From Methylococcales bacterium (GTDB lineage Bacteria > Pseudomonadota > Gammaproteobacteria > Methylococcales > Methylomonadaceae), in contig JAPLRZ010000046.1 in NCBI GenBank assembly GCA_026398895.1, positions 1-64,000 on the forward strand: a stretch of 64,000 nucleotides of DNA. The letters are read 5' to 3'. The position numbers and the translations under genes are program-made. Of this stretch, positions 1 to 64,000 are shown piece by piece; the stretch's first letter is position 1, and every line of letters begins with the position of its first letter. The notes beneath the pieces were generated by a model. The model was not told where the DNA came from. It did no database searches and saw nothing but the letters and a program-made list of their open reading frames with translations.

Positions 1-1
1 A

Positions 2-103
2 GCTCGGACATTTGATAACCTTTTAATAGCTATTGGAAATGCTTTTAAAATTATTACCGTTGATAATGCACATGGATATTTTTACCATGCTAACCAATTT
101 TAA
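2..103 (+). pseudogene. IS630-family transposase, C-terminal end (cut by window edge)
   Basis: An open frame runs in from the window edge and stops at 101-103. The 33 residues match the usual C-terminus of IS630-type DDE transposases: R-T-x3-L-x2-AIG, then a short spacer, a threonine, and a closing Y-F-x2-A pattern (here YFYHAN). I cannot see the catalytic residues because they lie outside the window, so I cannot say whether the element is complete. A strong plus-strand hairpin terminator follows within 50 bases. The family call rests on a short tail and is moderately sure. Confidence 0.6.
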
Positions 104-143
104 TTTAAAGTAACTAATGATGATTGAAAACACTGTATGTACA

Positions 144-180
144 ACAGATACCATCCCTTTAAGGGATGGTATCTGTTTTT
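144..180 (+). terminator. Rho-independent terminator
   Basis: Perfect 15-bp arms (145-159 and 161-175) form a hairpin that is followed directly by TTTTT at 176-180. The T run lies on the plus strand, so it terminates transcription coming from the transposase end. It also separates that end from the convergent minus-strand gene at 225-611. Confidence 0.85.
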
Positions 181-224
181 AAACATTGACAGATTTACCC
201 ACTAACTTTTTAATCCATCAATTA

Positions 225-611
225 TTATTTTTTATTAAAATAATAATAACCGCCGTATTTTCCTTTCAGCGTCATATTATTATCGTCTTTTTCTACCACG
301 GTATACAATTCAAACCTGTTGCTACCGACAATGGCGGTTTTTAATTTACCATCCTCTATTACATAATCTACAGGCGGCTGGTCGTAATAAGTTCCTTCGC
401 GAGGAATATGTAAGATTGTCATTTTGCCATTTTTAAATACCCAAGTATCTTCCCTATTAATAGCTTGCTTATCGGTTAAAGAGTTTTTAGTAGATTGTAA
501 CTTCCAAGTACCTTCCACTTCCTCTTTAGACTGCAAAGTAACATCAGCATAAACCGCACTTCCAAATACCGATAAAACCAATAACAACGACGCTAGATTT
601 ATTTTTTTCAT
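225..611 (-). CDS. Small exported protein, lipocalin-like fold possible
   Basis: This is a protein of about 128 residues with a clear signal peptide: a KK start, a hydrophobic core and a cleavage region near SAVYAD. The mature part has alternating short strands and motifs such as EGTWKL, DTWVFKNGKM and MTLKGKYGG. That pattern resembles lipocalin-like or META-like small periplasmic domains, but I cannot assign a family. The start at 611 is preferred over the ATG at 617 because the AGAGGAGA ribosome site lies at normal distance only from the inner ATG. It stands alone, convergent with the transposase remnant. Function is unknown. Confidence 0.75.
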   Translation of the reverse strand: MKKINLASLLLVLSVFGSAVYADVTLQSKEEVEGTWKLQSTKNSLTDKQAINREDTWVFKNGKMTILHIPREGTYYDQPPVDYVIEDGKLKTAIVGSNRFELYTVVEKDDNNMTLKGKYGGYYYFNKK

Positions 612-874
612 TATCATTCTCCTCTATTAAAATTAACTAATAATAGCATTCTACTCTACGCAGGAGAGAACGAAAGTATTATTAATTAGTTGTGTGTAAA
701 ACTTGTTATAGCGACATTAATGACTGCCAGTCCTTTAAAGCATAAGTATCTACACAAGTGCTATTACTCCTTCTCCAGAGGGAGAAGGTTGGGATGAGGG
801 GAAATGTAACTACTTGATTTTATTCTCCTCACCCCAACCCTCTCCAGCAGGAGAGGGAGTTTGGCTTTTTATAA

Positions 875-1080
875 CCCTTTGGTGCTAGTTAGCTCCATAA
901 AAATAAACAAAATAAATCAATGTGTGTGATTAAAACATTTTTTGTTTACAGCTATTAGAAAGGAATAGGAGTCAAAAAGCTTCAGCTTTTTACAAATCAG
1001 CAATAGCTAAAGCTATTGGACTCCATTAAAAACAATAGCTTACTATTTTAGCTGCTTAATTTAAACTAGCACCAAAGGTT
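875..1080. repeat. Nested miniature element with TTATAA target duplication
   Basis: Perfect 15-bp terminal inverted repeats, CCTTTGGTGCTAGTT at 876-890 and its inverse at 1064-1078, are bordered on both sides by TTATAA (869-874 and 1079-1084). The uninterrupted site can be read in the sister element near 18840. The interior has no gene but holds a double hairpin. Confidence 0.75.
968..1025. repeat. Double-hairpin repeat (GGAGT...ACTCC), copy 1
   Basis: Two short palindromes lie between GGAGT and ACTCC: an AAAAAGC/GCTTTTT stem, then CAATAGCT/AGCTATTG. Related units occur at 35839-35894 and 46802-46855. These look like REP-type extragenic palindromes. Confidence 0.7.
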
Positions 1081-1177
1081 ATAAACCATTGTTTTTATTA
1101 TGCTGAATGTGTGTAGATACCTATGCTTTAAAAGGCTGGCAGTCATTCACAAAAGTAAAAATAACACATTTAACCAA

Positions 1178-2938
1178 TTATATGGATGGATAATGTGTGT
1201 GGTATTGAAGACGTTTATTAACAAACAAACTATTGCCATCAATTTTTTTCGCTTGTTTTTTTGTGCCAGCAGCCATATCGGCTATTTGCACATGAGATTG
1301 ACACTGCGCTGTTGATGCTGGATCTACAATACCTATCGACAGACTTATGAGCGGATAAAAGCATTTATGCCCAGTCCTATTTTCAGTATGTATTCCACCC
1401 ACTTTTACATCTTCATCCTTATAATAACTTGGAACAATGTTTTGAAATGTGTCTAATATTATTTTACAGCACTCCAACCAGTCATCATCAATGAAAATAA
1501 CAATAAAATCATCACCACCTATATGCCCCACTTGCCCTTTTTCTGGAGTAATAAACTGTGACAATATATTAGCAACTGCTTTGATAATATTATCTCCTGC
1601 ATCATAGCCGTAAATATCATTAAAGGGTTTAAAATTATCTAAATCGAAATAAGCAACACAGAAAGGGATTTTTTTTGCGAGTAGTTGATTCATTTGCTCA
1701 TTAATAGGCACACTACCTGGTAATAATGTCAGAGGATTAGCGTATCTAGCACTCTCAATTTGTTGACGCGTAATTTCCGCAAGTAAATCCATTATCGTAG
1801 CTATACCCATATATTCACCATTACGCGTGATAATAAATGCTGCATCATTTCGCATTTCAGAGGTTAGTTTTTTACTAACTGCCTGAATAGAGACCTCTTG
1901 ATCAATACTTAAGGAGGTTTTGTCGAGAAATAGTTTTATCGGTTTTTTTCCATATAATTCTAACCCGTAACGACTGGCAAATAATTTAGAAAGAAACAGG
2001 TCTCGATAAATAATACCTATTGCGACACAATTATCAACTAACGGCAAAATAGCTAAATTACTATTACGCTGAAACACAGACATCACCTCATTGATGGGCG
2101 TTTCTGATGAAATTGAAGGAATCAATTTAGTAATATAGGATACCGCTTTAAAAGGGCTTAGTAACACACTGTCAATATCATTGGAAACAAATAATAAGCT
2201 ATCAATTTTTTCCAATGGAATAAATGCGGGTCTTGCAAAGTAATAACCTTGAGCATGGGTAACACCAAGATTAACTATCGCTTTAAATTCATTTTCAGTT
2301 TCGATACCTTCAGCTATCACATTACAATGCAAAGAACTGGCTATATTTTGAATAGAACGAACAAAGTTTAATTTAACAGGATCAGTATCAATGCCACGAA
2401 TAAAATGATTATCTATTTTTATATATTCGGGTAATAATTCTGACCATAATCTTAATCCAGAATAACCCGCACCTAAATCATCCAGTGCTATCTCAAACCC
2501 CATATTTCGATAATGTAAAACCGCATGATTCATTAACTCATAATTATCGGTCGGTTGATGCTCCGTTAATTCTATAACGATAGAATGTGGATCAACACCA
2601 AATTTATTCAATAATTTAAGCGTCATACCCGTTTTGAATTTTGGATTTAATAATACTGAAGGACTGACATTAATAAATAATTTTTCCCTAAGACCCAAAC
2701 TGGCATAGCGTTGTATAGTCAGTTCACGACAAATAAATTCAAGTTTTGTACTTAAATTAAAACGTTGAGCGGTATTAAATAAATTAAAGGCACTGTGTAA
2801 TGGGCTATCGGATGGCCCTCGAATTAAAGCTTCATAACCGATTATTTTTTTTTGTATTAAAGAAACAATTGGCTGAAAATAAGGTGTTAATTTTTCAGCA
2901 TCGAGAATAGCGATTAATTCTTTATGTAAACTAGACAT
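1178..2938 (-). CDS. EAL-CBS-GGDEF cyclic-di-GMP signalling protein
   Basis: This cytoplasmic protein of 586 residues should make or break cyclic-di-GMP. An EAL phosphodiesterase domain fills about residues 10-250 and keeps its catalytic signature: YEALIRG, FINVSP, ELTE, DDLGAGYSG, YIKID, AEGIE and QGYYFARP. A pair of CBS-like modules follows (about 265-390), which may sense nucleotides. A GGDEF domain closes the protein (about 400-570), with FDLDNFKPFND conserved. Its active-site signature reads GGDDF instead of GGDEF, so cyclase activity may be weak or lost. No transmembrane segment is visible. The phosphodiesterase is therefore the likelier activity. No clear ribosome site precedes the ATG. 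Confidence 0.88.
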   Translation of the reverse strand: MSSLHKELIAILDAEKLTPYFQPIVSLIQKKIIGYEALIRGPSDSPLHSAFNLFNTAQRFNLSTKLEFICRELTIQRYASLGLREKLFINVSPSVLLNPKFKTGMTLKLLNKFGVDPHSIVIELTEHQPTDNYELMNHAVLHYRNMGFEIALDDLGAGYSGLRLWSELLPEYIKIDNHFIRGIDTDPVKLNFVRSIQNIASSLHCNVIAEGIETENEFKAIVNLGVTHAQGYYFARPAFIPLEKIDSLLFVSNDIDSVLLSPFKAVSYITKLIPSISSETPINEVMSVFQRNSNLAILPLVDNCVAIGIIYRDLFLSKLFASRYGLELYGKKPIKLFLDKTSLSIDQEVSIQAVSKKLTSEMRNDAAFIITRNGEYMGIATIMDLLAEITRQQIESARYANPLTLLPGSVPINEQMNQLLAKKIPFCVAYFDLDNFKPFNDIYGYDAGDNIIKAVANILSQFITPEKGQVGHIGGDDFIVIFIDDDWLECCKIILDTFQNIVPSYYKDEDVKVGGIHTENRTGHKCFYPLISLSIGIVDPASTAQCQSHVQIADMAAGTKKQAKKIDGNSLFVNKRLQYHTHYPSI

Positions 2939-3071
2939 TATGAATTTTTATGGGTTATGAATAAACGAGCATAGTTTTTTTTTGTTACATTAATATGACA
3001 TCACTATTTTTAGTGTGTCATTATGTTTTGTGGCGGCACAACAGATTCGCGCCATGCGGATAAATTTACAT

Positions 3072-5187
<2,116 letters not shown>

Positions 5188-5190
<3 letters not shown>

Positions 5191-5298
5191 CTGAGGAAGT
5201 ATTTGCGATTAAAAAACCCGTTCGCGCTGAGCTTGTCGAAGCGTGAATGTGGTTCGACAAGCTCACCACGAACGGCATCATTTTATTGTGCTTTAGCT
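5188..5298. repeat. CCGTTCG/AGCTAAC miniature element, copy 1
   Basis: The core has inverted AGCTTGTCGAA and TTCGACAAGCT, with CCGTTCG and CGAACGG outside them and TTAGCT at the end. Four other copies lie at 9640-9774, 22785-22894, 33578-33687 and 60924-61027. Confidence 0.75.
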
Positions 5299-5334
5299 AT
5301 ATGTTAATAATTTTCGTGTCTTTCGTGGACAAAA

Positions 5335-6015
5335 TTACAAACTCTGCCGAATAGCCTTCACGGTCGCTTCGGTCAGTGGGTGTCTTTGATGATCCCATAT
5401 ATCGCCTTCTAGCTCTATCGCTAACATACGAATCGTTTCTACATAGTCATCAAATACAGAGAGTGCGTCATCTAAGGCATTGGGCTGCATAAAAAATACA
5501 ATACCTGGGCAGTAAAAATTTTCTAAATTACTACTAGGAAATGTACCTGGTTCTACCATGCAGGCAACACCAAAATCGACCAATTGATTAGCATCTATGC
5601 GTTCAAATATTTTTAAATTGCCGTATTTAAGCCCTGCTATTCTAAATGCACGAATTAAATCCAGCCCATTAAAACCTTCTGTTGCTCTAGCTGCCAAACA
5701 AAATTGAATAATATCGGGGGTAATAAGACGCGGCTGAACAGGAGTAGAATCATCATCTTCCTCGTCATCTTCGTCAGTCGAATAATAGCTCTCTGGTGGA
5801 TTAGCAATGGCAGAGCCTAAAGGTTCAATATATTCTTCATCCTCATCATCGTCACTGTTTTCTGAATCATTACGCGACTTCTGTATTTCGCGGTCGTCAT
5901 CAAAATCCATGTCTCGTTGTGATTTTTTGTCTTTCAAATAACCCCACGTCAACATGGCAATGACAATAATCAGCCCTGTGGCAATAATTACAATTCTTAG
6001 TATTTCTTTATCCAT
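5335..6015 (-). CDS. zipA: Cell division protein ZipA
   Basis: ZipA anchors FtsZ to the inner membrane early in division. The N-terminus has one transmembrane helix (about residues 6-26). A strongly acidic linker rich in D and E follows (about 35-95). The C-terminal FtsZ-binding domain begins near ITPDIIQF and contains GFNGLDLIRAF and the ending VKAIRQSL. At 226 residues it is shorter than the enterobacterial protein, mainly in the linker. Its ATG overlaps the smc stop by one base (TAATG), so the two are translationally coupled. Confidence 0.9.
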   Translation of the reverse strand: MDKEILRIVIIATGLIIVIAMLTWGYLKDKKSQRDMDFDDDREIQKSRNDSENSDDDEDEEYIEPLGSAIANPPESYYSTDEDDEEDDDSTPVQPRLITPDIIQFCLAARATEGFNGLDLIRAFRIAGLKYGNLKIFERIDANQLVDFGVACMVEPGTFPSSNLENFYCPGIVFFMQPNALDDALSVFDDYVETIRMLAIELEGDIWDHQRHPLTEATVKAIRQSL

Positions 6016-9000
6016 TAGATTTCCGCCATTGTGATTGCCGCTTGAATATCAACTGCGACCATTCGCGAAACACCTGGCTCTTTCATGGTAACACCTGCTA
6101 ACTGCTTTGAAATTTCCATTGTAACCTTGTTATGTGAAATATATAAAAACTGCACTGTCGCGGACATTTCTTCAACCATTTTTGAAAACCGCCCCACATT
6201 CGCATCATCCAATGGTGCGTCAACTTCGTCTAATAAGCAAAACGGCGCGGGATTCAATTCAAAAATTGAAAATACCAATGCCACCGCTGTTAATGCTTTT
6301 TCGCCACCTGATAGTAAATGAATACTGCTATTTTTTTTTCCTGGCGGTCTAGCAATAATAGTAACACCTGATTCTAATAAATCTTGCTCAGTTAATTCTA
6401 AATACGCTTGCCCACCACCAAATAATTTTGGAAATTTTTCTTGTAAGCCGTGGTTTATTTTATCGAATGTTTCCTTAAAACGTAACCGACTTTCTTTATC
6501 AATTTTACTAATTGCCAATTCTAAGGTTTGTAATGCCTCAATTAAATCGGCGTGCTGGGTATTTAAAAAGTCTATGCGCTCCGATTGTGCCTTATATTCT
6601 TCAATCGCTGTTAGATTAATCGACCCTAAACGCTCGATTTGTGCCGTTAATTCATTTACTTTCTGTTTCCAAATTGACTCTTGTGCTTGTTCAGGCAGAT
6701 TTTTTAATACTTGTTCAGCATTGGCATTCATTTCTTTGAGCTGTTCATTGACAGTTTGCCCACGCACTTTACTTTCTTGACATTCAAAGCGTAGTTTATC
6801 GAGAGCTTCTTTTTCGTTTTCTAAGGCTCTTTGTACGCGGGTGTGTTGTTTGCTCAACTCGGTGATCTCAGCTTCCAACGCGTCTTGAAATTGTCGCTGT
6901 TTTTTTAATCCTTGTTCCAGTTGATTTTTTTCAGCAGATTGCTCAGTAAGCAAGGTTTTTTGTTCAGTCAGTGTGAGACGAATGTGTTGCTGTTTTTTTT
7001 CCAGCTCAAGCAATCGCGCCACCGCTTGTTGATGTTGAAACTGTAGGCGTTCTATTTGTCGGCTGGTGATTGTTTCAGATGACCGTAATGAATCAATTTT
7101 CGCTTTCAGACTAAAAACTTGCTGCCTAGCTTCATTAACCGCATGGTCTGTTTGATGTTGTGAGGATTGCAGGGCTTGATTTGCTGTTTCTAACTGGCAT
7201 CTGGTTTGTTCTTGCTCTGCCATACTGTCTTCGGCTTCGGCTTGCAACTCGCGGGTTTCGCTGATAGCTTCGCTGGTTTCATTGAGCTGAACACTTAGTT
7301 CTTGTTGCTCATGGTTGATTTGTTGTAAGCGGCGGTGTTGCTGTTCTAATCTGGCAGATTGCGCACTGAGTTCTGAATTTTTCAGTGACAGCTCCGTGCC
7401 TAATTGATTATTTTGTTGTGCAATGGAATCACGATTAAGTTCAGCGGCTTTTAGCTCGGCTTCGGTGTCAGCTAACTGATCTTCAAAATTTGCAATCTCT
7501 TGTTGCAACTGCTCTAGCTGTTGTTTAAACAAGCGTAATTGTTTCTCGCGTTGTAACACGCCTGTTTTATTATCTTTACTACGCTGAATTTTTAACCAGC
7601 CGCTACTGAGCCAAACTCCATCACGGCTAATCACCGATTCATGAGCTTGCAATCCTGCCGCTAAACGCTGAGCCGTTTCCATATCATCAACGCAATAAAT
7701 ACCAGCCAACAAGCTGGATAAATCCCAAGGTGCGTGGACTTTAGTTAATAGCGTTGTCTGGTGTTCTTTGGAGGACTGACAGTCATGGGAGTGTGTAGCA
7801 ATCACCGCCAATGATTCATTTGTTAAACGCGGTAAATGTGGCAATATCGCGCCAATATCTTCCAAACAAATCGCCTCTAAATAACTGCCTAATACCGTTT
7901 CCACCGCTGTTTCCCAGCCAGTTTCAACTTCCAGATATTCAGCCAAACGTCCAGATTGCATTGCCACAGTCGGCATTTGTTCTAGCCAACTACTGAGATT
8001 TTTATTATCTTTGCCCATTGCGTGTTGCTGTAACAACTCCAACGAGGTGATTTTTCCTTTAAGCTGTTGCTGTTCGGAGCGGCGATGATGTAGCTCATTA
8101 TGTAGTTGCTTGATGTGTTGGCGTTGCTCACCAATTTGTTGCTGTAATTGTTCGAGCTGCGCTTGCAAATCTTCACGCTGAGTTTCAATAAGCTCAATAC
8201 TGACTTCCAAGGATTCAATATCATCGGCTAAATCCACTTCCGACAATTGTTCATGCTCTGCCAATAGCTTGTCTAAACGGCTTTGTAATTGCCGTTGTTG
8301 TTGCGCTAAATGTTCGCTACGCAATGTGTAGCTTACGGCTTGTTCTTTATAACGGGCGTGTTTAGCTTGATAGTCGTTCCATCGCGTTTGCCATGCGTGG
8401 CGTTGCTGTTGCGCATCTTGTTGAAAATCCAACAGGGTTTCTTGGCGTTCTTGTGCAACGGTGTAATTTTCTTCCGCTTCGAGCAACGCTTGTTTAGTGT
8501 CTTCCAACGCCTGCCTATCGGTTTCCAGCTCGCTTAATGCAGAATCGGCTTGTTGCTGAGAACGTCCGATTTCCAACACGGTGTCTTCATGAGTGCGTTC
8601 ATCATGTTTAATCGCTTGCTCAATACGACCTAATTCAGCAACGCTTTGATAATAATCGCCTTGACTGTCGTTAAATTGTTGTTGCTGGGTTTTGTATTCA
8701 GTGCGTTTCGCTTCTAAACGGCTATCGACATCACGCACTTCGACAAATAAACGATTGTGTTCAACGGCAACTTTTTGTAATTGTGCCTCTAATTGAGCGG
8801 CAGCTTGTTGATAGGCTTGCCAACGCATTGCCAACAATTCGGTCTTAAACTGCCGTTCTTGTTGCCTAAGCTCGGTATATTTTTCGGCTTTTTCGGCTTG
8901 TTTTTGCAGGTGTTTGATTTGCTTTTCCACTTCATCACGCAAATCATCCAAGCGTTCCAAATTGTCGCGGGTGTTGCGCATTCGGGTTTCGGTTTCACTG

Positions 9001-9530
9001 CGGCGTTCTTTGTATTTAGAAATGCCAGCGGCTTCTTCGATATGGACACGCAATTCATCGGGCTTGGCTTCCACCATACGCGAGATCGTACCTTGTTCGA
9101 TAATCGCATAACTACGCGAACCCAAGCCCGTGCCTAAAAATAAATCGGTAATGTCTTTACGCCGACAGCGTGAACCATTCAGCCAATACACTGACAAGCC
9201 ATCACGGCTAACCTGCCGCTTAATGGCAATGGTGTCGTATTCTGCATACTCGCCGCCGATTTTACCTTCGGTATTATTAAACACTAATTCGACTGACGCA
9301 GTGCTGACGGGTTTACGAGTAGACGAACCATTAAAAATGACATCCGCCATATTACCGCCGCGTAAATGTTTAGCTGAACTTTCGCCCATTACCCAACGCA
9401 CGGCATCAATAATATTCGATTTACCGCAACCATTCGGGCCTACGATAGCCGTTAGATTGCTAGTAATAGGAATCACCGTGTGATCGACAAATGATTTAAA
9501 ACCCGAAAGTTTTATTTTTTCCAACTTCAT
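6015..9530 (-). CDS. smc: Chromosome partition ATPase Smc
   Basis: Smc is the condensin-like ATPase that organises the chromosome. Walker A (GPNGCGKSN, about residues 31-39) is at the N-terminus. Two long coiled-coil arms rich in Q, E and L flank a hinge around residues 510-640. The C-terminus has the ABC signature LLSGGEKALT and Walker B CLLDEVDAPLDDAN. I start at the ATG at 9530 (MKLEKIKLSGFKSF), which gives 1171 residues, and not at the TTG three codons earlier. The full length agrees with the family. No kleisin (scpA/scpB) gene is nearby. Confidence 0.96.
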   Translation of the reverse strand: MKLEKIKLSGFKSFVDHTVIPITSNLTAIVGPNGCGKSNIIDAVRWVMGESSAKHLRGGNMADVIFNGSSTRKPVSTASVELVFNNTEGKIGGEYAEYDTIAIKRQVSRDGLSVYWLNGSRCRRKDITDLFLGTGLGSRSYAIIEQGTISRMVEAKPDELRVHIEEAAGISKYKERRSETETRMRNTRDNLERLDDLRDEVEKQIKHLQKQAEKAEKYTELRQQERQFKTELLAMRWQAYQQAAAQLEAQLQKVAVEHNRLFVEVRDVDSRLEAKRTEYKTQQQQFNDSQGDYYQSVAELGRIEQAIKHDERTHEDTVLEIGRSQQQADSALSELETDRQALEDTKQALLEAEENYTVAQERQETLLDFQQDAQQQRHAWQTRWNDYQAKHARYKEQAVSYTLRSEHLAQQQRQLQSRLDKLLAEHEQLSEVDLADDIESLEVSIELIETQREDLQAQLEQLQQQIGEQRQHIKQLHNELHHRRSEQQQLKGKITSLELLQQHAMGKDNKNLSSWLEQMPTVAMQSGRLAEYLEVETGWETAVETVLGSYLEAICLEDIGAILPHLPRLTNESLAVIATHSHDCQSSKEHQTTLLTKVHAPWDLSSLLAGIYCVDDMETAQRLAAGLQAHESVISRDGVWLSSGWLKIQRSKDNKTGVLQREKQLRLFKQQLEQLQQEIANFEDQLADTEAELKAAELNRDSIAQQNNQLGTELSLKNSELSAQSARLEQQHRRLQQINHEQQELSVQLNETSEAISETRELQAEAEDSMAEQEQTRCQLETANQALQSSQHQTDHAVNEARQQVFSLKAKIDSLRSSETITSRQIERLQFQHQQAVARLLELEKKQQHIRLTLTEQKTLLTEQSAEKNQLEQGLKKQRQFQDALEAEITELSKQHTRVQRALENEKEALDKLRFECQESKVRGQTVNEQLKEMNANAEQVLKNLPEQAQESIWKQKVNELTAQIERLGSINLTAIEEYKAQSERIDFLNTQHADLIEALQTLELAISKIDKESRLRFKETFDKINHGLQEKFPKLFGGGQAYLELTEQDLLESGVTIIARPPGKKNSSIHLLSGGEKALTAVALVFSIFELNPAPFCLLDEVDAPLDDANVGRFSKMVEEMSATVQFLYISHNKVTMEISKQLAGVTMKEPGVSRMVAVDIQAAITMAEI

Positions 9531-9639
9531 GGAGAACAAATGGACAGTTAAACAGTGGGGTATTATCTATGATAGTGAACAGAGTTTCGACTGTTTTCTG
9601 TTCTGCCACGAAAAACACCAAAAACATAGTGTGTGCATA

Positions 9640-9774
9640 TAGCTAACAATCAATAGAGTGATTATAAAACCGTTTGCACTGAGCTTGTCTAAGCCTGTCA
9701 TGAGCTTGTCGAATGATGTGAATGTGGTTCGACAAGCTCACCACGAACGGTATCATTTTATTGTAGGTTAGCTC
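9640..9774. repeat. CCGTTCG/AGCTAAC miniature element, copy 2
   Basis: It runs from AGCTAAC to GTTAGCT, with ATTTTATTG-type inner ends and AGCTTGTCGAA palindromes. The inside carries a small internal duplication of the AGCTTGTC motif compared with the other copies. It fills most of the 9531-9853 gap between the divergent smc and holB. The rest of that gap shows no gene. Confidence 0.75.
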
Positions 9775-9853
9775 TAGCTTGATGGTATTTTCAGGAAATT
9801 TGTTACGCATGATTTATAATCTTACCAACTTTTTTAACTCTCTTTGCTAGAAC

Positions 9854-10834
9854 ATGACCACACTTCCTTGGCAACACTCGCACTGGACGCATTTACACAG
9901 TTACATTCAGCAACAGCGCATTCCACAAGCCTTATTGATTACAGGCGGTAAAGGCGTTGGTAAAATGGAGCTTGCCAAACAGTTTGCTGGCGCATTATTG
10001 TGTGAACAGCCAAACGCTGATAGTCATGCCTGTGGGCATTGTCATAGTTGTTTGTTGCTAAAGGCACAAACCCATCCTGATTTTATGTTACTGCAACCTG
10101 ATGAAGGTAAAACCACCATTGCGATTGACCAGATTCGTAGCTTAATCACGAAACTCAACCTCAAGCCGCAGTTTGAACGCTATCGGGTGGTGATTCTTAA
10201 TCCTGCCGACAAGCTTAATAACGCCTCTGCCAATGCGTTTTTAAAATGCTTAGAAGAACCTAACGAACGCACCGTCATTGTGTTAATCAGCGAAAGACAG
10301 AGTAAACTCCCCGCAACGATTCGCAGTCGTTGTCAAAAATTAGCCATTGCCATGCCCGATAAAACGACAGTGTTGAGCTGGTTAAAAACTCAATCGGTAA
10401 AAGACGACACTGCCGTATTATTAGGATTGGCACAAGGTGCGCCGTTATTGGCATTAAGTTATGCTAAAGACGGAACACTTGCTAGGCGTAATGAATGTTT
10501 TAAACAGTGGCTAGAGGTTGCAAAACGCCAAACTCACCCGATATTAATCGCTGAACAGTGGCTTAAGCTACCTGAAACGCCATTATTATTTTGGCTAACG
10601 TCTTGGGTGGTGGATTTAATTAAATGTGCTTATCAAAATCATGCCGATAGCTTGTATAATCCAGATTTACACACGCAGTTACAGAGTTTGACGCAATCGA
10701 TCTCACTAACAGGATTGTATCGCTTGTACGATTTACTGTTACTCAGTCGAGCGCGATTAGAAACACCCATCAATAAGCAATCGCTGTTTGAAGAAATTTT
10801 AATACAATGGTCTGAACTCAATCGGAGTCGTTAA
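9854..10834 (+). CDS. holB: DNA polymerase III delta' subunit HolB
   Basis: HolB is the clamp-loader subunit that loads the beta clamp. A P-loop (GGKGVGKMELA, about residues 31-41) is followed by a zinc-binding CGHCHSC cluster and the clamp-loader motifs ANAFLKCLEEP and SRCQ. The length of 326 residues is normal. It heads a tight plus-strand run with pilZ (one base between stop and start) and tatD, the standard gammaproteobacterial order. Confidence 0.94.
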   Translation: MTTLPWQHSHWTHLHSYIQQQRIPQALLITGGKGVGKMELAKQFAGALLCEQPNADSHACGHCHSCLLLKAQTHPDFMLLQPDEGKTTIAIDQIRSLITKLNLKPQFERYRVVILNPADKLNNASANAFLKCLEEPNERTVIVLISERQSKLPATIRSRCQKLAIAMPDKTTVLSWLKTQSVKDDTAVLLGLAQGAPLLALSYAKDGTLARRNECFKQWLEVAKRQTHPILIAEQWLKLPETPLLFWLTSWVVDLIKCAYQNHADSLYNPDLHTQLQSLTQSISLTGLYRLYDLLLLSRARLETPINKQSLFEEILIQWSELNRSR

Positions 10835-10835
10835 A

Positions 10836-11204
10836 ATGTCAGAACTTACACCATCACCCGCCAGACAAGGCGGTGTATTGAACTTATCGATTAAAGATAA
10901 GGCGGGCTTATATGCGTCCTATATGCCATTTGTCATCGGCGGGGGCTTATTTGTTCCTACCCCGCGAGAATACGCAATGGGGCAAGAAGTATTTATATTG
11001 TTACACATCGTGGAAGAATCAGATCGCTTACCGATTGCAGGCAAAGTGATTTGGAAAACCCCGCCTAATTGTGAGATTCATCGCGTTTCTGGTGTTGGTG
11101 TCCAATTTAATGTCAAAGACGCTAAAAGCATCGAAGCACGCAATAAAATCGAAACTTATCTGGCAGGTTCGGCAGAATCTGACCGCCCAACTCATACCAT
11201 GTAA
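10836..11204 (+). CDS. pilZ: Type IV pilus protein PilZ
   Basis: This is a single PilZ domain of 122 residues in its canonical place between holB and tatD. It has the ISGVGVQF-like strand (here VSGVGVQF) but lacks the RxxxR and DxSxxG cyclic-di-GMP binding motifs. In this it resembles the pilus-assembly PilZ of Pseudomonas, which works by protein contacts (with FimX and PilB) and not by binding the nucleotide. It is thus likely to support pilus extension. fimV elsewhere in the window fits a twitching or surface-sensing lifestyle. Confidence 0.88.
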   Translation: MSELTPSPARQGGVLNLSIKDKAGLYASYMPFVIGGGLFVPTPREYAMGQEVFILLHIVEESDRLPIAGKVIWKTPPNCEIHRVSGVGVQFNVKDAKSIEARNKIETYLAGSAESDRPTHTM

Positions 11205-11206
11205 TT

Positions 11207-11977
11207 ATGTTGATAGACTCACATTGCCACTTAGATCGTCTTGATCTAAAACCGTATCAAAATGACTTTTCTTGTTTTATGCAGGAAGTGAAAAATAGTC
11301 ATATCGAACATTTACTCTGTATCGCTATCGACTTGGAGGCTTATCCCGCTATGCTGGAGATGGTGGAGAATTATCCACAAATTTCTGTGTCCGTGGGTGT
11401 GCATCCTAATGTTCATGAAGGTCAAGAACCAACGGTTGATGAATTGATTGCCTTAGGATCAATCAATAAAGTCATTGCTATCGGTGAAACAGGGCTGGAT
11501 TATTTTCGCAGTACAGGTGATTTAAACTGGCAACATCAACGCTTTCGCAATCATATTAATGCCGCTAAAACTCTAAAAAAGCCCTTGATTATTCACACCC
11601 GCGAAGCAAAAAAGGACACTTTGCGTATTTTAAAAGAAGAAAACGCGCAAGAAGTCGGCGGCATTATTCATTGTTTTACCGAAGATTGGGAATTTGCTCA
11701 GCAAGCCTTGGAGTTAAATTTTTATATTTCTTTTTCAGGTATAGTAACTTTTAACAGTGCTAAAGAAATTCAAGAAGTGGCAAAAAAAGTCCCCGCTGAC
11801 CGCTTTCTAATCGAAACTGATTCACCGTATTTAGCTCCTGTCCCACATCGAGGCAGACCCAATTATCCAACATACATTCGTTTTGTCGCTGAACAAATTG
11901 CAAAATTGCGCGACGTGTCAGTTGAAGAAGTTGCCGAATTATCTACCGCTAATTTTTATCGGCTATTTAATAACTGA
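11207..11977 (+). CDS. tatD: TatD-family metal-dependent hydrolase
   Basis: The protein begins with the metal-binding IDSHCHLD motif (residues 3-10) and keeps the TatD/YcfH signatures GETGLDYF, HTREA, HCFTE and ETDSPYLAP. These residues form the two-metal site of a TIM-barrel nuclease or deacylase. It has 256 residues, the usual length. The start follows the pilZ stop by two bases. It ends the holB-pilZ-tatD operon, and just downstream begins the truncated pbpC copy. Confidence 0.92.
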   Translation: MLIDSHCHLDRLDLKPYQNDFSCFMQEVKNSHIEHLLCIAIDLEAYPAMLEMVENYPQISVSVGVHPNVHEGQEPTVDELIALGSINKVIAIGETGLDYFRSTGDLNWQHQRFRNHINAAKTLKKPLIIHTREAKKDTLRILKEENAQEVGGIIHCFTEDWEFAQQALELNFYISFSGIVTFNSAKEIQEVAKKVPADRFLIETDSPYLAPVPHRGRPNYPTYIRFVAEQIAKLRDVSVEEVAELSTANFYRLFNN

Positions 11978-12068
11978 TGTTACGCTCACCTCCCGAAAAA
12001 AGATTATTCTTTTCGGCATGGAAAAAGAAAAACTAAAGTTATATAGCGATTATGATAATAAGTCAGCC

Positions 12069-12344
12069 ATGCCCAAAACCCGTTTCAAATTAGCTCATAA
12101 ACTAATTATTGTCATCACTTTGTTACTGATGAGCGGCATTATTTATCTGCATATCGCACCCAAGCCGCCGTTATCGAGTTATTACACCAGTTCTACGGCG
12201 GTTTATGCGCGTCGTGGTGAGTTGTTGCGTTTGACCTTGGCTAAAGATCAGCAGTATCGAGTCTGGACAGACTTGGAAGACATTCCCAAAAATATCCAGC
12301 AAGCGACCTTGTTGTATGAAGTAAGTAGGGTACGATGGCTTTAA
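12069..12344 (+). pseudogene. Truncated 5' copy of pbpC
   Basis: 253 bases (12069-12321) align without gaps to the start of the complete pbpC at 16442-16694. I count about 26 mismatches, or roughly 90% identity. Homology stops abruptly after the codons for TLLYE, just before the glycosyltransferase active-site segment (EDRWFY in the full copy), and the frame ends seven residues later. Only the membrane anchor and a short periplasmic stretch remain, so the product cannot be an enzyme. An in-frame ATG at 12018 would add 17 residues. This copy keeps the ancestral position after tatD, while the intact gene lies beyond the inserted island. Confidence 0.85.
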
Positions 12345-12655
12345 TCAAAGAGATGGAAAGTGCTTTGCCGATTGCGGCAAATCCTACCAAGCGTTTAGTT
12401 ATTTCTTTGAAAGAAAAATATAACAAAATGAAGCCCGATGAGAATTTAAAAATCGTCAAAATTATATATATGGGTGATGAAGGCGGCATTTGTTGTCAAG
12501 TTGAATCCACTGCTATGAAAGATCAAGATTTAGTTGTGTCATTAACGCATTTAACCTTGAAAAGTTCACATCCTTTGTATAAGCAAGTTAAGGCATATCA
12601 AGTAGCAAGAATAAAGCGGTTAGCAGAACAAAATTCATCTCAATTCAAGGCGTAG
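12335..12655 (+). CDS. Hypothetical protein at island edge
   Basis: This 106-residue protein (MALIKEMESALPI...) has mixed composition and no signal peptide or transmembrane helix. Two cysteines sit together in GGICC. I do not recognise the family. Its start overlaps the end of the truncated pbpC frame. The bases GTAAGTAGGGT occur just before it (12321-12331) and just after it (about 12659-12669), so the gene sits between short direct repeats as if moved as a unit. Whether it is expressed is unclear; the ribosome site is weak. Confidence 0.5.
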   Translation: MALIKEMESALPIAANPTKRLVISLKEKYNKMKPDENLKIVKIIYMGDEGGICCQVESTAMKDQDLVVSLTHLTLKSSHPLYKQVKAYQVARIKRLAEQNSSQFKA

Positions 12656-12662
12656 TGAGTAA

Positions 12663-12745
12663 GTAGGGTGGGCAAGCGGCTTTTTGCGTGCATCGCCGAT
12701 TATGCCACGGCGTGGGCAAACGATAGAGCCGTTTGCCCACCCTAC
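12663..12745. repeat. Palindromic repeat (GTAGGGTGGGCAA...TTGCCCACCCTAC)
   Basis: Inverted ends GTAGGGTGGGCAA and TTGCCCACCCTAC enclose a G+C-rich stem region. It is non-coding and lies directly upstream of the A+T-rich island genes. The contrast in base composition on its two sides is sharp. Confidence 0.7.
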
Positions 12746-12797
12746 AGGACTACAGAACTCTGATTTTGTTAATTTTTGAACATGGTAATAACCAATT

Positions 12798-13136
12798 ATG
12801 ATTGAATCAATTGAACTAGGTAGAAAAGAAGATGGTAATCGCTCGATTGCCGATAAAATAATCAAACGCTTAGATGAGCTAGAACAAACCATTGAAAACA
12901 ATCAAGGTCGTTGGGCTTGGGAATTACTGCAAAATGCCAAGGATAGTATCGCAGAAGAGGATAGCAGAACCGTATCCGTTCAAATAAAACTTGATGAAGA
13001 AAGCGTTGACTTTAGCCATAACGGTACATATTTCACCGAGCTAGACATCAGGGGCTTAATAAACCAGATTTCTTCTAAAGAAGCAGAAGAGGGACGGCAA
13101 ACAAAAAAACTGGAAGGTTCGGAACAGGATTTTTAA
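12798..13136 (+). CDS. GHKL (sacsin-like) ATPase, N-terminal part, frame broken
   Basis: This is the N-terminal piece of a GHKL/HSP90-type ATPase. The N-box is ELLQNAKDS (E42, N46, D49), and VDFSHNG is the next nucleotide-binding motif. The expected glycine-rich lid GRFGTGF is absent in this frame but appears immediately in the -1 frame after a run of seven A at 13103-13109. The downstream gene is therefore the rest of the same protein; the joined product would be about 847 residues. Either one A has been lost or the ribosome slips here. Without the shift this fragment lacks the ATP lid and should be inactive. It is A+T-rich, unlike tatD and pbpC. Confidence 0.8.
   Translation: MIESIELGRKEDGNRSIADKIIKRLDELEQTIENNQGRWAWELLQNAKDSIAEEDSRTVSVQIKLDEESVDFSHNGTYFTELDIRGLINQISSKEAEEGRQTKKLEGSEQDF
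13103..13109 (+). other. In-phase A7 tract: candidate -1 frameshift site
   Basis: In the upstream frame the codons are ACA AAA AAA, so the tract reads A_AAA_AAA in exact slippery phase. A -1 shift continues as ACT GGA AGG, restoring the TGRFGTGF lid. A GAGGGA purine run lies eight bases upstream, at a spacing like the stimulating Shine-Dalgarno element of dnaX. A lost A in a homopolymer would look identical. Confidence 0.5.
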
Positions 13137-13144
13137 CTACACAT

Positions 13145-15340
13145 TTGCTCTCAAGAGTTATACACATTAAAGGAATTGTAGAAACAAAAAGTGATGGTTT
13201 TTGCAAATTTGATTTTTTATTGGATAGACAAGGCAATACAACACAAGAACTTGCTCCAAAAATAGAGAATGTGTGGACAGAATTCCAAAAGTCTGCCAGA
13301 AAAATTGAAATTGATTACGATAAAAATGAATTTAATACCTCTTTTTGTTACAAACTAGATACAGAAGTACAGAAAGCAATTGCTAAAATTGGTATAGATG
13401 AATTTTCAAAATTAATCCCATTTGTACTAGCCTTTATTCCTAAAATTAGCCGTGTAGAAATCATAGACAATACAGTAGGAAAAAACACTGTTTTTGAAAA
13501 AAATGAATTATGCGACAGTTTGATTATACCTATTTCAAGGATTGAAAATGGAGAAAAAACAGAAGTTTTAATTTTGTATAACTCTAACGACAGAGTTTCA
13601 ATTGCTACCGAAATTGAAAAAATTGAAAATGGCTATTCAATTAAAAACATAAACAATTTCCCTAAATTGTTTTGTGACTTTCCTCTTATTGGAACTGAAA
13701 AATTCTATTTTCCTGTCGTTGTAAATAGTTTCTTTTTTAATCCTATAAACGAAAGAGATGGAATTTGGTTAAAAGATATTACTAAGCTAAAGGTACAAGA
13801 AAATAGAGAGCTTTTAGAAAACGCTGTTGGATTATATAAAGATTTAATATTTCAACTTGAAGAACGAGATTTTTTTGATTTATACAACCTTGTGGAAACT
13901 CGAATACCATCTACAAATGAAAAATATTTTGACGAAAATTGGTATGAATATAATATTCAGAAACCAATTAGAGAGTTCATTTTAAACGCTAAAATTGTTG
14001 AAACAAAAACAGGTAAATTTTCCTTAGATGAAGTGCGTTTTCCAGACCCAAAATTAAACCCAGAAGATAGAGAAAAAATATGGCAGTTTTCATCTGACCT
14101 CAAAATCAACAAACTTCCATTAATTCAACACATTCATAAATGGGCTAAATTAATTTGGAAAAACTGTAAAAAAGTTGATATTGAAGACCTCATTGTTGAT
14201 TTAAAAGGAAAAACAGATATTTCAACTTTAATTAATACATTAGAAGTTGATGAGGAATTAACTTTTATATGGCTTAATGATTGCTTAGATTTTATTAAAA
14301 AAATAGGTAACTACAATTCTTTTAATAACAATAGTTTAATTCCAAACCAAAGAGGAAAATTTAAAAATTGTCATGAGCTTGCTTTAGATGAAATAGAAGC
14401 CGAAACTATTAAGGAAATATGCTTTTTTTCTGGTTACGATTATTACAATGAGCTAATTCATAAAGACATATTTTTTAAATATGATTACATTGAAAAAATT
14501 AAGTTACAAGATATAGCTAATAAAATAACAGAATTACTTAGCTCTGATTCTAATAATGACAGTGAGAATAGGAAAAAAGCCATTATAATGCTTACTGAGT
14601 GGTTTGAGCACAACGAAGATAAGGGAAAAACATTTTTTTCTAATCTTTACAAAAAGAAAGAGAAGTTATTAGTTGATACGATTGATGACAAAGAAAATTT
14701 ATATTGTATTTTGAGAAACAAGAAGTCATTATCAGAACTTGTTGATATTTCGAATAAAATAGAAGAAAACAAAAAAATAATCGATGATGCTATAGAAATA
14801 AATAGTATTTTAAAGGAATTTAATGTTTCCAATTTATCTGAATTAAAAGAAATGTTGAAGTCAGCAAAAAATACAACTATAAATAATCCACAAGTTATTA
14901 TTAGTCAAGATACTTTATTGAGTTTAGGGGTGACTTCAATTGACGAACTGAATGAAGCATTTAAAGATAAATCTCTTTCATCTCAATTTATACACACATC
15001 TATACCAACAGTAGAAATGTTTGAATATGTTCAAGGACTAATTAGTCGAACTAAAGAAAATGTTATTGCACATTTAAAAACTCATCAAGACTATGATTGT
15101 AGCGAATGGGAAGAGTTAGCTACTACGGTAATTGGAGGAATAAATAAACAAGGATTACCTATACATATAGTGGTTAGACCATCAGATAATGGGCAGGTTA
15201 TTGTTTATTACAGCTCTGAGAAAGATGCTTTAGATTATGAAAATGCTGAATTATGGATAGATAATGGTAAAGAAAAACCTAAGCACCTAACTCTAGGTAA
15301 AATTATTAAAAAAACAGGAATTAATAAGATACCAGTATAA
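13145..15340 (+). CDS. GHKL (sacsin-like) ATPase, main C-terminal part
   Basis: The frame is open from about 13109, before the first ATG-like codon, and begins with the lid GRFGTGFLTTHLLS, which belongs to the ATPase started at 12798. The rest is a large region without a sure domain name: VNSFFFNPINERDGIWL fits the end of the ATPase fold, a helical middle follows, and the C-terminus (about the last 90 residues) contains IHIVVRPSDNGQVIVYYSS and LTLGKIIKKTGI. Sacsin-like bacterial ATPases of this build are often found in defence islands; that role is inference. The gene is strongly A+T-rich with many AAA and TTT codons, which suggests transfer. The AlbA_2 gene starts two bases after its stop. 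Confidence 0.75.
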   Translation: MLSRVIHIKGIVETKSDGFCKFDFLLDRQGNTTQELAPKIENVWTEFQKSARKIEIDYDKNEFNTSFCYKLDTEVQKAIAKIGIDEFSKLIPFVLAFIPKISRVEIIDNTVGKNTVFEKNELCDSLIIPISRIENGEKTEVLILYNSNDRVSIATEIEKIENGYSIKNINNFPKLFCDFPLIGTEKFYFPVVVNSFFFNPINERDGIWLKDITKLKVQENRELLENAVGLYKDLIFQLEERDFFDLYNLVETRIPSTNEKYFDENWYEYNIQKPIREFILNAKIVETKTGKFSLDEVRFPDPKLNPEDREKIWQFSSDLKINKLPLIQHIHKWAKLIWKNCKKVDIEDLIVDLKGKTDISTLINTLEVDEELTFIWLNDCLDFIKKIGNYNSFNNNSLIPNQRGKFKNCHELALDEIEAETIKEICFFSGYDYYNELIHKDIFFKYDYIEKIKLQDIANKITELLSSDSNNDSENRKKAIIMLTEWFEHNEDKGKTFFSNLYKKKEKLLVDTIDDKENLYCILRNKKSLSELVDISNKIEENKKIIDDAIEINSILKEFNVSNLSELKEMLKSAKNTTINNPQVIISQDTLLSLGVTSIDELNEAFKDKSLSSQFIHTSIPTVEMFEYVQGLISRTKENVIAHLKTHQDYDCSEWEELATTVIGGINKQGLPIHIVVRPSDNGQVIVYYSSEKDALDYENAELWIDNGKEKPKHLTLGKIIKKTGINKIPV

Positions 15341-15342
15341 AA

Positions 15343-16416
15343 ATGGATATTACAGACGAAATAACAAAAATTATTGGGCAACCTGAAAGTTCTACGCTTG
15401 AATACAAAGCTGTGTTGCCGCCATCAAGAAATATTGCTCAATTAATAAGTTCATTTGCTAATGCTAATGGTGGATATATTATTTTGGGCGCATCTGATAA
15501 CCTCGAAATAAATGGTTTAAGTTCAGATTTTCACGCAAACACAATTACACATAAGGCGTTAGACTTACTTTCTCCACAACCTAAAATTTATTATCAATAT
15601 GTTTTTTACAATGGGAAAAGGCTTTATGTAATAAAAATTGATAAATCAGAATCACCTGTATTTTTAGAGGATAAGCTATACAAAAGAATTGAAGATAAAA
15701 CCCAGTTACAAAACCCTACTGAAATAATTTTTAAACCACTAGGTTACGCAAGAATACAAACTATAAGTTCACAACTTGAAAGTTATAAAAAAGACTCTAC
15801 AAGTTCAAAAATTAAGATATTAGAACATTATCAAAGTGTTTTAAAAATCATAGATGAGTTAGGAAGAATTTTATATCCAATTGACGCAAATATACCAACT
15901 GATAATCAAGAAGGTAAGATATTATCAAGAATATTATTTTCATCTTGTGCTGATAATTTTGAAACATATTTATCTGATTTGTTATATGAAATTTTTTTGG
16001 CAGAACCAAGTACATTAAAATCAAAACAACAGGTTACTTTAGAAGAAGTTTTAAATTGTTCTGATTTACAAGAGTTTGTGAACTATTGGGCTTATAAGCA
16101 AATTGGTAAGCTACAGAAAGGAAGTGTAAAAGGGTTTATTAAAGAAAATAGTCAGATAAAAGATTTAGGTGTTATTGATGAAGCAGTACAAAATGAAATA
16201 GAAAAAATACTTCAAATAAGACATTTATATTCTCACAGAAATGGAATTGTAGATGAAAAATTTCTCCAATACTTTACAAGACAATTTACTTTAACTTCAG
16301 AACATCAAATGTCTATAAATGAAATTTGCGATAAATTATGTTATCTGGCTGAAATAGCAAATAAAATTGATTTAGCCGCAACGACTAAATATAAGCTTGC
16401 AATTGCTCATTCGTGA
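15343..16416 (+). CDS. AlbA_2 (Schlafen-type) protein with HEPN-like C-terminus
   Basis: The N-terminal 120 residues are an AlbA_2/Schlafen domain: TLEYK near residue 17, then SSFANANGGYIILGASD. The domain family binds nucleic acid or nucleotides. The C-terminal half is helical and ends with R-x4-H (RHLYSH, residues 293-298) followed by RNGIVDEKF. R-x4-6-H is the active motif of HEPN ribonucleases, so an RNA-cutting toxin domain is plausible. It is coupled to the ATPase gene (two-base gap), shares its A+T-rich composition, and lies just before pbpC. Together they may form an ATPase sensor plus nuclease effector. The AlbA_2 call is firm; the HEPN and defence roles are inference. Confidence 0.75.
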   Translation: MDITDEITKIIGQPESSTLEYKAVLPPSRNIAQLISSFANANGGYIILGASDNLEINGLSSDFHANTITHKALDLLSPQPKIYYQYVFYNGKRLYVIKIDKSESPVFLEDKLYKRIEDKTQLQNPTEIIFKPLGYARIQTISSQLESYKKDSTSSKIKILEHYQSVLKIIDELGRILYPIDANIPTDNQEGKILSRILFSSCADNFETYLSDLLYEIFLAEPSTLKSKQQVTLEEVLNCSDLQEFVNYWAYKQIGKLQKGSVKGFIKENSQIKDLGVIDEAVQNEIEKILQIRHLYSHRNGIVDEKFLQYFTRQFTLTSEHQMSINEICDKLCYLAEIANKIDLAATTKYKLAIAHS

Positions 16417-16441
16417 ACATCATTACATTTCAAGCCAACTC

Positions 16442-18760
16442 ATGCCCAAAACCCGTTTCAAACTAACTCATAAACTAATCATCGTCATCACTTTGTTGTT
16501 GATGGGCAGTATTGTTTATCTGCATTACAGTCCTAAGCCGCCGTTATCAAGTTATTACACCAGCTCAACGGCGGTTTATGCGCGTCGTGGTGAGTTGTTG
16601 CGTTTAACCTTGGCTAAAGATCAGCAATATCGGGTTTGGACAGCCTTGGAAGACATTCCAAAAAATATCCAGCAAGCGACATTGTTGTATGAAGACCGTT
16701 GGTTTTATCAGCACTTGGGCATTAATCCGTTGGCGTTGTTGCGCTCGGTGTGGATGACTTACGGTAAGGATGCGCGGCAGGGTGCGTCTACCATTACTAT
16801 GCAGGTGGCGCGGCAGTTGTATGGGATTAATAGCCGTTCGGTAAGCGGTAAACTGTGGCAAATTGCGGCGGCGTTTTGGTTGGAATTGCGTTATTCAAAG
16901 CATGACATACTGGAAGCTTATTTGAATATCGCCCCTTATAGCGGCAATATTTCAGGAGTAGCTGCCGCCAGTTTGATTTTTTTTCATAAACCAATTTCGC
17001 AACTGAGTTTAACGGAAGCCTTGACGCTGGCGGTGATTCCACAAAATCCTGTGCGTCGTGCGCCTAATCGTCAACTCCCAGCCGCGCTACTGAAAGCAAG
17101 GCAACGGCTTTGGCAACATTGGTTACAGGAATATCCGCAAGATCAACGCTACGAGGCGGATTTTGCGTTGCCGATGCTGGTGAATGCCAGAGCGGATAAA
17201 CCATTTCTCGCGCCACATTTAACGAATTGGCTGTTACAACATTATCCCGAAGATAAAACGATTAAAAGCAGTATTGATCTGCCTGTACAAAAAACCATTA
17301 AACAACTGGTCGATAATTATGTACAACAAAATCGCTCCGCTGGTATACGCAACGCAGCGGTGTTGTTGCTGGATGCTAATTCCATGCAGGTTAACGCGTT
17401 GGTGGGTTCGGCTAATTTTTGGGATAAGCGGATTTTTGGGCAAGTGAATGGCGTGTTTGCTAAGCGTTCACCAGGATCAACGCTAAAACCATTTGCTTAT
17501 GCGTTGGCATTGGATCAAGGATTGATTCATCCGCGTACCGTGTTAGCCGATACGCCAACTTCGTTTGGTGCGTTTAATCCTGAAAATTTTGATGGGCGTT
17601 TTGTGGGGCCTATCACTGCACAAGATGCGTTAGTGCGCTCGCGTAATATTCCCGCGCTAAATATTGCCGCAAAATTATCCAAGCCCAGTTTATACGGTTT
17701 TCTTAAGCAATCTGGCGTTTCAAATATGGATACCGAAGAACATTACGGGCTATCAATCACGCTAGGCGGTGCGGAAGTGACTATGGAAGAATTGGCAAAG
17801 TTATACGCGATGCTGGCAAATCGGGGCGAATTGCGTTCGGTGAAATATCGCCTTGATGCTAAAGAACAGCCAGAAGCGTCTGTGTCATTGCTTAGTGATG
17901 CGGCGGCGTTTATTACCCTAGATATGCTCACTTACAATATTCGCCCTGATTCTAAACGCCGTGCTAAACCCAAAGTCGCGTGGAAAACGGGGACATCATG
18001 GGGGTTTAAAGATGCGTGGGCAGTGGGCGTAGTCGGTAATGAAGTGTTAGTGGTATGGGTGGGAAATTTTGATAATGCGGGTAATACCTCATTTATCGGT
18101 ATTCAATCCGCCGCGCCGTTATTTTTTAATATTATCGATAGTTTGCGTACTCAACATTTGCTTAACGGTTTGGATAACGAACCCGCCATACCGCCTGCCA
18201 ATGTGCGTGAAATTGATGTGTGTGCAGCCAGTGGCGATTTACCGAATGAAGATTGTCCCGCATTGGCAAAAACATGGTTTATTCCAACCAAATCACCAAT
18301 TAAAACCAGCACACTACACCGAGCGGTATATTTTGATAACGACACAGGCGCGGTGGTGTGTAAAGATCATGCTAATAGTCACAAAGAAGTCTATGAATTT
18401 TGGTCTAGCGAAATGCACCGTTTATTTGTCGAAGCAGGAATGCCGCGCCGTCAAGCTCCCGTGTTGCCTAGCTGTTACGATACGCTTGCCAACAATGCAG
18501 AAATCCCCGAAATTGTGTCGCCGTCTATGGCAGGAACTTATACGCTACGCATGGCAAAACCGACGACCATCGGCTTACGCGCCAACAGTAGTCGCAGCAA
18601 AGACATTTTTTGGTTTGCCAATAAAAGTTATGTCGGCAAATCCAACGCCTCAGAGACTTTTTCTTGGTTGCCAAGCTATGCAGGAACGTATTTGATTCGG
18701 GCGGTGGATAGTGTGGGCAATGCTGACTCGCGGCAAATCACGGTGGAGTTTTTGCCGTAG
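16442..18760 (+). CDS. pbpC: Penicillin-binding protein 1C (PbpC)
   Basis: PbpC is a bifunctional peptidoglycan synthase. After an N-terminal membrane anchor comes the glycosyltransferase-51 domain with EDRWFYQHLGI and GASTITMQVARQL. The transpeptidase domain has SPGSTLKP (active serine near residue 342), SRN and KTGTSWGF (near 514). A BiPBP_C domain closes the protein. The 772-residue length is normal. I start at the ATG at 16442, which aligns with the truncated copy at 12069. The sequence just upstream belongs to the island, so the native promoter may have been lost. There is no alpha-2-macroglobulin partner gene nearby. Confidence 0.92.
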   Translation: MPKTRFKLTHKLIIVITLLLMGSIVYLHYSPKPPLSSYYTSSTAVYARRGELLRLTLAKDQQYRVWTALEDIPKNIQQATLLYEDRWFYQHLGINPLALLRSVWMTYGKDARQGASTITMQVARQLYGINSRSVSGKLWQIAAAFWLELRYSKHDILEAYLNIAPYSGNISGVAAASLIFFHKPISQLSLTEALTLAVIPQNPVRRAPNRQLPAALLKARQRLWQHWLQEYPQDQRYEADFALPMLVNARADKPFLAPHLTNWLLQHYPEDKTIKSSIDLPVQKTIKQLVDNYVQQNRSAGIRNAAVLLLDANSMQVNALVGSANFWDKRIFGQVNGVFAKRSPGSTLKPFAYALALDQGLIHPRTVLADTPTSFGAFNPENFDGRFVGPITAQDALVRSRNIPALNIAAKLSKPSLYGFLKQSGVSNMDTEEHYGLSITLGGAEVTMEELAKLYAMLANRGELRSVKYRLDAKEQPEASVSLLSDAAAFITLDMLTYNIRPDSKRRAKPKVAWKTGTSWGFKDAWAVGVVGNEVLVVWVGNFDNAGNTSFIGIQSAAPLFFNIIDSLRTQHLLNGLDNEPAIPPANVREIDVCAASGDLPNEDCPALAKTWFIPTKSPIKTSTLHRAVYFDNDTGAVVCKDHANSHKEVYEFWSSEMHRLFVEAGMPRRQAPVLPSCYDTLANNAEIPEIVSPSMAGTYTLRMAKPTTIGLRANSSRSKDIFWFANKSYVGKSNASETFSWLPSYAGTYLIRAVDSVGNADSRQITVEFLP

Positions 18761-18802
18761 AGAGGAGTGCAAGTTCTGCTTGCAAAGCCTGACCTCCAAA
18801 AC

Positions 18803-18979
18803 CATAGGTATCTACACACAATTCAGTACAATAAAAACAATGGCTTATAAAAACGCCAAACTCCCTCTCCTGTTGGAGAGGGCTGGGGTGAGGAGAATAA
18901 AATCAAGTATTTACATTTCCCCTCATCCCAACCTTCTCCCTCTGGAGAAGGAGTAATAGCACTTGTGTAGATACCTATG
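18803..18979. repeat. Miniature inverted-repeat element, copy 2 (177 bp)
   Basis: The ends CATAGGTATCTACACA and TGTGTAGATACCTATG are exact inverses. The interior has the same CCTCTCC and CTTCTCC hairpins as the copy at 741-1127, in the opposite orientation, and lacks the inner insertion found there. It lies between the convergent pbpC and RND pump genes. Confidence 0.85.
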
Positions 18980-18988
18980 CTCCAGAAC

Positions 18989-21900
18989 TTATGACCATAA
19001 ACGACGACAAAAAGACTGAAAGCGGTTCATATACAAATAAACCACTGGGGTAGTGTATAGGGTGAGTAATTGACTCACCATTAAACCACCGACAATGGCT
19101 ATACCTAAAGGTTGGCGTAATTCTGCACCGTAACCTGTGCCGAAAGCCAACGGTAAAGCGGCTAATAAAGCGGCAAAGGTAGTCATCATGATAGGACGAA
19201 AGCGCATCATACAGGCGGTGCGTATCGCTTCATGCCCTGTCATGCCACTGTTACGTTCTGCATTTACCGCAAAATCAATCATCATAATGGCATTTTTTTT
19301 CACGATACCGATGAGTAAAATCACGCCGATTAAGGCAATCAAACTGAATTCAGTTTTAAATGCCATTAACGCTAAAATTGCACCCACACCTGCGGAAGGT
19401 AGCGTAGATAATATGGTTAATGGATGAACAAAACTTTCGTACAAAATTCCCAGCACAATATAAATAGTCAGTAAGGCGGCAACGATTAACCACGGTTGAC
19501 TATTTTGCGATTGTTGAAAGGCTTTGGCTGAGCCTTGAAAACCACCATGTATAGACGAAGGCACGGCTAAATCACGCATGGTTTCTTCGATAACTTTGGT
19601 GGCTAGAGACAAAGACGCGCCCGCTTTAAGATTAAAAGAGATTGTCGAAGTAGGAAACTGTCCTTGATGATTAACCGATAACGGCGTGTTAGTCATCGCA
19701 TAACTGGCAAAGGTTGATAACGGTACTTGCGCTCCATTTGGAAAAGTCGCACTAGGCGGTACACTGATATAAATATTTTTTAGCGTTTCGGCATTTTGCG
19801 CGTATTCGGGTGCGGACTCCATGACGACATGATATTGATTGAGTGCGGTATAAATGATAGATACCTGTCGTTGTCCAAACGCATCATTCAGTGTGGAATT
19901 AATCAAAGTTTGACTCACGCCTAAGCGTGTTGCGGCATCACGATCTATTTTCAGGGTAATTTGCTGCCCTTTATCTTGTTGATTGGTGTTGACATCTTCT
20001 AGTTCTGAACGTTGCTGCAAAGCCCGCATAATTTTAGGAGTCCATGTTCTTAGCTCTTCCAGATCATTAGCTTCAAGCGCGTATTCAAATAACGACGCAG
20101 AACCACGACCGCCAACGCGCAGTTCTTGTGCGGGTTGAAGATAGAGTTTAGCTCCTGCAATTGCCGATGATTTAACGCGCAAGCGATCCAACAGTTGCTC
20201 AACATTGAGTTGTCGTTGTGCTAATGGCTTAAGAATGGCAAACATCTGTCCATTGTTACTGAGTCGTTGTCCACCACCACCACCGCTACCTGTAAAACCA
20301 ACCACATTTTCAACCTCAGAATCTTCGCTGAGCAGTTTCACAAAACTGGCTAATTTTTCTTGCAGGGCATGAGACGACACACCTTGATCAGCTTGAATAT
20401 TACCGCCTAAGCGTCCTGTATCTTGAGTAGGAAAAAAACCTTTCGGCACAATGATAAAAAGATAAATATTAAAACCGATGGTTGCTGCCAGTAATAACAT
20501 CATCAATCGGCTATGGTTTAATGCCCAGTCTAAAGATCGTTGGTATGCCGTCGCTAAGCGATTAAAAAAGCGTTCACTAAAATGGTAAATACTGCCATGT
20601 TGAATGTCAGCTTTTTTTAACCACAGTGCGCACAGCATGGGCGTAGTCGTTAGTGACAGCACCAGCGACACCACCACAGCGACTGACAAGGTAACGGCAA
20701 ATTCTTGAAACAACCGCCCCACCATGCCCCCCATAAAAAGAATGGGAATAAACACTGCAATCAGCGATAAACTCATGGTCAAGACCGTGAAAGCCACTTC
20801 TTTAACACCTTTTAATGCCGCCACGCGAGGCGGCAGTCCTTGTTCTATGTAACGCGTTGTATTCTCTAATACCACAATAGCATCATCGACCACAAAACCT
20901 GTGGCAACAGTCAACGCCATCAACGACAGATTATCCAAGCTGTAATCTAATAGATACATAGCGGCAAACGTACCAATCAGCGACATCGGCACGGTGATAA
21001 TTGGAATCATCGATGCCCGAAAATTTCGTAAAAATAAAAATACCACCAAAATAACCAGCACAACAGCAATCAATAAACTGATTCCAACTTCATGCAATGA
21101 GGCACGGATAGTGGTAGAGCGATCCATTGCCAGCGATAAATTCACCGCGTTGGGAATCGATGCTTGTAATTGCGGCAACAAAGCTTTGACCGCATCCACA
21201 GTGGCAATAATATTCGCCCCTGATTGTTTGTTCAGCACTAATACTACTGCTTTTTTACCATTCAGATAACCCGCACTGCGTAAGTCTTCCGATGAATCCA
21301 GCACACTACCCACATCCGATAAATGCACAGGCGCGTTATTACGATAGGCAACGATGAGCGGTAAATAATCACTGGCTTGTTTGGCTTGATCGTTCACCGC
21401 AATTTGCCAATGCTGTTCATCGTTTTCTAACGTACCTTTGGGACGATTGACATTGGTGTCAGTCAATGCGGTGCGAATATCGGCAAAACTAACGCCGTAT
21501 TGTGCCAAGGCAAATGGATTCAATTCTACGCGCACCGCAGGCAACGAACTACCACCAATATTAACCTGACCGATACCATTAATCTGAGCTATTTTTTGTG
21601 CCAAGATAGTGGAGGCAATATCGTATAACTGACCGCGTGATAGCGTGTCCGAAGTCAATGCCAAAATCATAATCGGCGCGTCACTGGGATTGATTTTGCG
21701 ATAATTAGGACGATTGGGTAACGAAGTCGGCAATAAACTACTCGCCGCATTAATCGCGGCTTGCACATCCCGCGCCGCGCCATCAATGTCACGACTTAAA
21801 TCAAATTGCAGGGTAATACTGGCAGAACCAAATGAACTGGTAGAAGTCATTTCCGTCACGCCAGAAATTCGTCCCAACGCACGTTCCAACGGTGTGGCAA

Positions 21901-22087
21901 CCGTAGCCGCCATCACCTCAGGATTTGCACCTGGCATGGACGCACTAACGGAAATAGTTGGAAAATCAACCTGCGGCAATGGCGCGACAGGTAATTGAAA
22001 AAAAGCCAGTATTCCCGCTAAAGCAATCGCCAGCGTTAATAAAGTTGTCGCCACTGGGCGATTAATAAAAATAGCTGAAAAGTTCAT
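18989..22087 (-). CDS. mdtC: RND efflux permease, MdtC/MuxC-like
   Basis: This inner-membrane proton-driven pump has 1032 residues and twelve predicted helices with two large periplasmic loops. The start (IFINRPVATTLL, PVAPLPQVDFPTI) and signatures RDIDGAARDVQAAINAA and NPSDAPIMILALTS match MdtC/MuxC subunits. Conserved membrane acids are seen in GFVVDDAIVVLEN. MdtC normally works with MdtB and a membrane-fusion protein MdtA encoded upstream, but here only repeats and a tiny gene lie upstream. The start ATG overlaps a TAA (TAATG), as if an upstream partner once ended there. It may be an orphan pump or may pair with subunits encoded elsewhere. Confidence 0.88.
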   Translation of the reverse strand: MNFSAIFINRPVATTLLTLAIALAGILAFFQLPVAPLPQVDFPTISVSASMPGANPEVMAATVATPLERALGRISGVTEMTSTSSFGSASITLQFDLSRDIDGAARDVQAAINAASSLLPTSLPNRPNYRKINPSDAPIMILALTSDTLSRGQLYDIASTILAQKIAQINGIGQVNIGGSSLPAVRVELNPFALAQYGVSFADIRTALTDTNVNRPKGTLENDEQHWQIAVNDQAKQASDYLPLIVAYRNNAPVHLSDVGSVLDSSEDLRSAGYLNGKKAVVLVLNKQSGANIIATVDAVKALLPQLQASIPNAVNLSLAMDRSTTIRASLHEVGISLLIAVVLVILVVFLFLRNFRASMIPIITVPMSLIGTFAAMYLLDYSLDNLSLMALTVATGFVVDDAIVVLENTTRYIEQGLPPRVAALKGVKEVAFTVLTMSLSLIAVFIPILFMGGMVGRLFQEFAVTLSVAVVVSLVLSLTTTPMLCALWLKKADIQHGSIYHFSERFFNRLATAYQRSLDWALNHSRLMMLLLAATIGFNIYLFIIVPKGFFPTQDTGRLGGNIQADQGVSSHALQEKLASFVKLLSEDSEVENVVGFTGSGGGGGQRLSNNGQMFAILKPLAQRQLNVEQLLDRLRVKSSAIAGAKLYLQPAQELRVGGRGSASLFEYALEANDLEELRTWTPKIMRALQQRSELEDVNTNQQDKGQQITLKIDRDAATRLGVSQTLINSTLNDAFGQRQVSIIYTALNQYHVVMESAPEYAQNAETLKNIYISVPPSATFPNGAQVPLSTFASYAMTNTPLSVNHQGQFPTSTISFNLKAGASLSLATKVIEETMRDLAVPSSIHGGFQGSAKAFQQSQNSQPWLIVAALLTIYIVLGILYESFVHPLTILSTLPSAGVGAILALMAFKTEFSLIALIGVILLIGIVKKNAIMMIDFAVNAERNSGMTGHEAIRTACMMRFRPIMMTTFAALLAALPLAFGTGYGAELRQPLGIAIVGGLMVSQLLTLYTTPVVYLYMNRFQSFCRRLWS

Positions 22088-22130
22088 TATGCGTTCACTC
22101 GGTTAAGCATCAAGACCTGCGAAGCCTGTT

Positions 22131-22328
22131 CTCGTTCCCACGCGCTGCGTGGGAATGCAGTGTCAACGCACCGCGTTGCGTAGCAGAGTATGACACGGAG
22201 CGCATAAATTCCTTATGAAGTGAGTGAGTTAGGTAGACGTTATTTTGTTCTGGCATCGTGTGTGGGAAAAAGTGATGGTCGGCGTAGCACGCCGTTACTG
22301 CATTCCCACGCGGCGCGTGGGAACGAGT
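22131..22328. repeat. GTTCCCACGCG inverted-repeat element
   Basis: CTCGTTCCCACGCG at the left end and CGCGTGGGAACGAG at the right end are inverses, and further palindromes lie inside. A shorter relative is at 32148-32172. The open frames within are incidental. With other repeats it fills the space upstream of the RND pump gene. Confidence 0.75.
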
Positions 22329-22349
22329 GAAACCTATACGGCTTTTCAA

Positions 22350-22550
22350 TTAATGATACTTAGATAAAAGTTCCATGAATTTTGTGAATTTTGGATATTC
22401 TTTTTCAAATTCATCATTCATTGTGCTGTGATTTTTAATTGCCTTCTCTCTTAAATCCTTAATTTTGTAGTCTTTGTATTCTACAAAGCAAATTTGCAAG
22501 GGGGCGGCAATGATTAAAATCGTTATCATGTATTTTGTGCTTGGTTTCAT
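22350..22550 (-). CDS. Small membrane or exported protein
   Basis: This is a 66-residue protein with an N-terminal hydrophobic segment (about residues 8-25, MITILIIAAPLQICF) and a charged, helical remainder rich in K and E. AAGGTGA stands just before the ATG, which supports translation. It lies alone between two repeat blocks. No family is recognised. Confidence 0.5.
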   Translation of the reverse strand: MKPSTKYMITILIIAAPLQICFVEYKDYKIKDLREKAIKNHSTMNDEFEKEYPKFTKFMELLSKYH

Positions 22551-22559
22551 GTCACCTTT

Positions 22560-22784
22560 TTCTTTATCCTAAATGTTTTGATGATACCGCGTACGTTGGG
22601 GTGAGCTTGCGAACCCAACAAAAACAAGCGAGTAGCCCAGATGGAGCGTAGCGGAATCTGGGGTGTGTTGCCATGACAAACCGTTCTTGTATATCATCCC
22701 GCATTCCGCAAGCTCCATGGAGGTTACTTAATACTTGAATGCTATAGCATGGACTGACGAAGGAAGTCCATCGTGCTAAGCTAG
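22560..22784. repeat. Repeat-rich non-coding stretch
   Basis: It contains TTGGGGTGAGC...GAACCCAAC and TAGCCCAGAT...GAATCTGGG pairs and a TAGCATGGACT / AGTCCATCGTGCTA dyad (22744-22779). I see no gene here; the open frame on the minus strand is incidental. Confidence 0.5.
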
Positions 22785-22894
22785 AGCTAACGCACAATAA
22801 AATGATACCGTTCGTGGTGAGCTTGTCGAACCACATTCACACTTCGACAAGCTCAGTGCGAACGGTTTTGTAATCATTTTATCCACGGTTAGCT
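22785..22894. repeat. CCGTTCG/AGCTAAC miniature element, copy 3
   Basis: It is in the opposite orientation to the other copies and runs from AGCTAACGCACAATAAAATGAT through CCGTTCG to GTTAGCT. It abuts the stop codon of the MOSC gene. Confidence 0.8.
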
Positions 22895-22897
22895 ATA

Positions 22898-23746
22898 TCA
22901 ATCTTCAATAACGATAGTATCGCCGCGTTTAACCCAGCCCGCTTGAATGACTTTGGCGTAGACTCCTACGCTGGGTAGTTCTTTGCCAGCGAAAGGGACA
23001 AGAGGACGGTTTTGAGCAACGGCTTTGAGTATGCCACTATCCGCTGGTAAGTCGCCTTGGGCAAGCGTTGGCATTACGCAACGTGGGCAAGGGTCTGATA
23101 TTTGTAAACGCAGGCTATCGCCTATTTTGATGGTTTTTCCTACCCAGTCATTTTCGACAAAACCCGTTAGACCGCTAGTATCGAGAGTGATATTGGGTCT
23201 AAAACGTCGCACTTCAAAACGTCCTTCAGGGTAGATTTTTTGCAGGGCTTCTAGGGAACTGGTGGTGATTAAATGCAATGCCGCATAATCAAAAAACGAA
23301 CCTTGAGGTGCGTCACCCGCCACGGCTTCATTGGATATTTCATTGCTTTCACCCTCGTATTCTGGCCAATATTGTTCAAGTGCTGCCGCTTCGGGTGCTT
23401 GAGTTGCCAATTTTACAGGGCTTCCTAAAAAGTCTGATAGTTGTTGATTGAGATCAGCTTGATCGCTGTGTAATACTTTGCCGTCAGGCAGAGTAATCCA
23501 AACGGGTTGCGTGGTATTAAATTCAAGCGGTGTCGTATAAGCTGCACGAAATGAAAAAAAGTTGGGCCATTTTTTTGGATTTTTGGCACTGACTACTTTG
23601 TTGGTTTGTGTATCGATAAGCGCGTAGGAACGATCCCCTAATAAACCGCCCAATGTAATGTTTGCGCCATTGAGTTCTTCGCCCATCATGGATTTTACAG
23701 GATAACGCCAGAGTGTTGAAACGGTGATTGTGGTGGTATTTGACAT
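22898..23746 (-). CDS. MOSC-domain protein (YcbX-like)
   Basis: An N-terminal MOSC beta-barrel domain (LWRYPVKSMMGEEL, about residues 11-24) precedes the MOSC sulfur-carrier domain. The conserved cysteine is in DPCPRCVMPTL. MOSC proteins bind the molybdenum cofactor or move sulfur; YcbX relatives reduce N-hydroxylated compounds. RRFRPNI is also conserved. At 282 residues it is the normal length. GAGGAG precedes the ATG. The dyad at 23816-23837, about 70 bases upstream, could be its operator. Confidence 0.85.
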   Translation of the reverse strand: MSNTTTITVSTLWRYPVKSMMGEELNGANITLGGLLGDRSYALIDTQTNKVVSAKNPKKWPNFFSFRAAYTTPLEFNTTQPVWITLPDGKVLHSDQADLNQQLSDFLGSPVKLATQAPEAAALEQYWPEYEGESNEISNEAVAGDAPQGSFFDYAALHLITTSSLEALQKIYPEGRFEVRRFRPNITLDTSGLTGFVENDWVGKTIKIGDSLRLQISDPCPRCVMPTLAQGDLPADSGILKAVAQNRPLVPFAGKELPSVGVYAKVIQAGWVKRGDTIVIED

Positions 23747-23815
23747 GATTACTCCTCATAGTTTTTATTATAAATTTAAAGGGGCTAAGCTCCTCAATTC
23801 GATTATCAAACTAAA

Positions 23816-23837
23816 GATAAGTTATTGTCAACTTATC
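23816..23837. promoter_or_regulatory. Dyad upstream of the MOSC gene
   Basis: The perfect 8-base arms GATAAGTT and AACTTATC are separated by six bases. The dyad sits in the divergent space between the MOSC gene and the DUF4124 gene. It has the size of a dimeric regulator site, but no regulator gene is nearby and the function is only a guess. Confidence 0.3.
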
Positions 23838-24011
23838 GAGTCTAGCAAGCCTCTGCATAAACCATTAGCCTTATGCTAAACTGCTATCAAAATGTTACTC
23901 GAACTTTACAAAAAACCATCTGTCTCAGAAGTTGCCACCCCACGCTTATCAGTGGTGAAGTACTAAAAGCAGTTGAGTTATACCTTAGACACTTTTATAA
24001 ACGAGGACACT

Positions 24012-24596
24012 ATGCACATCATTATATTGCTATTATTGCTTGTCATGAGCCATTCAGCTCATGCCGAAGTTTATAAATGTCGCGCACCCTCAAAACCAAC
24101 GGTGTATCAGTCCACACCTTGTTCGCCTGATAGTGCCGATAAAAATATCGTTGATATACCTAAATTAGATACTCACCAAATCCAAGAAGCCGAAGACCGA
24201 TTAAAAGCCACCGAAGCAGAACGGCAAGCATTGGATAAAGCGGAACAAACACGACAAGAAGCGGCCGCCGCGAAATGGCAAGCCGAAGCTCCAGAACGTG
24301 CAGCGGCGGCAGCAATGCAAGAAGCGGCTGCCGCAAGGCAATATGCCGCAGCAGCACGACAAGAAGCGGCAACTTTTAACAATCCTTATCCCATATTTAT
24401 TCCTTATCCTAATTATAATAGCTACAATCGCAACCCAGCTTATAGTCATAGAGGGGCACCTTATATTCCACCGCCTAATTCAACTTTTTCGCATTATGAT
24501 ATGCTGCCTAATCCTGCCACTAATCCCAGTTTTTCACCGTATTCTACCCCCTATCCACCGACTTATATGCCCTCCCCCGTATTTCCTAACCGATAA
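24012..24596 (+). CDS. DUF4124-type exported protein with Ala-rich segment
   Basis: The signal peptide (LLLLLVMSHSAHAE) is followed by a DUF4124-like motif with two cysteines (EVYKCRAPSKPTVYQSTPC). A helical region made of A, Q, E and R repeats spans roughly residues 60-125, and the C-terminus is rich in P, Y, N and S. The start at 24012 follows GAGGA and gives the signal peptide directly; the upstream ATG at 23973 would spoil it. The function of the family is unknown. The low-complexity run produces several long overlapping frames on both strands. Confidence 0.75.
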   Translation: MHIIILLLLLVMSHSAHAEVYKCRAPSKPTVYQSTPCSPDSADKNIVDIPKLDTHQIQEAEDRLKATEAERQALDKAEQTRQEAAAAKWQAEAPERAAAAAMQEAAAARQYAAAARQEAATFNNPYPIFIPYPNYNSYNRNPAYSHRGAPYIPPPNSTFSHYDMLPNPATNPSFSPYSTPYPPTYMPSPVFPNR

Positions 24597-24623
24597 AAAT
24601 AGTTAACGTTTAAGTGTATCTTT

Positions 24624-25322
24624 ATGAATCCCAAACAATTTAATATAGCCGAACAGGAAATATATTTATTAAAATTAGTCAGCCAGAAAATAGGTCGATA
24701 CAGTTTTTTATTGATGTCGATGTTTTTAATGATTGGACTAAAACCATTCTTGGAGGGCTTGGTTCGCGTTGAGTTATTAGCAGATATACTTTTTAGCTGT
24801 GTATTAATGTCTGGTATTTATGCGTTGAGTAAACATCCCCTTGCCTTGCGAATTTCATTATTTCTGGTTTTAGCGATTGCGGGCTTGAAAATCAGCCATC
24901 ATTTTAGTCAATCTACCAATTTTCATACCGTAGAACTTGCACTCAGCGCACTTTTTTTTGCCCAAATGCTTATTATGATTCTCAAACATCTACTAATCGA
25001 ACAAGACATAACAGCCGATATGATTATGGGGGGTGCGTGTGCATTTATATTGCTTGGATTGGTCTGGGCATACGCTTACTATTTGCTGGAAATATGTCAT
25101 CCCAACTCCTTTAAAGCAGCGGAACAATTAGGCGATGATATTGGAGACTTCATCTATTACAGCTTTGTCACCCTAACCTCGCTGGGCTATGGTGATATAC
25201 TCGCTACATCCAAACAAGCGCGTAGTCTAACTATTCTCGAAGCGATTGTTGGGCAACTGTATTTGGCTATTATGATTAGCCGCTTGGTAAGTTTGCATCT
25301 TTCAGAATCACGCCATAAATAG
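24624..25322 (+). CDS. Potassium channel family protein
   Basis: This is an integral membrane protein of 232 residues with several hydrophobic helices and, near the C-terminus, the pore loop TLTSLGYGDI. TxGYGD is the K+ selectivity filter. One helix follows (AIVGQLYLAIMISRLV). There is no cytoplasmic RCK or cyclic-nucleotide domain. It sits 33 bases before a DUF4239 membrane protein on the same strand; the two may share a transcript. Confidence 0.85.
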   Translation: MNPKQFNIAEQEIYLLKLVSQKIGRYSFLLMSMFLMIGLKPFLEGLVRVELLADILFSCVLMSGIYALSKHPLALRISLFLVLAIAGLKISHHFSQSTNFHTVELALSALFFAQMLIMILKHLLIEQDITADMIMGGACAFILLGLVWAYAYYLLEICHPNSFKAAEQLGDDIGDFIYYSFVTLTSLGYGDILATSKQARSLTILEAIVGQLYLAIMISRLVSLHLSESRHK

Positions 25323-25354
25323 CCACTCTTTCTTCATAACGATAGGTCATTAAC

Positions 25355-26134
25355 ATGAATCTCACCCTAATTGCCTTATTAACAGCTGCTGGTTTATTTT
25401 TTGGTATATTGGGCTGTCTTGAAATTGGACGACGTGTTGGTGTCGCCAGAATCGCACACAATCCAGAGGGCTTAGCAAAAGGCGGCAGCGCGGCAGAAGG
25501 TGCAGTATTCGCCTTATTGGGTCTACTCATTGCCTTCACCTTTTCAGGTGCAGCATCAAGATTTGAAGATCGCCGCCACTTGATTACCGAAGAAGCCAAC
25601 GACATCGGCACGGCTTATTTACGCGTTGATTTACTGCCAAGCGATGCACAACCTGAAATACGCGAACTATTTCGCCGCTATGTAGACTTGCGTTCTACCA
25701 GTTTTTTAACGGTAAAAAATAACAAGGACATAAAAGCAAAATTTGCCGAGACTCAGATGCTACAAGGGGAAATTTGGACAAAATCACTCGTCGCCAGCCG
25801 AAGACCCGATGCTCCCGCGTCTGCAACTATGCTCTTACTACCCGCATTAAATGCTATGATCGACATCACCACCACTCGAATGACGGCAACGCAGAACCAC
25901 CCGCCATTGATTATATTTTTCTTACTGACAGGGTTGATCTTCTTAAGCGCGTTGCTAGTTGGCTATGACAGTGCTGATAATAAAGAACGCAACTGGCTAC
26001 ACCCCCTAGTTTTCGCAGGCATCATGTCGCTTACCGTCTATGTCATTATAGATATTGAATTCCCTCGCCTAGGGCTAATTCGTATTGATGCCGCCGATCA
26101 AGTTCTTGTCGAACTTCGCAGCAGTATGGATTAA
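25355..26134 (+). CDS. DUF4239 (bestrophin-like) membrane protein
   Basis: This protein of 259 residues has two N-terminal helices (residues 3-20 and about 50-66), a middle helical cytoplasmic region beginning RFEDRRHLITEEANDIGTAY, and two C-terminal helices. The EEANxIGTAYLR pattern is typical of DUF4239 proteins, sometimes called bestrophin-like. Transport has been proposed for the family but is not established. It follows the potassium channel gene. Confidence 0.75.
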   Translation: MNLTLIALLTAAGLFFGILGCLEIGRRVGVARIAHNPEGLAKGGSAAEGAVFALLGLLIAFTFSGAASRFEDRRHLITEEANDIGTAYLRVDLLPSDAQPEIRELFRRYVDLRSTSFLTVKNNKDIKAKFAETQMLQGEIWTKSLVASRRPDAPASATMLLLPALNAMIDITTTRMTATQNHPPLIIFFLLTGLIFLSALLVGYDSADNKERNWLHPLVFAGIMSLTVYVIIDIEFPRLGLIRIDAADQVLVELRSSMD

Positions 26135-26199
26135 ATCAGCTCTTAACAAAAAGTCGGCGTGTCTATTTATCCATACCCTAAAAACCGAATGCGTCAACA

Positions 26200-26492
26200 A
26201 TGAACGCTGCCAAAATAACAACTGACTGGTTTGTCTATTTGCTGGAATGTCTGAATGGTATAGTTACACGGGTATTACTACCGATGTTGATGCACGCTTT
26301 AACAAGCATCTTGCGGGTAAAGGGGCGAAGTTCACCAAAATGAATCCACCTTCTCACATCATGGCTAGCAAACACTGTGAAAATCGTTCAGCAGCAAGCA
26401 AACTAGAATATCAAGTTAAGCAACTGACTCCAGCCAAAAAACGAGCATTGGGTTTAAGTTGGCATGACACAATCAAGGACAAAATAGAATGA
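26200..26492 (+). pseudogene. GIY-YIG nuclease (YhbQ-like), frameshifted
   Basis: Frame one from the ATG at 26200 gives DWFVYLLECLNG, the first half of a GIY-YIG domain. The second half, YSYTGITTDVDARFNKH through LTPAKKRALGL, continues in another frame from about 26258. Adding one base near 26258 (after AATGG) restores NG-x2-YTG at the correct spacing. So one base is missing, by mutation or sequence error. As written, the protein from the ATG at 26247 lacks the first catalytic strand. The restored protein would have about 97 residues, normal for the YhbQ group. Its stop overlaps the next gene (ATGA). Confidence 0.75.
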
Positions 26493-26821
26493 AGTTAAAA
26501 GAAAAACAGGTTGAAGTGGGCTATTTATATTTAACCAGTGCCAATCAATACCGTGCTGTGCTGGCGATGAACGGTGAATTTATAATTTACGCGCCCAGTT
26601 TGGAAGGCACTGCACCTTTAACTCTGAATGCGCCCACAATGCCATTTGAAAATCAGCCATTCAAAAAGTGCCGAAGCGTTATCTTTGCGAAAAAGGATTA
26701 TCAAGTGTTTGACTCCAATGGCTCTGAAGCGATTAAACATAAATTGGATGAATGTCAGTTAGCCGAAATCATAGCACAGTGTAATGCTAAATCAGCTATT
26801 GCTACTCTGTTAGCAGAATAA
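26489..26821 (+). CDS. Hypothetical protein coupled to the GIY-YIG gene
   Basis: This is a soluble protein of 110 residues, probably beta-rich in its first two-thirds (VEVGYLYLTSANQYRAVL) with a helical end. It shows no known motif, signal peptide or membrane segment. The ATG overlaps the stop of the GIY-YIG gene by four bases, so translation is coupled. Function is unknown. Confidence 0.65.
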   Translation: MKLKEKQVEVGYLYLTSANQYRAVLAMNGEFIIYAPSLEGTAPLTLNAPTMPFENQPFKKCRSVIFAKKDYQVFDSNGSEAIKHKLDECQLAEIIAQCNAKSAIATLLAE

Positions 26822-26881
26822 AGTAGTTACACCAGCCCGATAGAATGTGTTGAAGCATCGTTCACAAGTGATTCACCTGCT

Positions 26882-28135
26882 ATGATTAGTGTAATCTTAT
26901 CGCGTTTGTCATCCAAGTCATTGCCAATGTCAAAAAATGTGTCTTCGCTTATTGTTACTTGCTGGTTAGTGTTAGCAGCTTTATTGTCACCCGTGCTACA
27001 GGCTAAGTCTACTTCCAGTGATAAGGCTACTCAAGCTGTTGATGGTGAGCTAACAACTGTTAAGGCAGGGCGGTTTATTTGGAATCCCGATGCCGCACCT
27101 TCTGGAGCGGTGGTGGCATTGGTTAATATTCCTAAGCAACAACTTTATTTGTACCGTCATGGAGTTTTAATCGGTGTATCCAGTGTCAGTACAGGCAAGC
27201 GGGGCTATGGTACACCTGCGGGTATTTTTACGGTGCTGGAAAAAGACCGTTTTCACCGTTCAAGAACCTATGACAATGCGCCCATGCCGTATGCGAATCG
27301 GTTAACATGGGACGGCGTGGCGTTGCACGCAGGTCATGTAACAGGTACACCTGTGTCTCATGGTTGTATTCGCTTGCCCGCGCAATTTGCCCGTTTGTTG
27401 TTTGGTGTGTCAACCAAGGGCATGACGGTGATTGTGTTGGGCTATGAAAGTCAGGCGTTCCGCTTATCGCATCCTGTGATGGTGTTGCCGACGGATAGTA
27501 AAGACAATGTGGTGCTGAGTATGCTGGATTTAAGCCCCACGGAGGCGTTTCGTTGGCAATCTGAAAATGGGCAAGAAGGGGCTATTTCGTTGGTGATGAA
27601 TAAAGCCAGTCAGTTGTTTTTGGTGTATCGCAATGGTATTGAAATCGGACGCTCTAAAATTTCACTACCCGCCATCGAAACCAATTGGGGAACACACGCA
27701 TTCATTATGCAGGCAGACCAAAACACAGACACCAACCCTTTTTTTAATCATCACTGGACGGTAATGAACCAGCATGAAGATAACACGTTATTTAATGCTA
27801 CGTTTTTTGAACAGATGAATATACCTGCCGATTTTTCTAATGCCCTCAATGGCATTTTAACGGCGGGGGCTACGCTGTTAATCACGGATAACCTCAAACA
27901 GCACCCGCAAATACTGAAAGAAGCCTCAGCACCGCCTGTACGTTGTGTGAGCGGCAATTGTGTTGATGGCTTAGGAATACAGGTGTATGCCGATGGCAGT
28001 AAATATGTCGGTGAATTTAAAAACGGTGTGTCCGAGGGTGAAGGCGAATTCATTTCATTTAACGGTGAAAAATACGTTGGTACGTTTAAGAACGATAAAT
28101 TTCAATGGGATATGGACAATAATCTCCATCCATAA
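26882..28135 (+). CDS. L,D-transpeptidase (YkuD) with C-terminal MORN repeats
   Basis: The protein is exported by a signal peptide (WLVLAALLSPVLQAKS). A YkuD L,D-transpeptidase domain spans about residues 75-195 and has the HAGHVTGTPVSHGCIRLP signature with catalytic cysteine near residue 162. Such enzymes cross-link peptidoglycan or attach lipoproteins to it. A second beta-rich region (about 225-350) is unassigned. Two MORN repeats (YVGEFKNG, YVGTFKND) lie at the C-terminus, an unusual partner for this enzyme. The real start may be the ATG at 26927 (MSKNVSSL), which leaves the signal peptide nearer the N-terminus. It stands upstream of clpB but has a separate promoter context. Confidence 0.82.
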   Translation: MISVILSRLSSKSLPMSKNVSSLIVTCWLVLAALLSPVLQAKSTSSDKATQAVDGELTTVKAGRFIWNPDAAPSGAVVALVNIPKQQLYLYRHGVLIGVSSVSTGKRGYGTPAGIFTVLEKDRFHRSRTYDNAPMPYANRLTWDGVALHAGHVTGTPVSHGCIRLPAQFARLLFGVSTKGMTVIVLGYESQAFRLSHPVMVLPTDSKDNVVLSMLDLSPTEAFRWQSENGQEGAISLVMNKASQLFLVYRNGIEIGRSKISLPAIETNWGTHAFIMQADQNTDTNPFFNHHWTVMNQHEDNTLFNATFFEQMNIPADFSNALNGILTAGATLLITDNLKQHPQILKEASAPPVRCVSGNCVDGLGIQVYADGSKYVGEFKNGVSEGEGEFISFNGEKYVGTFKNDKFQWDMDNNLHP

Positions 28136-28143
28136 ATCCTGTG

Positions 28144-28171
28144 CTTGAAAGTGTCTCTTTGCGCCCCATAA
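28144..28171 (+). promoter_or_regulatory. Sigma-32 heat-shock promoter of clpB
   Basis: A -35 CTTGAAA (28144-28150) and -10 CCCCATAA (28164-28171) are separated by 13 bases. Sequence and spacing match the sigma-32 consensus. It lies about 38 bases before the clpB start. Confidence 0.88.
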
Positions 28172-28208
28172 CAGCCTTATCATTAATAATGCTCTCAAAG
28201 GTGACATC

Positions 28209-30785
28209 ATGCGAATGGATAGACTAACCAGTAAATTTCAAGAAGCCTTGGCGAATGCGCAAAGTTTGGCATTAGGCAGGGATCATCAATTTATCGAACC
28301 TGTACATATTTTGCTGGCAATGCTCGATCAACAAGGCGGTAGTGTTAAACCATTGCTGGCACAGATGGGCGTTAATATTGCGTTAATGCACACCCAACTT
28401 ATACAAGAATTAACACGCATTGCTACCGTGAGTGGTTCGGGCGGTGATGTGCAGATTTCTAACGAAACCAATCGTTTATTAAATTTAACCGACAAATTGG
28501 CGCAAAAACGCAATGATAGCTTTATTTCCAGCGAGCTGTTTTTACTCGCTGCCTGTGAAGAAAAAGGTTTTTTACAAGATCTGTTTAAAAAAGCCAATAT
28601 CACCAAATCACAACTTGAAAAAGCCATCGACGCAATGCGTGGAGGAGAAACCGTGCAAGATGCCAATGCTGAAGATCAACGTCAAGCCCTGAAAAAATAC
28701 ACCATTGACCTTACTGAACGTGCCGAACAAGGCAAGCTTGATCCTGTTATTGGGCGTGATGATGAAATTCGCCGTACCATTCAAGTATTGCAACGGCGTA
28801 CCAAAAATAATCCTGTGTTAATTGGTGAACCTGGTGTCGGTAAAACTGCCATCGTTGAAGGTTTAGCGCAACGTATCGTTAATGGCGAAGTGCCTGAAAG
28901 CATGAAACATAAACAAGTGCTTGCGTTAGATATGGCAGCGTTAATTGCAGGAGCAAAGTTTCGCGGTGAATTTGAGGAGCGTTTAAAAGCGGTGTTGAAT
29001 GATTTAGCCAAGCAGGAAGGGCAAGTTATTTTGTTCATTGACGAATTACATACAATGGTCGGCGCGGGTAAAGCGGAAGGTGCAATGGATGCGGGTAATA
29101 TGCTTAAACCCGCATTGGCACGCGGTGAACTGCATTGTGTCGGCGCGACTACGCTGGATGAATACCGCAAATATGTGGAAAAAGACGCGGCACTGGAACG
29201 GCGTTTTCAAAAAGTTCTCGTCGATGAACCTAGCGTTGAAGACACTATTGCCATTTTGCGTGGCTTAAAAGAAAAATACGAAGTGCATCACGGGGTAGAG
29301 ATTACCGACCCTGCGATTGTTGCCGCCGCTACGCTATCGTATCGTTATATTGCCGATAGGCAATTGCCCGACAAAGCCATTGATTTAATCGATGAAGCGG
29401 CAAGTCGTATTCGCATGGAAATCGATTCCAAACCCGAAGTCATGGACAAACTGTATCGCCGCTTGATTCAACTGAAAATCGAACAAGTCGCGCTGAAAAA
29501 AGAAAAAGATGCCGCGTCTAAAAAACGTTTGGAAATTTTGGAAGAAGAAATTGGCGACTTAGAAAAAGAATATTCTGATTTAGAAGAAACGTGGAAAGCT
29601 GAAAAAGCCATGTTACAAGGCTCAGCAAACATCAAAGAAAAGCTCGAACAAGCCAAAACTGAATTGGAAGCGGCACGGCGGATTAATGATTTAGCACGAA
29701 TGTCAGAATTGCAATATGGCATTATTCCCGCGCTGGAAAAACAACTCAGTTTAGATGCCACTGGAGAAACACCCAAAACCAGCTTATTACGCAACAAAGT
29801 GACGGACGAAGAAATTGCCGAAGTGGTCTCTAAATGGACAGGTATTCCTGTGTCCAAAATGATGGAAGGCGAAAAAGATAAATTATTGCGCATGGAAGAG
29901 TATTTAAATCAGCGTGTCGTCGGACAAAATGAAGCTCTGAAAGCAGTAAGTAATGCCATTCGTCGTTCCAGAGCAGGTTTATCTGATCCCAATCGTCCCA
30001 ATGGTTCGTTTCTGTTTTTAGGACCAACAGGTGTGGGCAAAACGGAATTATGCAAAGCCTTAGCTGAATTCATGTTTGATACCCCCGATGCAATGGTGCG
30101 TATTGATATGTCGGAATTCATGGAAAAGCATTCTGTGGCACGGTTAATAGGCGCACCTCCTGGTTATGTGGGCTATGAAGAAGGCGGTTATTTAACTGAG
30201 TTAGTCAGACGCAAACCGTATTCCGTGATACTGATGGATGAAATTGAAAAAGCCCATCCCGATGTCTTTAACGTCTTACTGCAAGTGCTAGACGATGGAC
30301 GTTTAACCGATGGGCAAGGCAGAACGGTGGATTTTAGAAACACTATTATCGTCATGACTTCTAATCTGGGTTCAGACATTATTCAATCGCTGTCGGGTGA
30401 AGCTTTATATAGCGTGATGAAATCGTCAGTTATGGATATAGTCACCTCTAAATTCCGTCCCGAATTTATCAACCGTATTGATGAAGCGGTGGTATTCCAT
30501 TCTTTAAGCCGCGAACACATCCGCGCCATTTCCAATATTCAACTGGGCTATTTACGCACCCGTCTTGCTGACCGTGATATAAGCATTGAATTCAGCGACT
30601 TTGCCTTAGATTTGCTGGGTGAAGCAGGTTTTGATCCTGTCTATGGTGCAAGACCAATGAAACGCGCTATTCAACAGCAACTCGAAAACCCGCTAGCACA
30701 AGCGATACTCTCAGGGCATTTTGTCGCAGGCGATACCATTAAGGTGGATGTTGATCATGCAGCGTTGCAATTTTTAAAGCAGTAG
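28209..30785 (+). CDS. clpB: ATP-dependent disaggregase ClpB
   Basis: ClpB is a hexameric AAA+ chaperone that rescues aggregated proteins with DnaK. It has the N-terminal Clp repeat domain, nucleotide-binding domain 1 with GEPGVGKTA (near residue 204), a coiled-coil middle domain (about 410-530), and nucleotide-binding domain 2 with GPTGVGKTE (near 604) and the [10 protein letters not shown] loop. The 858-residue length is standard. AAGGTGA precedes the ATG, and a sigma-32 promoter stands upstream. Confidence 0.96.
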
Positions 30786-30797
30786 GTTTGTAAAGAA

Positions 30798-30819
30798 GTG
30801 GCGGGCATCTGCTCGCCAC
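30798..30819 (+). terminator. Hairpin after clpB
   Basis: GTGGCG and CGCCAC arms with a ten-base loop lie 13 bases after the clpB stop. No T run follows, so it is only a possible terminator. Confidence 0.4.
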
Positions 30820-30882
30820 GGCTTGCCGAACCGTTGAGTAAGCGTAGAAATGCAAGCTTTGCTTAACTTAATGCCAGTAACA

Positions 30883-31218
30883 CTATGCTTTTTTTACAAA
30901 TTCTGATTTCAACTGCATTGCGCCGATACCATCAACTTTGCAATCAATATTATGGTCGCCATCGATGAGACGGAGGATTTTAACTTTAGTGCCTACTTTG
31001 ACAACTAATGATGAGCCTTTGACTTTTAAATCTTTAATTACCGTAACATTGTCACCATCTTGCAAGTTATTGCCATGCGCATCTTTCACGACAAGTTCTG
31101 AATCTGCGGTTTCTGCCGTCTCTTGCGCCCATTCGTATGCGCATTCAGGGCAAATATATAATTTATTATCTTCGTAAGTGTACTCTGAACCGCATTTTGG
31201 ACATGGAGGTAAACTCAT
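30883..31218 (-). CDS. yjdM: Zinc-ribbon protein YjdM (PhnA family)
   Basis: The N-terminal zinc ribbon CPKCGSEY...CPECAYEW holds four cysteines. The PhnA/YjdM domain follows, with [25 protein letters not shown] and the C-terminal SEFVKKA. The length of 111 residues is typical. The molecular function of YjdM is not settled despite the old alkylphosphonate name. AAGGA precedes the ATG. It is convergent with clpB. Confidence 0.9.
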
Positions 31219-31315
31219 GCTAGGTATCCTTAAATAATTGAGTGATAGTGGGGTAAACGTCCCAAAATGGCGGCTATTGTAACCTGTTATCGCTTGTAAT
31301 GAATTTTGCTTAGTG

Positions 31316-31816
31316 TTATTTCTGATAAAGTTTTTTCTGAATATAGTCAGAAAAACGATAGTTAATGACCACGTTATTCTCTAAATGCGCAGCACCTTGA
31401 ATCATACCCAAGCAACTGCGGCTGTTGCATAAGCATTTAAACGGCTGGGACATTGACCATTCTGTCGATGGGTAAAAAAAGCTGATTTCTTCATTTTTAG
31501 CTATCTCTTTAATAGCAATAATCTCGCCTTTTTGGGTATCAAAAAACGTATTGGGTTCACAACTGTGATTGGTATATTGTAAAAACTCTGGAAAAAGATG
31601 AATGTGTTTATTTTCATCAAGTTGTACTGAAAGATAGGTTGGCTGCTGGAGATATTCTTTAGCACTAAAAACCTGCACTATTGAATCAATTGGAAAATTT
31701 TTCGCTGCTTTTATAGCGTAATGCCTATTCGTTGGATTATAAAATACGATTAAATTTTCAGACGCATCGATGCTTTTTTTCATGCTCATTGGGTTCTTTG
31801 TTATGGTTTTAACCAT
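31316..31816 (-). CDS. SET-domain protein
   Basis: This 166-residue protein has the SET methyltransferase signatures [10 protein letters not shown] and [10 protein letters not shown], followed by a post-SET-like cysteine cluster ([12 protein letters not shown]). The SET fold uses S-adenosylmethionine to methylate lysine; the bacterial substrate is unknown. Several starts are possible (31816, 31789, 31783); the inner ones are nearer the conserved part. The 5' end overlaps the readable part of a broken plus-strand gene fragment. Confidence 0.75.
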
Positions 31817-31825
31817 CCACCATTT

Positions 31826-32113
31826 ATTGCCTTTGCTTCGTTTTCAAATACTGTAAGAAATGATCGTAGTCCAGATTGGCACAAGGCATACAATAGTGTA
31901 AAGCACAATCACACTGATAATTTCAACAGTGCTTTTCTGGAAAATGTTATTCAAGCGATGGGAGCAATTTATATTTTGCTTGTCGCTCAATTTGGTTTAG
32001 GTTTCGATCATAAAATACAGCTATCATACTGTTCTGGGGGACTTGAAGATTGGGATACATTAAAAAACACAACCGAGTCTTATCAATTTCATTTATTAAA
32101 CGAAGTTTCTTAG
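31826..32113 (+). pseudogene. C-terminal gene fragment without a start
   Basis: A plus-strand frame without an in-frame ATG until late reads PPFIAFASF, SPDWHKAYNSVKHN, then NFNSAFLENVIQAMGAIYILL and ends with TAG at 32111-32113. The pattern W-x-AYN-x-VKH followed by F-x-A-x-L-x-NV is one I associate with a family of bacterial proteins of unknown function, so this is probably the 3' end of a decayed gene. The boundary near 31800 is where the SET gene starts. This stretch has no other convincing content. Confidence 0.45.
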
Positions 32114-32147
32114 CGTATAGGATATACCACATCACGAAATTACTCGT

Positions 32148-32172
32148 TCCTACGCGCGGTGTGGGAACAAAG
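32148..32172. repeat. Short GTTCC...GGGAAC repeat
   Basis: CTCGTTCCTACGCGCGGTGTGGGAAC pairs as a hairpin and resembles the ends of the element at 22131-22328. It lies just upstream of the next gene. Confidence 0.5.
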
Positions 32173-32211
32173 CAACAAACCATTTTCTAGTTGTTCAATA
32201 AGGAGACAGTA

Positions 32212-32601
32212 ATGCTCAAACTCAACCAATTTGTATTTTTATTGGTCATCGGATTAACTTGGCAAAACGTTTATGCGGAGGATGACACAATTTCTGCCTT
32301 ACAGAAAACCCAAGATTGTCTTAGAAATCAAACGTGTGAAGCCGCGAAAAGCAAGGCAGGACAAGCAGCTGACCAGAAAGCCTTGGAAGCTGTTGGTGGC
32401 AATGCCAGTAACAAGCAAGAATTATATAATATCTCCGCTGACATTATGCCTATGCTAATACAACAAACAGGCGGAGACCCAGAAAAAATGCAAGCACTGA
32501 TGCTAAAAGCACAAACTGACCCTGAGGGATTTTTCAATTCATTATCCCCCGACGCACAAGCGAAAATTAAAAATATCGCTAATACCGTAGAGAAAAAATA
32601 A
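32212..32601 (+). CDS. Small exported protein
   Basis: A signal peptide (LNQFVFLLVIGLTWQNVYAE) leads a mature protein of about 108 residues that is helical and rich in Q, A and K. Two cysteines are six apart (DCLRNQTC). I do not recognise the family. The start at 32212 is chosen over the ATG at 32191 because a perfect AAGGAG sits eight bases before it. It may act in the periplasm; nothing more can be said. Confidence 0.7.
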   Translation: MLKLNQFVFLLVIGLTWQNVYAEDDTISALQKTQDCLRNQTCEAAKSKAGQAADQKALEAVGGNASNKQELYNISADIMPMLIQQTGGDPEKMQALMLKAQTDPEGFFNSLSPDAQAKIKNIANTVEKK

Positions 32602-32695
32602 ACCTTCTGAAGGTTAGCGTATCTACCTTATCACCTGACAAAAAATATTCTCTTTTTAAAACTGTCCGAAGCATTGAATTTAATGAGTGTAAAAT

Positions 32696-33550
32696 ATGCA
32701 AATATGGATTAATACTAAAGCCTATCCAAAAATAATTAAAAGTATTTTGTTGTGTATGCAGGAGGGAGGTGCGATAAAAACTTTCCTAATTTTGCTAATT
32801 GCAGGGCTGACAAGCTTTCCAGTTGCTGCGTATGACGAAATTCAGGTCTATGACATGAGCATCAACCAACCTAAACAGTTCGCGCTGGAGATGCACAGCA
32901 ACTATGTGATTAATGGTCGTAAGCAAGCCGATTATAATGGTGAGTTACCCCCTGATGGACAACTGGCGTTTACTGGCGAATTTTCTTATGGCTGGTCGAA
33001 ACATATCGAATTAGGCTTATATGTACCAATGACCATTAATACCAACACAGCCACAACCACGATGGACTACGCCAAAGCGCGAGTGAAATGGCTGAATGCT
33101 GATGATCCTAAACTTTTTTACGGTTTGAACACTGAAATTGGTTTAGTACCCAAAAGACATTCTGAGCAGCTAGTCGGCATGGAATTACGCCCTATCATCG
33201 GTCGTTACACTGGCGATTGGCTAATCGCGTTTAACCCAACCTTAGAACTGGATTTGAGCGGTAGTAACCAGATGCCTGTTTTTGCCCCTGCTCTAAAAGT
33301 CACCCATCAAATTTTGGACAATATTCATGTCGGCTTTGAACACTACGCCGATTTTGGTTCGCTTGACCATTTTTCTTCGAGTGGCCAACAAAACCATACA
33401 ACCTATTTAGTCAGCGACGTACCATTAGGGAATTATCGTTTACACGTTGGTATAGGGCATGGCTGGACATCCCCCTCTGACGAATGGATATTGAAATTCA
33501 TCCTAGGTGGCATTCCATTTACAGAGCTGTTAAATCCACATCACTGGTGA
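32696..33550 (+). CDS. Outer-membrane beta-barrel protein, putative
   Basis: After a signal-like segment (TFLILLIAGLTSFPVAAYDE) the sequence shows alternating amphipathic strands (FSYGWSKHIELGLYVPM, YTGDWLIAFNPTLELDL, YRLHVGIGHGWTS). This is typical of a small outer-membrane barrel. The general look resembles proteins annotated as putative MetA-pathway transporters, but I cannot prove it. The start is uncertain; the ATG at 32756 (MQEGG) places the signal peptide nearer the N-terminus than 32696 does. Confidence 0.65.
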   Translation: MQIWINTKAYPKIIKSILLCMQEGGAIKTFLILLIAGLTSFPVAAYDEIQVYDMSINQPKQFALEMHSNYVINGRKQADYNGELPPDGQLAFTGEFSYGWSKHIELGLYVPMTINTNTATTTMDYAKARVKWLNADDPKLFYGLNTEIGLVPKRHSEQLVGMELRPIIGRYTGDWLIAFNPTLELDLSGSNQMPVFAPALKVTHQILDNIHVGFEHYADFGSLDHFSSSGQQNHTTYLVSDVPLGNYRLHVGIGHGWTSPSDEWILKFILGGIPFTELLNPHHW

Positions 33551-33577
33551 AAATAAGGTGATAAGGTGTGTTAATAG

Positions 33578-33687
33578 AGCTAACTGCTAATAAAATGATT
33601 ACAAAACCGTTCGCACTGAGCCTGTCGAAGTGTGAATGTGGTTCGACAAGCTCACCACGAACGTTATCATTTTATTGTGCGTTAGCT
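33578..33687. repeat. CCGTTCG/AGCTAAC miniature element, copy 4
   Basis: This is a full copy, AGCTAAC to GTTAGCT, with inverted AATAAAATGAT and ATCATTTTATT inside. It is directly followed by the E-type flank at 33691. Confidence 0.82.
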
Positions 33688-33690
33688 ATA

Positions 33691-33762
33691 CCTGTTATAG
33701 CGATATTAATGACTGCCAGCGGTCATGCCCAAAAGTAAAAACAACAAAATTAACCTATTACC
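33691..33762. repeat. Unoccupied relative of the 703-1180 repeat block
   Basis: GTTATAGCGATATTAATGAC and CCAAAAGTAAAAACAACA correspond to the left and right flanks of the stacked element near 703-730 and 1142-1180. Only two bases stand where the other locus carries over 400. Confidence 0.6.
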
Positions 33763-33791
33763 AAATATATCAATTACACCCACAATAGGAC

Positions 33792-34634
33792 ATGATGATG
33801 ACATCACTAGATCGTTATGCGGTTTTTGGTCAGCCGATTAAACACAGTAAATCACCGCGTATTCATCAATTATTTGCTCAGCAGACAGGGCAGGATTTGC
33901 TCTATTCTGCACAGGAAGTACCTGCCGAGCAATTCGTTATGACGACTGAGGCTTTTTTTGCGCAGGGTGGTAAAGGTTTGAATTGTACCTTGCCGTTGAA
34001 AGAATTGGCGTGGGCATGGGCTACCCATAAAACAGAACGTGCTGAACTTGCTAAAGCGGTTAATACGCTGGCGGTGCAAGTTGATGGTTCGGTGTTAGGT
34101 GACAATACTGATGGTTGTGGTTTGGTGCAGGATTTGTTAGTTAATCATGGGGTTGCATTAGCAGGAAAGCGGATTTTGCTATTGGGTGCAGGCGGGGCGA
34201 GTCGTGGGATTTTGTTGCCGTTGTTGGAACAGTCACCTGTGTGTTTGGTTATTGCTAATCGCACGGTGCATAAGGCGATTGAGTTAGCGGCTGAATTTTC
34301 ACATAAAGGAGCGATTTCTGGCTGTGGTTTTACTGATTTAATCGACTATGCACCGTTTGATATAATTTTAAATGCGACATCGGCAAGTCTAAGTGGTCAA
34401 TTGCCAGCGTTGCCTGAGGGGTTGTTGGTTGAGCAAGGCGTTTGTTATGATTTGGCTTACAGCAATGAACCGACGGCATTTGTGCATTGGGGACGAGCGT
34501 GTCATGCGATAAAAAGTTTGGATGGTTTAGGAATGCTGGTGGAACAGGCGGCTGAGGCGTTTTTTATTTGGCGGGGTGTGCGTCCTGAAACGCAATCTGT
34601 GATTGCGTTGTTGAATTCAGAACGTGGCTTGTAG
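33792..34634 (+). CDS. aroE: Shikimate dehydrogenase AroE
   Basis: AroE reduces 3-dehydroshikimate with NADPH in aromatic amino acid synthesis. The substrate site is visible as FGQPIKHSKSPRIH and CTLPLKE (catalytic lysine), with GDNTDG holding the conserved aspartate. The nucleotide loop is LLGAGGASRG. Length is about 280 residues, as usual. Three ATG codons stand in a row; the third (33798) has the best distance from AGGA. It is convergent with the gamma-carbonic anhydrase gene, a pairing also known in enterobacteria. Confidence 0.94.
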   Translation: MMMTSLDRYAVFGQPIKHSKSPRIHQLFAQQTGQDLLYSAQEVPAEQFVMTTEAFFAQGGKGLNCTLPLKELAWAWATHKTERAELAKAVNTLAVQVDGSVLGDNTDGCGLVQDLLVNHGVALAGKRILLLGAGGASRGILLPLLEQSPVCLVIANRTVHKAIELAAEFSHKGAISGCGFTDLIDYAPFDIILNATSASLSGQLPALPEGLLVEQGVCYDLAYSNEPTAFVHWGRACHAIKSLDGLGMLVEQAAEAFFIWRGVRPETQSVIALLNSERGL

Positions 34635-34637
34635 TGT

Positions 34638-35165
34638 CTACACTAAATATTCGTTTTTCAGCTCGATGTAATGCTGATAAGAATAGTGTAAAAATTCTTT
34701 TTCTGCGTCATTCAAGGGTCTGACTCGTCTAGCAGGCGAGCCAACATAGAGATGTCCGCTTTCTAAGCGTTTAGAATGAGGCACTAATGAACCAGCACCT
34801 AGAATGACATAGTCTTCTACCACTGCACCATCCATAATGATTGCACCCATACCAATTAAGCAGTAATCGCCGATAGTACAGGCATGAATAACGGCTTTGT
34901 GTCCGATGGTGACTCCTTTACCGATAGTGACGGGGTAACTGGGTTCTAAATCATGGTGTGCGTGAGTGGTATGTAGCACTGAGCCGTCTTGAATATTAGT
35001 GCCGTCACCGACGGTAATACTTTCTACATCGCCTCTCAATACTGTCGTTGGCCAGATGGATACATCATTCCCTAGTGTGACATCGCCGATGATAACCGCA
35101 CTGTCATCAATATAAACAGAATGACCAATGCTTGGCTGTTTATCTTTAAATTTTCTAATGGACAT
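34638..35165 (-). CDS. Gamma-carbonic anhydrase family protein (YrdA-like)
   Basis: This is a left-handed beta-helix of hexapeptide repeats (IGDVTLGNDVSIWP, IGKGVTIGHKAVIHACTIGD). The histidines for metal binding lie in HTTHAHHD and IGHKAVIH. LRGDVESITVGDGTNIQDGSV is the family signature. It may hydrate CO2; many YrdA-type proteins have weak or untested activity. At 175 residues it is the usual length. AGGAAG precedes the ATG. Confidence 0.88.
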   Translation of the reverse strand: MSIRKFKDKQPSIGHSVYIDDSAVIIGDVTLGNDVSIWPTTVLRGDVESITVGDGTNIQDGSVLHTTHAHHDLEPSYPVTIGKGVTIGHKAVIHACTIGDYCLIGMGAIIMDGAVVEDYVILGAGSLVPHSKRLESGHLYVGSPARRVRPLNDAEKEFLHYSYQHYIELKNEYLV

Positions 35166-35343
35166 GAAAAGCTTCCTGAGATTATAGGTTTGAAACAGTA
35201 AGCGACGTTTATTATTTTAATATTCTATTCGACGCTACGGTGTTTTTATCTACCCGTTTTATTCGGGGTTGGCGGGTTTGGGCTGTCATTATATATCTAA
35301 TAAGGCGATAGTTTCTGATTCATCAGAAAGCGATGACTTATTT

Positions 35344-35814
35344 CTATAAAAATATCCAGTCAGAAAAACACGCAGCTTGACCTTGATAAGCACCGTTGGC
35401 ATCGGTGAGATTCCAAATAATGGCGTTGCGCATTTCAAAACGCTTGCCTGTATTAGAAAGTCGCACCCCACTATAACCCGTCATAAAACCTTGGGCGGTA
35501 ACGTGAGCCATTAATTTTTCACGAGCGGCTTGATTGCTGGTTTCTGCGGAAGCGCGAGAAGGCAGTGTGATAAGTTGTTGCCAGTTCAATTCAAATAATT
35601 GCAGACCTTGAGCATTGGCATAATTAAAAATGGGATCAGATTCGGTGTTATGCGATAGCAATACCAACGGCGCGTAATACAAGCGTTCGGCTAGATTGTC
35701 AACATCTGGAAGTAGCGAATAACCGAGTAGGTTTTGAAAACTGTGGCAGATTAATTCAATGTGTTCGACTAGGTAGTGATTTTCAGCACTGGGAGGAGCG
35801 GGAAAATAGTTCAT
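35344..35814 (-). CDS. MEKHLA-domain protein
   Basis: This 156-residue protein resembles a PAS-like sensor domain of the MEKHLA type: NYANAQGLQLFELNW followed by LPSRASAE and GYSGVRLSNTGKRFEMRNAIIWN. These domains occur in plant and bacterial regulators; the ligand is unknown. It has no DNA-binding part and stands alone between the YrdA-like and amiC genes. Confidence 0.75.
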   Translation of the reverse strand: MNYFPAPPSAENHYLVEHIELICHSFQNLLGYSLLPDVDNLAERLYYAPLVLLSHNTESDPIFNYANAQGLQLFELNWQQLITLPSRASAETSNQAAREKLMAHVTAQGFMTGYSGVRLSNTGKRFEMRNAIIWNLTDANGAYQGQAACFSDWIFL

Positions 35815-35838
35815 TGTTGAAAATAGGTTATAAATTAC

Positions 35839-35894
35839 AGGAATCCAATAGCGTTAGCTATTGGAGGTAAAACAGCTAAAGCTGTTTTACTCCT
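35839..35894. repeat. Double-hairpin repeat, copy 2
   Basis: AGGAATCCAATAGC/GCTATTGG and AAAACAGC/GCTGTTTT hairpins lie between AGGA and TCCT. Its hairpins stand in the opposite order to the copy at 46802-46855. It lies directly after the amiC stop on the minus strand and may end that transcript, but without a T run. Confidence 0.65.
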
Positions 35895-35897
35895 GTG

Positions 35898-37274
35898 CTA
35901 TAACGCGGCGACTTTAGTATCAGCAGGGACTGGCAGTTTGAAATAATCACGCACACCATTAAAAATAGCATCCGCCATTTTGATTTGATAGTCAGTATTT
36001 AATAAATTTACTTCTTCACTTGGATTAGAGATAAAGGCGGTTTCTACCAAAATAGAAGGAATATCTGGTGATTTGAGTACCATAAAGCCCGCTTTTTGTA
36101 CCTCGTCTTTGTGTATTTCACCCACTGCACGGCAGTTTTTTAACACACTTTGGGCAACATCGACACTGGCTTCTTCAGTAGCACTTTGTGATAAATCCAA
36201 TAATACCGAGGCTAACACGTCTTCTTTATCTTCCAAACTTACGCCACCAATGGAGTCTGAGGCATTTTCACTTTTTGCTAACCAAAGCGCGGCTTCACTG
36301 GACGCGCCACTGCGTGACAGTACATAAACCGATGAGCCTTTAACGGTAGTATCTTGAAACGCATCGGCATGAATGGAGATAAATAAATCCGCTTTTGCCG
36401 CTCTGGCAATATCCATTCTTTTTCTCAGTCCCACATAATAATCACCTTTGCGTATCATGACCGCTTTCATGTCGGGCTGAGCATTAATGAGCTTTGCCAG
36501 TTTGCTGGCGATAGCAAACACAACTTGTTTTTCTTCTGTGCCTTGCGTTCCATGCGCACCTGGATCGTCACCACCATGACCTGCATCAATGGCAACGACA
36601 ATTTTGTCATGTTTACCAGAGGCTTGTTGCGTGGCTTTTTGTAATTTGCTTGATTTGCTATCCGAGTGACTAAACAACGCTAACATAGTCGATGGTTCTT
36701 CTGTGTGCAGAGCGGGTGCGACTTTGCGTTCTACTGCTTCTTTTTTAGCAGGTTGTTGGTTGCTAGCTTCACTGGCAGCGGATTTATTGTCAATTTCTGG
36801 TATTGGTTTAGCAGCTAATTCCTCTTTTTTGCTAGCCGCTGGTGTGATTTTTTTAGCAACGGCTTCTACTATCGTGTCTTTATTAATCAAATCAATGATT
36901 AGTTTGTGTTCCGTTTTATTATTAGAACTTAGCGAGAAATTTTTTGCGGTGACTGGTTTTTTTAAATCAATAGCGATGCGTAAATTATCTTTGGTTTTTT
37001 CTAAAACGTGTATTTTTGTAAATAGTGGATGATTTACGCTAGGCTGACTTAAAACTTGCGCCAAGTTGGCATTTTTAATCTCTATAACTAGCTGTGAGGG
37101 ATTGTTCTGCACAAAAACACGATGCTTAGGCGAGGCACTGACATCAAAGATTAGCCGTGTCTGCCGTGCAGCTTGCGCATAATGTAATGAACTAATATCG
37201 ACTTGTTGCGCATACATAGGCATGGATAGTGTTAGCAATCCAAAAGCACACAGCATTCCACAGTAATTTCCCAT
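35898..37274 (-). CDS. amiC: N-acetylmuramoyl-L-alanine amidase AmiC-type
   Basis: This periplasmic zinc amidase splits septal peptidoglycan in cell separation. A signal peptide leads an AMIN domain (about residues 25-125), which targets the septum. A low-complexity linker follows, then the Amidase_3 domain with IDAGHGGDDPGAHG, SIHADAF and the catalytic glutamate in LVETAFISN. No LysM repeat follows. The ATG at 37274 is chosen over the TTG at 37289. It stands downstream of tsaE on the same strand (65-base gap). Confidence 0.88.
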   Translation of the reverse strand: MGNYCGMLCAFGLLTLSMPMYAQQVDISSLHYAQAARQTRLIFDVSASPKHRVFVQNNPSQLVIEIKNANLAQVLSQPSVNHPLFTKIHVLEKTKDNLRIAIDLKKPVTAKNFSLSSNNKTEHKLIIDLINKDTIVEAVAKKITPAASKKEELAAKPIPEIDNKSAASEASNQQPAKKEAVERKVAPALHTEEPSTMLALFSHSDSKSSKLQKATQQASGKHDKIVVAIDAGHGGDDPGAHGTQGTEEKQVVFAIASKLAKLINAQPDMKAVMIRKGDYYVGLRKRMDIARAAKADLFISIHADAFQDTTVKGSSVYVLSRSGASSEAALWLAKSENASDSIGGVSLEDKEDVLASVLLDLSQSATEEASVDVAQSVLKNCRAVGEIHKDEVQKAGFMVLKSPDIPSILVETAFISNPSEEVNLLNTDYQIKMADAIFNGVRDYFKLPVPADTKVAAL

Positions 37275-37354
37275 GACTACAATCCACAAAGTAATAATTT
37301 AGATTAGATTATAGCAGTATGTTATTGTTTTTCAACAACTGACATTTACTTTTT

Positions 37355-37777
37355 TTAATTCTCTGCTAAGGACTTCAATGTTAGATTGCGTCCTAAGCCT
37401 TGAACAGCCAAGGAAATAACGGCATCTGGGGTAGGTAAGAAGCCTATACCACGCTCTGCCCATTCGATAAAACACAAGCAATTTTGAGCAAAATAATCAC
37501 GAATTCCTATCCATTCCAGCTCTTCAGGATCACTTAAGCGGTATAAGTCAAAATGAAAAATTTTGCGTTCGCCTAAGTTATATTCTTCGACTAATGTAAA
37601 AGTTGGGCTTTTGACTGCACCTGTAAAACCTGCGCCGCGTAAAAATCCGCGTACTAACGTGGTTTTACCCGCGCCTAATTCACCTTGTAAAAAAATTACC
37701 CCTGTTTCAGGTAGAATTGTCCATAAAGCCGCGCCAAATTGTTCAGTGGTTTCGGTGGATGCTAAATATTTATTCAT
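37355..37777 (-). CDS. tsaE: tRNA threonylcarbamoyladenosine ATPase TsaE
   Basis: TsaE is the ATPase that drives the TsaBD complex in t6A modification of tRNA. The P-loop GELGAGKTTLVRG is at residues 32-44, and SPTFTLVEEY and HFDLYRL are conserved. The 140-residue size is normal. Its start overlaps the nnr stop by four bases, the usual coupling in gammaproteobacteria. Confidence 0.94.
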   Translation of the reverse strand: MNKYLASTETTEQFGAALWTILPETGVIFLQGELGAGKTTLVRGFLRGAGFTGAVKSPTFTLVEEYNLGERKIFHFDLYRLSDPEELEWIGIRDYFAQNCLCFIEWAERGIGFLPTPDAVISLAVQGLGRNLTLKSLAEN

Positions 37778-39240
37778 TCCATTCCTCGTCTAAGATAGGG
37801 CATTAAATCACTGGCTAATAAACCTCGTTCACCATCGGCTAGTGCGGCTTTATCGGCAGCTAATCCATGCAAAAAAACACCTTGTTGAGCCGCTTGTTCA
37901 AGGCTTAAACCTTGCGCGACTAAACCCGCTAATACACCCGTCAACACATCTCCCATTCCACCTGAAGCCATGCCTGCGTTACCTGTATTCGATACTGCTA
38001 GGGTTTTATTACTGGCAATCAATGACCCACTGCCTTTTAGAATAGCTACGCCGTGGTATTTTGCTTGCAGTGCTGAGACAGCGGCAAAACGGTCTTGTTG
38101 TATGTCAGTCGTTGTGCAATGTAATAAGCGAGCGGCTTCAGCAGGATGCGGTGTTAAAATCCAGTTTGAATTAGTGATAGGATTACACGCCAATAGATTT
38201 AAAGCATCAGCATCAATGATGAGCGGTTTTTGCGTGGCTAATACAGCGGTTATTAATAGCTCAATTGCCCAGTCACTTTGTCCTAATCCTGTGCCAATAG
38301 CAATCACACTGGCTTTGGCTAACAGCGGCATTAATTGTTCGCCAGTTTCCACACCATGACACATCAGCTCTGGTCGATTGATGGTCATCAAGCCTGCATG
38401 ACTACTACGCGTTGCCACGCTCACTAAACCCGTACCCACACGCAATGCAGCTTCAGCGGCTAAACGTGCCGCGCCTAAATAACCGAGTTCACCACCAATA
38501 ATCAATACATGACCATAACTGCCTTTATGGGTATAGCGTAACCGTCTTGGCAAAGGCTGGTGAATAACGCGTACCGCTGAAGGAACTTGCATTGTGAATA
38601 CGGCATCGGGAACAGCAAGAGATTCATAAATAATATCGCCACAATAATCTGCCGCTTGCCCTGTGAATAAACCTTGGTTTAAGCCGATAAAAGTCACGGT
38701 AGCATTTGCTTTCACTGCAACGCCCATTACATTGCCTGTATCCGCGTTTAAACCTGAGGGAATATCCACCGCCAGCACAAACGCACCGCTTTGATTGATG
38801 GTTGCAATAGCATTGGCATACAACCCCGTAACCGCTTTATTTAATCCTGAACCAAATAAAGCATCGACAATTACATCGGCAGTTAATTTTACCTTGGTTT
38901 GGTAGTGAATAACTTTGCCTTGGGCGGCAGTATAATGCTGGTAAGCGGTTAGCGCGTCACCCTTTAATTGGCAGCTATTGGCAACACTGTAAACACAGAC
39001 ACTAAGCCCAGCGTTAAGTAATAAGTTTGCGACAATATAGCCATCCCCCGCATTATTACCCGTTCCACAAAACACCGCGACCGATTGCGCATTGGGGCAT
39101 AATCGAGTGAGTTGCTGAAACAGCACGTTACCCGCACGACTCATTAACTCAAAACCTGCAATACCGTATTCGTGAATAGCGATTCGATCCAGTTCTCTGA
39201 TTTGCTCATTACGATAAAGTGTTATCGGTAGTTTTTGCAT
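37774..39240 (-). CDS. nnr: Bifunctional NAD(P)H-hydrate epimerase/dehydratase Nnr
   Basis: Nnr repairs hydrated NAD(P)H. The N-terminal epimerase domain has GNNAGDGYIVA, and the C-terminal ADP-dependent dehydratase domain has HPAEAARLL, GNAGMASGGMGDVLTG and DADALNLLA. The length of about 488 residues fits the fused form. The ATG at 39240 lies at a better distance from AAGGGG than the GTG at 39243. miaA is upstream, with a short palindrome between them. Confidence 0.93.
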   Translation of the reverse strand: MQKLPITLYRNEQIRELDRIAIHEYGIAGFELMSRAGNVLFQQLTRLCPNAQSVAVFCGTGNNAGDGYIVANLLLNAGLSVCVYSVANSCQLKGDALTAYQHYTAAQGKVIHYQTKVKLTADVIVDALFGSGLNKAVTGLYANAIATINQSGAFVLAVDIPSGLNADTGNVMGVAVKANATVTFIGLNQGLFTGQAADYCGDIIYESLAVPDAVFTMQVPSAVRVIHQPLPRRLRYTHKGSYGHVLIIGGELGYLGAARLAAEAALRVGTGLVSVATRSSHAGLMTINRPELMCHGVETGEQLMPLLAKASVIAIGTGLGQSDWAIELLITAVLATQKPLIIDADALNLLACNPITNSNWILTPHPAEAARLLHCTTTDIQQDRFAAVSALQAKYHGVAILKGSGSLIASNKTLAVSNTGNAGMASGGMGDVLTGVLAGLVAQGLSLEQAAQQGVFLHGLAADKAALADGERGLLASDLMPYLRRGME

Positions 39241-39270
39241 CACGACCCCTTACTAAAATTTTATTATGTC

Positions 39271-39297
39271 AGGAGTGCAAGCTTTGCTTGCACTCCT
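39271..39297. repeat. Palindrome over the miaA stop codon
   Basis: AGGAGTGCAAG and CTTGCACTCCT pair around CTTTG. The miaA stop codon (39296-39298) lies on its edge. It looks like a REP-type insertion at the 3' end of miaA; a degenerate relative is at 18767-18795. Confidence 0.6.
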
Positions 39298-40240
39298 ATA
39301 CTACTGCCAGTGCCGCCAACACCTCCGTTAATAAATCCACTTGCCCTGTCTCAAAACACAGTGCGTCAGTTTCTTTGCGCAACCAAGTAAATTGCCGTTT
39401 TGCCAATTGCCGTGTGGCAATAATTGTGCTTTCTATCATCGTGGCTTTGTCGATGTCGTTTTGCAAATAAGACCATGCTTGCCGATAACCGACCGCTCGA
39501 ATAGCGGGCATGGTTTCGTTTAAATCCCCCCGTCGATAAAGAGCTTCAACTTCCTCGATAAAACCTTGCCGCAACATACTCATAAAACGCTCGGCAATCA
39601 CGCCGTGCAAAATTTTACGATCTGACGGCGCGATAATCAGCTTAATGACTCGATAAGGCAGAACTTGCGCAGGTTCAGCGGTAAAAAATGACGTGAGTGA
39701 TTTACCGCTAAGCGCGTAAACTTCCAACGCCCGTTGCACCCGTTGCGGATCATTTGGATGAATACGCACGGCGGCTTCGGGATCAATCAGTGCCAAGCGT
39801 TGATGTAATGCTTCTTTACCCAATGCCATTAAGTCTAGGTCAAGTTGCGCACGAATCACAGCATCAGCGGCAGGTAATACCGCTAAACCATGACTTAAGG
39901 CATTGAAATACAGCATTGTGCCGCCGACTAAAATCGGTAGTTTGCCACGTTGGTTAATATCAGCCATCAGAGCCAACGCTTGGTTTCTAAACTGCCCAGT
40001 AGAAAAAACCTCATTAGGTTCAATAATATCGATTAAATGATGAACAATACCTTGTCTTTGTTCTAGCGTAGGTTTTGCCGTACCTATATCCATGCCTTTA
40101 AACACCAACGCAGAATCGACGCTAATAATTTCACCGTTGAGTGCCTGTGCTAATTGTACGGCTAACGCGCTTTTACCTGACGCAGTAGGTCCCATTAAAA
40201 AAATAGCGGGTGGGAGGTTTTGCATAATAGACGAATTCAT
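39296..40240 (-). CDS. miaA: tRNA dimethylallyltransferase MiaA
   Basis: MiaA adds an isopentenyl group to A37 of tRNA reading UNN codons. The P-loop GPTASGKSALA is near the N-terminus, followed by DSALVFKGMDIGTAKP and LVGGTMLYFNAL. The ATGs at 40240 (MNSSIM) and 40225 (MQNLPP) are both possible; the TTG at 40270 is unlikely. The length of about 310 residues is normal. It follows mutL on the same strand with about 80 bases between. hfq, which often follows miaA, is absent here. Confidence 0.93.
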   Translation of the reverse strand: MNSSIMQNLPPAIFLMGPTASGKSALAVQLAQALNGEIISVDSALVFKGMDIGTAKPTLEQRQGIVHHLIDIIEPNEVFSTGQFRNQALALMADINQRGKLPILVGGTMLYFNALSHGLAVLPAADAVIRAQLDLDLMALGKEALHQRLALIDPEAAVRIHPNDPQRVQRALEVYALSGKSLTSFFTAEPAQVLPYRVIKLIIAPSDRKILHGVIAERFMSMLRQGFIEEVEALYRRGDLNETMPAIRAVGYRQAWSYLQNDIDKATMIESTIIATRQLAKRQFTWLRKETDALCFETGQVDLLTEVLAALAVV

Positions 40241-40318
40241 AAAATTAAGATGAGTGCGATTTTCACGCAATTTATTGATAGTAAAGGCGGTTAAAAATCA
40301 TGATTTTTGATTCTGGAC

Positions 40319-42097
40319 TCATTGACCACGCAAGAAAAACTTATCCAGCTCTTGTTTGGTTAATTCTATCCACGTCGGTCTGCCGTGATTACACTGCCCA
40401 CTGCGTTCGGTTTGTTCCATATCGCGCAACAAGGCATTCATCTCGGTGATGGTTAAATGTCGATTAGCTCTCACTGAACCATGACACGCCATTGTTGCCA
40501 ATAGCTCGTTAGACTGGGTTTGTATGCGGCTGCTCATGCCTTGAGTTTTTATATCAGCTAATACATCGGCAATCAATCCTGCTACATCCGTTCCTGCTAA
40601 TAATGCGGGGCTGGCGCGTAATACTATCGACTCAGCCCCTGAGCGCGATAGCTCAAAGCCTAGTGACATAAAAAATTCTTGCTGTTGTTCAACTAAGTCG
40701 GCTTCTGCCGCAGTCACCTTGATTTTAATCGGTAATAATAAAGGCTGACTAGGGATTGCGCCGTGTTGATAGTGCTGTTTTAGACGTTCATAAGTAACGC
40801 GCTCATGGGCGGCATGAGCATCGACCAGTACCATGCCATTGGCGGTTTGCGACAAAATATAAATATCGTGCAAATGGGCAATAGCAAAACCTAGGGGTGG
40901 AATGCTTTGGTTAGGCGGTGGTGATTCTGTTGCTTGCTCATCTATAGGATGCAAGAGTGAATAAGCGTGTAAGGTTTCTGCGACGGTAAACGGCAGTGTC
41001 GCTTGTTCTTTAGGATAATGTGGAAAGCTTGGGACGGTGCTTTCTAGTAATAAGTACGCTGGGCTTGTGCTGTCGTTTTCACTAGCACTGGTCTCAGGTC
41101 TTAGTTTTGCCAATGAGCGATGCAAGGCACTGAATAAAAAGTCATGGACTAAGCGTCCTTCTCTAAATCTAACTTCTAACTTGGCGGGGTGGGCATTCAC
41201 ATCGACTAAGTTAGGGTCTAGGCTAAGATACAACACAAAAATCGAATGCCGTCCTGAAAATAACACATCTTGATAAGCTTGTTTAATGGCATGAGACACT
41301 AATTTGTCGCGAATTAAACGCCCATTGACGTAAAAAAACTGCATATCTGCCTGACTGCGGGAATACGTCGGCAAACTTACCCAGCCTGTTAAATGCAGAC
41401 CTGATGCAGCAACATCACAATACACCGCGTTATTAATAAACTCAGCTCCACAAATAGCCGCCACACGGTATTCTTGTTCCGCTACACTATTGGCAGGTTT
41501 GAGTTTGAGTATTTCTTTTTGATTGTGCGTTAGGGTGAAGCCAATATGAAAACGACTCAACGCCAGTTTTTGTAACAATGATTCAATATGGGTAAATTCA
41601 GTTTTTTCGGTTTTTAAAAATTTACGCCGTGCGGGAGTGTTATAAAATAAATCGCGTACTTCAACGGTAGTACCTTGTGGGTGTGGATCAGGTTCTGGAT
41701 CGGCGTGTTGCTCCGAGCCATCAGCACTGACACGCCACGCACACGCAACATCGGCAATGCGTGAAATCAGCGTCAATCTGGCAACAGAGCTAATACTGGG
41801 TAACGCCTCGCCACGAAAACCCATACTGGTGACTTGTTCTAAATCTTGCAACACACTTATTTTACTGGTGGCATGACGTGATAACGCCAACGGTAAATCT
41901 TCTTTAATAATGCCACAGCCATTATCTCTGATTTTTATTAGCCGTGTGCCACCTTGCTCTATCTCAATAGTGATGTGGGTCGCACCTGCATCAAAGCTGT
42001 TTTCTAATAGCTCTTTGACAACGGTAGACGGTCTTTCCACCACTTCACCCGCTGCAATCTGGTTTATCAATTGAGTTGGTAATAAGTGAATACGCAT
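40319..42097 (-). CDS. mutL: DNA mismatch repair protein MutL
   Basis: MutL links mismatch recognition to strand cutting. The GHKL ATPase motifs are ELLENSFDAG, RDNGCGI and GFRGEALPSI. The C-terminal dimerisation domain ends with ACHGSVRANRHL and CNHGRPTWIEL. It has 592 residues and lacks an endonuclease DQHA-type motif, as in other gammaproteobacteria with a MutH-type system; mutH is not in the window. It begins the mutL-miaA-nnr-tsaE-amiC run, a rearranged form of the common order. Confidence 0.95.
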   Translation of the reverse strand: MRIHLLPTQLINQIAAGEVVERPSTVVKELLENSFDAGATHITIEIEQGGTRLIKIRDNGCGIIKEDLPLALSRHATSKISVLQDLEQVTSMGFRGEALPSISSVARLTLISRIADVACAWRVSADGSEQHADPEPDPHPQGTTVEVRDLFYNTPARRKFLKTEKTEFTHIESLLQKLALSRFHIGFTLTHNQKEILKLKPANSVAEQEYRVAAICGAEFINNAVYCDVAASGLHLTGWVSLPTYSRSQADMQFFYVNGRLIRDKLVSHAIKQAYQDVLFSGRHSIFVLYLSLDPNLVDVNAHPAKLEVRFREGRLVHDFLFSALHRSLAKLRPETSASENDSTSPAYLLLESTVPSFPHYPKEQATLPFTVAETLHAYSLLHPIDEQATESPPPNQSIPPLGFAIAHLHDIYILSQTANGMVLVDAHAAHERVTYERLKQHYQHGAIPSQPLLLPIKIKVTAAEADLVEQQQEFFMSLGFELSRSGAESIVLRASPALLAGTDVAGLIADVLADIKTQGMSSRIQTQSNELLATMACHGSVRANRHLTITEMNALLRDMEQTERSGQCNHGRPTWIELTKQELDKFFLRGQ

Positions 42098-42274
42098 AAG
42101 TTAGTCCAAAGCAAAAAATAGGCATTTTACCTGAGATGACTAAAGCGTAGTGTGCTAATAAAAACACAGATACCAATGCTTAACTCAAACTTGCGACCGT
42201 GATATTATAGACCGACTGTCTTGATTGGTATGAGGACAGGCGCGGTCAATTATAAAAACACTGAGGAATGAGCA

Positions 42275-42847
42275 ATGACAAAAATATTAAACGAAGTATT
42301 AAGTGCTAATCGTGATTATGTAGCAGGTTTTGATAAAGGTGATTTAGCCATGCCACCTGCGCGGCAGTTTGCGATTTTAACCTGTATGGATGCACGGCTA
42401 GACCCTGCAAAATATGCAGGTTTATCAGAAGGTGATGCGCACGTTATTCGTAATGCAGGTGGACGTGCCAGTGATGATGCAATCCGTTCACTGGTGATTT
42501 CTTATAAGTTATTAGGTACGCGTGAATGGTTTGTGATTCATCATACCGATTGCGGCATGGAAACCTTTAACAATGAAATTATGTCGGACTTATTGGCAAG
42601 CAGCTTAAAAACCGCTTCAGTTGATTCAGAAGGTTGGCATGATTGCTGTGAAGGTGGTGGCTCAACCGATGGTAAGTATATTAATTGGCTGACTATCAAA
42701 GATCAGGCAGAAAGTGTGCTGGAAGACGTAAAGCGCATCAAGGCGCATCCGTTAGTACCTTCAGACATTCCTGTCTATGGTTATATTTATGATGTTAAAT
42801 CGGGTCAGTTGTGTGAAGTACCTGAGGCGACTGCGGCTGGAAAGTAA
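42275..42847 (+). CDS. Beta-carbonic anhydrase
   Basis: This enzyme interconverts CO2 and bicarbonate. The zinc ligands are Cys37 (in CMDARLDP, with the Asp39-Arg41 dyad), His90 and Cys93 (HHTDCGM). It has 190 residues, no signal peptide and a clear GAGGA ribosome site. The short clade with CMDAR and HHTDCG is common in bacteria. In a C1-using organism it may supply bicarbonate. It stands alone and is followed by a hairpin. Confidence 0.88.
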
Positions 42848-42860
42848 GCGGTAAACGTAT

Positions 42861-42888
42861 GTTGGGTTGGTGAATAAGCCAACCCAAC
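42861..42888 (+). terminator. Hairpin after the beta-carbonic anhydrase gene
   Basis: Perfect 10-base arms GTTGGGTTGG and CCAACCCAAC enclose an eight-base loop, 14 bases after the stop. It has no clear T run, so it is probable but not certain. Confidence 0.55.
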
Positions 42889-42966
42889 CTTGTATCATCA
42901 TTGGTTTATTCGTTACAGTATTGAAAAATGGGGAGTTGTGGGTAATCGTGTGGTCTCATGCTCACG

Positions 42967-43198
42967 CTATCTATGATCTTGTATATTATTATCTGCACTT
43001 GGCTTTACTTCAGTATCATCAACATCAGATAGTAGTTCATCATCAAAATCATACATATCAAAAGTAATTTCATCCTCCACCGTTGTTTGACTATTATCAA
43101 TTGACTCCATACTTGCTTCTGCACTTGGCTTTACTTCAATATCATCAAAATCATACATATCAAAAGTAATTTCATCATCCACCGTTGTTTGACTATTA
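42967..43198 (-). pseudogene. Out-of-frame tail of fimV repeats
   Basis: The EVKPSAEASM...FDMYDFDD repeat of FimV goes on here in another frame (to the stop at 42967) because two bases are missing at about 43236. In the restored protein two more repeat units and a short tail would follow. Confidence 0.7.
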
Positions 43199-43342
43199 TT
43201 AATTGACTCCATACTTGCTTCTGCACTTGGCTTTACCAATATCATCAAAATCATACATATCAAAAGTAATTTCATCATTCACCGTTGTTTGACTATTATT
43301 AATTGATGCCATACTTGCTTCTGCACTTGGCTTTACTTCAGT
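43039..43342 (-). repeat. 102-bp tandem repeats at the 3' end of fimV
   Basis: Starts of the unit at 43039, 43141 and 43241 give periods of 102 and 100. Each unit encodes 34 residues with the motif FDMYDFDD. The shorter period holds the two-base loss that shifts the frame. Confidence 0.85.
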
Positions 43343-45322
43343 ATCATCATCAGACAGTAGTTCACTTACCCGATAGTGCCGCATTAGCCGACGGCTTTCT
43401 GCCGTTTTTTGGATATTATCAGCCAGTAGTTCATTGGCAGTCCTATTAACGTCCGTATTTTCACCTGAGTTCTCCTCAGCTTGAGGTCTCATTGATTCGC
43501 GCTTTTTGTATTCATCCTCTATTTTGACAAGTCGCTCCCAAAAATCTTCGTCTTTGTGCTGGATAACACTTGCTAGCTGCCTTTTATATGACGCAAAAGC
43601 GGTTTTATTTTCACTTGCAAGGAATATTTCCAATAATTTTAATTTATACTCAAAATTTTCTGGATGATCTTTAATTGCCTGACGCATTAAAGATTCTGCA
43701 TTTTCATATTTACTATAACTCAAATAAACATCGACCTCCGTACAAATGTCTATTTCATCATGTTCTACCTCAACGTCATGAAGATGAGAGTTGGATAAAA
43801 AATCATTGATAGAAACAGATAAATTTTTAAATGAAGATTTAGCTAGGTCTAGTGGCTTTAAATATTCAGTTATAGCATCCGCTTCAGCTTTTTCTTGCTT
43901 CTTTTTTCTCTTAAATCGTAAAAAATAAGCTATTAAAGCTAAAAAAACTCCGCCAGATCCAATCTGCAACAACAGCATAGAATTTGTTTTTAACTCCCGC
44001 ATAATAGAGCTGAATGTAGTTGTGGTAACTACTTCAGTTGCTACTGCATTATCTTTTTTAAGCTCTTTTGTCGTTGCAACAGATTTTGACGTAGGCTCTA
44101 CTTGCAAAGCCGTTAGAGCTTTATTTTTTTCTTGTAATGTAGCGATTAGATCATCTTTTGAGGCAAGCATTTTTTGCATTATTGCCACTTGCTTCTCTAA
44201 CGCATCCTGTTTGGCAATCAATGCTAAATTTTCGCTACTGGGAGCTGACGGTTCGGTTTTTTCATTAACAGGGGGTTCATTTCCAGAGACAGGCGATATC
44301 GTTAACCTATCTTTTGAGACTAGGATGTTTTGCATCACCTCTATTTTCTTATCCAGTTTATCCAGTATGGCTAAAATCTCTGCACTAGAAGTGCCTGCTA
44401 ACTGTTTTTCATTAGCTTTTTTACCATGGTTAGGAATAGAAGAAACTGATTTAGTTATTTTTGTTCCAGAGTTGTCTAACGGAATTTGTGAGTTATTCTT
44501 AGCAATATCTATCGCAGTTTGTGGAACTCGTGCTTTTGCACTAACACGTTCTTTCCATATATTATTTTGCAGATTAACTTGCTCTAATGCTTCTTTTCGA
44601 GATATTTGCAGTGCTTCTTTCCTCGCAGGAATTTTAAGCATTTTCTTTATCATCAACGAATTAATATTGTCGGTAAAAAATGCCTCTGGATTAGCTTTAA
44701 AAAGTGCTATTACCATTTGTTCTATAGATACATCATCGTATCGAATTTTTTTAGCAATTCCTCTAATATAATCAGAGGGTTTTATTGGACCATATTGAGC
44801 GTTATCTTTTTTAGCCGTCTTTTTGTTAGCCTCAGTCGTAGATAATTGAAGCACATTATTTATGACTGGCTTTGTTTTAGGTGCAGCAGAAACAACAGAT
44901 AAATTATAGTCATCAGGGGGATCAAGTAATACAGTAAATTCTCGGTATGAAAGCCCTTTACTCCAACTTATTTCTAATATAAAACTCAAAAAAACTTCTT
45001 TTAAAGCCTCTCTTGAACTTATCTCAATAAAAATCGATCCATTAGCCCTTTTAACAGGTTTAATATTCATATTTTTGAGAAAATAACTCCAAGGAATATT
45101 GGCTTCAACAAATTTTCCTAGCGGAGCTAAATTCACATGAAGACCAGATAAGTCTTCATTGGCGGAATCTAGTAATTCAATTTCAGCCTTAAGATGTTCA
45201 TTAAGCCTTGATTGCAATTTAATATTACCAACTCCTAGTGAATATGCCGCCGTTGGAATTAGCATAGAGACTGTCGTTATAACGACTATAATCATCGTTT
45301 TAGTTTTGGTTACATTTGACAT
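43199..45322 (-). CDS. fimV: FimV-family polar hub protein, repeat-tailed and frameshifted
   Basis: FimV organises the cell pole and supports type IV pili. A signal-like N-terminus leads the conserved FimV domain (SLGVGNIKLQSRLNEHLKAE, about residues 28-150), then the peptidoglycan-linked segment (YGPIKPSDYIRGIAKKIR), coiled coils, one transmembrane helix (SMLLLQIGSGGVFLALIAYF) and a cytoplasmic TPR-like region (DVYLSYSKYENAESLMRQAI). The tail is made of 34-residue acidic repeats in place of the usual FimV C-terminal domain. A two-base loss at about 43236 makes the protein end as GKAKCRSKYGVN; without it the protein would run to 42967. The pilZ gene in the window supports a pilus role. Confidence 0.82.
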   Translation of the reverse strand: MSNVTKTKTMIIVVITTVSMLIPTAAYSLGVGNIKLQSRLNEHLKAEIELLDSANEDLSGLHVNLAPLGKFVEANIPWSYFLKNMNIKPVKRANGSIFIEISSREALKEVFLSFILEISWSKGLSYREFTVLLDPPDDYNLSVVSAAPKTKPVINNVLQLSTTEANKKTAKKDNAQYGPIKPSDYIRGIAKKIRYDDVSIEQMVIALFKANPEAFFTDNINSLMIKKMLKIPARKEALQISRKEALEQVNLQNNIWKERVSAKARVPQTAIDIAKNNSQIPLDNSGTKITKSVSSIPNHGKKANEKQLAGTSSAEILAILDKLDKKIEVMQNILVSKDRLTISPVSGNEPPVNEKTEPSAPSSENLALIAKQDALEKQVAIMQKMLASKDDLIATLQEKNKALTALQVEPTSKSVATTKELKKDNAVATEVVTTTTFSSIMRELKTNSMLLLQIGSGGVFLALIAYFLRFKRKKKQEKAEADAITEYLKPLDLAKSSFKNLSVSINDFLSNSHLHDVEVEHDEIDICTEVDVYLSYSKYENAESLMRQAIKDHPENFEYKLKLLEIFLASENKTAFASYKRQLASVIQHKDEDFWERLVKIEDEYKKRESMRPQAEENSGENTDVNRTANELLADNIQKTAESRRLMRHYRVSELLSDDDTEVKPSAEASMASINNSQTTVNDEITFDMYDFDDIGKAKCRSKYGVN

Positions 45323-45406
45323 AAGGATTACTTTATAGTCTGTTCAAATATTAGGTTCGTGTAGCGTAGACAATTTCATCGCATTATGTTGGGTTACGGC
45401 TATCAC

Positions 45407-46705
45407 CTAATCTAAGCTACTATTATATAACTGTTTAAAAATAGCCTCCGCCGCATTCAGCGTTTGCTGTAAATCTGCTGCACTGTGTGCGGCAGAAACA
45501 AAACCTGCTTCAAAGGCGGACGGGGCGAGATAAATACCTGCGTCTAACATGGCGTGGAAAAAGCCTTTAAAACGGGCTTGGTCGCATTGCATGACTTGGG
45601 CGAAGCTGGAAATTTGGGGTTCTTCGCTAAAGAATAAGCCAAACATTGCACCGACTCGGTTAGTGGTGAAAGCTATGCCTGCTTGCTGGGCGCGTTGTGT
45701 TAAACCGTCACATAAAAACGCAGTTTTCGCGCTTAAATCGGTATAAAAATCAGGCTGAGCAATCAGTTCTAGGGTTTTTAAACCTGCCGCCATTGCCACG
45801 GGATTGCCTGATAATGTGCCTGCTTGATAGACTCCGCCTAATGGTGCGAGGCATTCCATAATGTCACGCCGTCCACCAAATGCACCGACGGGCATACCTC
45901 CGCCGATGATTTTGCCTAGCGTGGTTAAATCGGGTTTGATGTTGTACACACCTTGCGCACCTTGTAAGCCCACTCTAAATCCTGTCATCACCTCATCAAA
46001 AATCAACACGCTTTGATAATCGTCACAGACTTGGCGCAAGGTTTCTAAAAATCCCGCCACAGGTGGCACACAGTTCATATTACCCGCAACGGGTTCAACG
46101 ATGATGCAGGCGATTTGTTCACCAATGTCGGCAAATAATTGTTTTACTGCTTCGCTATCATTATAAGGCAAGGTGATAGTATCGGCAGCAACCGCCGCAG
46201 GTACGCCTAAAGAACTGGGTACACCTAAAGTGAGTGTGCCTGAACCTGCTTTGACTAATAAGGAATCGGAATGCCCGTGATAACAGCCTTCAAATTTCAC
46301 GATTTTATCGCGGCGTGTGTAACCTCTGGCTAAACGTATCGCGCTCATGGTAGCTTCTGTGCCTGAACTAACCATGCGCACTAAGTCAATCGAGGGCATG
46401 AGTTCACAGACACGCGCCGCCATTGCGGTTTCAATTTCGGTGGGTGCGCCAAAACTTAAGCCTTTTTCAGCGGCGGTTTTAACAGCGGCAATGACGGCAG
46501 GATGGGCATGACCTAAAATCATCGGGCCCCATGAACCAACGTAGTCAATGTATTGTTTGCCTGTGCTGTCATAAATGTATGCACCGAGTGCGTGGTCGAT
46601 AAATACGGGTGTGCCGCCCACGCCATTAAAGGCACGGACTGGGGAATTAACGCCGCCTGCAATAACAGTTTTGGCTAGTTCAAATAAACGTGTGGCTTCA
46701 GTCAT
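45407..46705 (-). CDS. hemL: Glutamate-1-semialdehyde 2,1-aminomutase HemL
   Basis: HemL makes 5-aminolevulinate for haem and cobalamin by the C5 route. It is a PLP enzyme: the cofactor lysine is in [18 protein letters not shown], and [10 protein letters not shown] carries the PLP-binding aspartate. [13 protein letters not shown] and [16 protein letters not shown] are conserved. It has 432 residues, as expected. It is a single gene between fimV and a repeat. Confidence 0.95.
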
Positions 46706-46801
46706 AATGATTTTTAAGGTTGTAATGGATAAATATCATGCAGATTAGCGTAACCCGCCAATCTTGTCTAAATATTAAACAGGGTTGTTGCGCCATGATG
46801 T

Positions 46802-46855
46802 GGAGTAAAACAGCTTTAGCTGTTTTCTAGCCAATAGCTAAAGCTATTGGACTCC
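46802..46855. repeat. Double-hairpin repeat, copy 3
   Basis: GGAGT, an AAAACAGC/GCTGTTTT hairpin, a CCAATAGC/GCTATTGG hairpin and ACTCC follow each other. It is the cleanest copy of the family, in the space between hemL and the divergent zinc operon. Confidence 0.75.
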
Positions 46856-46951
46856 AATAACCGTTATATTTACGCCGTCGTAACAAGTCTAATAACTCCT
46901 AAGTTAGCATGAAATTATCAACCCAGACATTGATTCTTGTTATTAACAGGT

Positions 46952-46969
46952 GTTATGTTATAACATAAC
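46952..46969. promoter_or_regulatory. Zur-like operator
   Basis: GTTATGTTATAACATAAC is a perfect 18-base palindrome of the Zur-box type (GTTATA-centred). It lies 20 bases before the likely start of a COG0523 GTPase gene whose operon also encodes a DUF1826 protein. These families are known members of zinc-limitation regulons. No zur gene is in the window. Confidence 0.8.
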
Positions 46970-46988
46970 GTTAATTTCAACTCTTACT

Positions 46989-48206
46989 ATGAATACTATG
47001 TCCTCACTCTTACTGCCTGTTACCGTACTATCTGGTTTTTTAGGCGCGGGTAAAACCACCTTACTCAATTCAATACTTGCTAATCGCGACGGTTTAAAAA
47101 TCGCCGTTATTGTCAATGATATGAGCGAAATCAATATTGATGCCGCGCTGGTCAAAAATGAAATGACCTTAAATCGCACCGAAGAAAAATTGATTGAAAT
47201 GGGCAACGGGTGTATTTGCTGCAACTTGCGTGAAGATTTGCTCATTGAAGTGGCGCAATTGGCAAAAGAACGGCGGTTTGATTATTTATTGATTGAATCC
47301 ACAGGCATTGCTGAGCCATTACCGATTGCCGAAACCTTTACCTTTCGTGATGAAGACGGGGTGAGTTTATCGGATATTGCCCGTTTGGATACGCTGGTCA
47401 CGGTGGTTGATGCGGTTAATTTTATGCGGGATTATTTGGAAGCCCAATCACTGAAAGACATTAACGCCGAATTAGGCGAAGAAGATGAGCGCAATATTGC
47501 CGATTTATTAGTAGAGCAAATTGAATTCAGTAATGTGCTGTTAATTTCCAAAGTCGATTTAATCAGCCTTGATGAGTTGGACAATTTAACCGCGATTTTG
47601 ACCAATCTTAATCGAGACGCGCTGATTATTCCGATGGTAATGGGCAACGCACCCTTAGCCGAACTGCTGAATACCCAACGGTTTGATTTTGCCAAAGCAG
47701 AACAGGCGGCAGGTTGGCTGCAAGAATTACGCGGTACGCACATCCCTGAAACCGAAGAATACGGCATCAGCAGCTTTATTTATCAAGCACGCCGCCCATT
47801 TCATCCCGCCCGTTTTTATGATTATCTGCACCGTGATGACTGGGAAAACGGTACGTTATTGCGCTCGAAAGGCTTCTTTTGGTTAGCGTCACGCCCTGAA
47901 TGGGTCGGTTCGTGGTCACAAGCAGGCGGCACAATGCAGCACGGTTGCGCGGGTCGTTGGTGGGCTTCTGTACCCGAAAGCGAATGGTCGCCTGAATACG
48001 CGGCTGATATACGCGCCAACTGGCAAGCACCGTTTGGTGATTGCCGACAGGAACTGGTCTTTATCGGGCAGAATATCAATCAGGATCAAGCCATTGCGGA
48101 ATTGAATAGCTGTTTATTGACTGATGCCGAATTAGCCGCAGGTGTACCCGTTTGGCAAGGCTATCGTGATGATTTTCCTGCATGGTTTAGTGATGATGCA
48201 CAGTAA
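46989..48206 (+). CDS. COG0523 GTPase, putative zinc chaperone
   Basis: This G3E-family GTPase is likely to deliver zinc to client enzymes when zinc is scarce. It has the Walker A loop GFLGAGKTT, the metal-binding GNGCICCNLRED (C-x-C-C), the base-recognition segment SKVD and a CobW C-terminal domain rich in W and H. A long W-rich region near the end (WENGTLLRSKGFFWLASRPEW) is typical of the larger ZigA/YeiR-like subgroup. Reading from the ATG at 46989 (or 46998) gives about 403-406 residues; an upstream GTG would lie inside the operator. Zinc control is inferred from the Zur-like palindrome. Confidence 0.88.
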   Translation: MNTMSSLLLPVTVLSGFLGAGKTTLLNSILANRDGLKIAVIVNDMSEINIDAALVKNEMTLNRTEEKLIEMGNGCICCNLREDLLIEVAQLAKERRFDYLLIESTGIAEPLPIAETFTFRDEDGVSLSDIARLDTLVTVVDAVNFMRDYLEAQSLKDINAELGEEDERNIADLLVEQIEFSNVLLISKVDLISLDELDNLTAILTNLNRDALIIPMVMGNAPLAELLNTQRFDFAKAEQAAGWLQELRGTHIPETEEYGISSFIYQARRPFHPARFYDYLHRDDWENGTLLRSKGFFWLASRPEWVGSWSQAGGTMQHGCAGRWWASVPESEWSPEYAADIRANWQAPFGDCRQELVFIGQNINQDQAIAELNSCLLTDAELAAGVPVWQGYRDDFPAWFSDDAQ

Positions 48207-48336
48207 ATTTATTAATTATCTGTTGAGTTTATTAATGCTGGTCTTATTGGCTTATATGGTCACACTCTGGATTCCTAACGCGCTAGCTACATTCATTTAT
48301 ATCGCCCACAAACCACCTGTGATATTCAAATCATGA
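48193..48336 (+). CDS. Small single-helix membrane protein in zinc operon
   Basis: This 47-residue protein (MMHSKFINYLL...) has one hydrophobic helix (about residues 8-35). It starts inside the end of the GTPase gene and its stop overlaps the DUF1826 start (ATGA), so it is translationally linked to both. It could help anchor the chaperone or a transporter at the membrane, but this is a guess. Confidence 0.6.
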   Translation: MMHSKFINYLLSLLMLVLLAYMVTLWIPNALATFIYIAHKPPVIFKS

Positions 48337-49004
48337 CACTACCCTCACACGCCATTAACCTAGAACCCAGTTATTCATACCCTTATCTGTCTAAAAATGT
48401 GGCAGATTTAGCAGAAATTTACCGCCCTGAGATTAATTTGTGCGTGGTTGAACGCAGTATTTCCAGTGAAATAGAGACGTTTGTGACACATTTATTATCA
48501 GCCGCACACGCCATTAATGTCATTGAAACCATCAATGTGCAGTCATTTAATACCCACACCTTATTGCCGCAACACCTGCATTTCCAAGGTTACGAAGCCT
48601 TTTGTGCTGATATTGCACAGGTCATTGATATGTTCAGCCATTTATTTGAACTGGAAAATATCGGCTTGCGCTTGGGAATGCTGGATAAAGCGATGTGTCC
48701 GCGCTTTCATATTGACCACGTTCCCTGTCGGTTAGTGTGTACTTACGGCGGTATCGGCACGCAATGGCTGGAAGATGCTTATGTTGACCGCAGTAAGTTA
48801 GGCAGTCGTTCAGGCGGCTTAAGTGATGAACAATCAGGCTTGATTTTAGATGCTGATGCCATCGGCACAATGCCCAATTATGCTATTGGTTTATTAAAAG
48901 GCACACGCTGGGAAGGCAACGAACAACACGGCGCGGTACACCGCTCACCGCATTTATCAGCCGAATTTCCACGCCGCTTATTGCTGACATTGGATTTTGC
49001 TTAA
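48333..49004 (+). CDS. DUF1826 protein of the zinc response
   Basis: This protein of 223 residues carries the DUF1826 conserved parts: CPRFHIDHVPCRLVCTYGG, GTQWLED and HRSPHLSAEFPRRLLLTLD. H, D and C residues in the first motif could bind a metal. DUF1826 genes are often found beside COG0523 genes and under Zur control. The biochemical role is unknown. It ends the operon; a strong palindrome follows. Confidence 0.85.
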   Translation: MTLPSHAINLEPSYSYPYLSKNVADLAEIYRPEINLCVVERSISSEIETFVTHLLSAAHAINVIETINVQSFNTHTLLPQHLHFQGYEAFCADIAQVIDMFSHLFELENIGLRLGMLDKAMCPRFHIDHVPCRLVCTYGGIGTQWLEDAYVDRSKLGSRSGGLSDEQSGLILDADAIGTMPNYAIGLLKGTRWEGNEQHGAVHRSPHLSAEFPRRLLLTLDFA

Positions 49005-49014
49005 TGATCAGAGT

Positions 49015-49097
49015 CATAGGATATGCCGACGATAGGAGGCGCATCATTCGCGTTAGTTCACGCGAACGATGCGCTTCGTACCTCAGCACATCCTATG
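49015..49097. repeat. CATAGGAT...ATCCTATG palindromic element
   Basis: The outer arms CATAGGAT and ATCCTATG and the inner arms GCGCATC and GATGCGC with CGCG cores form one long stem. It separates the convergent DUF1826 and lysozyme-like genes and could end both transcripts. Confidence 0.65.
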
Positions 49098-49154
49098 TGG
49101 CATACTTTATCGCATTATGTAGCGCATCTTATTGTGTTACTTGCTAGCGATTTA

Positions 49155-50861
49155 TTATGTGTGTAGCCAGAATGCACTCTCAGCGAATTGAGAGCCTTTC
49201 CACCAATCCTGTTTAGTTCCATAACGAAAGTTGGTAGATCCTGCTTGGCTTTGCAGCGGAGAGATAACTTCACCAGCAGAATTTCGTTTTGCTGTTTGTG
49301 CATTTGTTTCTGGAACAACGGCAACAATATGTCCTGATTTCCCCTCCAGTACACGTCTAGCAACGATAATTCCTAAAGCACCTTGATTCACTTCTGTTTG
49401 CAGTTTGGTTAACGTCCCTGTTTGTCGCCAGCCAAAATTGAGACCAAAGTCTCGCAACCACCGAAATAAATCGTTAGCTCGCAATTCATCAATTGTTTTA
49501 CCATAAAGGGGCTGAACTTCTTTACCTTGAGCTAAATCAATTAGTGCGGTTTGTGACCACCAAACTCGTGGCAAGTAAACGCCTGCCAGATAGCAATAGT
49601 CATGAGCATAAATATTGCAAAATGTTGAACCATTTCTAGGTTGATAGCGTAGATGTGCTGGATTTTCTACAGCCAACCAATCGATAATAGTTGCTAACTC
49701 ACTACGAAGCTCTTCAGGAGTATTGCCTTTTCGTTGAGGTTGACCTTGTTCATTGAGGGAGTGTGCGTTAGCCGTTTCTGTACGTTTAGTAACCGTTCCC
49801 TCTTTTCTAGGTATATAAACCGCCACAATACCTGAGGTTGGTGGCGTAGGAGCAGGTGAAATGAAGGGTACATTGGTAACACCCGTGGCTGGTTTAAGAT
49901 ATTGTTTCGCAACATAACCATGAAAATGCGCACCAAGTAGATTGGTTTCCACTTCCAGAAAACCATTCACATCTTGATTAGTCACTGCCTGCACAATATG
50001 ACCATCAGGCAAACGTGCTTTTACATTCTTATTGTTAGCATCTATTTTAGGTTCGCTCCGTAACATCAATGGTGACATCTGAACATCAACCTCAAATAAT
50101 GTTCCCTGAGCCGTTATCGGAGTGGGTGCTGCAATGACTGCCGAACCAGCGGATGCTGGTGGTAGTAGTGGAGATGCGGAGGGTGTTGCCACTGTGTGAG
50201 CCAGTCTTAAATAATCAAAAAATAGCTCTCCATAATAATTTTTTCCATCAAAATAACCTTGTTTTAATCCTTTAGCTGGTTTATATCCACCCGTATTATA
50301 AGCAATCGCGATGCTGGCTATTTCTAGGTCTGTGAGCTTTGTCTTATTTTGCAAGCCGACTTTTTTAAGTCCTCGTGTGAGTTCTTCAAGACATTTTTCA
50401 AGACATTTATCAAAGTTGGCATAATCCTTATTCAAAAAATAATCTGGCGTGTTTTTGAAAAATTGCAAATCGTATTGAAAAATGCCAAAACCATGGCAAA
50501 ATTTTTCAGGGTGATTTTTTACAACATCTCTATAAGCTTTAATACCCGTTTTTTCAGCCATATCCTCTAGCCCCTGTCGGGCAATGGCGAACATAGCATC
50601 TCCTTTGGTAGCTTTTAACAACTCCGATTTATTTTTGGGAAATGCACTTCGATTAGGTTCATCGATAGTATCGCCTACACACAACTCTAATATTTCCTTA
50701 GTAGATAAGCCTTTTTTGCGTAGATTTCCCCAGATATACCCCGTTTCTTGATAAGCAATAGCCGCCAGCATATCAAGTGTGAAAGGTGTATTCTTTATAG
50801 CAATTTCAATTTTTTGGTGAAACTCTGTGTTAAACCAGAGTATATTGTCTGTTATTGACAT
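49155..50861 (-). CDS. Lysozyme-like/SH3/papain-like multidomain cell-wall protein
   Basis: The 568-residue protein has no signal peptide. The N-terminal 190 residues look like a lysozyme or lytic transglycosylase fold (AAIAYQETGYIW, HGFGIFQYDLQ, IAIAYNTGGY). An SH3-like segment follows (about 250-325, MLRSEPKIDANN to FHGYVAKQYL). The C-terminal part (about 400-568) has STFCNIYAHDYCY and later GHIVAVVPE, a Cys and His arrangement seen in NlpC/P60- or CHAP-type amidases. It is therefore a likely two-activity peptidoglycan hydrolase. Absence of a signal peptide suggests delivery by a secretion machine or phage-like particle, but none is encoded here. AGGAGA precedes the start. Confidence 0.65.
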   Translation of the reverse strand: MSITDNILWFNTEFHQKIEIAIKNTPFTLDMLAAIAYQETGYIWGNLRKKGLSTKEILELCVGDTIDEPNRSAFPKNKSELLKATKGDAMFAIARQGLEDMAEKTGIKAYRDVVKNHPEKFCHGFGIFQYDLQFFKNTPDYFLNKDYANFDKCLEKCLEELTRGLKKVGLQNKTKLTDLEIASIAIAYNTGGYKPAKGLKQGYFDGKNYYGELFFDYLRLAHTVATPSASPLLPPASAGSAVIAAPTPITAQGTLFEVDVQMSPLMLRSEPKIDANNKNVKARLPDGHIVQAVTNQDVNGFLEVETNLLGAHFHGYVAKQYLKPATGVTNVPFISPAPTPPTSGIVAVYIPRKEGTVTKRTETANAHSLNEQGQPQRKGNTPEELRSELATIIDWLAVENPAHLRYQPRNGSTFCNIYAHDYCYLAGVYLPRVWWSQTALIDLAQGKEVQPLYGKTIDELRANDLFRWLRDFGLNFGWRQTGTLTKLQTEVNQGALGIIVARRVLEGKSGHIVAVVPETNAQTAKRNSAGEVISPLQSQAGSTNFRYGTKQDWWKGSQFAESAFWLHT

Positions 50862-50978
50862 GATTTCTATCTCCTAATACTTAAGATCTTTGGTAAGAAT
50901 CCACTATAATTCCAATCCATTAGCGTATGTTTTCGCTCCATTAGTATTGAAACAAAGAACGTTTGTTTAAATTCCCTC

Positions 50979-51500
50979 TTAATTTTTTAGCCGCGATAAT
51001 TCTAGCCAAATTGCCCCGCTATTATTTCCATAAAATCCCGTTGCATCATTTGGATACAACACAAGCTTTCCCGACGTTGAAATTTCAAACTTAGGCGTGT
51101 TGCATAAATCGTACTGAGATAAACGTTGAATCTCGCCATCTTTTGTGTGTTTAACTTCGGCAATGACTGAAAACCATAGAGAATCTTCCACTCGTGGAGA
51201 AAATATATTCATAAGATTAGAACCTTTTTCTCCACAAAGTGCCGTGTTAGTGTGACTAGCATCACACCAAGTATTTTTGCTTGTTGCCTTAATCCGATAT
51301 ATTTCGCCCTGCTGTACGGTTAATCCAACAGATGTTTCCCTTTGATTAGCGAAAACTTGTATCAAACAATTAGCACCTTCCGACAGACTTTTAACCTGAC
51401 TGCATATCGGTATTGATACATCGGGATTTGGATGAATAATGCAATTTTCAGAACATCCTGACAAAACCCATAAAATCAAAAAAAATAATGACCATTGCAT
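50979..51500 (-). CDS. Lipoprotein of unknown function
   Basis: The N-terminus is a lipoprotein signal (LFFLILWVLSGC with cysteine 16). The mature part has many cysteines and a jelly-roll-like pattern (SVGLTVQQGEIYRIKATSK, GNNSGAIWLELSRL) that recalls sugar- or lipid-binding domains with the VxxGExYxI pattern. It sits 41 bases after the DUF2235 gene and 118 before the lysozyme-like gene, on the same strand. A protective (immunity) or accessory role is possible. GAGGG precedes the ATG. Confidence 0.6.
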   Translation of the reverse strand: MQWSLFFLILWVLSGCSENCIIHPNPDVSIPICSQVKSLSEGANCLIQVFANQRETSVGLTVQQGEIYRIKATSKNTWCDASHTNTALCGEKGSNLMNIFSPRVEDSLWFSVIAEVKHTKDGEIQRLSQYDLCNTPKFEISTSGKLVLYPNDATGFYGNNSGAIWLELSRLKN

Positions 51501-51540
51501 ATTGTGTCCCTCGCTTATTTATCGATTATCGTGGTGTTTG

Positions 51541-52797
51541 TTATAGTTTCACATCTGAACAATTTAGAGGATATTTCTTTTTCTCGATTTTACCTTTGAT
51601 ACGCACAGGTACAACAGGTGCAGAATTTTTACGTTCTTCAACACTGGGATGTATTTCTGGATTTTTAGGTGGAATACGATCTTCACATCTACTATTAATA
51701 TTTCCAGGGAAGTCACCTATTGACCAATGTGCTAATCCTTTTACATTTACATTTTCTTTTACTTTAATGGATTCGAGAGGTGCAGTGAATTTGTAGTTTT
51801 TTGCAAGCTTTTCAATCATCCAATTTAACGAGATACCTGAAAGTCCATTACAATCATCATAACCTCCGCCGACATCAGAGTGCGCTCCAGAAAACCAGAC
51901 TTCTTTTAGTGTGCTACTGCTGCTGCCTGAATTAATTGGAGGACAGAGAAGCAAAGGTTTAAATTCACTACGCTTTTCGTCTAAAGAAACGGCATGAGCA
52001 ATATATCGAATTGGTGGATATGAATCAGTTTTGTATCTTTCTCCCTCATCAAACAAACGTTTTTTAATACCAAGAAGCTCTTTGCATTCACCATAATTCT
52101 TGAGTTGTGAGCCAGGCACAGTATCCCATATACCTAAAAATTTAATTTCTGCTGTTTGCATATCAAAATTAAGCTTGTCTTTAATTTCTTTAGCTAACAA
52201 AGGTGCTTGCTCAGGTTTCCATTGAGTCCACTGATTTAAATAGTCTTGGTCTTTTTTCTTTTTTGTTAGTTTTAAAATTTTTTTCCACGCTTCAATTCCG
52301 CCGTTTGGTGCTACAGGAACACCCGCATAAGCAATGAAACCCGCTAAAGCACGCGCTGTATGTGCGCCTCTGCTAAATCCGAATATGTACACATCATCGC
52401 CAGAATGATACTGCTGCGCTATAAAATCGTATCCTTCCAAAATACGTTTTTGCATATCTTTACCGAGAATTTTCCCAAATATCACTTTAGATTTTGATTG
52501 ATCAACACCAACTCCTTTTATGTAGATGGTAACTGTTTGAGGGTTTTTGTCTTTCTTAATTAAATAATTTAATCGCCAGACATTAGTTGCTGATTTTTCA
52601 TCGTTAGCTGTGCCATCAAGAAATACAAATATATTTTTATGTGGTTGAACGGGATGTCCTTTATCCGAAGTAATACTAGGAATAGTGACAGTTGATGGTT
52701 GAGTTGATGCACATCCAGAAAGCAAAGTACCTATACAAATAAGTATGATAGTTAAGTTTCCTAATTCTTTAACAGCTTTGGTTTTCAAGTTATTCAT
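51541..52797 (-). CDS. DUF2235 alpha/beta-hydrolase lipoprotein
   Basis: The nucleophile elbow GFSRGAHTARALAGF and HSDVGGGYDD mark the DUF2235 family, which includes Tle1-type phospholipases. FVFLDGTANDE is the oxyanion region. A lipoprotein signal (ILICIGTLLSGC) is present, so this member is exported and lipid-anchored. That is unlike type VI effectors, which lack a signal. The ATG at 52797 follows AAGGGGA and gives about 418 residues; the ORF opens upstream at 52848. It lies between an unknown gene and a lipoprotein gene. Confidence 0.78.
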   Translation of the reverse strand: MNNLKTKAVKELGNLTIILICIGTLLSGCASTQPSTVTIPSITSDKGHPVQPHKNIFVFLDGTANDEKSATNVWRLNYLIKKDKNPQTVTIYIKGVGVDQSKSKVIFGKILGKDMQKRILEGYDFIAQQYHSGDDVYIFGFSRGAHTARALAGFIAYAGVPVAPNGGIEAWKKILKLTKKKKDQDYLNQWTQWKPEQAPLLAKEIKDKLNFDMQTAEIKFLGIWDTVPGSQLKNYGECKELLGIKKRLFDEGERYKTDSYPPIRYIAHAVSLDEKRSEFKPLLLCPPINSGSSSSTLKEVWFSGAHSDVGGGYDDCNGLSGISLNWMIEKLAKNYKFTAPLESIKVKENVNVKGLAHWSIGDFPGNINSRCEDRIPPKNPEIHPSVEERKNSAPVVPVRIKGKIEKKKYPLNCSDVKL

Positions 52798-52982
52798 AAT
52801 AGTCCCCTTATTATTAATGTGATTCTTTTTGCGGTATATTAAATTCATAAATGTAATTCAAACGTTTATAAACTCTGATTAAATTTGTTAAAACCGCATG
52901 AGATATATGTACTTAAACCCTTTTGATAGTGTATTAAAAGTACTTCGTTACGTTTTGCATTGGCTTGAATCCTACAATCATT

Positions 52983-53840
52983 TTATTTTCCCATTAACCG
53001 TGGCGCATTTTTAGCTGTGTACAGTAAAAAATCTCCCAATTGTGGATTATCCGTATTAAGGAGCGAGTTTCTTACCTCATCAATATCAGCCTCTTCCAAG
53101 TTGACGTTATGTAATCTGGCATAAACCAATAACGCAATTCGTAAACTCTGATTTTCTTCACTAAACAAATCGTTAGCTGTATTGACTGCATCACCGAGGA
53201 TAGCAATGTGAAAGAGTGTTTTCAGGGTATTATTGAAAATCCCTGAATTTTTAGGTGATTTACCGCTGTTAATTGACTTAATGAATCCATCCAAATTTTG
53301 AACAAATTCTCCCACATGAATAAGATCGGAAACCACCACGGCAGGCAATTTGACTATATCGGTAATCGCACTCGGAAGTTTGCGCACATCTCCTAATTCG
53401 TTTAAAGAAAGTTTATAAACCCGTGTAAAAGTAAATACCAAGTCTTGAAACAACTCACCAGTACGAATGAGTTCAATAACGGCTTTGGTTTCATCAGGTG
53501 TTAAAGGTGATTTTTCTCCTGCTTTTTTAACAACTGTTTTTTCCAGTGCATGGCGAATTTCTGGATTTTCCAGTAATACCTGAGGCAATTTTTTGTCATC
53601 TGCCACCATGCTATGTGCCAACATTGTGGCGGTTTTTTTGCCAATACCCAGTTTTTGTAAGTAGCCTTGTTTATCAGCCCAGTCAATAACCTTTATTAGG
53701 TTGGCTTCGTTGACGGTAGGAAAAGCATTTGGTTTATCGAATTGCGCCAAACTTTCTTTGAATCGAGTAAAAAATGCTTCTGTATTGGCGTTGTTTTGAG
53801 TATCAATATGGATGAGTGTAGATAGTTTATTGAATAACAT
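52983..53840 (-). CDS. Hypothetical helical protein, head of the 49-54 kb cluster
   Basis: This soluble protein of about 285 residues is mostly helical (residues 20-285), with no signal peptide or membrane segment. Motifs such as SPLTPDETKAVIELIRTGELFQDLVF are not known to me. The start at 53840 (MLFNKLSTL) follows AAAGGAG, which supports it over 53906. It precedes the DUF2235 gene on the same strand with a 185-base gap. Function is unknown. Confidence 0.6.
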   Translation of the reverse strand: MLFNKLSTLIHIDTQNNANTEAFFTRFKESLAQFDKPNAFPTVNEANLIKVIDWADKQGYLQKLGIGKKTATMLAHSMVADDKKLPQVLLENPEIRHALEKTVVKKAGEKSPLTPDETKAVIELIRTGELFQDLVFTFTRVYKLSLNELGDVRKLPSAITDIVKLPAVVVSDLIHVGEFVQNLDGFIKSINSGKSPKNSGIFNNTLKTLFHIAILGDAVNTANDLFSEENQSLRIALLVYARLHNVNLEEADIDEVRNSLLNTDNPQLGDFLLYTAKNAPRLMGK

Positions 53841-53969
53841 TGGAAAAACTCCTTTTATTAATTCATGTTTAAAACATGGTTTACGCTTATTCAATGAAAG
53901 TTTCAACTGAGTATTTTGGTCTGATATAGGGTTTATATTCCGAATTCCCTATCGACCCCTTTTCACTGT

Positions 53970-54305
53970 ATGAAATCGCTAGACGCGATTGCCGATATTA
54001 CTATTTATAGTCCACAAGCGGATAAAGAAGCGATGTTCAGTCACGCAGATTTAGTATTTAAAAATGGTGATTTGGTGGTAAAAAACGGCGAGGTGCAGAC
54101 ACGCCGCAACGGTACAACACAAACTATCCAAGCCCATTTTGAACCCCAGATTGAACGCGATGTACAAGCCTATTACGACCGTTTTTATAACCTGAGTTTG
54201 AATAATTTTACCGTCGAAGATGTCAGTTTCCAACAACCCGACAGCGAACGCTTCGTCAGTCATGCCTGTCGAAAACCTTATGAATCAAGCCAAACCAACC
54301 ACTAA
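53970..54305 (+). pseudogene. fhcA: C-terminal remnant of FhcA (formylmethanofuran dehydrogenase subunit A-like)
   Basis: The 111 residues match only the C-terminal end of FhcA: ADITIYSPQADKEAMF, DLVFKNGDLVVKNGE and YYDRFYNLSLNNF. A full subunit has about 550 residues, so most of the gene is missing. FhcA belongs to the formyltransferase/hydrolase complex that converts formyl-methanopterin to formate in methylotrophs. The remnant begins near an ATG that is probably chance. Its 3' end overlaps the CobW-like gene that follows in another frame. It is the best evidence for C1 metabolism in the window. Confidence 0.75.
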
Positions 54306-55250
54306 ACCCATCGAACAAATTCCTGTCATTGTGATTGGTGGTTTTTTGGGGAGCGGTAAAACCACGCTACTCAATCAGCTATTAAATCATTTGCCTAAAA
54401 CAGCGGTGATTATCAATGAATTCGGCGTAACACTTATCGACCAACAATTACTCAAAAAACAGGGAATGCCTGTGGCAACCTTGGTCGGCGGTTGTTTGTG
54501 TTGCCAAACCCGCGATTCATTAATGCCCATGTTAAAAAATTTACGCAGGCGTGGGAAGCCAACGCTGAAAAACCCTTTGATTGCGTAATTATCGAAACCA
54601 GCGGCGTGGCAAATCCTGAACCTGTGCTGGATATTTTATTAAGACAACGCTGGTTATCGGCACGTTATCGGTTGCAAGGCGTGATTGCAACCGTATCAGC
54701 AACGATGAACGTTGATAATTTAGCGCGGTTTCCACAGATTCATGCACAACTCGCGTGGGCGGATACCGTGGTGATAACGCATACCGATTTAGCGAATAAT
54801 GCACAAATCTCCGACTTAACATCCACGCTAAAACAACTCGCACCTACGGCAAGCAAAATAAATGCCGTGCATGGCGCAGTGCTGCCGAGTTTGTTATTGG
54901 CATTCCCGCAAAAAAGTCGTTATACGCCCGAAAATAATTCTGCCGATTTAACGGCGCACCGTTTTAAAAGTATCAGTCTGCAATTGGAACAGCGCGTTGC
55001 TCGGCAACAGTTAGAAGCTGTTTTAAGTGAATTATTACAAACATACAGCGAACAGTTAGTGCGTTTAAAAGGCGTTGTTTATACCCTCGAACAGCCTGAG
55101 CCTTTCATTATACAGGGCGCGAACGGGCGTTTATACCCGCCTGTTGTGTTAGCCGCACGCGAATCAGATGACACTATCGGGCGATTGGTATTCACCGATG
55201 GCGATATTGTACCTTTGACGGAGGAATTAATGGCTCGCTTGCGTGCTTAA
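54262..55250 (+). pseudogene. CobW/COG0523 GTPase, frameshifted
   Basis: The first part has GGFLGSGKTTLLN and the metal motif VGGCLCCQTRD. The frame then stops early, while the second part (from about 54540) goes on with VIIETSGVANPEP, ITHTDLANN and the C-terminal domain. The break is at a run of six A (54534-54539); a seventh A joins the frames as MLKKFTQAWE. So one base is missing, by mutation or by sequence error. The restored protein would have about 330 residues. It precedes cobO, which suggests a cobalt or general metal role. Confidence 0.8.
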
Positions 55251-55307
55251 CGCTCGCAATGCGATAAGATAGGCTATTTAATTTTAAGGTCACAGAGGGA
55301 ATAAGTA

Positions 55308-55844
55308 ATGAAATCCAGAGACAGACGGCGCGGCTTGGTGGTGGTAAATACTGGAACAGGCAAAGGCAAATCATCGAGCGCGTTCGGCATGGTGTTTCGT
55401 GCCGCAGGGTGGGGCTTGAAAATATGCGTGATTCAATACATTAAAGGGCAATGGCAAACAGGCGAACAAAAAGCCGCAGAGCGTTTTGACAATATTGAGT
55501 GGCACGCTCTGGGCGATGGCTTTACTTGGGATACTAAAAATCCTGAGCAAGATATTAAAACCAGTCGAGAAATTTGGGAACTGAGTAAACAAAAAATATT
55601 GTCGGGTGAATTTGATGTGGTGTTATTGGACGAGATTAATTATTGCTGTGGTTATAACTGGATTTCAGGTCAAGAAATCGCTGATTTTATTACCCATCAC
55701 AAGCCCGCATGGCAGCATTTGATTTTAACAGGACGCAATGCTGCCCCCGAAGTCATCGCTATTGCCGACACTGTGACCGACATGACTCAAATTAAACACG
55801 CTTACGAACAAGGTATTAAGGCAGAACAAGGCATTGAATTTTAA
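55308..55844 (+). CDS. cobO: Cob(I)yrinic acid a,c-diamide adenosyltransferase CobO/BtuR
   Basis: The enzyme attaches the adenosyl group to the corrin ring of vitamin B12 using ATP. The P-loop GTGKGKSSSA is at residues 16-25, and VIQYIKGQWQTGE and LLDEINYC are characteristic. Length is 178 residues. GAGGGAATAAGTA precedes the ATG. Its upstream neighbour is a CobW-like GTPase. No cobalamin riboswitch is recognisable in the 57-base gap. Confidence 0.92.
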   Translation: MKSRDRRRGLVVVNTGTGKGKSSSAFGMVFRAAGWGLKICVIQYIKGQWQTGEQKAAERFDNIEWHALGDGFTWDTKNPEQDIKTSREIWELSKQKILSGEFDVVLLDEINYCCGYNWISGQEIADFITHHKPAWQHLILTGRNAAPEVIAIADTVTDMTQIKHAYEQGIKAEQGIEF

Positions 55845-55923
55845 GATTCATTGCTGAATAGCGTTAATTCACATAGAATTAAACAGTGGATAACACGACT
55901 AAATAATCACTCAGGAGATAAAA

Positions 55924-56319
55924 ATGTCAGAAGAACAACCAGAAAAAACCTCAGAAGCACAAAAATTAATGTATGCCGTTTTTGGCATATTTGTCATCGG
56001 ATTTGCTCTGGTTTGGACGAGTAAAGACGATGCAGGCAAGGGGAAAGGAGACAATGCCGAAGCCGCTACCATGAGAAATTATGTAGCGATGCAGCAAATG
56101 GCAAATAATAAATGTAAAGAAGTCATTACTGAAAAAACAGGTGAACAAGTCTATCTTTCAACAGACACTAAAACGGATAAGGAAACTTACGTTACGTTGA
56201 TATGGGAAGGAGAGAAGAAGTTTAAAACCGCTTCATGCACATTGAATGGTCAATTAGGTGGTATTTCTGAACTGGTTATTGACGGCAAAGAAATCATCAA
56301 TAAAAAAATTCCTAATTAA
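55924..56319 (+). CDS. Hypothetical single-pass membrane protein
   Basis: This 131-residue protein has a transmembrane helix at about residues 15-32 (LMYAVFGIFVIGFALVW) and a soluble domain with two cysteines (NNKCKEV, KTASCTL). The C-terminal part looks beta-rich. AGGAGA precedes the ATG. It shares no motif with named families that I know. A hairpin follows. Confidence 0.65.
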   Translation: MSEEQPEKTSEAQKLMYAVFGIFVIGFALVWTSKDDAGKGKGDNAEAATMRNYVAMQQMANNKCKEVITEKTGEQVYLSTDTKTDKETYVTLIWEGEKKFKTASCTLNGQLGGISELVIDGKEIINKKIPN

Positions 56320-56333
56320 ACAATTCAGGGCTT

Positions 56334-56361
56334 GTAGGGGTTTAGGTGATTAAACCCCTAC
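56334..56361 (+). terminator. Hairpin after the small membrane protein gene
   Basis: The 11-base arms GTAGGGGTTTA and TAAACCCCTAC enclose a six-base loop, 15 bases after the stop. No T run follows. A further AGGAGTCAAAAAACG / TTTTTTGATTCCT hairpin (56411-56438) is of the REP type. Confidence 0.5.
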
Positions 56362-56510
56362 AGAAAGAACACAGCCACACGAACAAAATAACGGACAGCG
56401 ATCACAAAAAAGGAGTCAAAAAACGTTTTTTGATTCCTGAAAGCATCCGCCCATCATTTCATTAATAGCGTTACTCTTGCCTAAAAACTATTTTCAACAA
56501 CAAGTGATAG

Positions 56511-57611
56511 TCATGAACCTAAATGTTCAGCGACTTCCAACTCAAACCCCGACAATCCGATATACTTTTTTTGCGCTCCTAGCACTTTCAATTTATGCAC
56601 ACCTAAATCAGCGAGTATTCTTGAACCTGTACCAGTAATACGCCAATCGACATCAACCGTTTGCGTTGCCACGCAGCCGTTGTCTTCTAATTGATAACGA
56701 TGAATGAGTTCAGCCAAGGCTTTATTGTTTTCATTTTGACGAATCACCACTAACACACCACGCCCTTCTTCGGCTATTTTTTGCAGTGCAAGACGAATTG
56801 GCATACTGCAATCGGTGCGCTTGGAAGCAAACACATCATCCATTAAATTACGAGCATGAACGCGTACTAACACAGGTTCATCGCCTGACACTTGCCCCAT
56901 TACTAAGGCGAGGTGTAGATTGTTGTCATTAGCGTCTTGATAGGCATACAATCGAAACTCACCAAACTCAGTGGGATAAGCGCATTCGCTAATACGTTCT
57001 AAGGTGTTTTCGTGTTGAATACGATAATGAATTAAATCAGCAATAGTGCCGATTTTAAGATTGTGTTGTTGCGCAAAAATTTCTAAATCAGGTCGCCGTG
57101 CCATCGTGCCATCTTCATTAAGAATTTCCACAATCACAGCCGCAGGCTCAACACCTGCTAAACGCGCTAAATCACAGCCAGCTTCAGTATGCCCTGCGCG
57201 ATTTAATACCCCACCTGCTTGTGCCATCAGCGGAAAAATATGCCCAGGCTGTACTAAATCATCGGCTTTAGCATTGGAAGCAACCGCCGCTAGAATGGTT
57301 TTAGCACGGTCTGCTGCTGAAATACCTGTTGTTACCCCTGTTGCCGCTTCAATAGAAACCGTAAAGTTAGTGGAGTGCGAACTTTTATTTTCATTAATCA
57401 TCAACGGCAAGCGTAATTGCTGACACCGCTCATGAGTTAGCGTTAAACAAATCAACCCACGACCGTAACGCGCCATAAAATTAACGTCTTCTGGACGGGT
57501 AAATGCCGCCGCCATCACTAAATCGCCTTCATTTTCACGGTCTTCATCATCCATAATAATGACCATTTTGCCCAAGCGTAAATCTTCAATTATTTCTTCG
57601 ATGCTATTCAT
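56511..57611 (-). CDS. ribB: 3,4-dihydroxy-2-butanone-4-phosphate synthase with degenerate RibA-like domain
   Basis: The N-terminal RibB domain (about residues 1-200) is intact: [23 protein letters not shown] and [12 protein letters not shown] are the metal and substrate loops. It supplies the four-carbon piece of riboflavin. The C-terminal half resembles GTP cyclohydrolase II, but the zinc cysteines are lost: the usual SEC and RCDCG are ARN and RTDCS here, leaving one cysteine. It therefore cannot have normal cyclohydrolase II activity, like the RibBX variants known in Proteobacteria. A separate ribA must exist elsewhere. No FMN riboswitch is seen in the short upstream gap. Confidence 0.88.
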
Positions 57612-57636
57612 AAATGCTATAAGGTGTATAAAAAAT

Positions 57637-57667
57637 AAACCTCCGAGGTTTAAAACTTCGGAGGTTT
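57637..57667 (-). terminator. Terminator of the XRE gene
   Basis: On the minus strand AAACCTCCGA and TCGGAGGTTT pair, and ATTTTTT follows. It lies 45 bases after the XRE stop and just before the ribB start, so it isolates the two genes. Confidence 0.75.
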
Positions 57668-57711
57668 GAGTTCATGCGAGACAGTGTAATAAAGTTATTT
57701 CACCCGTCTTC

Positions 57712-58131
57712 TTACTGTGTGTTTCGCGTCTTCATCAATTCAATCACTTCCCTTAACAAACTATTTTCAGTATTGAGATGTTCAAATTCCTTATCCCGTT
57801 CTTGCAACAACAAGCGCGTTTGGTCTAATTCGTGAGCGCATTGCGTTTCGGTTAGCAACGTCAAGGCGACATTTTGCGAATAATTATGTCGAATTTGTTG
57901 GCAGTTTCCAGCAATATTGACCACATTACTTTCATTCAAACCCAATAAGTCTTGCAAACTAATCCCTAACGCTTTCGTTATATCGTCCAGATTGCCAAGA
58001 GTCGGGTCAGTTTCACCGCGTTCCAGTTTTGCATAGCCTTGAATAGACGCATAACCCAGTTTTTCAGCCATCTGTTCCTGAGTCAAACCCTTAAACAAAC
58101 GCATCACCTTAATTTTTTCGTGAACATCCAT
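57712..58131 (-). CDS. XRE-family regulator with C-terminal coiled coil
   Basis: The helix-turn-helix is at about residues 8-62 (MRLFKGLTQEQMAEKLGY, YAKLERGETDPTL). A C-terminal helix (about 95-135) looks like a coiled coil that could make dimers or bind a ligand. It is read away from the three-gene unit starting at 58310, with about 180 bases between the starts, so it may control that unit and itself. It has its own terminator. Confidence 0.85.
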   Translation of the reverse strand: MDVHEKIKVMRLFKGLTQEQMAEKLGYASIQGYAKLERGETDPTLGNLDDITKALGISLQDLLGLNESNVVNIAGNCQQIRHNYSQNVALTLLTETQCAHELDQTRLLLQERDKEFEHLNTENSLLREVIELMKTRNTQ

Positions 58132-58309
58132 TCGACCTATCCTATAAATACCTGTATTAGCTACTGTGGGTTGCTGTTATTCATACCAGAAAAAGCCTAC
58201 TATTCATGTGCCTGAATAACTTTCAGACCACACAAGCACAGGCTAATAACGTCTATGTGCATTTTAACAGTGTTAGGTTTTTTTAACACAAGCAATTTGG
58301 AGAATTATC

Positions 58310-59239
58310 ATGGCATTACCATTTATTCTATGGGGAGCGGCGGCTCTACTTGCAGGTACAGGGGTTGTAAAAGGCTTTGGCGCAATGAGTGATTTTGACG
58401 ATGCTAAAAATATCGGCGAATCAGCGTGTAAACGCTATGAAGATGCAGAATCCAGCTTACAAAACTCCCGCAATCAAACTAATTCAGAATTTGAAGCACT
58501 GGGTAAAGTTAAAGTATCGATTTTCAATAATCAAATTAATCACCTTGTTACGGCTATCAAAAAATCTAAAAACGCCTCTTCTAAACTAAAAGATTTTGAT
58601 GTAAGCATCAGCCCTGACGAATTAAAAGAGATGGAGCGTCTTATTTTAACCTCGTTGGAAATAGAAAGGGGACTTGGTACAGGTGCAGTAACTGGTGCGC
58701 TTGCTGCATGGGGTGCTTATGGTAGCGTAGGTTTGTTAGCCACAGCTTCAACAGGCACTGCAATTTCAACTTTAAGTGGTGTTGCAGCTACTAATGCCAC
58801 ACTGGCTTGGCTGGGCGGTGGGGCGTTAAGTGCTGGTGGTTTCGGTATGGCAGGCGGCACACTTGCCTTAGGTGGTATTGTTCTCGGCCCCGCACTGGCA
58901 GTTGGTGGTTTTATGTTGGCAAGTAAAGCTGAAAAAGCCTTAACTCAAGCGCATGAATACCGAGCAGACGTTGATATTGCCATTGCTGAAATGGACAAAA
59001 TGAAAATTGTACTGAACGCTCTACAAGCTAACGCAAAAGAAGTGAGCAATGCTTTAAGTCAAATGGCAAAACGCTTTGATGTCATCAAAGTGAATGACGA
59101 TAGTAATAGCCAAGCGTTCAATCAAATGATGATTGTAGGTAAAGGACTTAAAAGCCTGTTAGATGTTGCCATCATGGAACAAGACGGCGGTGCGTCGAAA
59201 AACATAAAAGCAAAAATTTCTGGTTACTTGGAAATTTAA
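58310..59239 (+). CDS. Glycine/alanine-rich membrane-active protein with coiled coils
   Basis: This 309-residue protein has a short N-terminal hydrophobic start (ALPFILWGAAALLAGTG), a helical, charged segment (about 25-125), then a long G-, A-, S- and T-rich hydrophobic stretch (about 125-200; ATASTGTAISTLSG, LAWLGGGALSAGG). A second coiled-coil segment closes it. This layout resembles pore-forming or apolipoprotein-L-like proteins that enter membranes by a hairpin. The similarity is only in build. GGAG stands nine bases before the start. It heads a likely three-gene unit. Confidence 0.65.
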   Translation: MALPFILWGAAALLAGTGVVKGFGAMSDFDDAKNIGESACKRYEDAESSLQNSRNQTNSEFEALGKVKVSIFNNQINHLVTAIKKSKNASSKLKDFDVSISPDELKEMERLILTSLEIERGLGTGAVTGALAAWGAYGSVGLLATASTGTAISTLSGVAATNATLAWLGGGALSAGGFGMAGGTLALGGIVLGPALAVGGFMLASKAEKALTQAHEYRADVDIAIAEMDKMKIVLNALQANAKEVSNALSQMAKRFDVIKVNDDSNSQAFNQMMIVGKGLKSLLDVAIMEQDGGASKNIKAKISGYLEI

Positions 59240-59255
59240 TGTATAGGGGGCTTCA

Positions 59256-59693
59256 ATGGTGGATATTACAAAAAATATTAAAAATGTAGTTGCCAACGTG
59301 TCTAAAACATCAATTCCTATGCCAATCCCAACGGATGCGGCGAATCAAGCGTTTAACAATTTAGTAAGCGCGTGGAAAGAATGTTCGATAGTTGCCGAAC
59401 AAGAGCAAACCAAGCGGGAAAATATTAGAGCTTATCGAGATATAAACGTTAAAGCCATTGAAGAAAACTCTGCTATTTTAAAACTTTACCTAGAAAAAAC
59501 CTTTGCAGAACGGGCTTATAGTATTCAAGAAATGTTTGACCGTTTGGATAAAGGAATAGAGTTAGGTAACACTGATCTAATTGCATCGACCATTGGGGCT
59601 ATTGTCGATATTATCAAGCAATCGCCGTTGGAAGCTGCCAAACAATTAATCGCCAATTATCACGACCCCAACGTAACAATGATTGAAATATGA
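59256..59693 (+). CDS. Helical hypothetical protein of the XRE-linked unit
   Basis: This soluble protein of 145 residues is nearly all helix. The central segment EQEQTKRENIRAYRDINVKAIEEN and the following SAILKLYLEKTFAERAYSI look like a recurring bacterial family of unknown role, found near membrane-active or regulator genes. It starts 17 bases after the preceding gene, and its stop overlaps the YkgJ-type gene (ATGA). It could be a partner or antidote. Confidence 0.6.
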   Translation: MVDITKNIKNVVANVSKTSIPMPIPTDAANQAFNNLVSAWKECSIVAEQEQTKRENIRAYRDINVKAIEENSAILKLYLEKTFAERAYSIQEMFDRLDKGIELGNTDLIASTIGAIVDIIKQSPLEAAKQLIANYHDPNVTMIEI

Positions 59694-59959
59694 GTGAAGC
59701 TTTTCCCTGCAATAGCTGTGGTGCGTGTTGTAAGTCTATTCGACTATCCACGCAAACCGAATGGTTAGACCGTGGTGACGGCGTGTGCAGGTATTTTGAT
59801 GACCAACAAAATACCTGCACCATTTATGAAAACCGCCCTGAAATTTGTAATGTCCGCGTCATGTATGAAAAACATTACCAAAGCCAATTTAACTGGTCTG
59901 AATTTGTTTTGGTCAATCAAAAAGCGTGTGACGCTCTTTTGGTGCAAATAAAAAAGTAG
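59690..59959 (+). CDS. YkgJ-family cysteine-cluster protein
   Basis: This 89-residue protein carries CNSCGACCKSI near the start, then later CRYF, CTIYENRPEIC, the pattern of the YkgJ/UPF0153 family. Eight cysteines could bind zinc or an iron-sulfur cluster. The length is short for the family but all the main cysteines are present. Coupled to the previous gene by ATGA. Confidence 0.8.
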   Translation: MSEAFPCNSCGACCKSIRLSTQTEWLDRGDGVCRYFDDQQNTCTIYENRPEICNVRVMYEKHYQSQFNWSEFVLVNQKACDALLVQIKK

Positions 59960-59963
59960 CGCT

Positions 59964-60035
59964 TAGGCTGGGATGACATAAGGAATCCCAGCATAACATC
60001 GAAAAATGCTGGGATTCGTACCTTATCCCAGCCTA
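59964..60035. repeat. TAGGCTGGGAT...ATCCCAGCCTA element, copy 1
   Basis: The ends TAGGCTGGGAT and ATCCCAGCCTA are inverses, with inner GGAATCCCAGCAT and ATGCTGGGATTC. A second copy is at 63792-63878. Confidence 0.75.
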
Positions 60036-60230
60036 CATATTACGCCTTCTTCATTTTAATTTGCAGTCAAAGTCAATTTTAAATCCGAACCAATTTGCCG
60101 AACATCATGTAGTTTTAACATTTTTTTATCCGCCATGTTGTGTAAGCTGGGTAAGTGAAACAAGTGAGTAGCCCAGATACGGCTACATATCTAGCATACT
60201 ACCCATCTACGAATTATGTATCTTTGACAA
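60036..60230. other. Intergenic stretch without a recognised gene
   Basis: It contains a TAGCCCAGAT fragment, also found near 22634, and no convincing coding frame. Confidence 0.4.
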
Positions 60231-60887
60231 TCAAGCTAATAGTGCGGCAATAATACCCGTCAAAAAAATACCATCAAACGTACCCGCGCCACCAATTGCA
60301 GCAACAGGCGCACCCAGATTTTTTATGTTATTGAGCCGAAGAATATCCGCGCCTATCAATACGCCTAGCACGCCGCTGATGTAAGCAAGGTGTGCAGCAT
60401 GAGCGGGATCAAGAAGTAGCGCGAGCAGTGCAGAAGATAGCGGAGCTATAAACAAAGGCATTCCCACGCCTAATCCAGGAATAATACGGCTGCATTGATA
60501 GCTTAATGCGGTGATGGCTGACAAGGCGATTAATAAACTAATTGGTTCAATTAGTTGTAGCGAAATAAAATAAAAGCACAGTCCCACAGGAATAACGCAA
60601 CCGCCAACATTAACGGCGACCACAACTTTACCTTCTTTAGCAGGTTGAAATAATTCCCAGATCATTTTTTGCTCTGACAATTTAACAAAATGCCCTGATT
60701 CTTTGGTATGCAGATCAAAAAGCCGCAGATTAATTCCGCTACCAATTAGTGTGCTAATCAATAACAGCAGGGTGGTTTCAGGCGTTAAACCAAGTTTTGA
60801 AAAAGCGATTTCAAAGAGATGAATCTGCACCATCACCATGAAAAATAAGGCGATAAAGAGAAAAATACCTAACGAGATAATTGGCAT
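60231..60887 (-). CDS. DUF1614 membrane protein
   Basis: Six or so transmembrane helices fill this 218-residue protein. Conserved features of DUF1614 are INLRLFDL, VNVGGCVIPVGL and IGGAGTFDGIFLTGIIAALLA at the end. The family occurs in bacteria and archaea; the role is unknown. AAGGAAGGG precedes the ATG. It is a single gene flanked by repeats. Confidence 0.85.
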   Translation of the reverse strand: MPIISLGIFLFIALFFMVMVQIHLFEIAFSKLGLTPETTLLLLISTLIGSGINLRLFDLHTKESGHFVKLSEQKMIWELFQPAKEGKVVVAVNVGGCVIPVGLCFYFISLQLIEPISLLIALSAITALSYQCSRIIPGLGVGMPLFIAPLSSALLALLLDPAHAAHLAYISGVLGVLIGADILRLNNIKNLGAPVAAIGGAGTFDGIFLTGIIAALLA

Positions 60888-60923
60888 AGCCCTTCCTTAA
60901 TAAATAATTGTTAGGGTGCATTA

Positions 60924-61027
60924 TAGCTAACCGTCGAGGTAATGATTAAAAAACCGTTCGCACTAAGCTTGTCGAATTGCTTCGACAAGCTCACCACGAA
61001 CGGCATCATTTTATTGTTCCTTAGCTC
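60924..61027. repeat. CCGTTCG/AGCTAAC miniature element, copy 5
   Basis: TAGCTAAC to TTAGCTC, with a shortened centre (TTGTCGAATTGCTTCGACAA). It separates the DUF1614 gene and the Ig-repeat gene. Confidence 0.8.
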
Positions 61028-61073
61028 TATCTCATATTAGATAGAATCATTGGTATTTTTGCCAGTACCCAAT

Positions 61074-63743
61074 TTATTGAATAAATAACTGATTGCTCAT
61101 TGCAGAAGTACAAGCGGTATAGCTTGATAACGGCGTTGCAGCGACTGTGTTAAGTGCTTTGCTTTTTTGAGTAGGTACGGTGACATCTTCATAAGCACCA
61201 AATGTCTCGCTAGCAGAACCTGCCAGTTTATAATAAACAAAAAGATCATTGCCACAGCCTAAAAAGTTAGCCAATTGTGCCTGAACCATTTGGTTTATAC
61301 GAATATCACTTTCAGTACTTTTGGCTAATGCCGCATTGGAGTTAATGCTCAAATCGGGTCCACCTTCATAGGCAACGCTTTTTAGCCCATAATAATCGGC
61401 AAGATTCTTGAACTGAATACCCGTGTAGGCAACACCACCGTTATATGCAGGTAGTGGTGAAAATCCTGGCATGGTCGAATTCAAACCTGCCAGAAGCGAC
61501 GTAAACAGGGTATTAATATCGGTATAGCTAGATGGCGTTGAAAAATAAGGTGCGCCTCCTATAGCATACAAATATTGATTGGGTGCGCCAAAATTGGCAT
61601 TCAGATATGTCAACGCATCTTCCGTTAAATAAGGCTGATCATATTGCGACACATAGACAGGTCTGATTATGGTGTTCATTGCCGCAGGTCCAAATACACC
61701 CGCAAATAATTGACTCATTTTTAAAGTCTGATGCGCGTATCTTCGGTATCCCCAATAATACTGGTTGTTTACATTATCGTAATTAAGAGTCTTATCAGCT
61801 CCTGAATTGACATCAGCCACCGCCGCTGTGGTATTGTCAGTTGTTTGAGAAAATGCAGTATTCCAAAGCTCATTACTGTACTCAACATAAACATGAATGT
61901 TAGGGTTGAGGTTCTTTTTCAGCAAAGTTGCTAACTGTATGACATAGTTATTAACGGTTAGATCATTCAAATCGACTTTATGCGGAATATTAATCCAGAT
62001 GTCTTTGCCAGTCGCATTGGCAAGTTGAATGACATATTCCCATGCAATGCCGCGTGAGCCTTGTTGTGTTGGATCGGTTGCAAGTTTTCGATTAGTCCAA
62101 TTGGATTCTGGATTACCATTTGTTTCTAGGGCTTCCATGACCCGTATAGTGCTAAAAGGTGCAAGTGCTTTTAAAAATTCCGACGTAAAGACCTGTGTGA
62201 TGCCAATAGGATAACCAGGACGTAACAACTGGAGGTTTTTAACGCCATTTTTTGTATTTGTAAAAGTAAGCGCGAGTGTATCATCTGTTGGTTGAACGAC
62301 GACATCGGCTGTCGTTGTATCGGTTGTTGGATTGTATACCGCATTTTGAACTTGGCAACAATTGTAAGCATTCACCGTTGCCTGACCTGTAAAGCTAAGT
62401 TTATAGATACCAAACATACTAGGAAAAGTGGTGGTCAGAGGTCGATTTAACGGGTCTGCGGAATTGCTTATAAAATATACCCCAAAATCCGTTGTTGGCC
62501 AGCCATTAGCATCCAGAGGAACTGGGTTGTTAGCTGGATCCCAGGGCGCAGTGATTTTACCAAAACCACGCGCTTGCTTCATCACATCAATAAAAGTTAA
62601 ATCCCTGTCACCCCAGTCATTTACCCAACTAATATTAATACCCATCTTGGAACCTGCATTAGCCGAAGCCGAACCAACTGTAATGGTCGCTGATTGGTTT
62701 GCCGTTCCAGATGCTCCAGTACAAGTCAGCGTATAGCTTGTTGTAGTTGTCAAAGCAGGTGTGGTAAATGAGCCAGATACAGCCTTAGCTCCCGTCCAAC
62801 CATTCGATGCCACACAGGAGGTCGCATTTGTTGATGACCAGTTTAGCACTGAGCTTGCACCGCTAGTTATCGAAGGCGGACTGGCAGTTAATGAGACAGT
62901 CGGTGCTGCTGGAGGTGTAACATTAGGTGCAACAGTGATAGTCACAGAATTTGTCGCCGAACCACCATTTCCATTACAAACCAATGTATAAGTGGCGGTG
63001 TTTAACAACGCCGATACAGTAAGTTGCCCCGAAGTTAATTGATTTCCAGACCAAGCATTCGATGCTGTACAAGATGTTGCGTTAGTCGATGTCCAATTCA
63101 GCACTGAGCTTGCTCCGCTAACTATCGAAGACGGATTGGCACTTAATGAGACAGTCGGTGCTGCTGGAGGTGTAACATTAGGTGTAACATTAATAGTCAC
63201 AGACTTTGTAGTCGAACCACCATTTCCATTACAAACCAATGTATAAGTGGCGGTGTTTAACAACGCCGATAAAGTAAGTTTCCCCGAGGTTAATTGATTT
63301 CCAGACCAAGCATTCGATGCTGTACAAGATGTTGCATTAGTCGATGTCCATGCTAAAGCCGATGAACCTTGATAAGCTACGGATGTAGGGGTAGCCGTTA
63401 ATGTTACAACAGGAGGCGTTGCCGCAGATACCTGAACCCACTGAGTTATGGATGCTCGTTTTGTACCGCCTGTACCCGTACAGCTTATTGTGTACGTCAC
63501 CTCTTGAGTAAGTGCCGGCGTTATAAATGTTCCTGATGTGGGTTTTGTTCCAGTCCATCCACCTGATGCAGTGCAAGAGCTTGCATTGGTTGATGACCAC
63601 TTAATAGTACCTGTTGCACCATAAGTTATAGTGATTGGCGTAGCTACAATCGTCACAGTGGGCGCAAGTGCTGCGATGGTTACTGTTGGCAGAAAAACGA
63701 CTATAACGAGTAACAAGGACTTAATTATATTTTGAGTTTTCAT
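61074..63743 (-). CDS. Secreted Ig-like-repeat protein with glycosidase-like domain
   Basis: A signal peptide leads four repeats of about 84-88 residues (about 30-375), each with two cysteines (SCTAS...YTLVCNG) as in bacterial Ig-like folds. Repeats 2 and 3 are almost identical. The C-terminal half (about 385-889) looks like a TIM-barrel glycoside hydrolase: NIHVYVEYSNELWN could carry the acid/base glutamate and VAYEGGPDL the nucleophile. The likely role is binding and cutting an extracellular polysaccharide, or acting at the cell surface. It is followed by repeats and not by an export gene. Confidence 0.72.
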   Translation of the reverse strand: MKTQNIIKSLLLVIVVFLPTVTIAALAPTVTIVATPITITYGATGTIKWSSTNASSCTASGGWTGTKPTSGTFITPALTQEVTYTISCTGTGGTKRASITQWVQVSAATPPVVTLTATPTSVAYQGSSALAWTSTNATSCTASNAWSGNQLTSGKLTLSALLNTATYTLVCNGNGGSTTKSVTINVTPNVTPPAAPTVSLSANPSSIVSGASSVLNWTSTNATSCTASNAWSGNQLTSGQLTVSALLNTATYTLVCNGNGGSATNSVTITVAPNVTPPAAPTVSLTASPPSITSGASSVLNWSSTNATSCVASNGWTGAKAVSGSFTTPALTTTTSYTLTCTGASGTANQSATITVGSASANAGSKMGINISWVNDWGDRDLTFIDVMKQARGFGKITAPWDPANNPVPLDANGWPTTDFGVYFISNSADPLNRPLTTTFPSMFGIYKLSFTGQATVNAYNCCQVQNAVYNPTTDTTTADVVVQPTDDTLALTFTNTKNGVKNLQLLRPGYPIGITQVFTSEFLKALAPFSTIRVMEALETNGNPESNWTNRKLATDPTQQGSRGIAWEYVIQLANATGKDIWINIPHKVDLNDLTVNNYVIQLATLLKKNLNPNIHVYVEYSNELWNTAFSQTTDNTTAAVADVNSGADKTLNYDNVNNQYYWGYRRYAHQTLKMSQLFAGVFGPAAMNTIIRPVYVSQYDQPYLTEDALTYLNANFGAPNQYLYAIGGAPYFSTPSSYTDINTLFTSLLAGLNSTMPGFSPLPAYNGGVAYTGIQFKNLADYYGLKSVAYEGGPDLSINSNAALAKSTESDIRINQMVQAQLANFLGCGNDLFVYYKLAGSASETFGAYEDVTVPTQKSKALNTVAATPLSSYTACTSAMSNQLFIQ
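62850..63400 (-). repeat. Tandem repeats within the Ig-like gene
   Basis: Segments at 63045-63170 and 63297-63400, and also 62885-62990, repeat with a period of about 252-255 bases. They encode the second and third Ig-like modules and are nearly the same in DNA, so the copy is recent or kept alike by recombination. Confidence 0.75.
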
Positions 63744-63791
63744 TATTATTACCAGTGTTGCATTAAGGATTAGTAATCCTGTTAATAGTGC

Positions 63792-63878
63792 GTAGGCTGT
63801 GATGAGGTACGAATCCTAGCATTTCATCGATAGTGTGCTGGGATTCTCATTACATCATCACGACCTATACAGCCTACG
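63792..63878. repeat. GTAGGCTG...CAGCCTAC element, copy 2
   Basis: It is related to 59964-60035 with the same GAATCCTAGCATTTC and GCTGGGATTC inner arms. It lies between the secreted protein gene and glyA. Confidence 0.7.
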
Positions 63879-63898
63879 AAACATACTACAACAACGTT

Positions 63899-64000
63899 TT
63901 AACTATAAACAGGAAATAGCGCACAAAGTTCTTTGACTTTTTCACGTACTGTGGCGAGTACGGTTTCGTCTTCCATGTTTTCCATGACATCACACATTAA
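63899..64000 (-). CDS. glyA: Serine hydroxymethyltransferase GlyA, C-terminal end
   Basis: The last 33 residues (MCDVMENMEDETVLATVREK to LCALFPVYS) match the closing helix of GlyA, with the KELC..FPVY ending that is nearly universal in gammaproteobacteria. The stop is at 63899-63901. The gene runs out of the window. GlyA links serine and glycine with the folate C1 pool. Confidence 0.8.
   Translation of the reverse strand, partial: LMCDVMENMEDETVLATVREKVKELCALFPVYS

What the first reader, a model, noticed from the sequence alone, without database searches (positions are those of the whole stretch)
57712..59959. XRE-controlled three-gene unit with a pore-like protein
A divergent XRE regulator, a coiled-coil protein with a 75-residue glycine-rich hydrophobic core, a helical partner and a cysteine-cluster protein form a compact unit with overlapping genes. 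The design (regulator, membrane-active protein, small partner) suggests a toxin-antitoxin or phage-response unit of unknown type.
Basis: inference. Interest (0 to 1): 0.6.

Follow-up and report, generated by a model that had tools for sequence, protein, structure and literature searches.

The report
Minimal form of a candidate defence system
This is a small mobile gene set, probably an anti-phage module in which a membrane-active protein kills or stalls the infected cell; it is a stripped-down version of a candidate system listed by others but never tested, and it lacks the nuclease-like part that its relatives carry.

Summary
The four genes are real. XRE lies at 57712-58131(-), A (309 aa) at 58310-59239, B (145 aa) at 59256-59693 and C (89 aa) at 59690-59959. 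A has an 85-residue charge-free Gly/Ala-rich core that no shuffle reproduces and nearly all relatives keep. A is family PDC-M09A of PADLOC, an unvalidated phage-defence candidate. In 56 related loci, A almost always lies beside B, and in 43 of 57 loci also beside C, whatever the gene order. C has eight invariant cysteines and is not in PADLOC's models. The window's B corresponds to the C-terminal domain of a 450-580 aa partner whose N-terminus carries PD-(D/E)XK-like, HNH-like or LRAT domains elsewhere. The window thus holds a minimal 'short-B' version without an effector domain; the A proteins of this version form one clade. The XRE link is loose: four loci share it, the genome has 13 XRE-family genes, and a sister genome keeps XRE but lacks A-B-C. 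Relatives lie in tRNA-linked islands of E. coli beside CRISPR-Cas or restriction systems, and on plasmids, but not in phage records. Best reading: an abortive-infection module acting at the membrane, with pore formation by A inferred only. New variant of a known candidate kind.

The parts
57712..58131 (-). XRE/HTH_3 regulator with coiled-coil tail, 139 aa, divergent from A
   Evidence: HTH_3 1e-11; same family divergent from A in 4 of 57 loci; 13 matches in the genome, itself included; kept without A-B-C in G004
58132..58309 (.). XRE-A intergenic region; TAACAGTGTTA palindrome at 58265-58275 is a possible operator (unproven)
   Evidence: aligned in four genus members; homology with G004 stops at 58298, 12 bp before the A start; promoter-like hits not above shuffles
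58310..59239 (+). Gene A, 309 aa: hydrophobic N-terminus, long helix, 85-residue Gly/Ala-rich charge-free core, long helix
   Evidence: PDC-M09A 3e-31, 52 of 52 relatives; weak XaxA 7e-5; charge-free run; model
58670..58924 (+). coding stretch of A's charge-free core, residues 121-205, probable membrane-inserting hairpin
   Evidence: holds most of the invariant columns of the family alignment
59256..59693 (+). Gene B (short form), 145 aa, helical; matches the C-terminal domain of long B proteins that carry a nuclease-like or LRAT N-terminus elsewhere
   Evidence: hhalign 91% and 82% to long-B profiles, controls 0.1-0.3%; model; no PADLOC or Pfam match
59690..59959 (+). Gene C, 89 aa, YkgJ/CxxCxxCC cysteine-cluster protein, eight invariant Cys
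   Evidence: PF03692 2.3e-7; alignment; next to A/B in 43 of 57 loci
59964..60035 (.). long hairpin directly after C (REP/MITE-like, possible terminator)
   Evidence: fold z-score -8.4; diverged partial copies elsewhere in the genome

Best explanation
A-B-C is a mobile anti-phage (abortive-infection type) module, a nuclease-less 'short-B' version of the candidate family that PADLOC calls PDC-M09. SHOWN: A, B and C travel together across phyla; A carries a conserved charge-free glycine/alanine-rich core; B corresponds to the C-terminal domain of larger partners whose N-terminal domains are swapped (PD-(D/E)XK-like motif, HNH-like motif, LRAT, or none recognised); C has eight invariant cysteines; the unit is present or absent at the same site in sister genomes; relatives lie in integrative islands beside CRISPR-Cas and restriction genes. 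INFERRED: A stays harmless with B bound as a helical scaffold. On infection the A-B complex changes state, A inserts its glycine-rich hairpin into the inner membrane, and the cell depolarises or stops growing before phage release. In long-B versions the same membrane complex releases or positions a nuclease or LRAT effector; here the membrane damage itself must be the effector. C probably binds an Fe-S cluster and sets up or gates the complex (redox sensing or modification of A/B), because it accompanies A whichever effector B carries. Local control is by an exchangeable regulator (XRE here, WYL or none elsewhere).
For: PDC-M09A 3e-31, 52/52 relatives; long B = PDC-M09B or PDC-M40B in the members scanned. 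Neighbourhood: B in 54/57 loci, C in 43/57 with variable order, WYL in 16, TerB-like in 11. Short B matches long-B C-terminus at 91%/82%, controls 0.1-0.3%. Effector domains: invariant E..D..QxK, HNH-like D-H..H..N..N, LRAT 1.2e-6. Core. Short-B A proteins form one supported set (97 starred), in which a Bacillota and an Azoarcus A are sisters, which implies transfer or a binning error. Patchy: 6 of 101 genomes searched, own included. Sister G004 lacks A-B-C at the same site, and in G006 A is broken. E. coli: 425 of 5,426 genomes; the four islands read lie by a tRNA gene (tRNA-Phe in three) and hold type I-E CRISPR-Cas, type I RM, phosphorothioate-dependent REase remnants or Ter genes. Plasmids: near a phosphorothioation-associated methyltransferase, type I RM, and SIR2. 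Absent from 50,697 phage records; no IMG/VR candidate confirmed. Fe-S: FliB's related Cys motif (CX4CX3CC) holds a [4Fe-4S] cluster, and FliB also has eight conserved Cys (PMC8598068).
Against: No experiment known to me shows defence or toxicity for any member; PDCs remain mostly unvalidated (PMC12988326). In the window itself the neighbours are ribBA and a membrane protein, not a defence island. A scan of 121 neighbour proteins against PADLOC was not richer than 103 control proteins, whose set happened to include CRISPR loci, so defence-island enrichment is not demonstrated statistically. The A model has low confidence in the core (pLDDT 30-50), and no fold match is significant. Similarity to alpha-xenorhabdolysin A (7e-5) and, in relatives, to the LeoBC dynamin stalk (best 5e-8) is weak. 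Nuclease assignments of long B are motif-level; profile searches of the PDB found nothing.
Confidence: 0.5

Rival explanations
1. Dynamin-stalk-like membrane remodelling: A is a GTPase-less relative of the LeoB middle/paddle/GED part, bending or sealing membrane (protective, like bacterial dynamins) rather than making pores.
For: 29 of 52 A proteins match PADLOC LeoBC (best 5e-8); the aligned part spans stalk, membrane region and stalk again (LeoBC 323-566 of 601). Leo dynamins are split in two genes with a membrane-binding part in one (PMC4159319).
Against: No GTPase domain in A, B or C. The window's own A gives no LeoBC match at E 1. The match may reflect only the shared Gly-rich core and coiled coils.
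Confidence: 0.15
2. Toxin-antitoxin unit: A is the toxin, B (or modification by C) neutralises it, XRE represses; function is stabilisation of mobile DNA rather than phage defence.
For: Compact operon with a local regulator, mobile, on plasmids, absent from a sister genome, and disrupted in G006.
Against: B is also the scaffold for variable nuclease-like domains in relatives, which fits a multi-part effector complex better than an antitoxin. XRE persists without A-B-C in G004, and plasmid-type stabilisation does not explain the domain swapping.
Confidence: 0.15
3. Binary/ternary alpha-pore-forming toxin (xenorhabdolysin/ClyA-like) aimed at other cells rather than the producer.
For: Weak XaxA similarity in 14 of 52 members; the long-helix layout puts ClyA and AhlB/SmhB pores among low-scoring fold hits (ClyA Z 6.1).
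Against: All matches are in the range that unrelated helical bundles give (note). I saw no secretion apparatus or lysis cassette in the annotated neighbourhoods as a constant partner. The effector domains sit at the N-terminus of B, unlike polymorphic toxins, and no immunity gene tracks the effector type.
Confidence: 0.08
4. Ordinary accessory stress or envelope genes unrelated to conflict, filed as defence only by proximity.
For: Some relatives carry TerB next to the unit; the window's neighbours are housekeeping genes; the PADLOC neighbour scan was not above control.
Against: Cross-phylum distribution, integrative islands, plasmids, swapped nuclease-like or LRAT domains, and a WYL regulator, a type known from defence loci.
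Confidence: 0.12

Closest known systems
PADLOC PDC-M09 (A+B; computational, unvalidated phage-defence candidate) and PDC-M40 (HNH-type B)
   Same: A matches PDC-M09A across residues 26-266; the gene pair A-B; long-B relatives match PDC-M09B or PDC-M40B
   Different: The window's B is only the C-terminal domain and is not recognised by the PADLOC B models; C is a frequent third part with no match in PADLOC-DB
LeoABC dynamin-like system of E. coli (LeoB/LeoBC)
   Same: helix, Gly-rich membrane region, helix layout; PADLOC LeoBC hits 29 of 52 relatives of A
   Different: no GTPase part; partner genes differ; the window's own A shows no match
Alpha-xenorhabdolysin / YaxAB / ClyA alpha-pore-forming toxins
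   Same: long helices flanking a hydrophobic insertion; weak XaxA profile hit
   Different: scores far below cut-off (22 vs 125 bits), no export context seen, different gene partners
FliB flagellin lysine methylase ([4Fe-4S], Cys-rich motif likened to PF03692)
   Same: C has a CX2CX2CC motif of the type likened to FliB's CX4CX3CC, and both have eight conserved Cys
   Different: C is an 89-residue protein with no other domain recognised; no flagellin context; not compared with FliB directly

Membership tests
PDC-M09 (PADLOC) | component A profile | tested here: met
   3.3e-31 and 5.7e-24
PDC-M09 (PADLOC) | component B profile | tested here: not met
   no PADLOC match for the 145-aa protein at E 1; homology only to the C-terminal part of long B by profile comparison
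PDC-M09 (PADLOC) | anti-phage activity | not testable with these tools
   needs phage challenge
Bacterial dynamin LeoBC | GTPase domain with P-loop | tested here: not met
   no GTPase family in A, B or C
Alpha-xenorhabdolysin A (NF033928) | score above curated cut-off | tested here: not met
   22.3 vs 125 bits
ClyA-type alpha-PFT fold | fold match to solved pores | tested here: inconclusive
   Foldseek E 0.28 (6mrt_A), VIA Z 6.1 (2wcd_A) with unrelated helical proteins as high; core modelled at pLDDT 30-50
YkgJ / PF03692 CxxCxxCC | CX2CX2CC motif, curated cut-off | tested here: met
   31.8 vs 23 bits; invariant in 25 aligned members
Fe-S protein like FliB | bound [4Fe-4S] cluster | not testable with these tools
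   needs spectroscopy
Type II toxin-antitoxin | neutralisation of toxin by partner | not testable with these tools
   needs expression assays

The most novel reading that the evidence does not exclude
A three-part immune membrane-disruption complex in which an Fe-S protein (C) senses or licenses the response, built on a scaffold (A plus the B C-terminal domain) onto which nucleases or an LRAT hydrolase have been plugged repeatedly, and which here works with no enzyme at all.
Probability: 0.2. Interest if true: 0.75.

Novelty: new variant of a known kind. Interest (0 to 1): 0.5.

Why it matters
PADLOC lists A+B as a candidate without mechanism. The comparison here shows that the system has a third, cysteine-cluster component; that B is modular (effector domain plus a shared C-terminal domain); and that a whole clade does without the effector domain. 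That makes a direct test possible: if the short version protects, the membrane protein alone is the effector, and the nuclease is an add-on.

Tried and rejected
Direct fold identification: no significant Foldseek match for A or B, and VIA Z up to 7.5 for A, within the range for generic helical bundles. PDB sequence-profile searches with A, C and three long-B alignments gave no credible relative. Enrichment of PADLOC families among 121 neighbours versus 103 control proteins: not higher (161 vs 329 families matched); the control hit CRISPR loci with many overlapping models, so the measure is poor and I do not claim enrichment. Homology between A and short B: not supported (0.3%); A against one long-B profile gave 33% over a helix only. 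Homology of short B to the HNH-type long-B profile: not supported. Phage-borne copies: none in GenBank phages, none confirmed in IMG/VR. A paper search for PDC-M09 found nothing, and a joint search that included PDC-M40 found no paper with that term. The palindrome between ribBA and XRE was not found in the genome with the pattern used, not even at its own site, so that pattern was badly written and says nothing.

Full report
OBSERVATION. The four genes exist as described: XRE 57712-58131(-), A 58310-59239, B 59256-59693, C 59690-59959. XRE is an HTH_3 protein and C is a PF03692 CxxCxxCC protein, both above curated cut-offs; A and B have no Pfam family. A has an 85-residue stretch without D, E, K, R or H (residues 121-205, 25% Gly). 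The best of 10,000 shuffles of A has 57, and 48 of 52 relatives have 79 or more. Most invariant columns of the family fall in this core. B and C overlap by 4 nt, A and B are 16 nt apart.

FAMILY. A matches the PADLOC candidate family PDC-M09A at 3e-31, as do all 52 aligned relatives. Long B proteins of relatives match PDC-M09B (L020) or PDC-M40B (L043, E. coli plasmid L058); other long B proteins scanned matched neither. These are computational candidates; PDC families are described as mostly unvalidated (PMC12988326), and I found no paper on PDC-M09.

NEIGHBOURHOOD. Fifty-six related loci from Pseudomonadota, Campylobacterota, Bacillota, Bacteroidota, Myxococcota, Synergistota and Fibrobacterota were read (taxa). 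A B homologue is in 54 of 57 loci (window included), C in 40 by clustering plus three found by motif (L005, L014, L053), in differing orders; several of the rest are contig ends. C has eight invariant Cys. WYL regulators are in 16 loci, a TerB-like gene in 11, the window's XRE family in 4. A-B and A-C distances are correlated (r 0.87 and 0.42, none of 5,000 permutations as high), which fits joint inheritance but does not exclude shared phylogeny.

MODULAR B. Long B proteins have 450-580 residues. One class has invariant E, D and QxK residues near the N-terminus (A5: E81, D116, Q138, K140; A7: E60, D95, Q108, K110), a PD-(D/E)XK-like pattern; the two alignments are homologous to each other (100%). 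Another has an HNH-like D-H...H...N...N pattern. L021 has an LRAT domain (1.2e-6). These nuclease names rest on motifs only; PDB profile searches were empty. The window's B aligns to the C-terminal domain of the PD-(D/E)XK-type proteins (91% and 82%), while comparisons with the HNH-type profile and with A gave 0.1-0.3%. By inspection, L033 (Campylobacter) joins an HNH-type N-terminus to the other type of C-terminus. A proteins that pair with short B form one supported set of the tree (17 short plus one unknown, 97 starred), so the short form is a lineage, not a sequencing accident.

MOBILITY. A is in 6 of 101 genomes of the window's kin, own genome and partial hits included, and on 14 plasmids, in no GenBank phage, and no IMG/VR candidate was confirmed. 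In sister genome G004 (ribBA product 99% identical) homology runs through ribBA, XRE and the intergenic region to 58298, 12 bp before A, and resumes at 60716; A-B-C are replaced by other genes while XRE stays. In G006 the first part of A is present next to XRE but broken and cut short. In E. coli 425 of 5,426 genomes hold a match to the WYL-A-B cassette, 365 of them over most of it. In three of the four islands read it lies near an integrase at tRNA-Phe; the fourth has an integrase beside an unassigned tRNA. Neighbours vary: type I-E CRISPR-Cas, type I RM with phosphorothioate-dependent restriction remnants, a cytosine methyltransferase, Ter genes. On plasmids A lies near a phosphorothioation-associated methyltransferase, type I RM genes, or SIR2 and TA genes.

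MECHANISM. Shown: co-inheritance, core, modular partner, cysteine cluster, mobility, company. Inferred: membrane insertion by A, growth arrest as the output, B as scaffold, C as Fe-S protein. The Fe-S inference rests on FliB, whose related Cys motif holds a [4Fe-4S] cluster and which also has eight conserved Cys (PMC8598068). Structure prediction is not decisive: A mean pLDDT 64 with the core at 30-50, B 74, no significant fold match. Weak similarities to xenorhabdolysin A and to the LeoBC stalk both fit a helix, membrane hairpin, helix protein and do not choose between pore and dynamin-like action.

REGULATION. XRE control is possible but not shown. The intergenic region has a conserved tract and a TAACAGTGTTA palindrome in the window, promoter-like hits are not above shuffles, the XRE family has 13 matches in the genome, and XRE is kept without A-B-C in G004.

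VERDICT. Real, not ordinary housekeeping by the comparative evidence, but a variant of an already listed candidate rather than a new kind. The new points are C as a third part, the modular reading of B, and the effector-less clade to which the window belongs.

Noticed in passing
L095 (own genome, contig C20 around 146 kb), locus 3277-5769: A paralogous XRE gene is divergent from a C-like cysteine-cluster gene, followed by radical-SAM-like ORFs, a PqqD-like protein and two Gly/Ala-rich small peptides: looks like a RiPP-type cluster (read by eye, not scanned) and shows the XRE plus CxxCxxCC pairing outside this unit.
   Followed up: partly
59964-60035 and 63786-63846: Long near-perfect hairpin (fold z -8.4) after C, with diverged copies elsewhere in the genome, including one 3.8 kb away: a REP/MITE-like element.
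   Followed up: partly
L063 / L099 (genus member G007, contig C24): A 283-aa A-like protein without the N-terminal hydrophobic segment, with a 480-aa long-B-like partner, an ORF that looks like a uracil-DNA glycosylase and a WYL-like regulator: a further variant in the same genus.
   Followed up: partly
L034 5932-12304 (Acinetobacter pecorum): Two A-B units in tandem, one with a PD-(D/E)XK-like B and one with an HNH-like B.
   Followed up: no
L123 and other E. coli records: E. coli A and B are annotated 'chemotaxis protein' and 'cobalamin adenosyltransferase', probably misannotations; some copies are broken by IS elements or frameshifts.
   Followed up: partly
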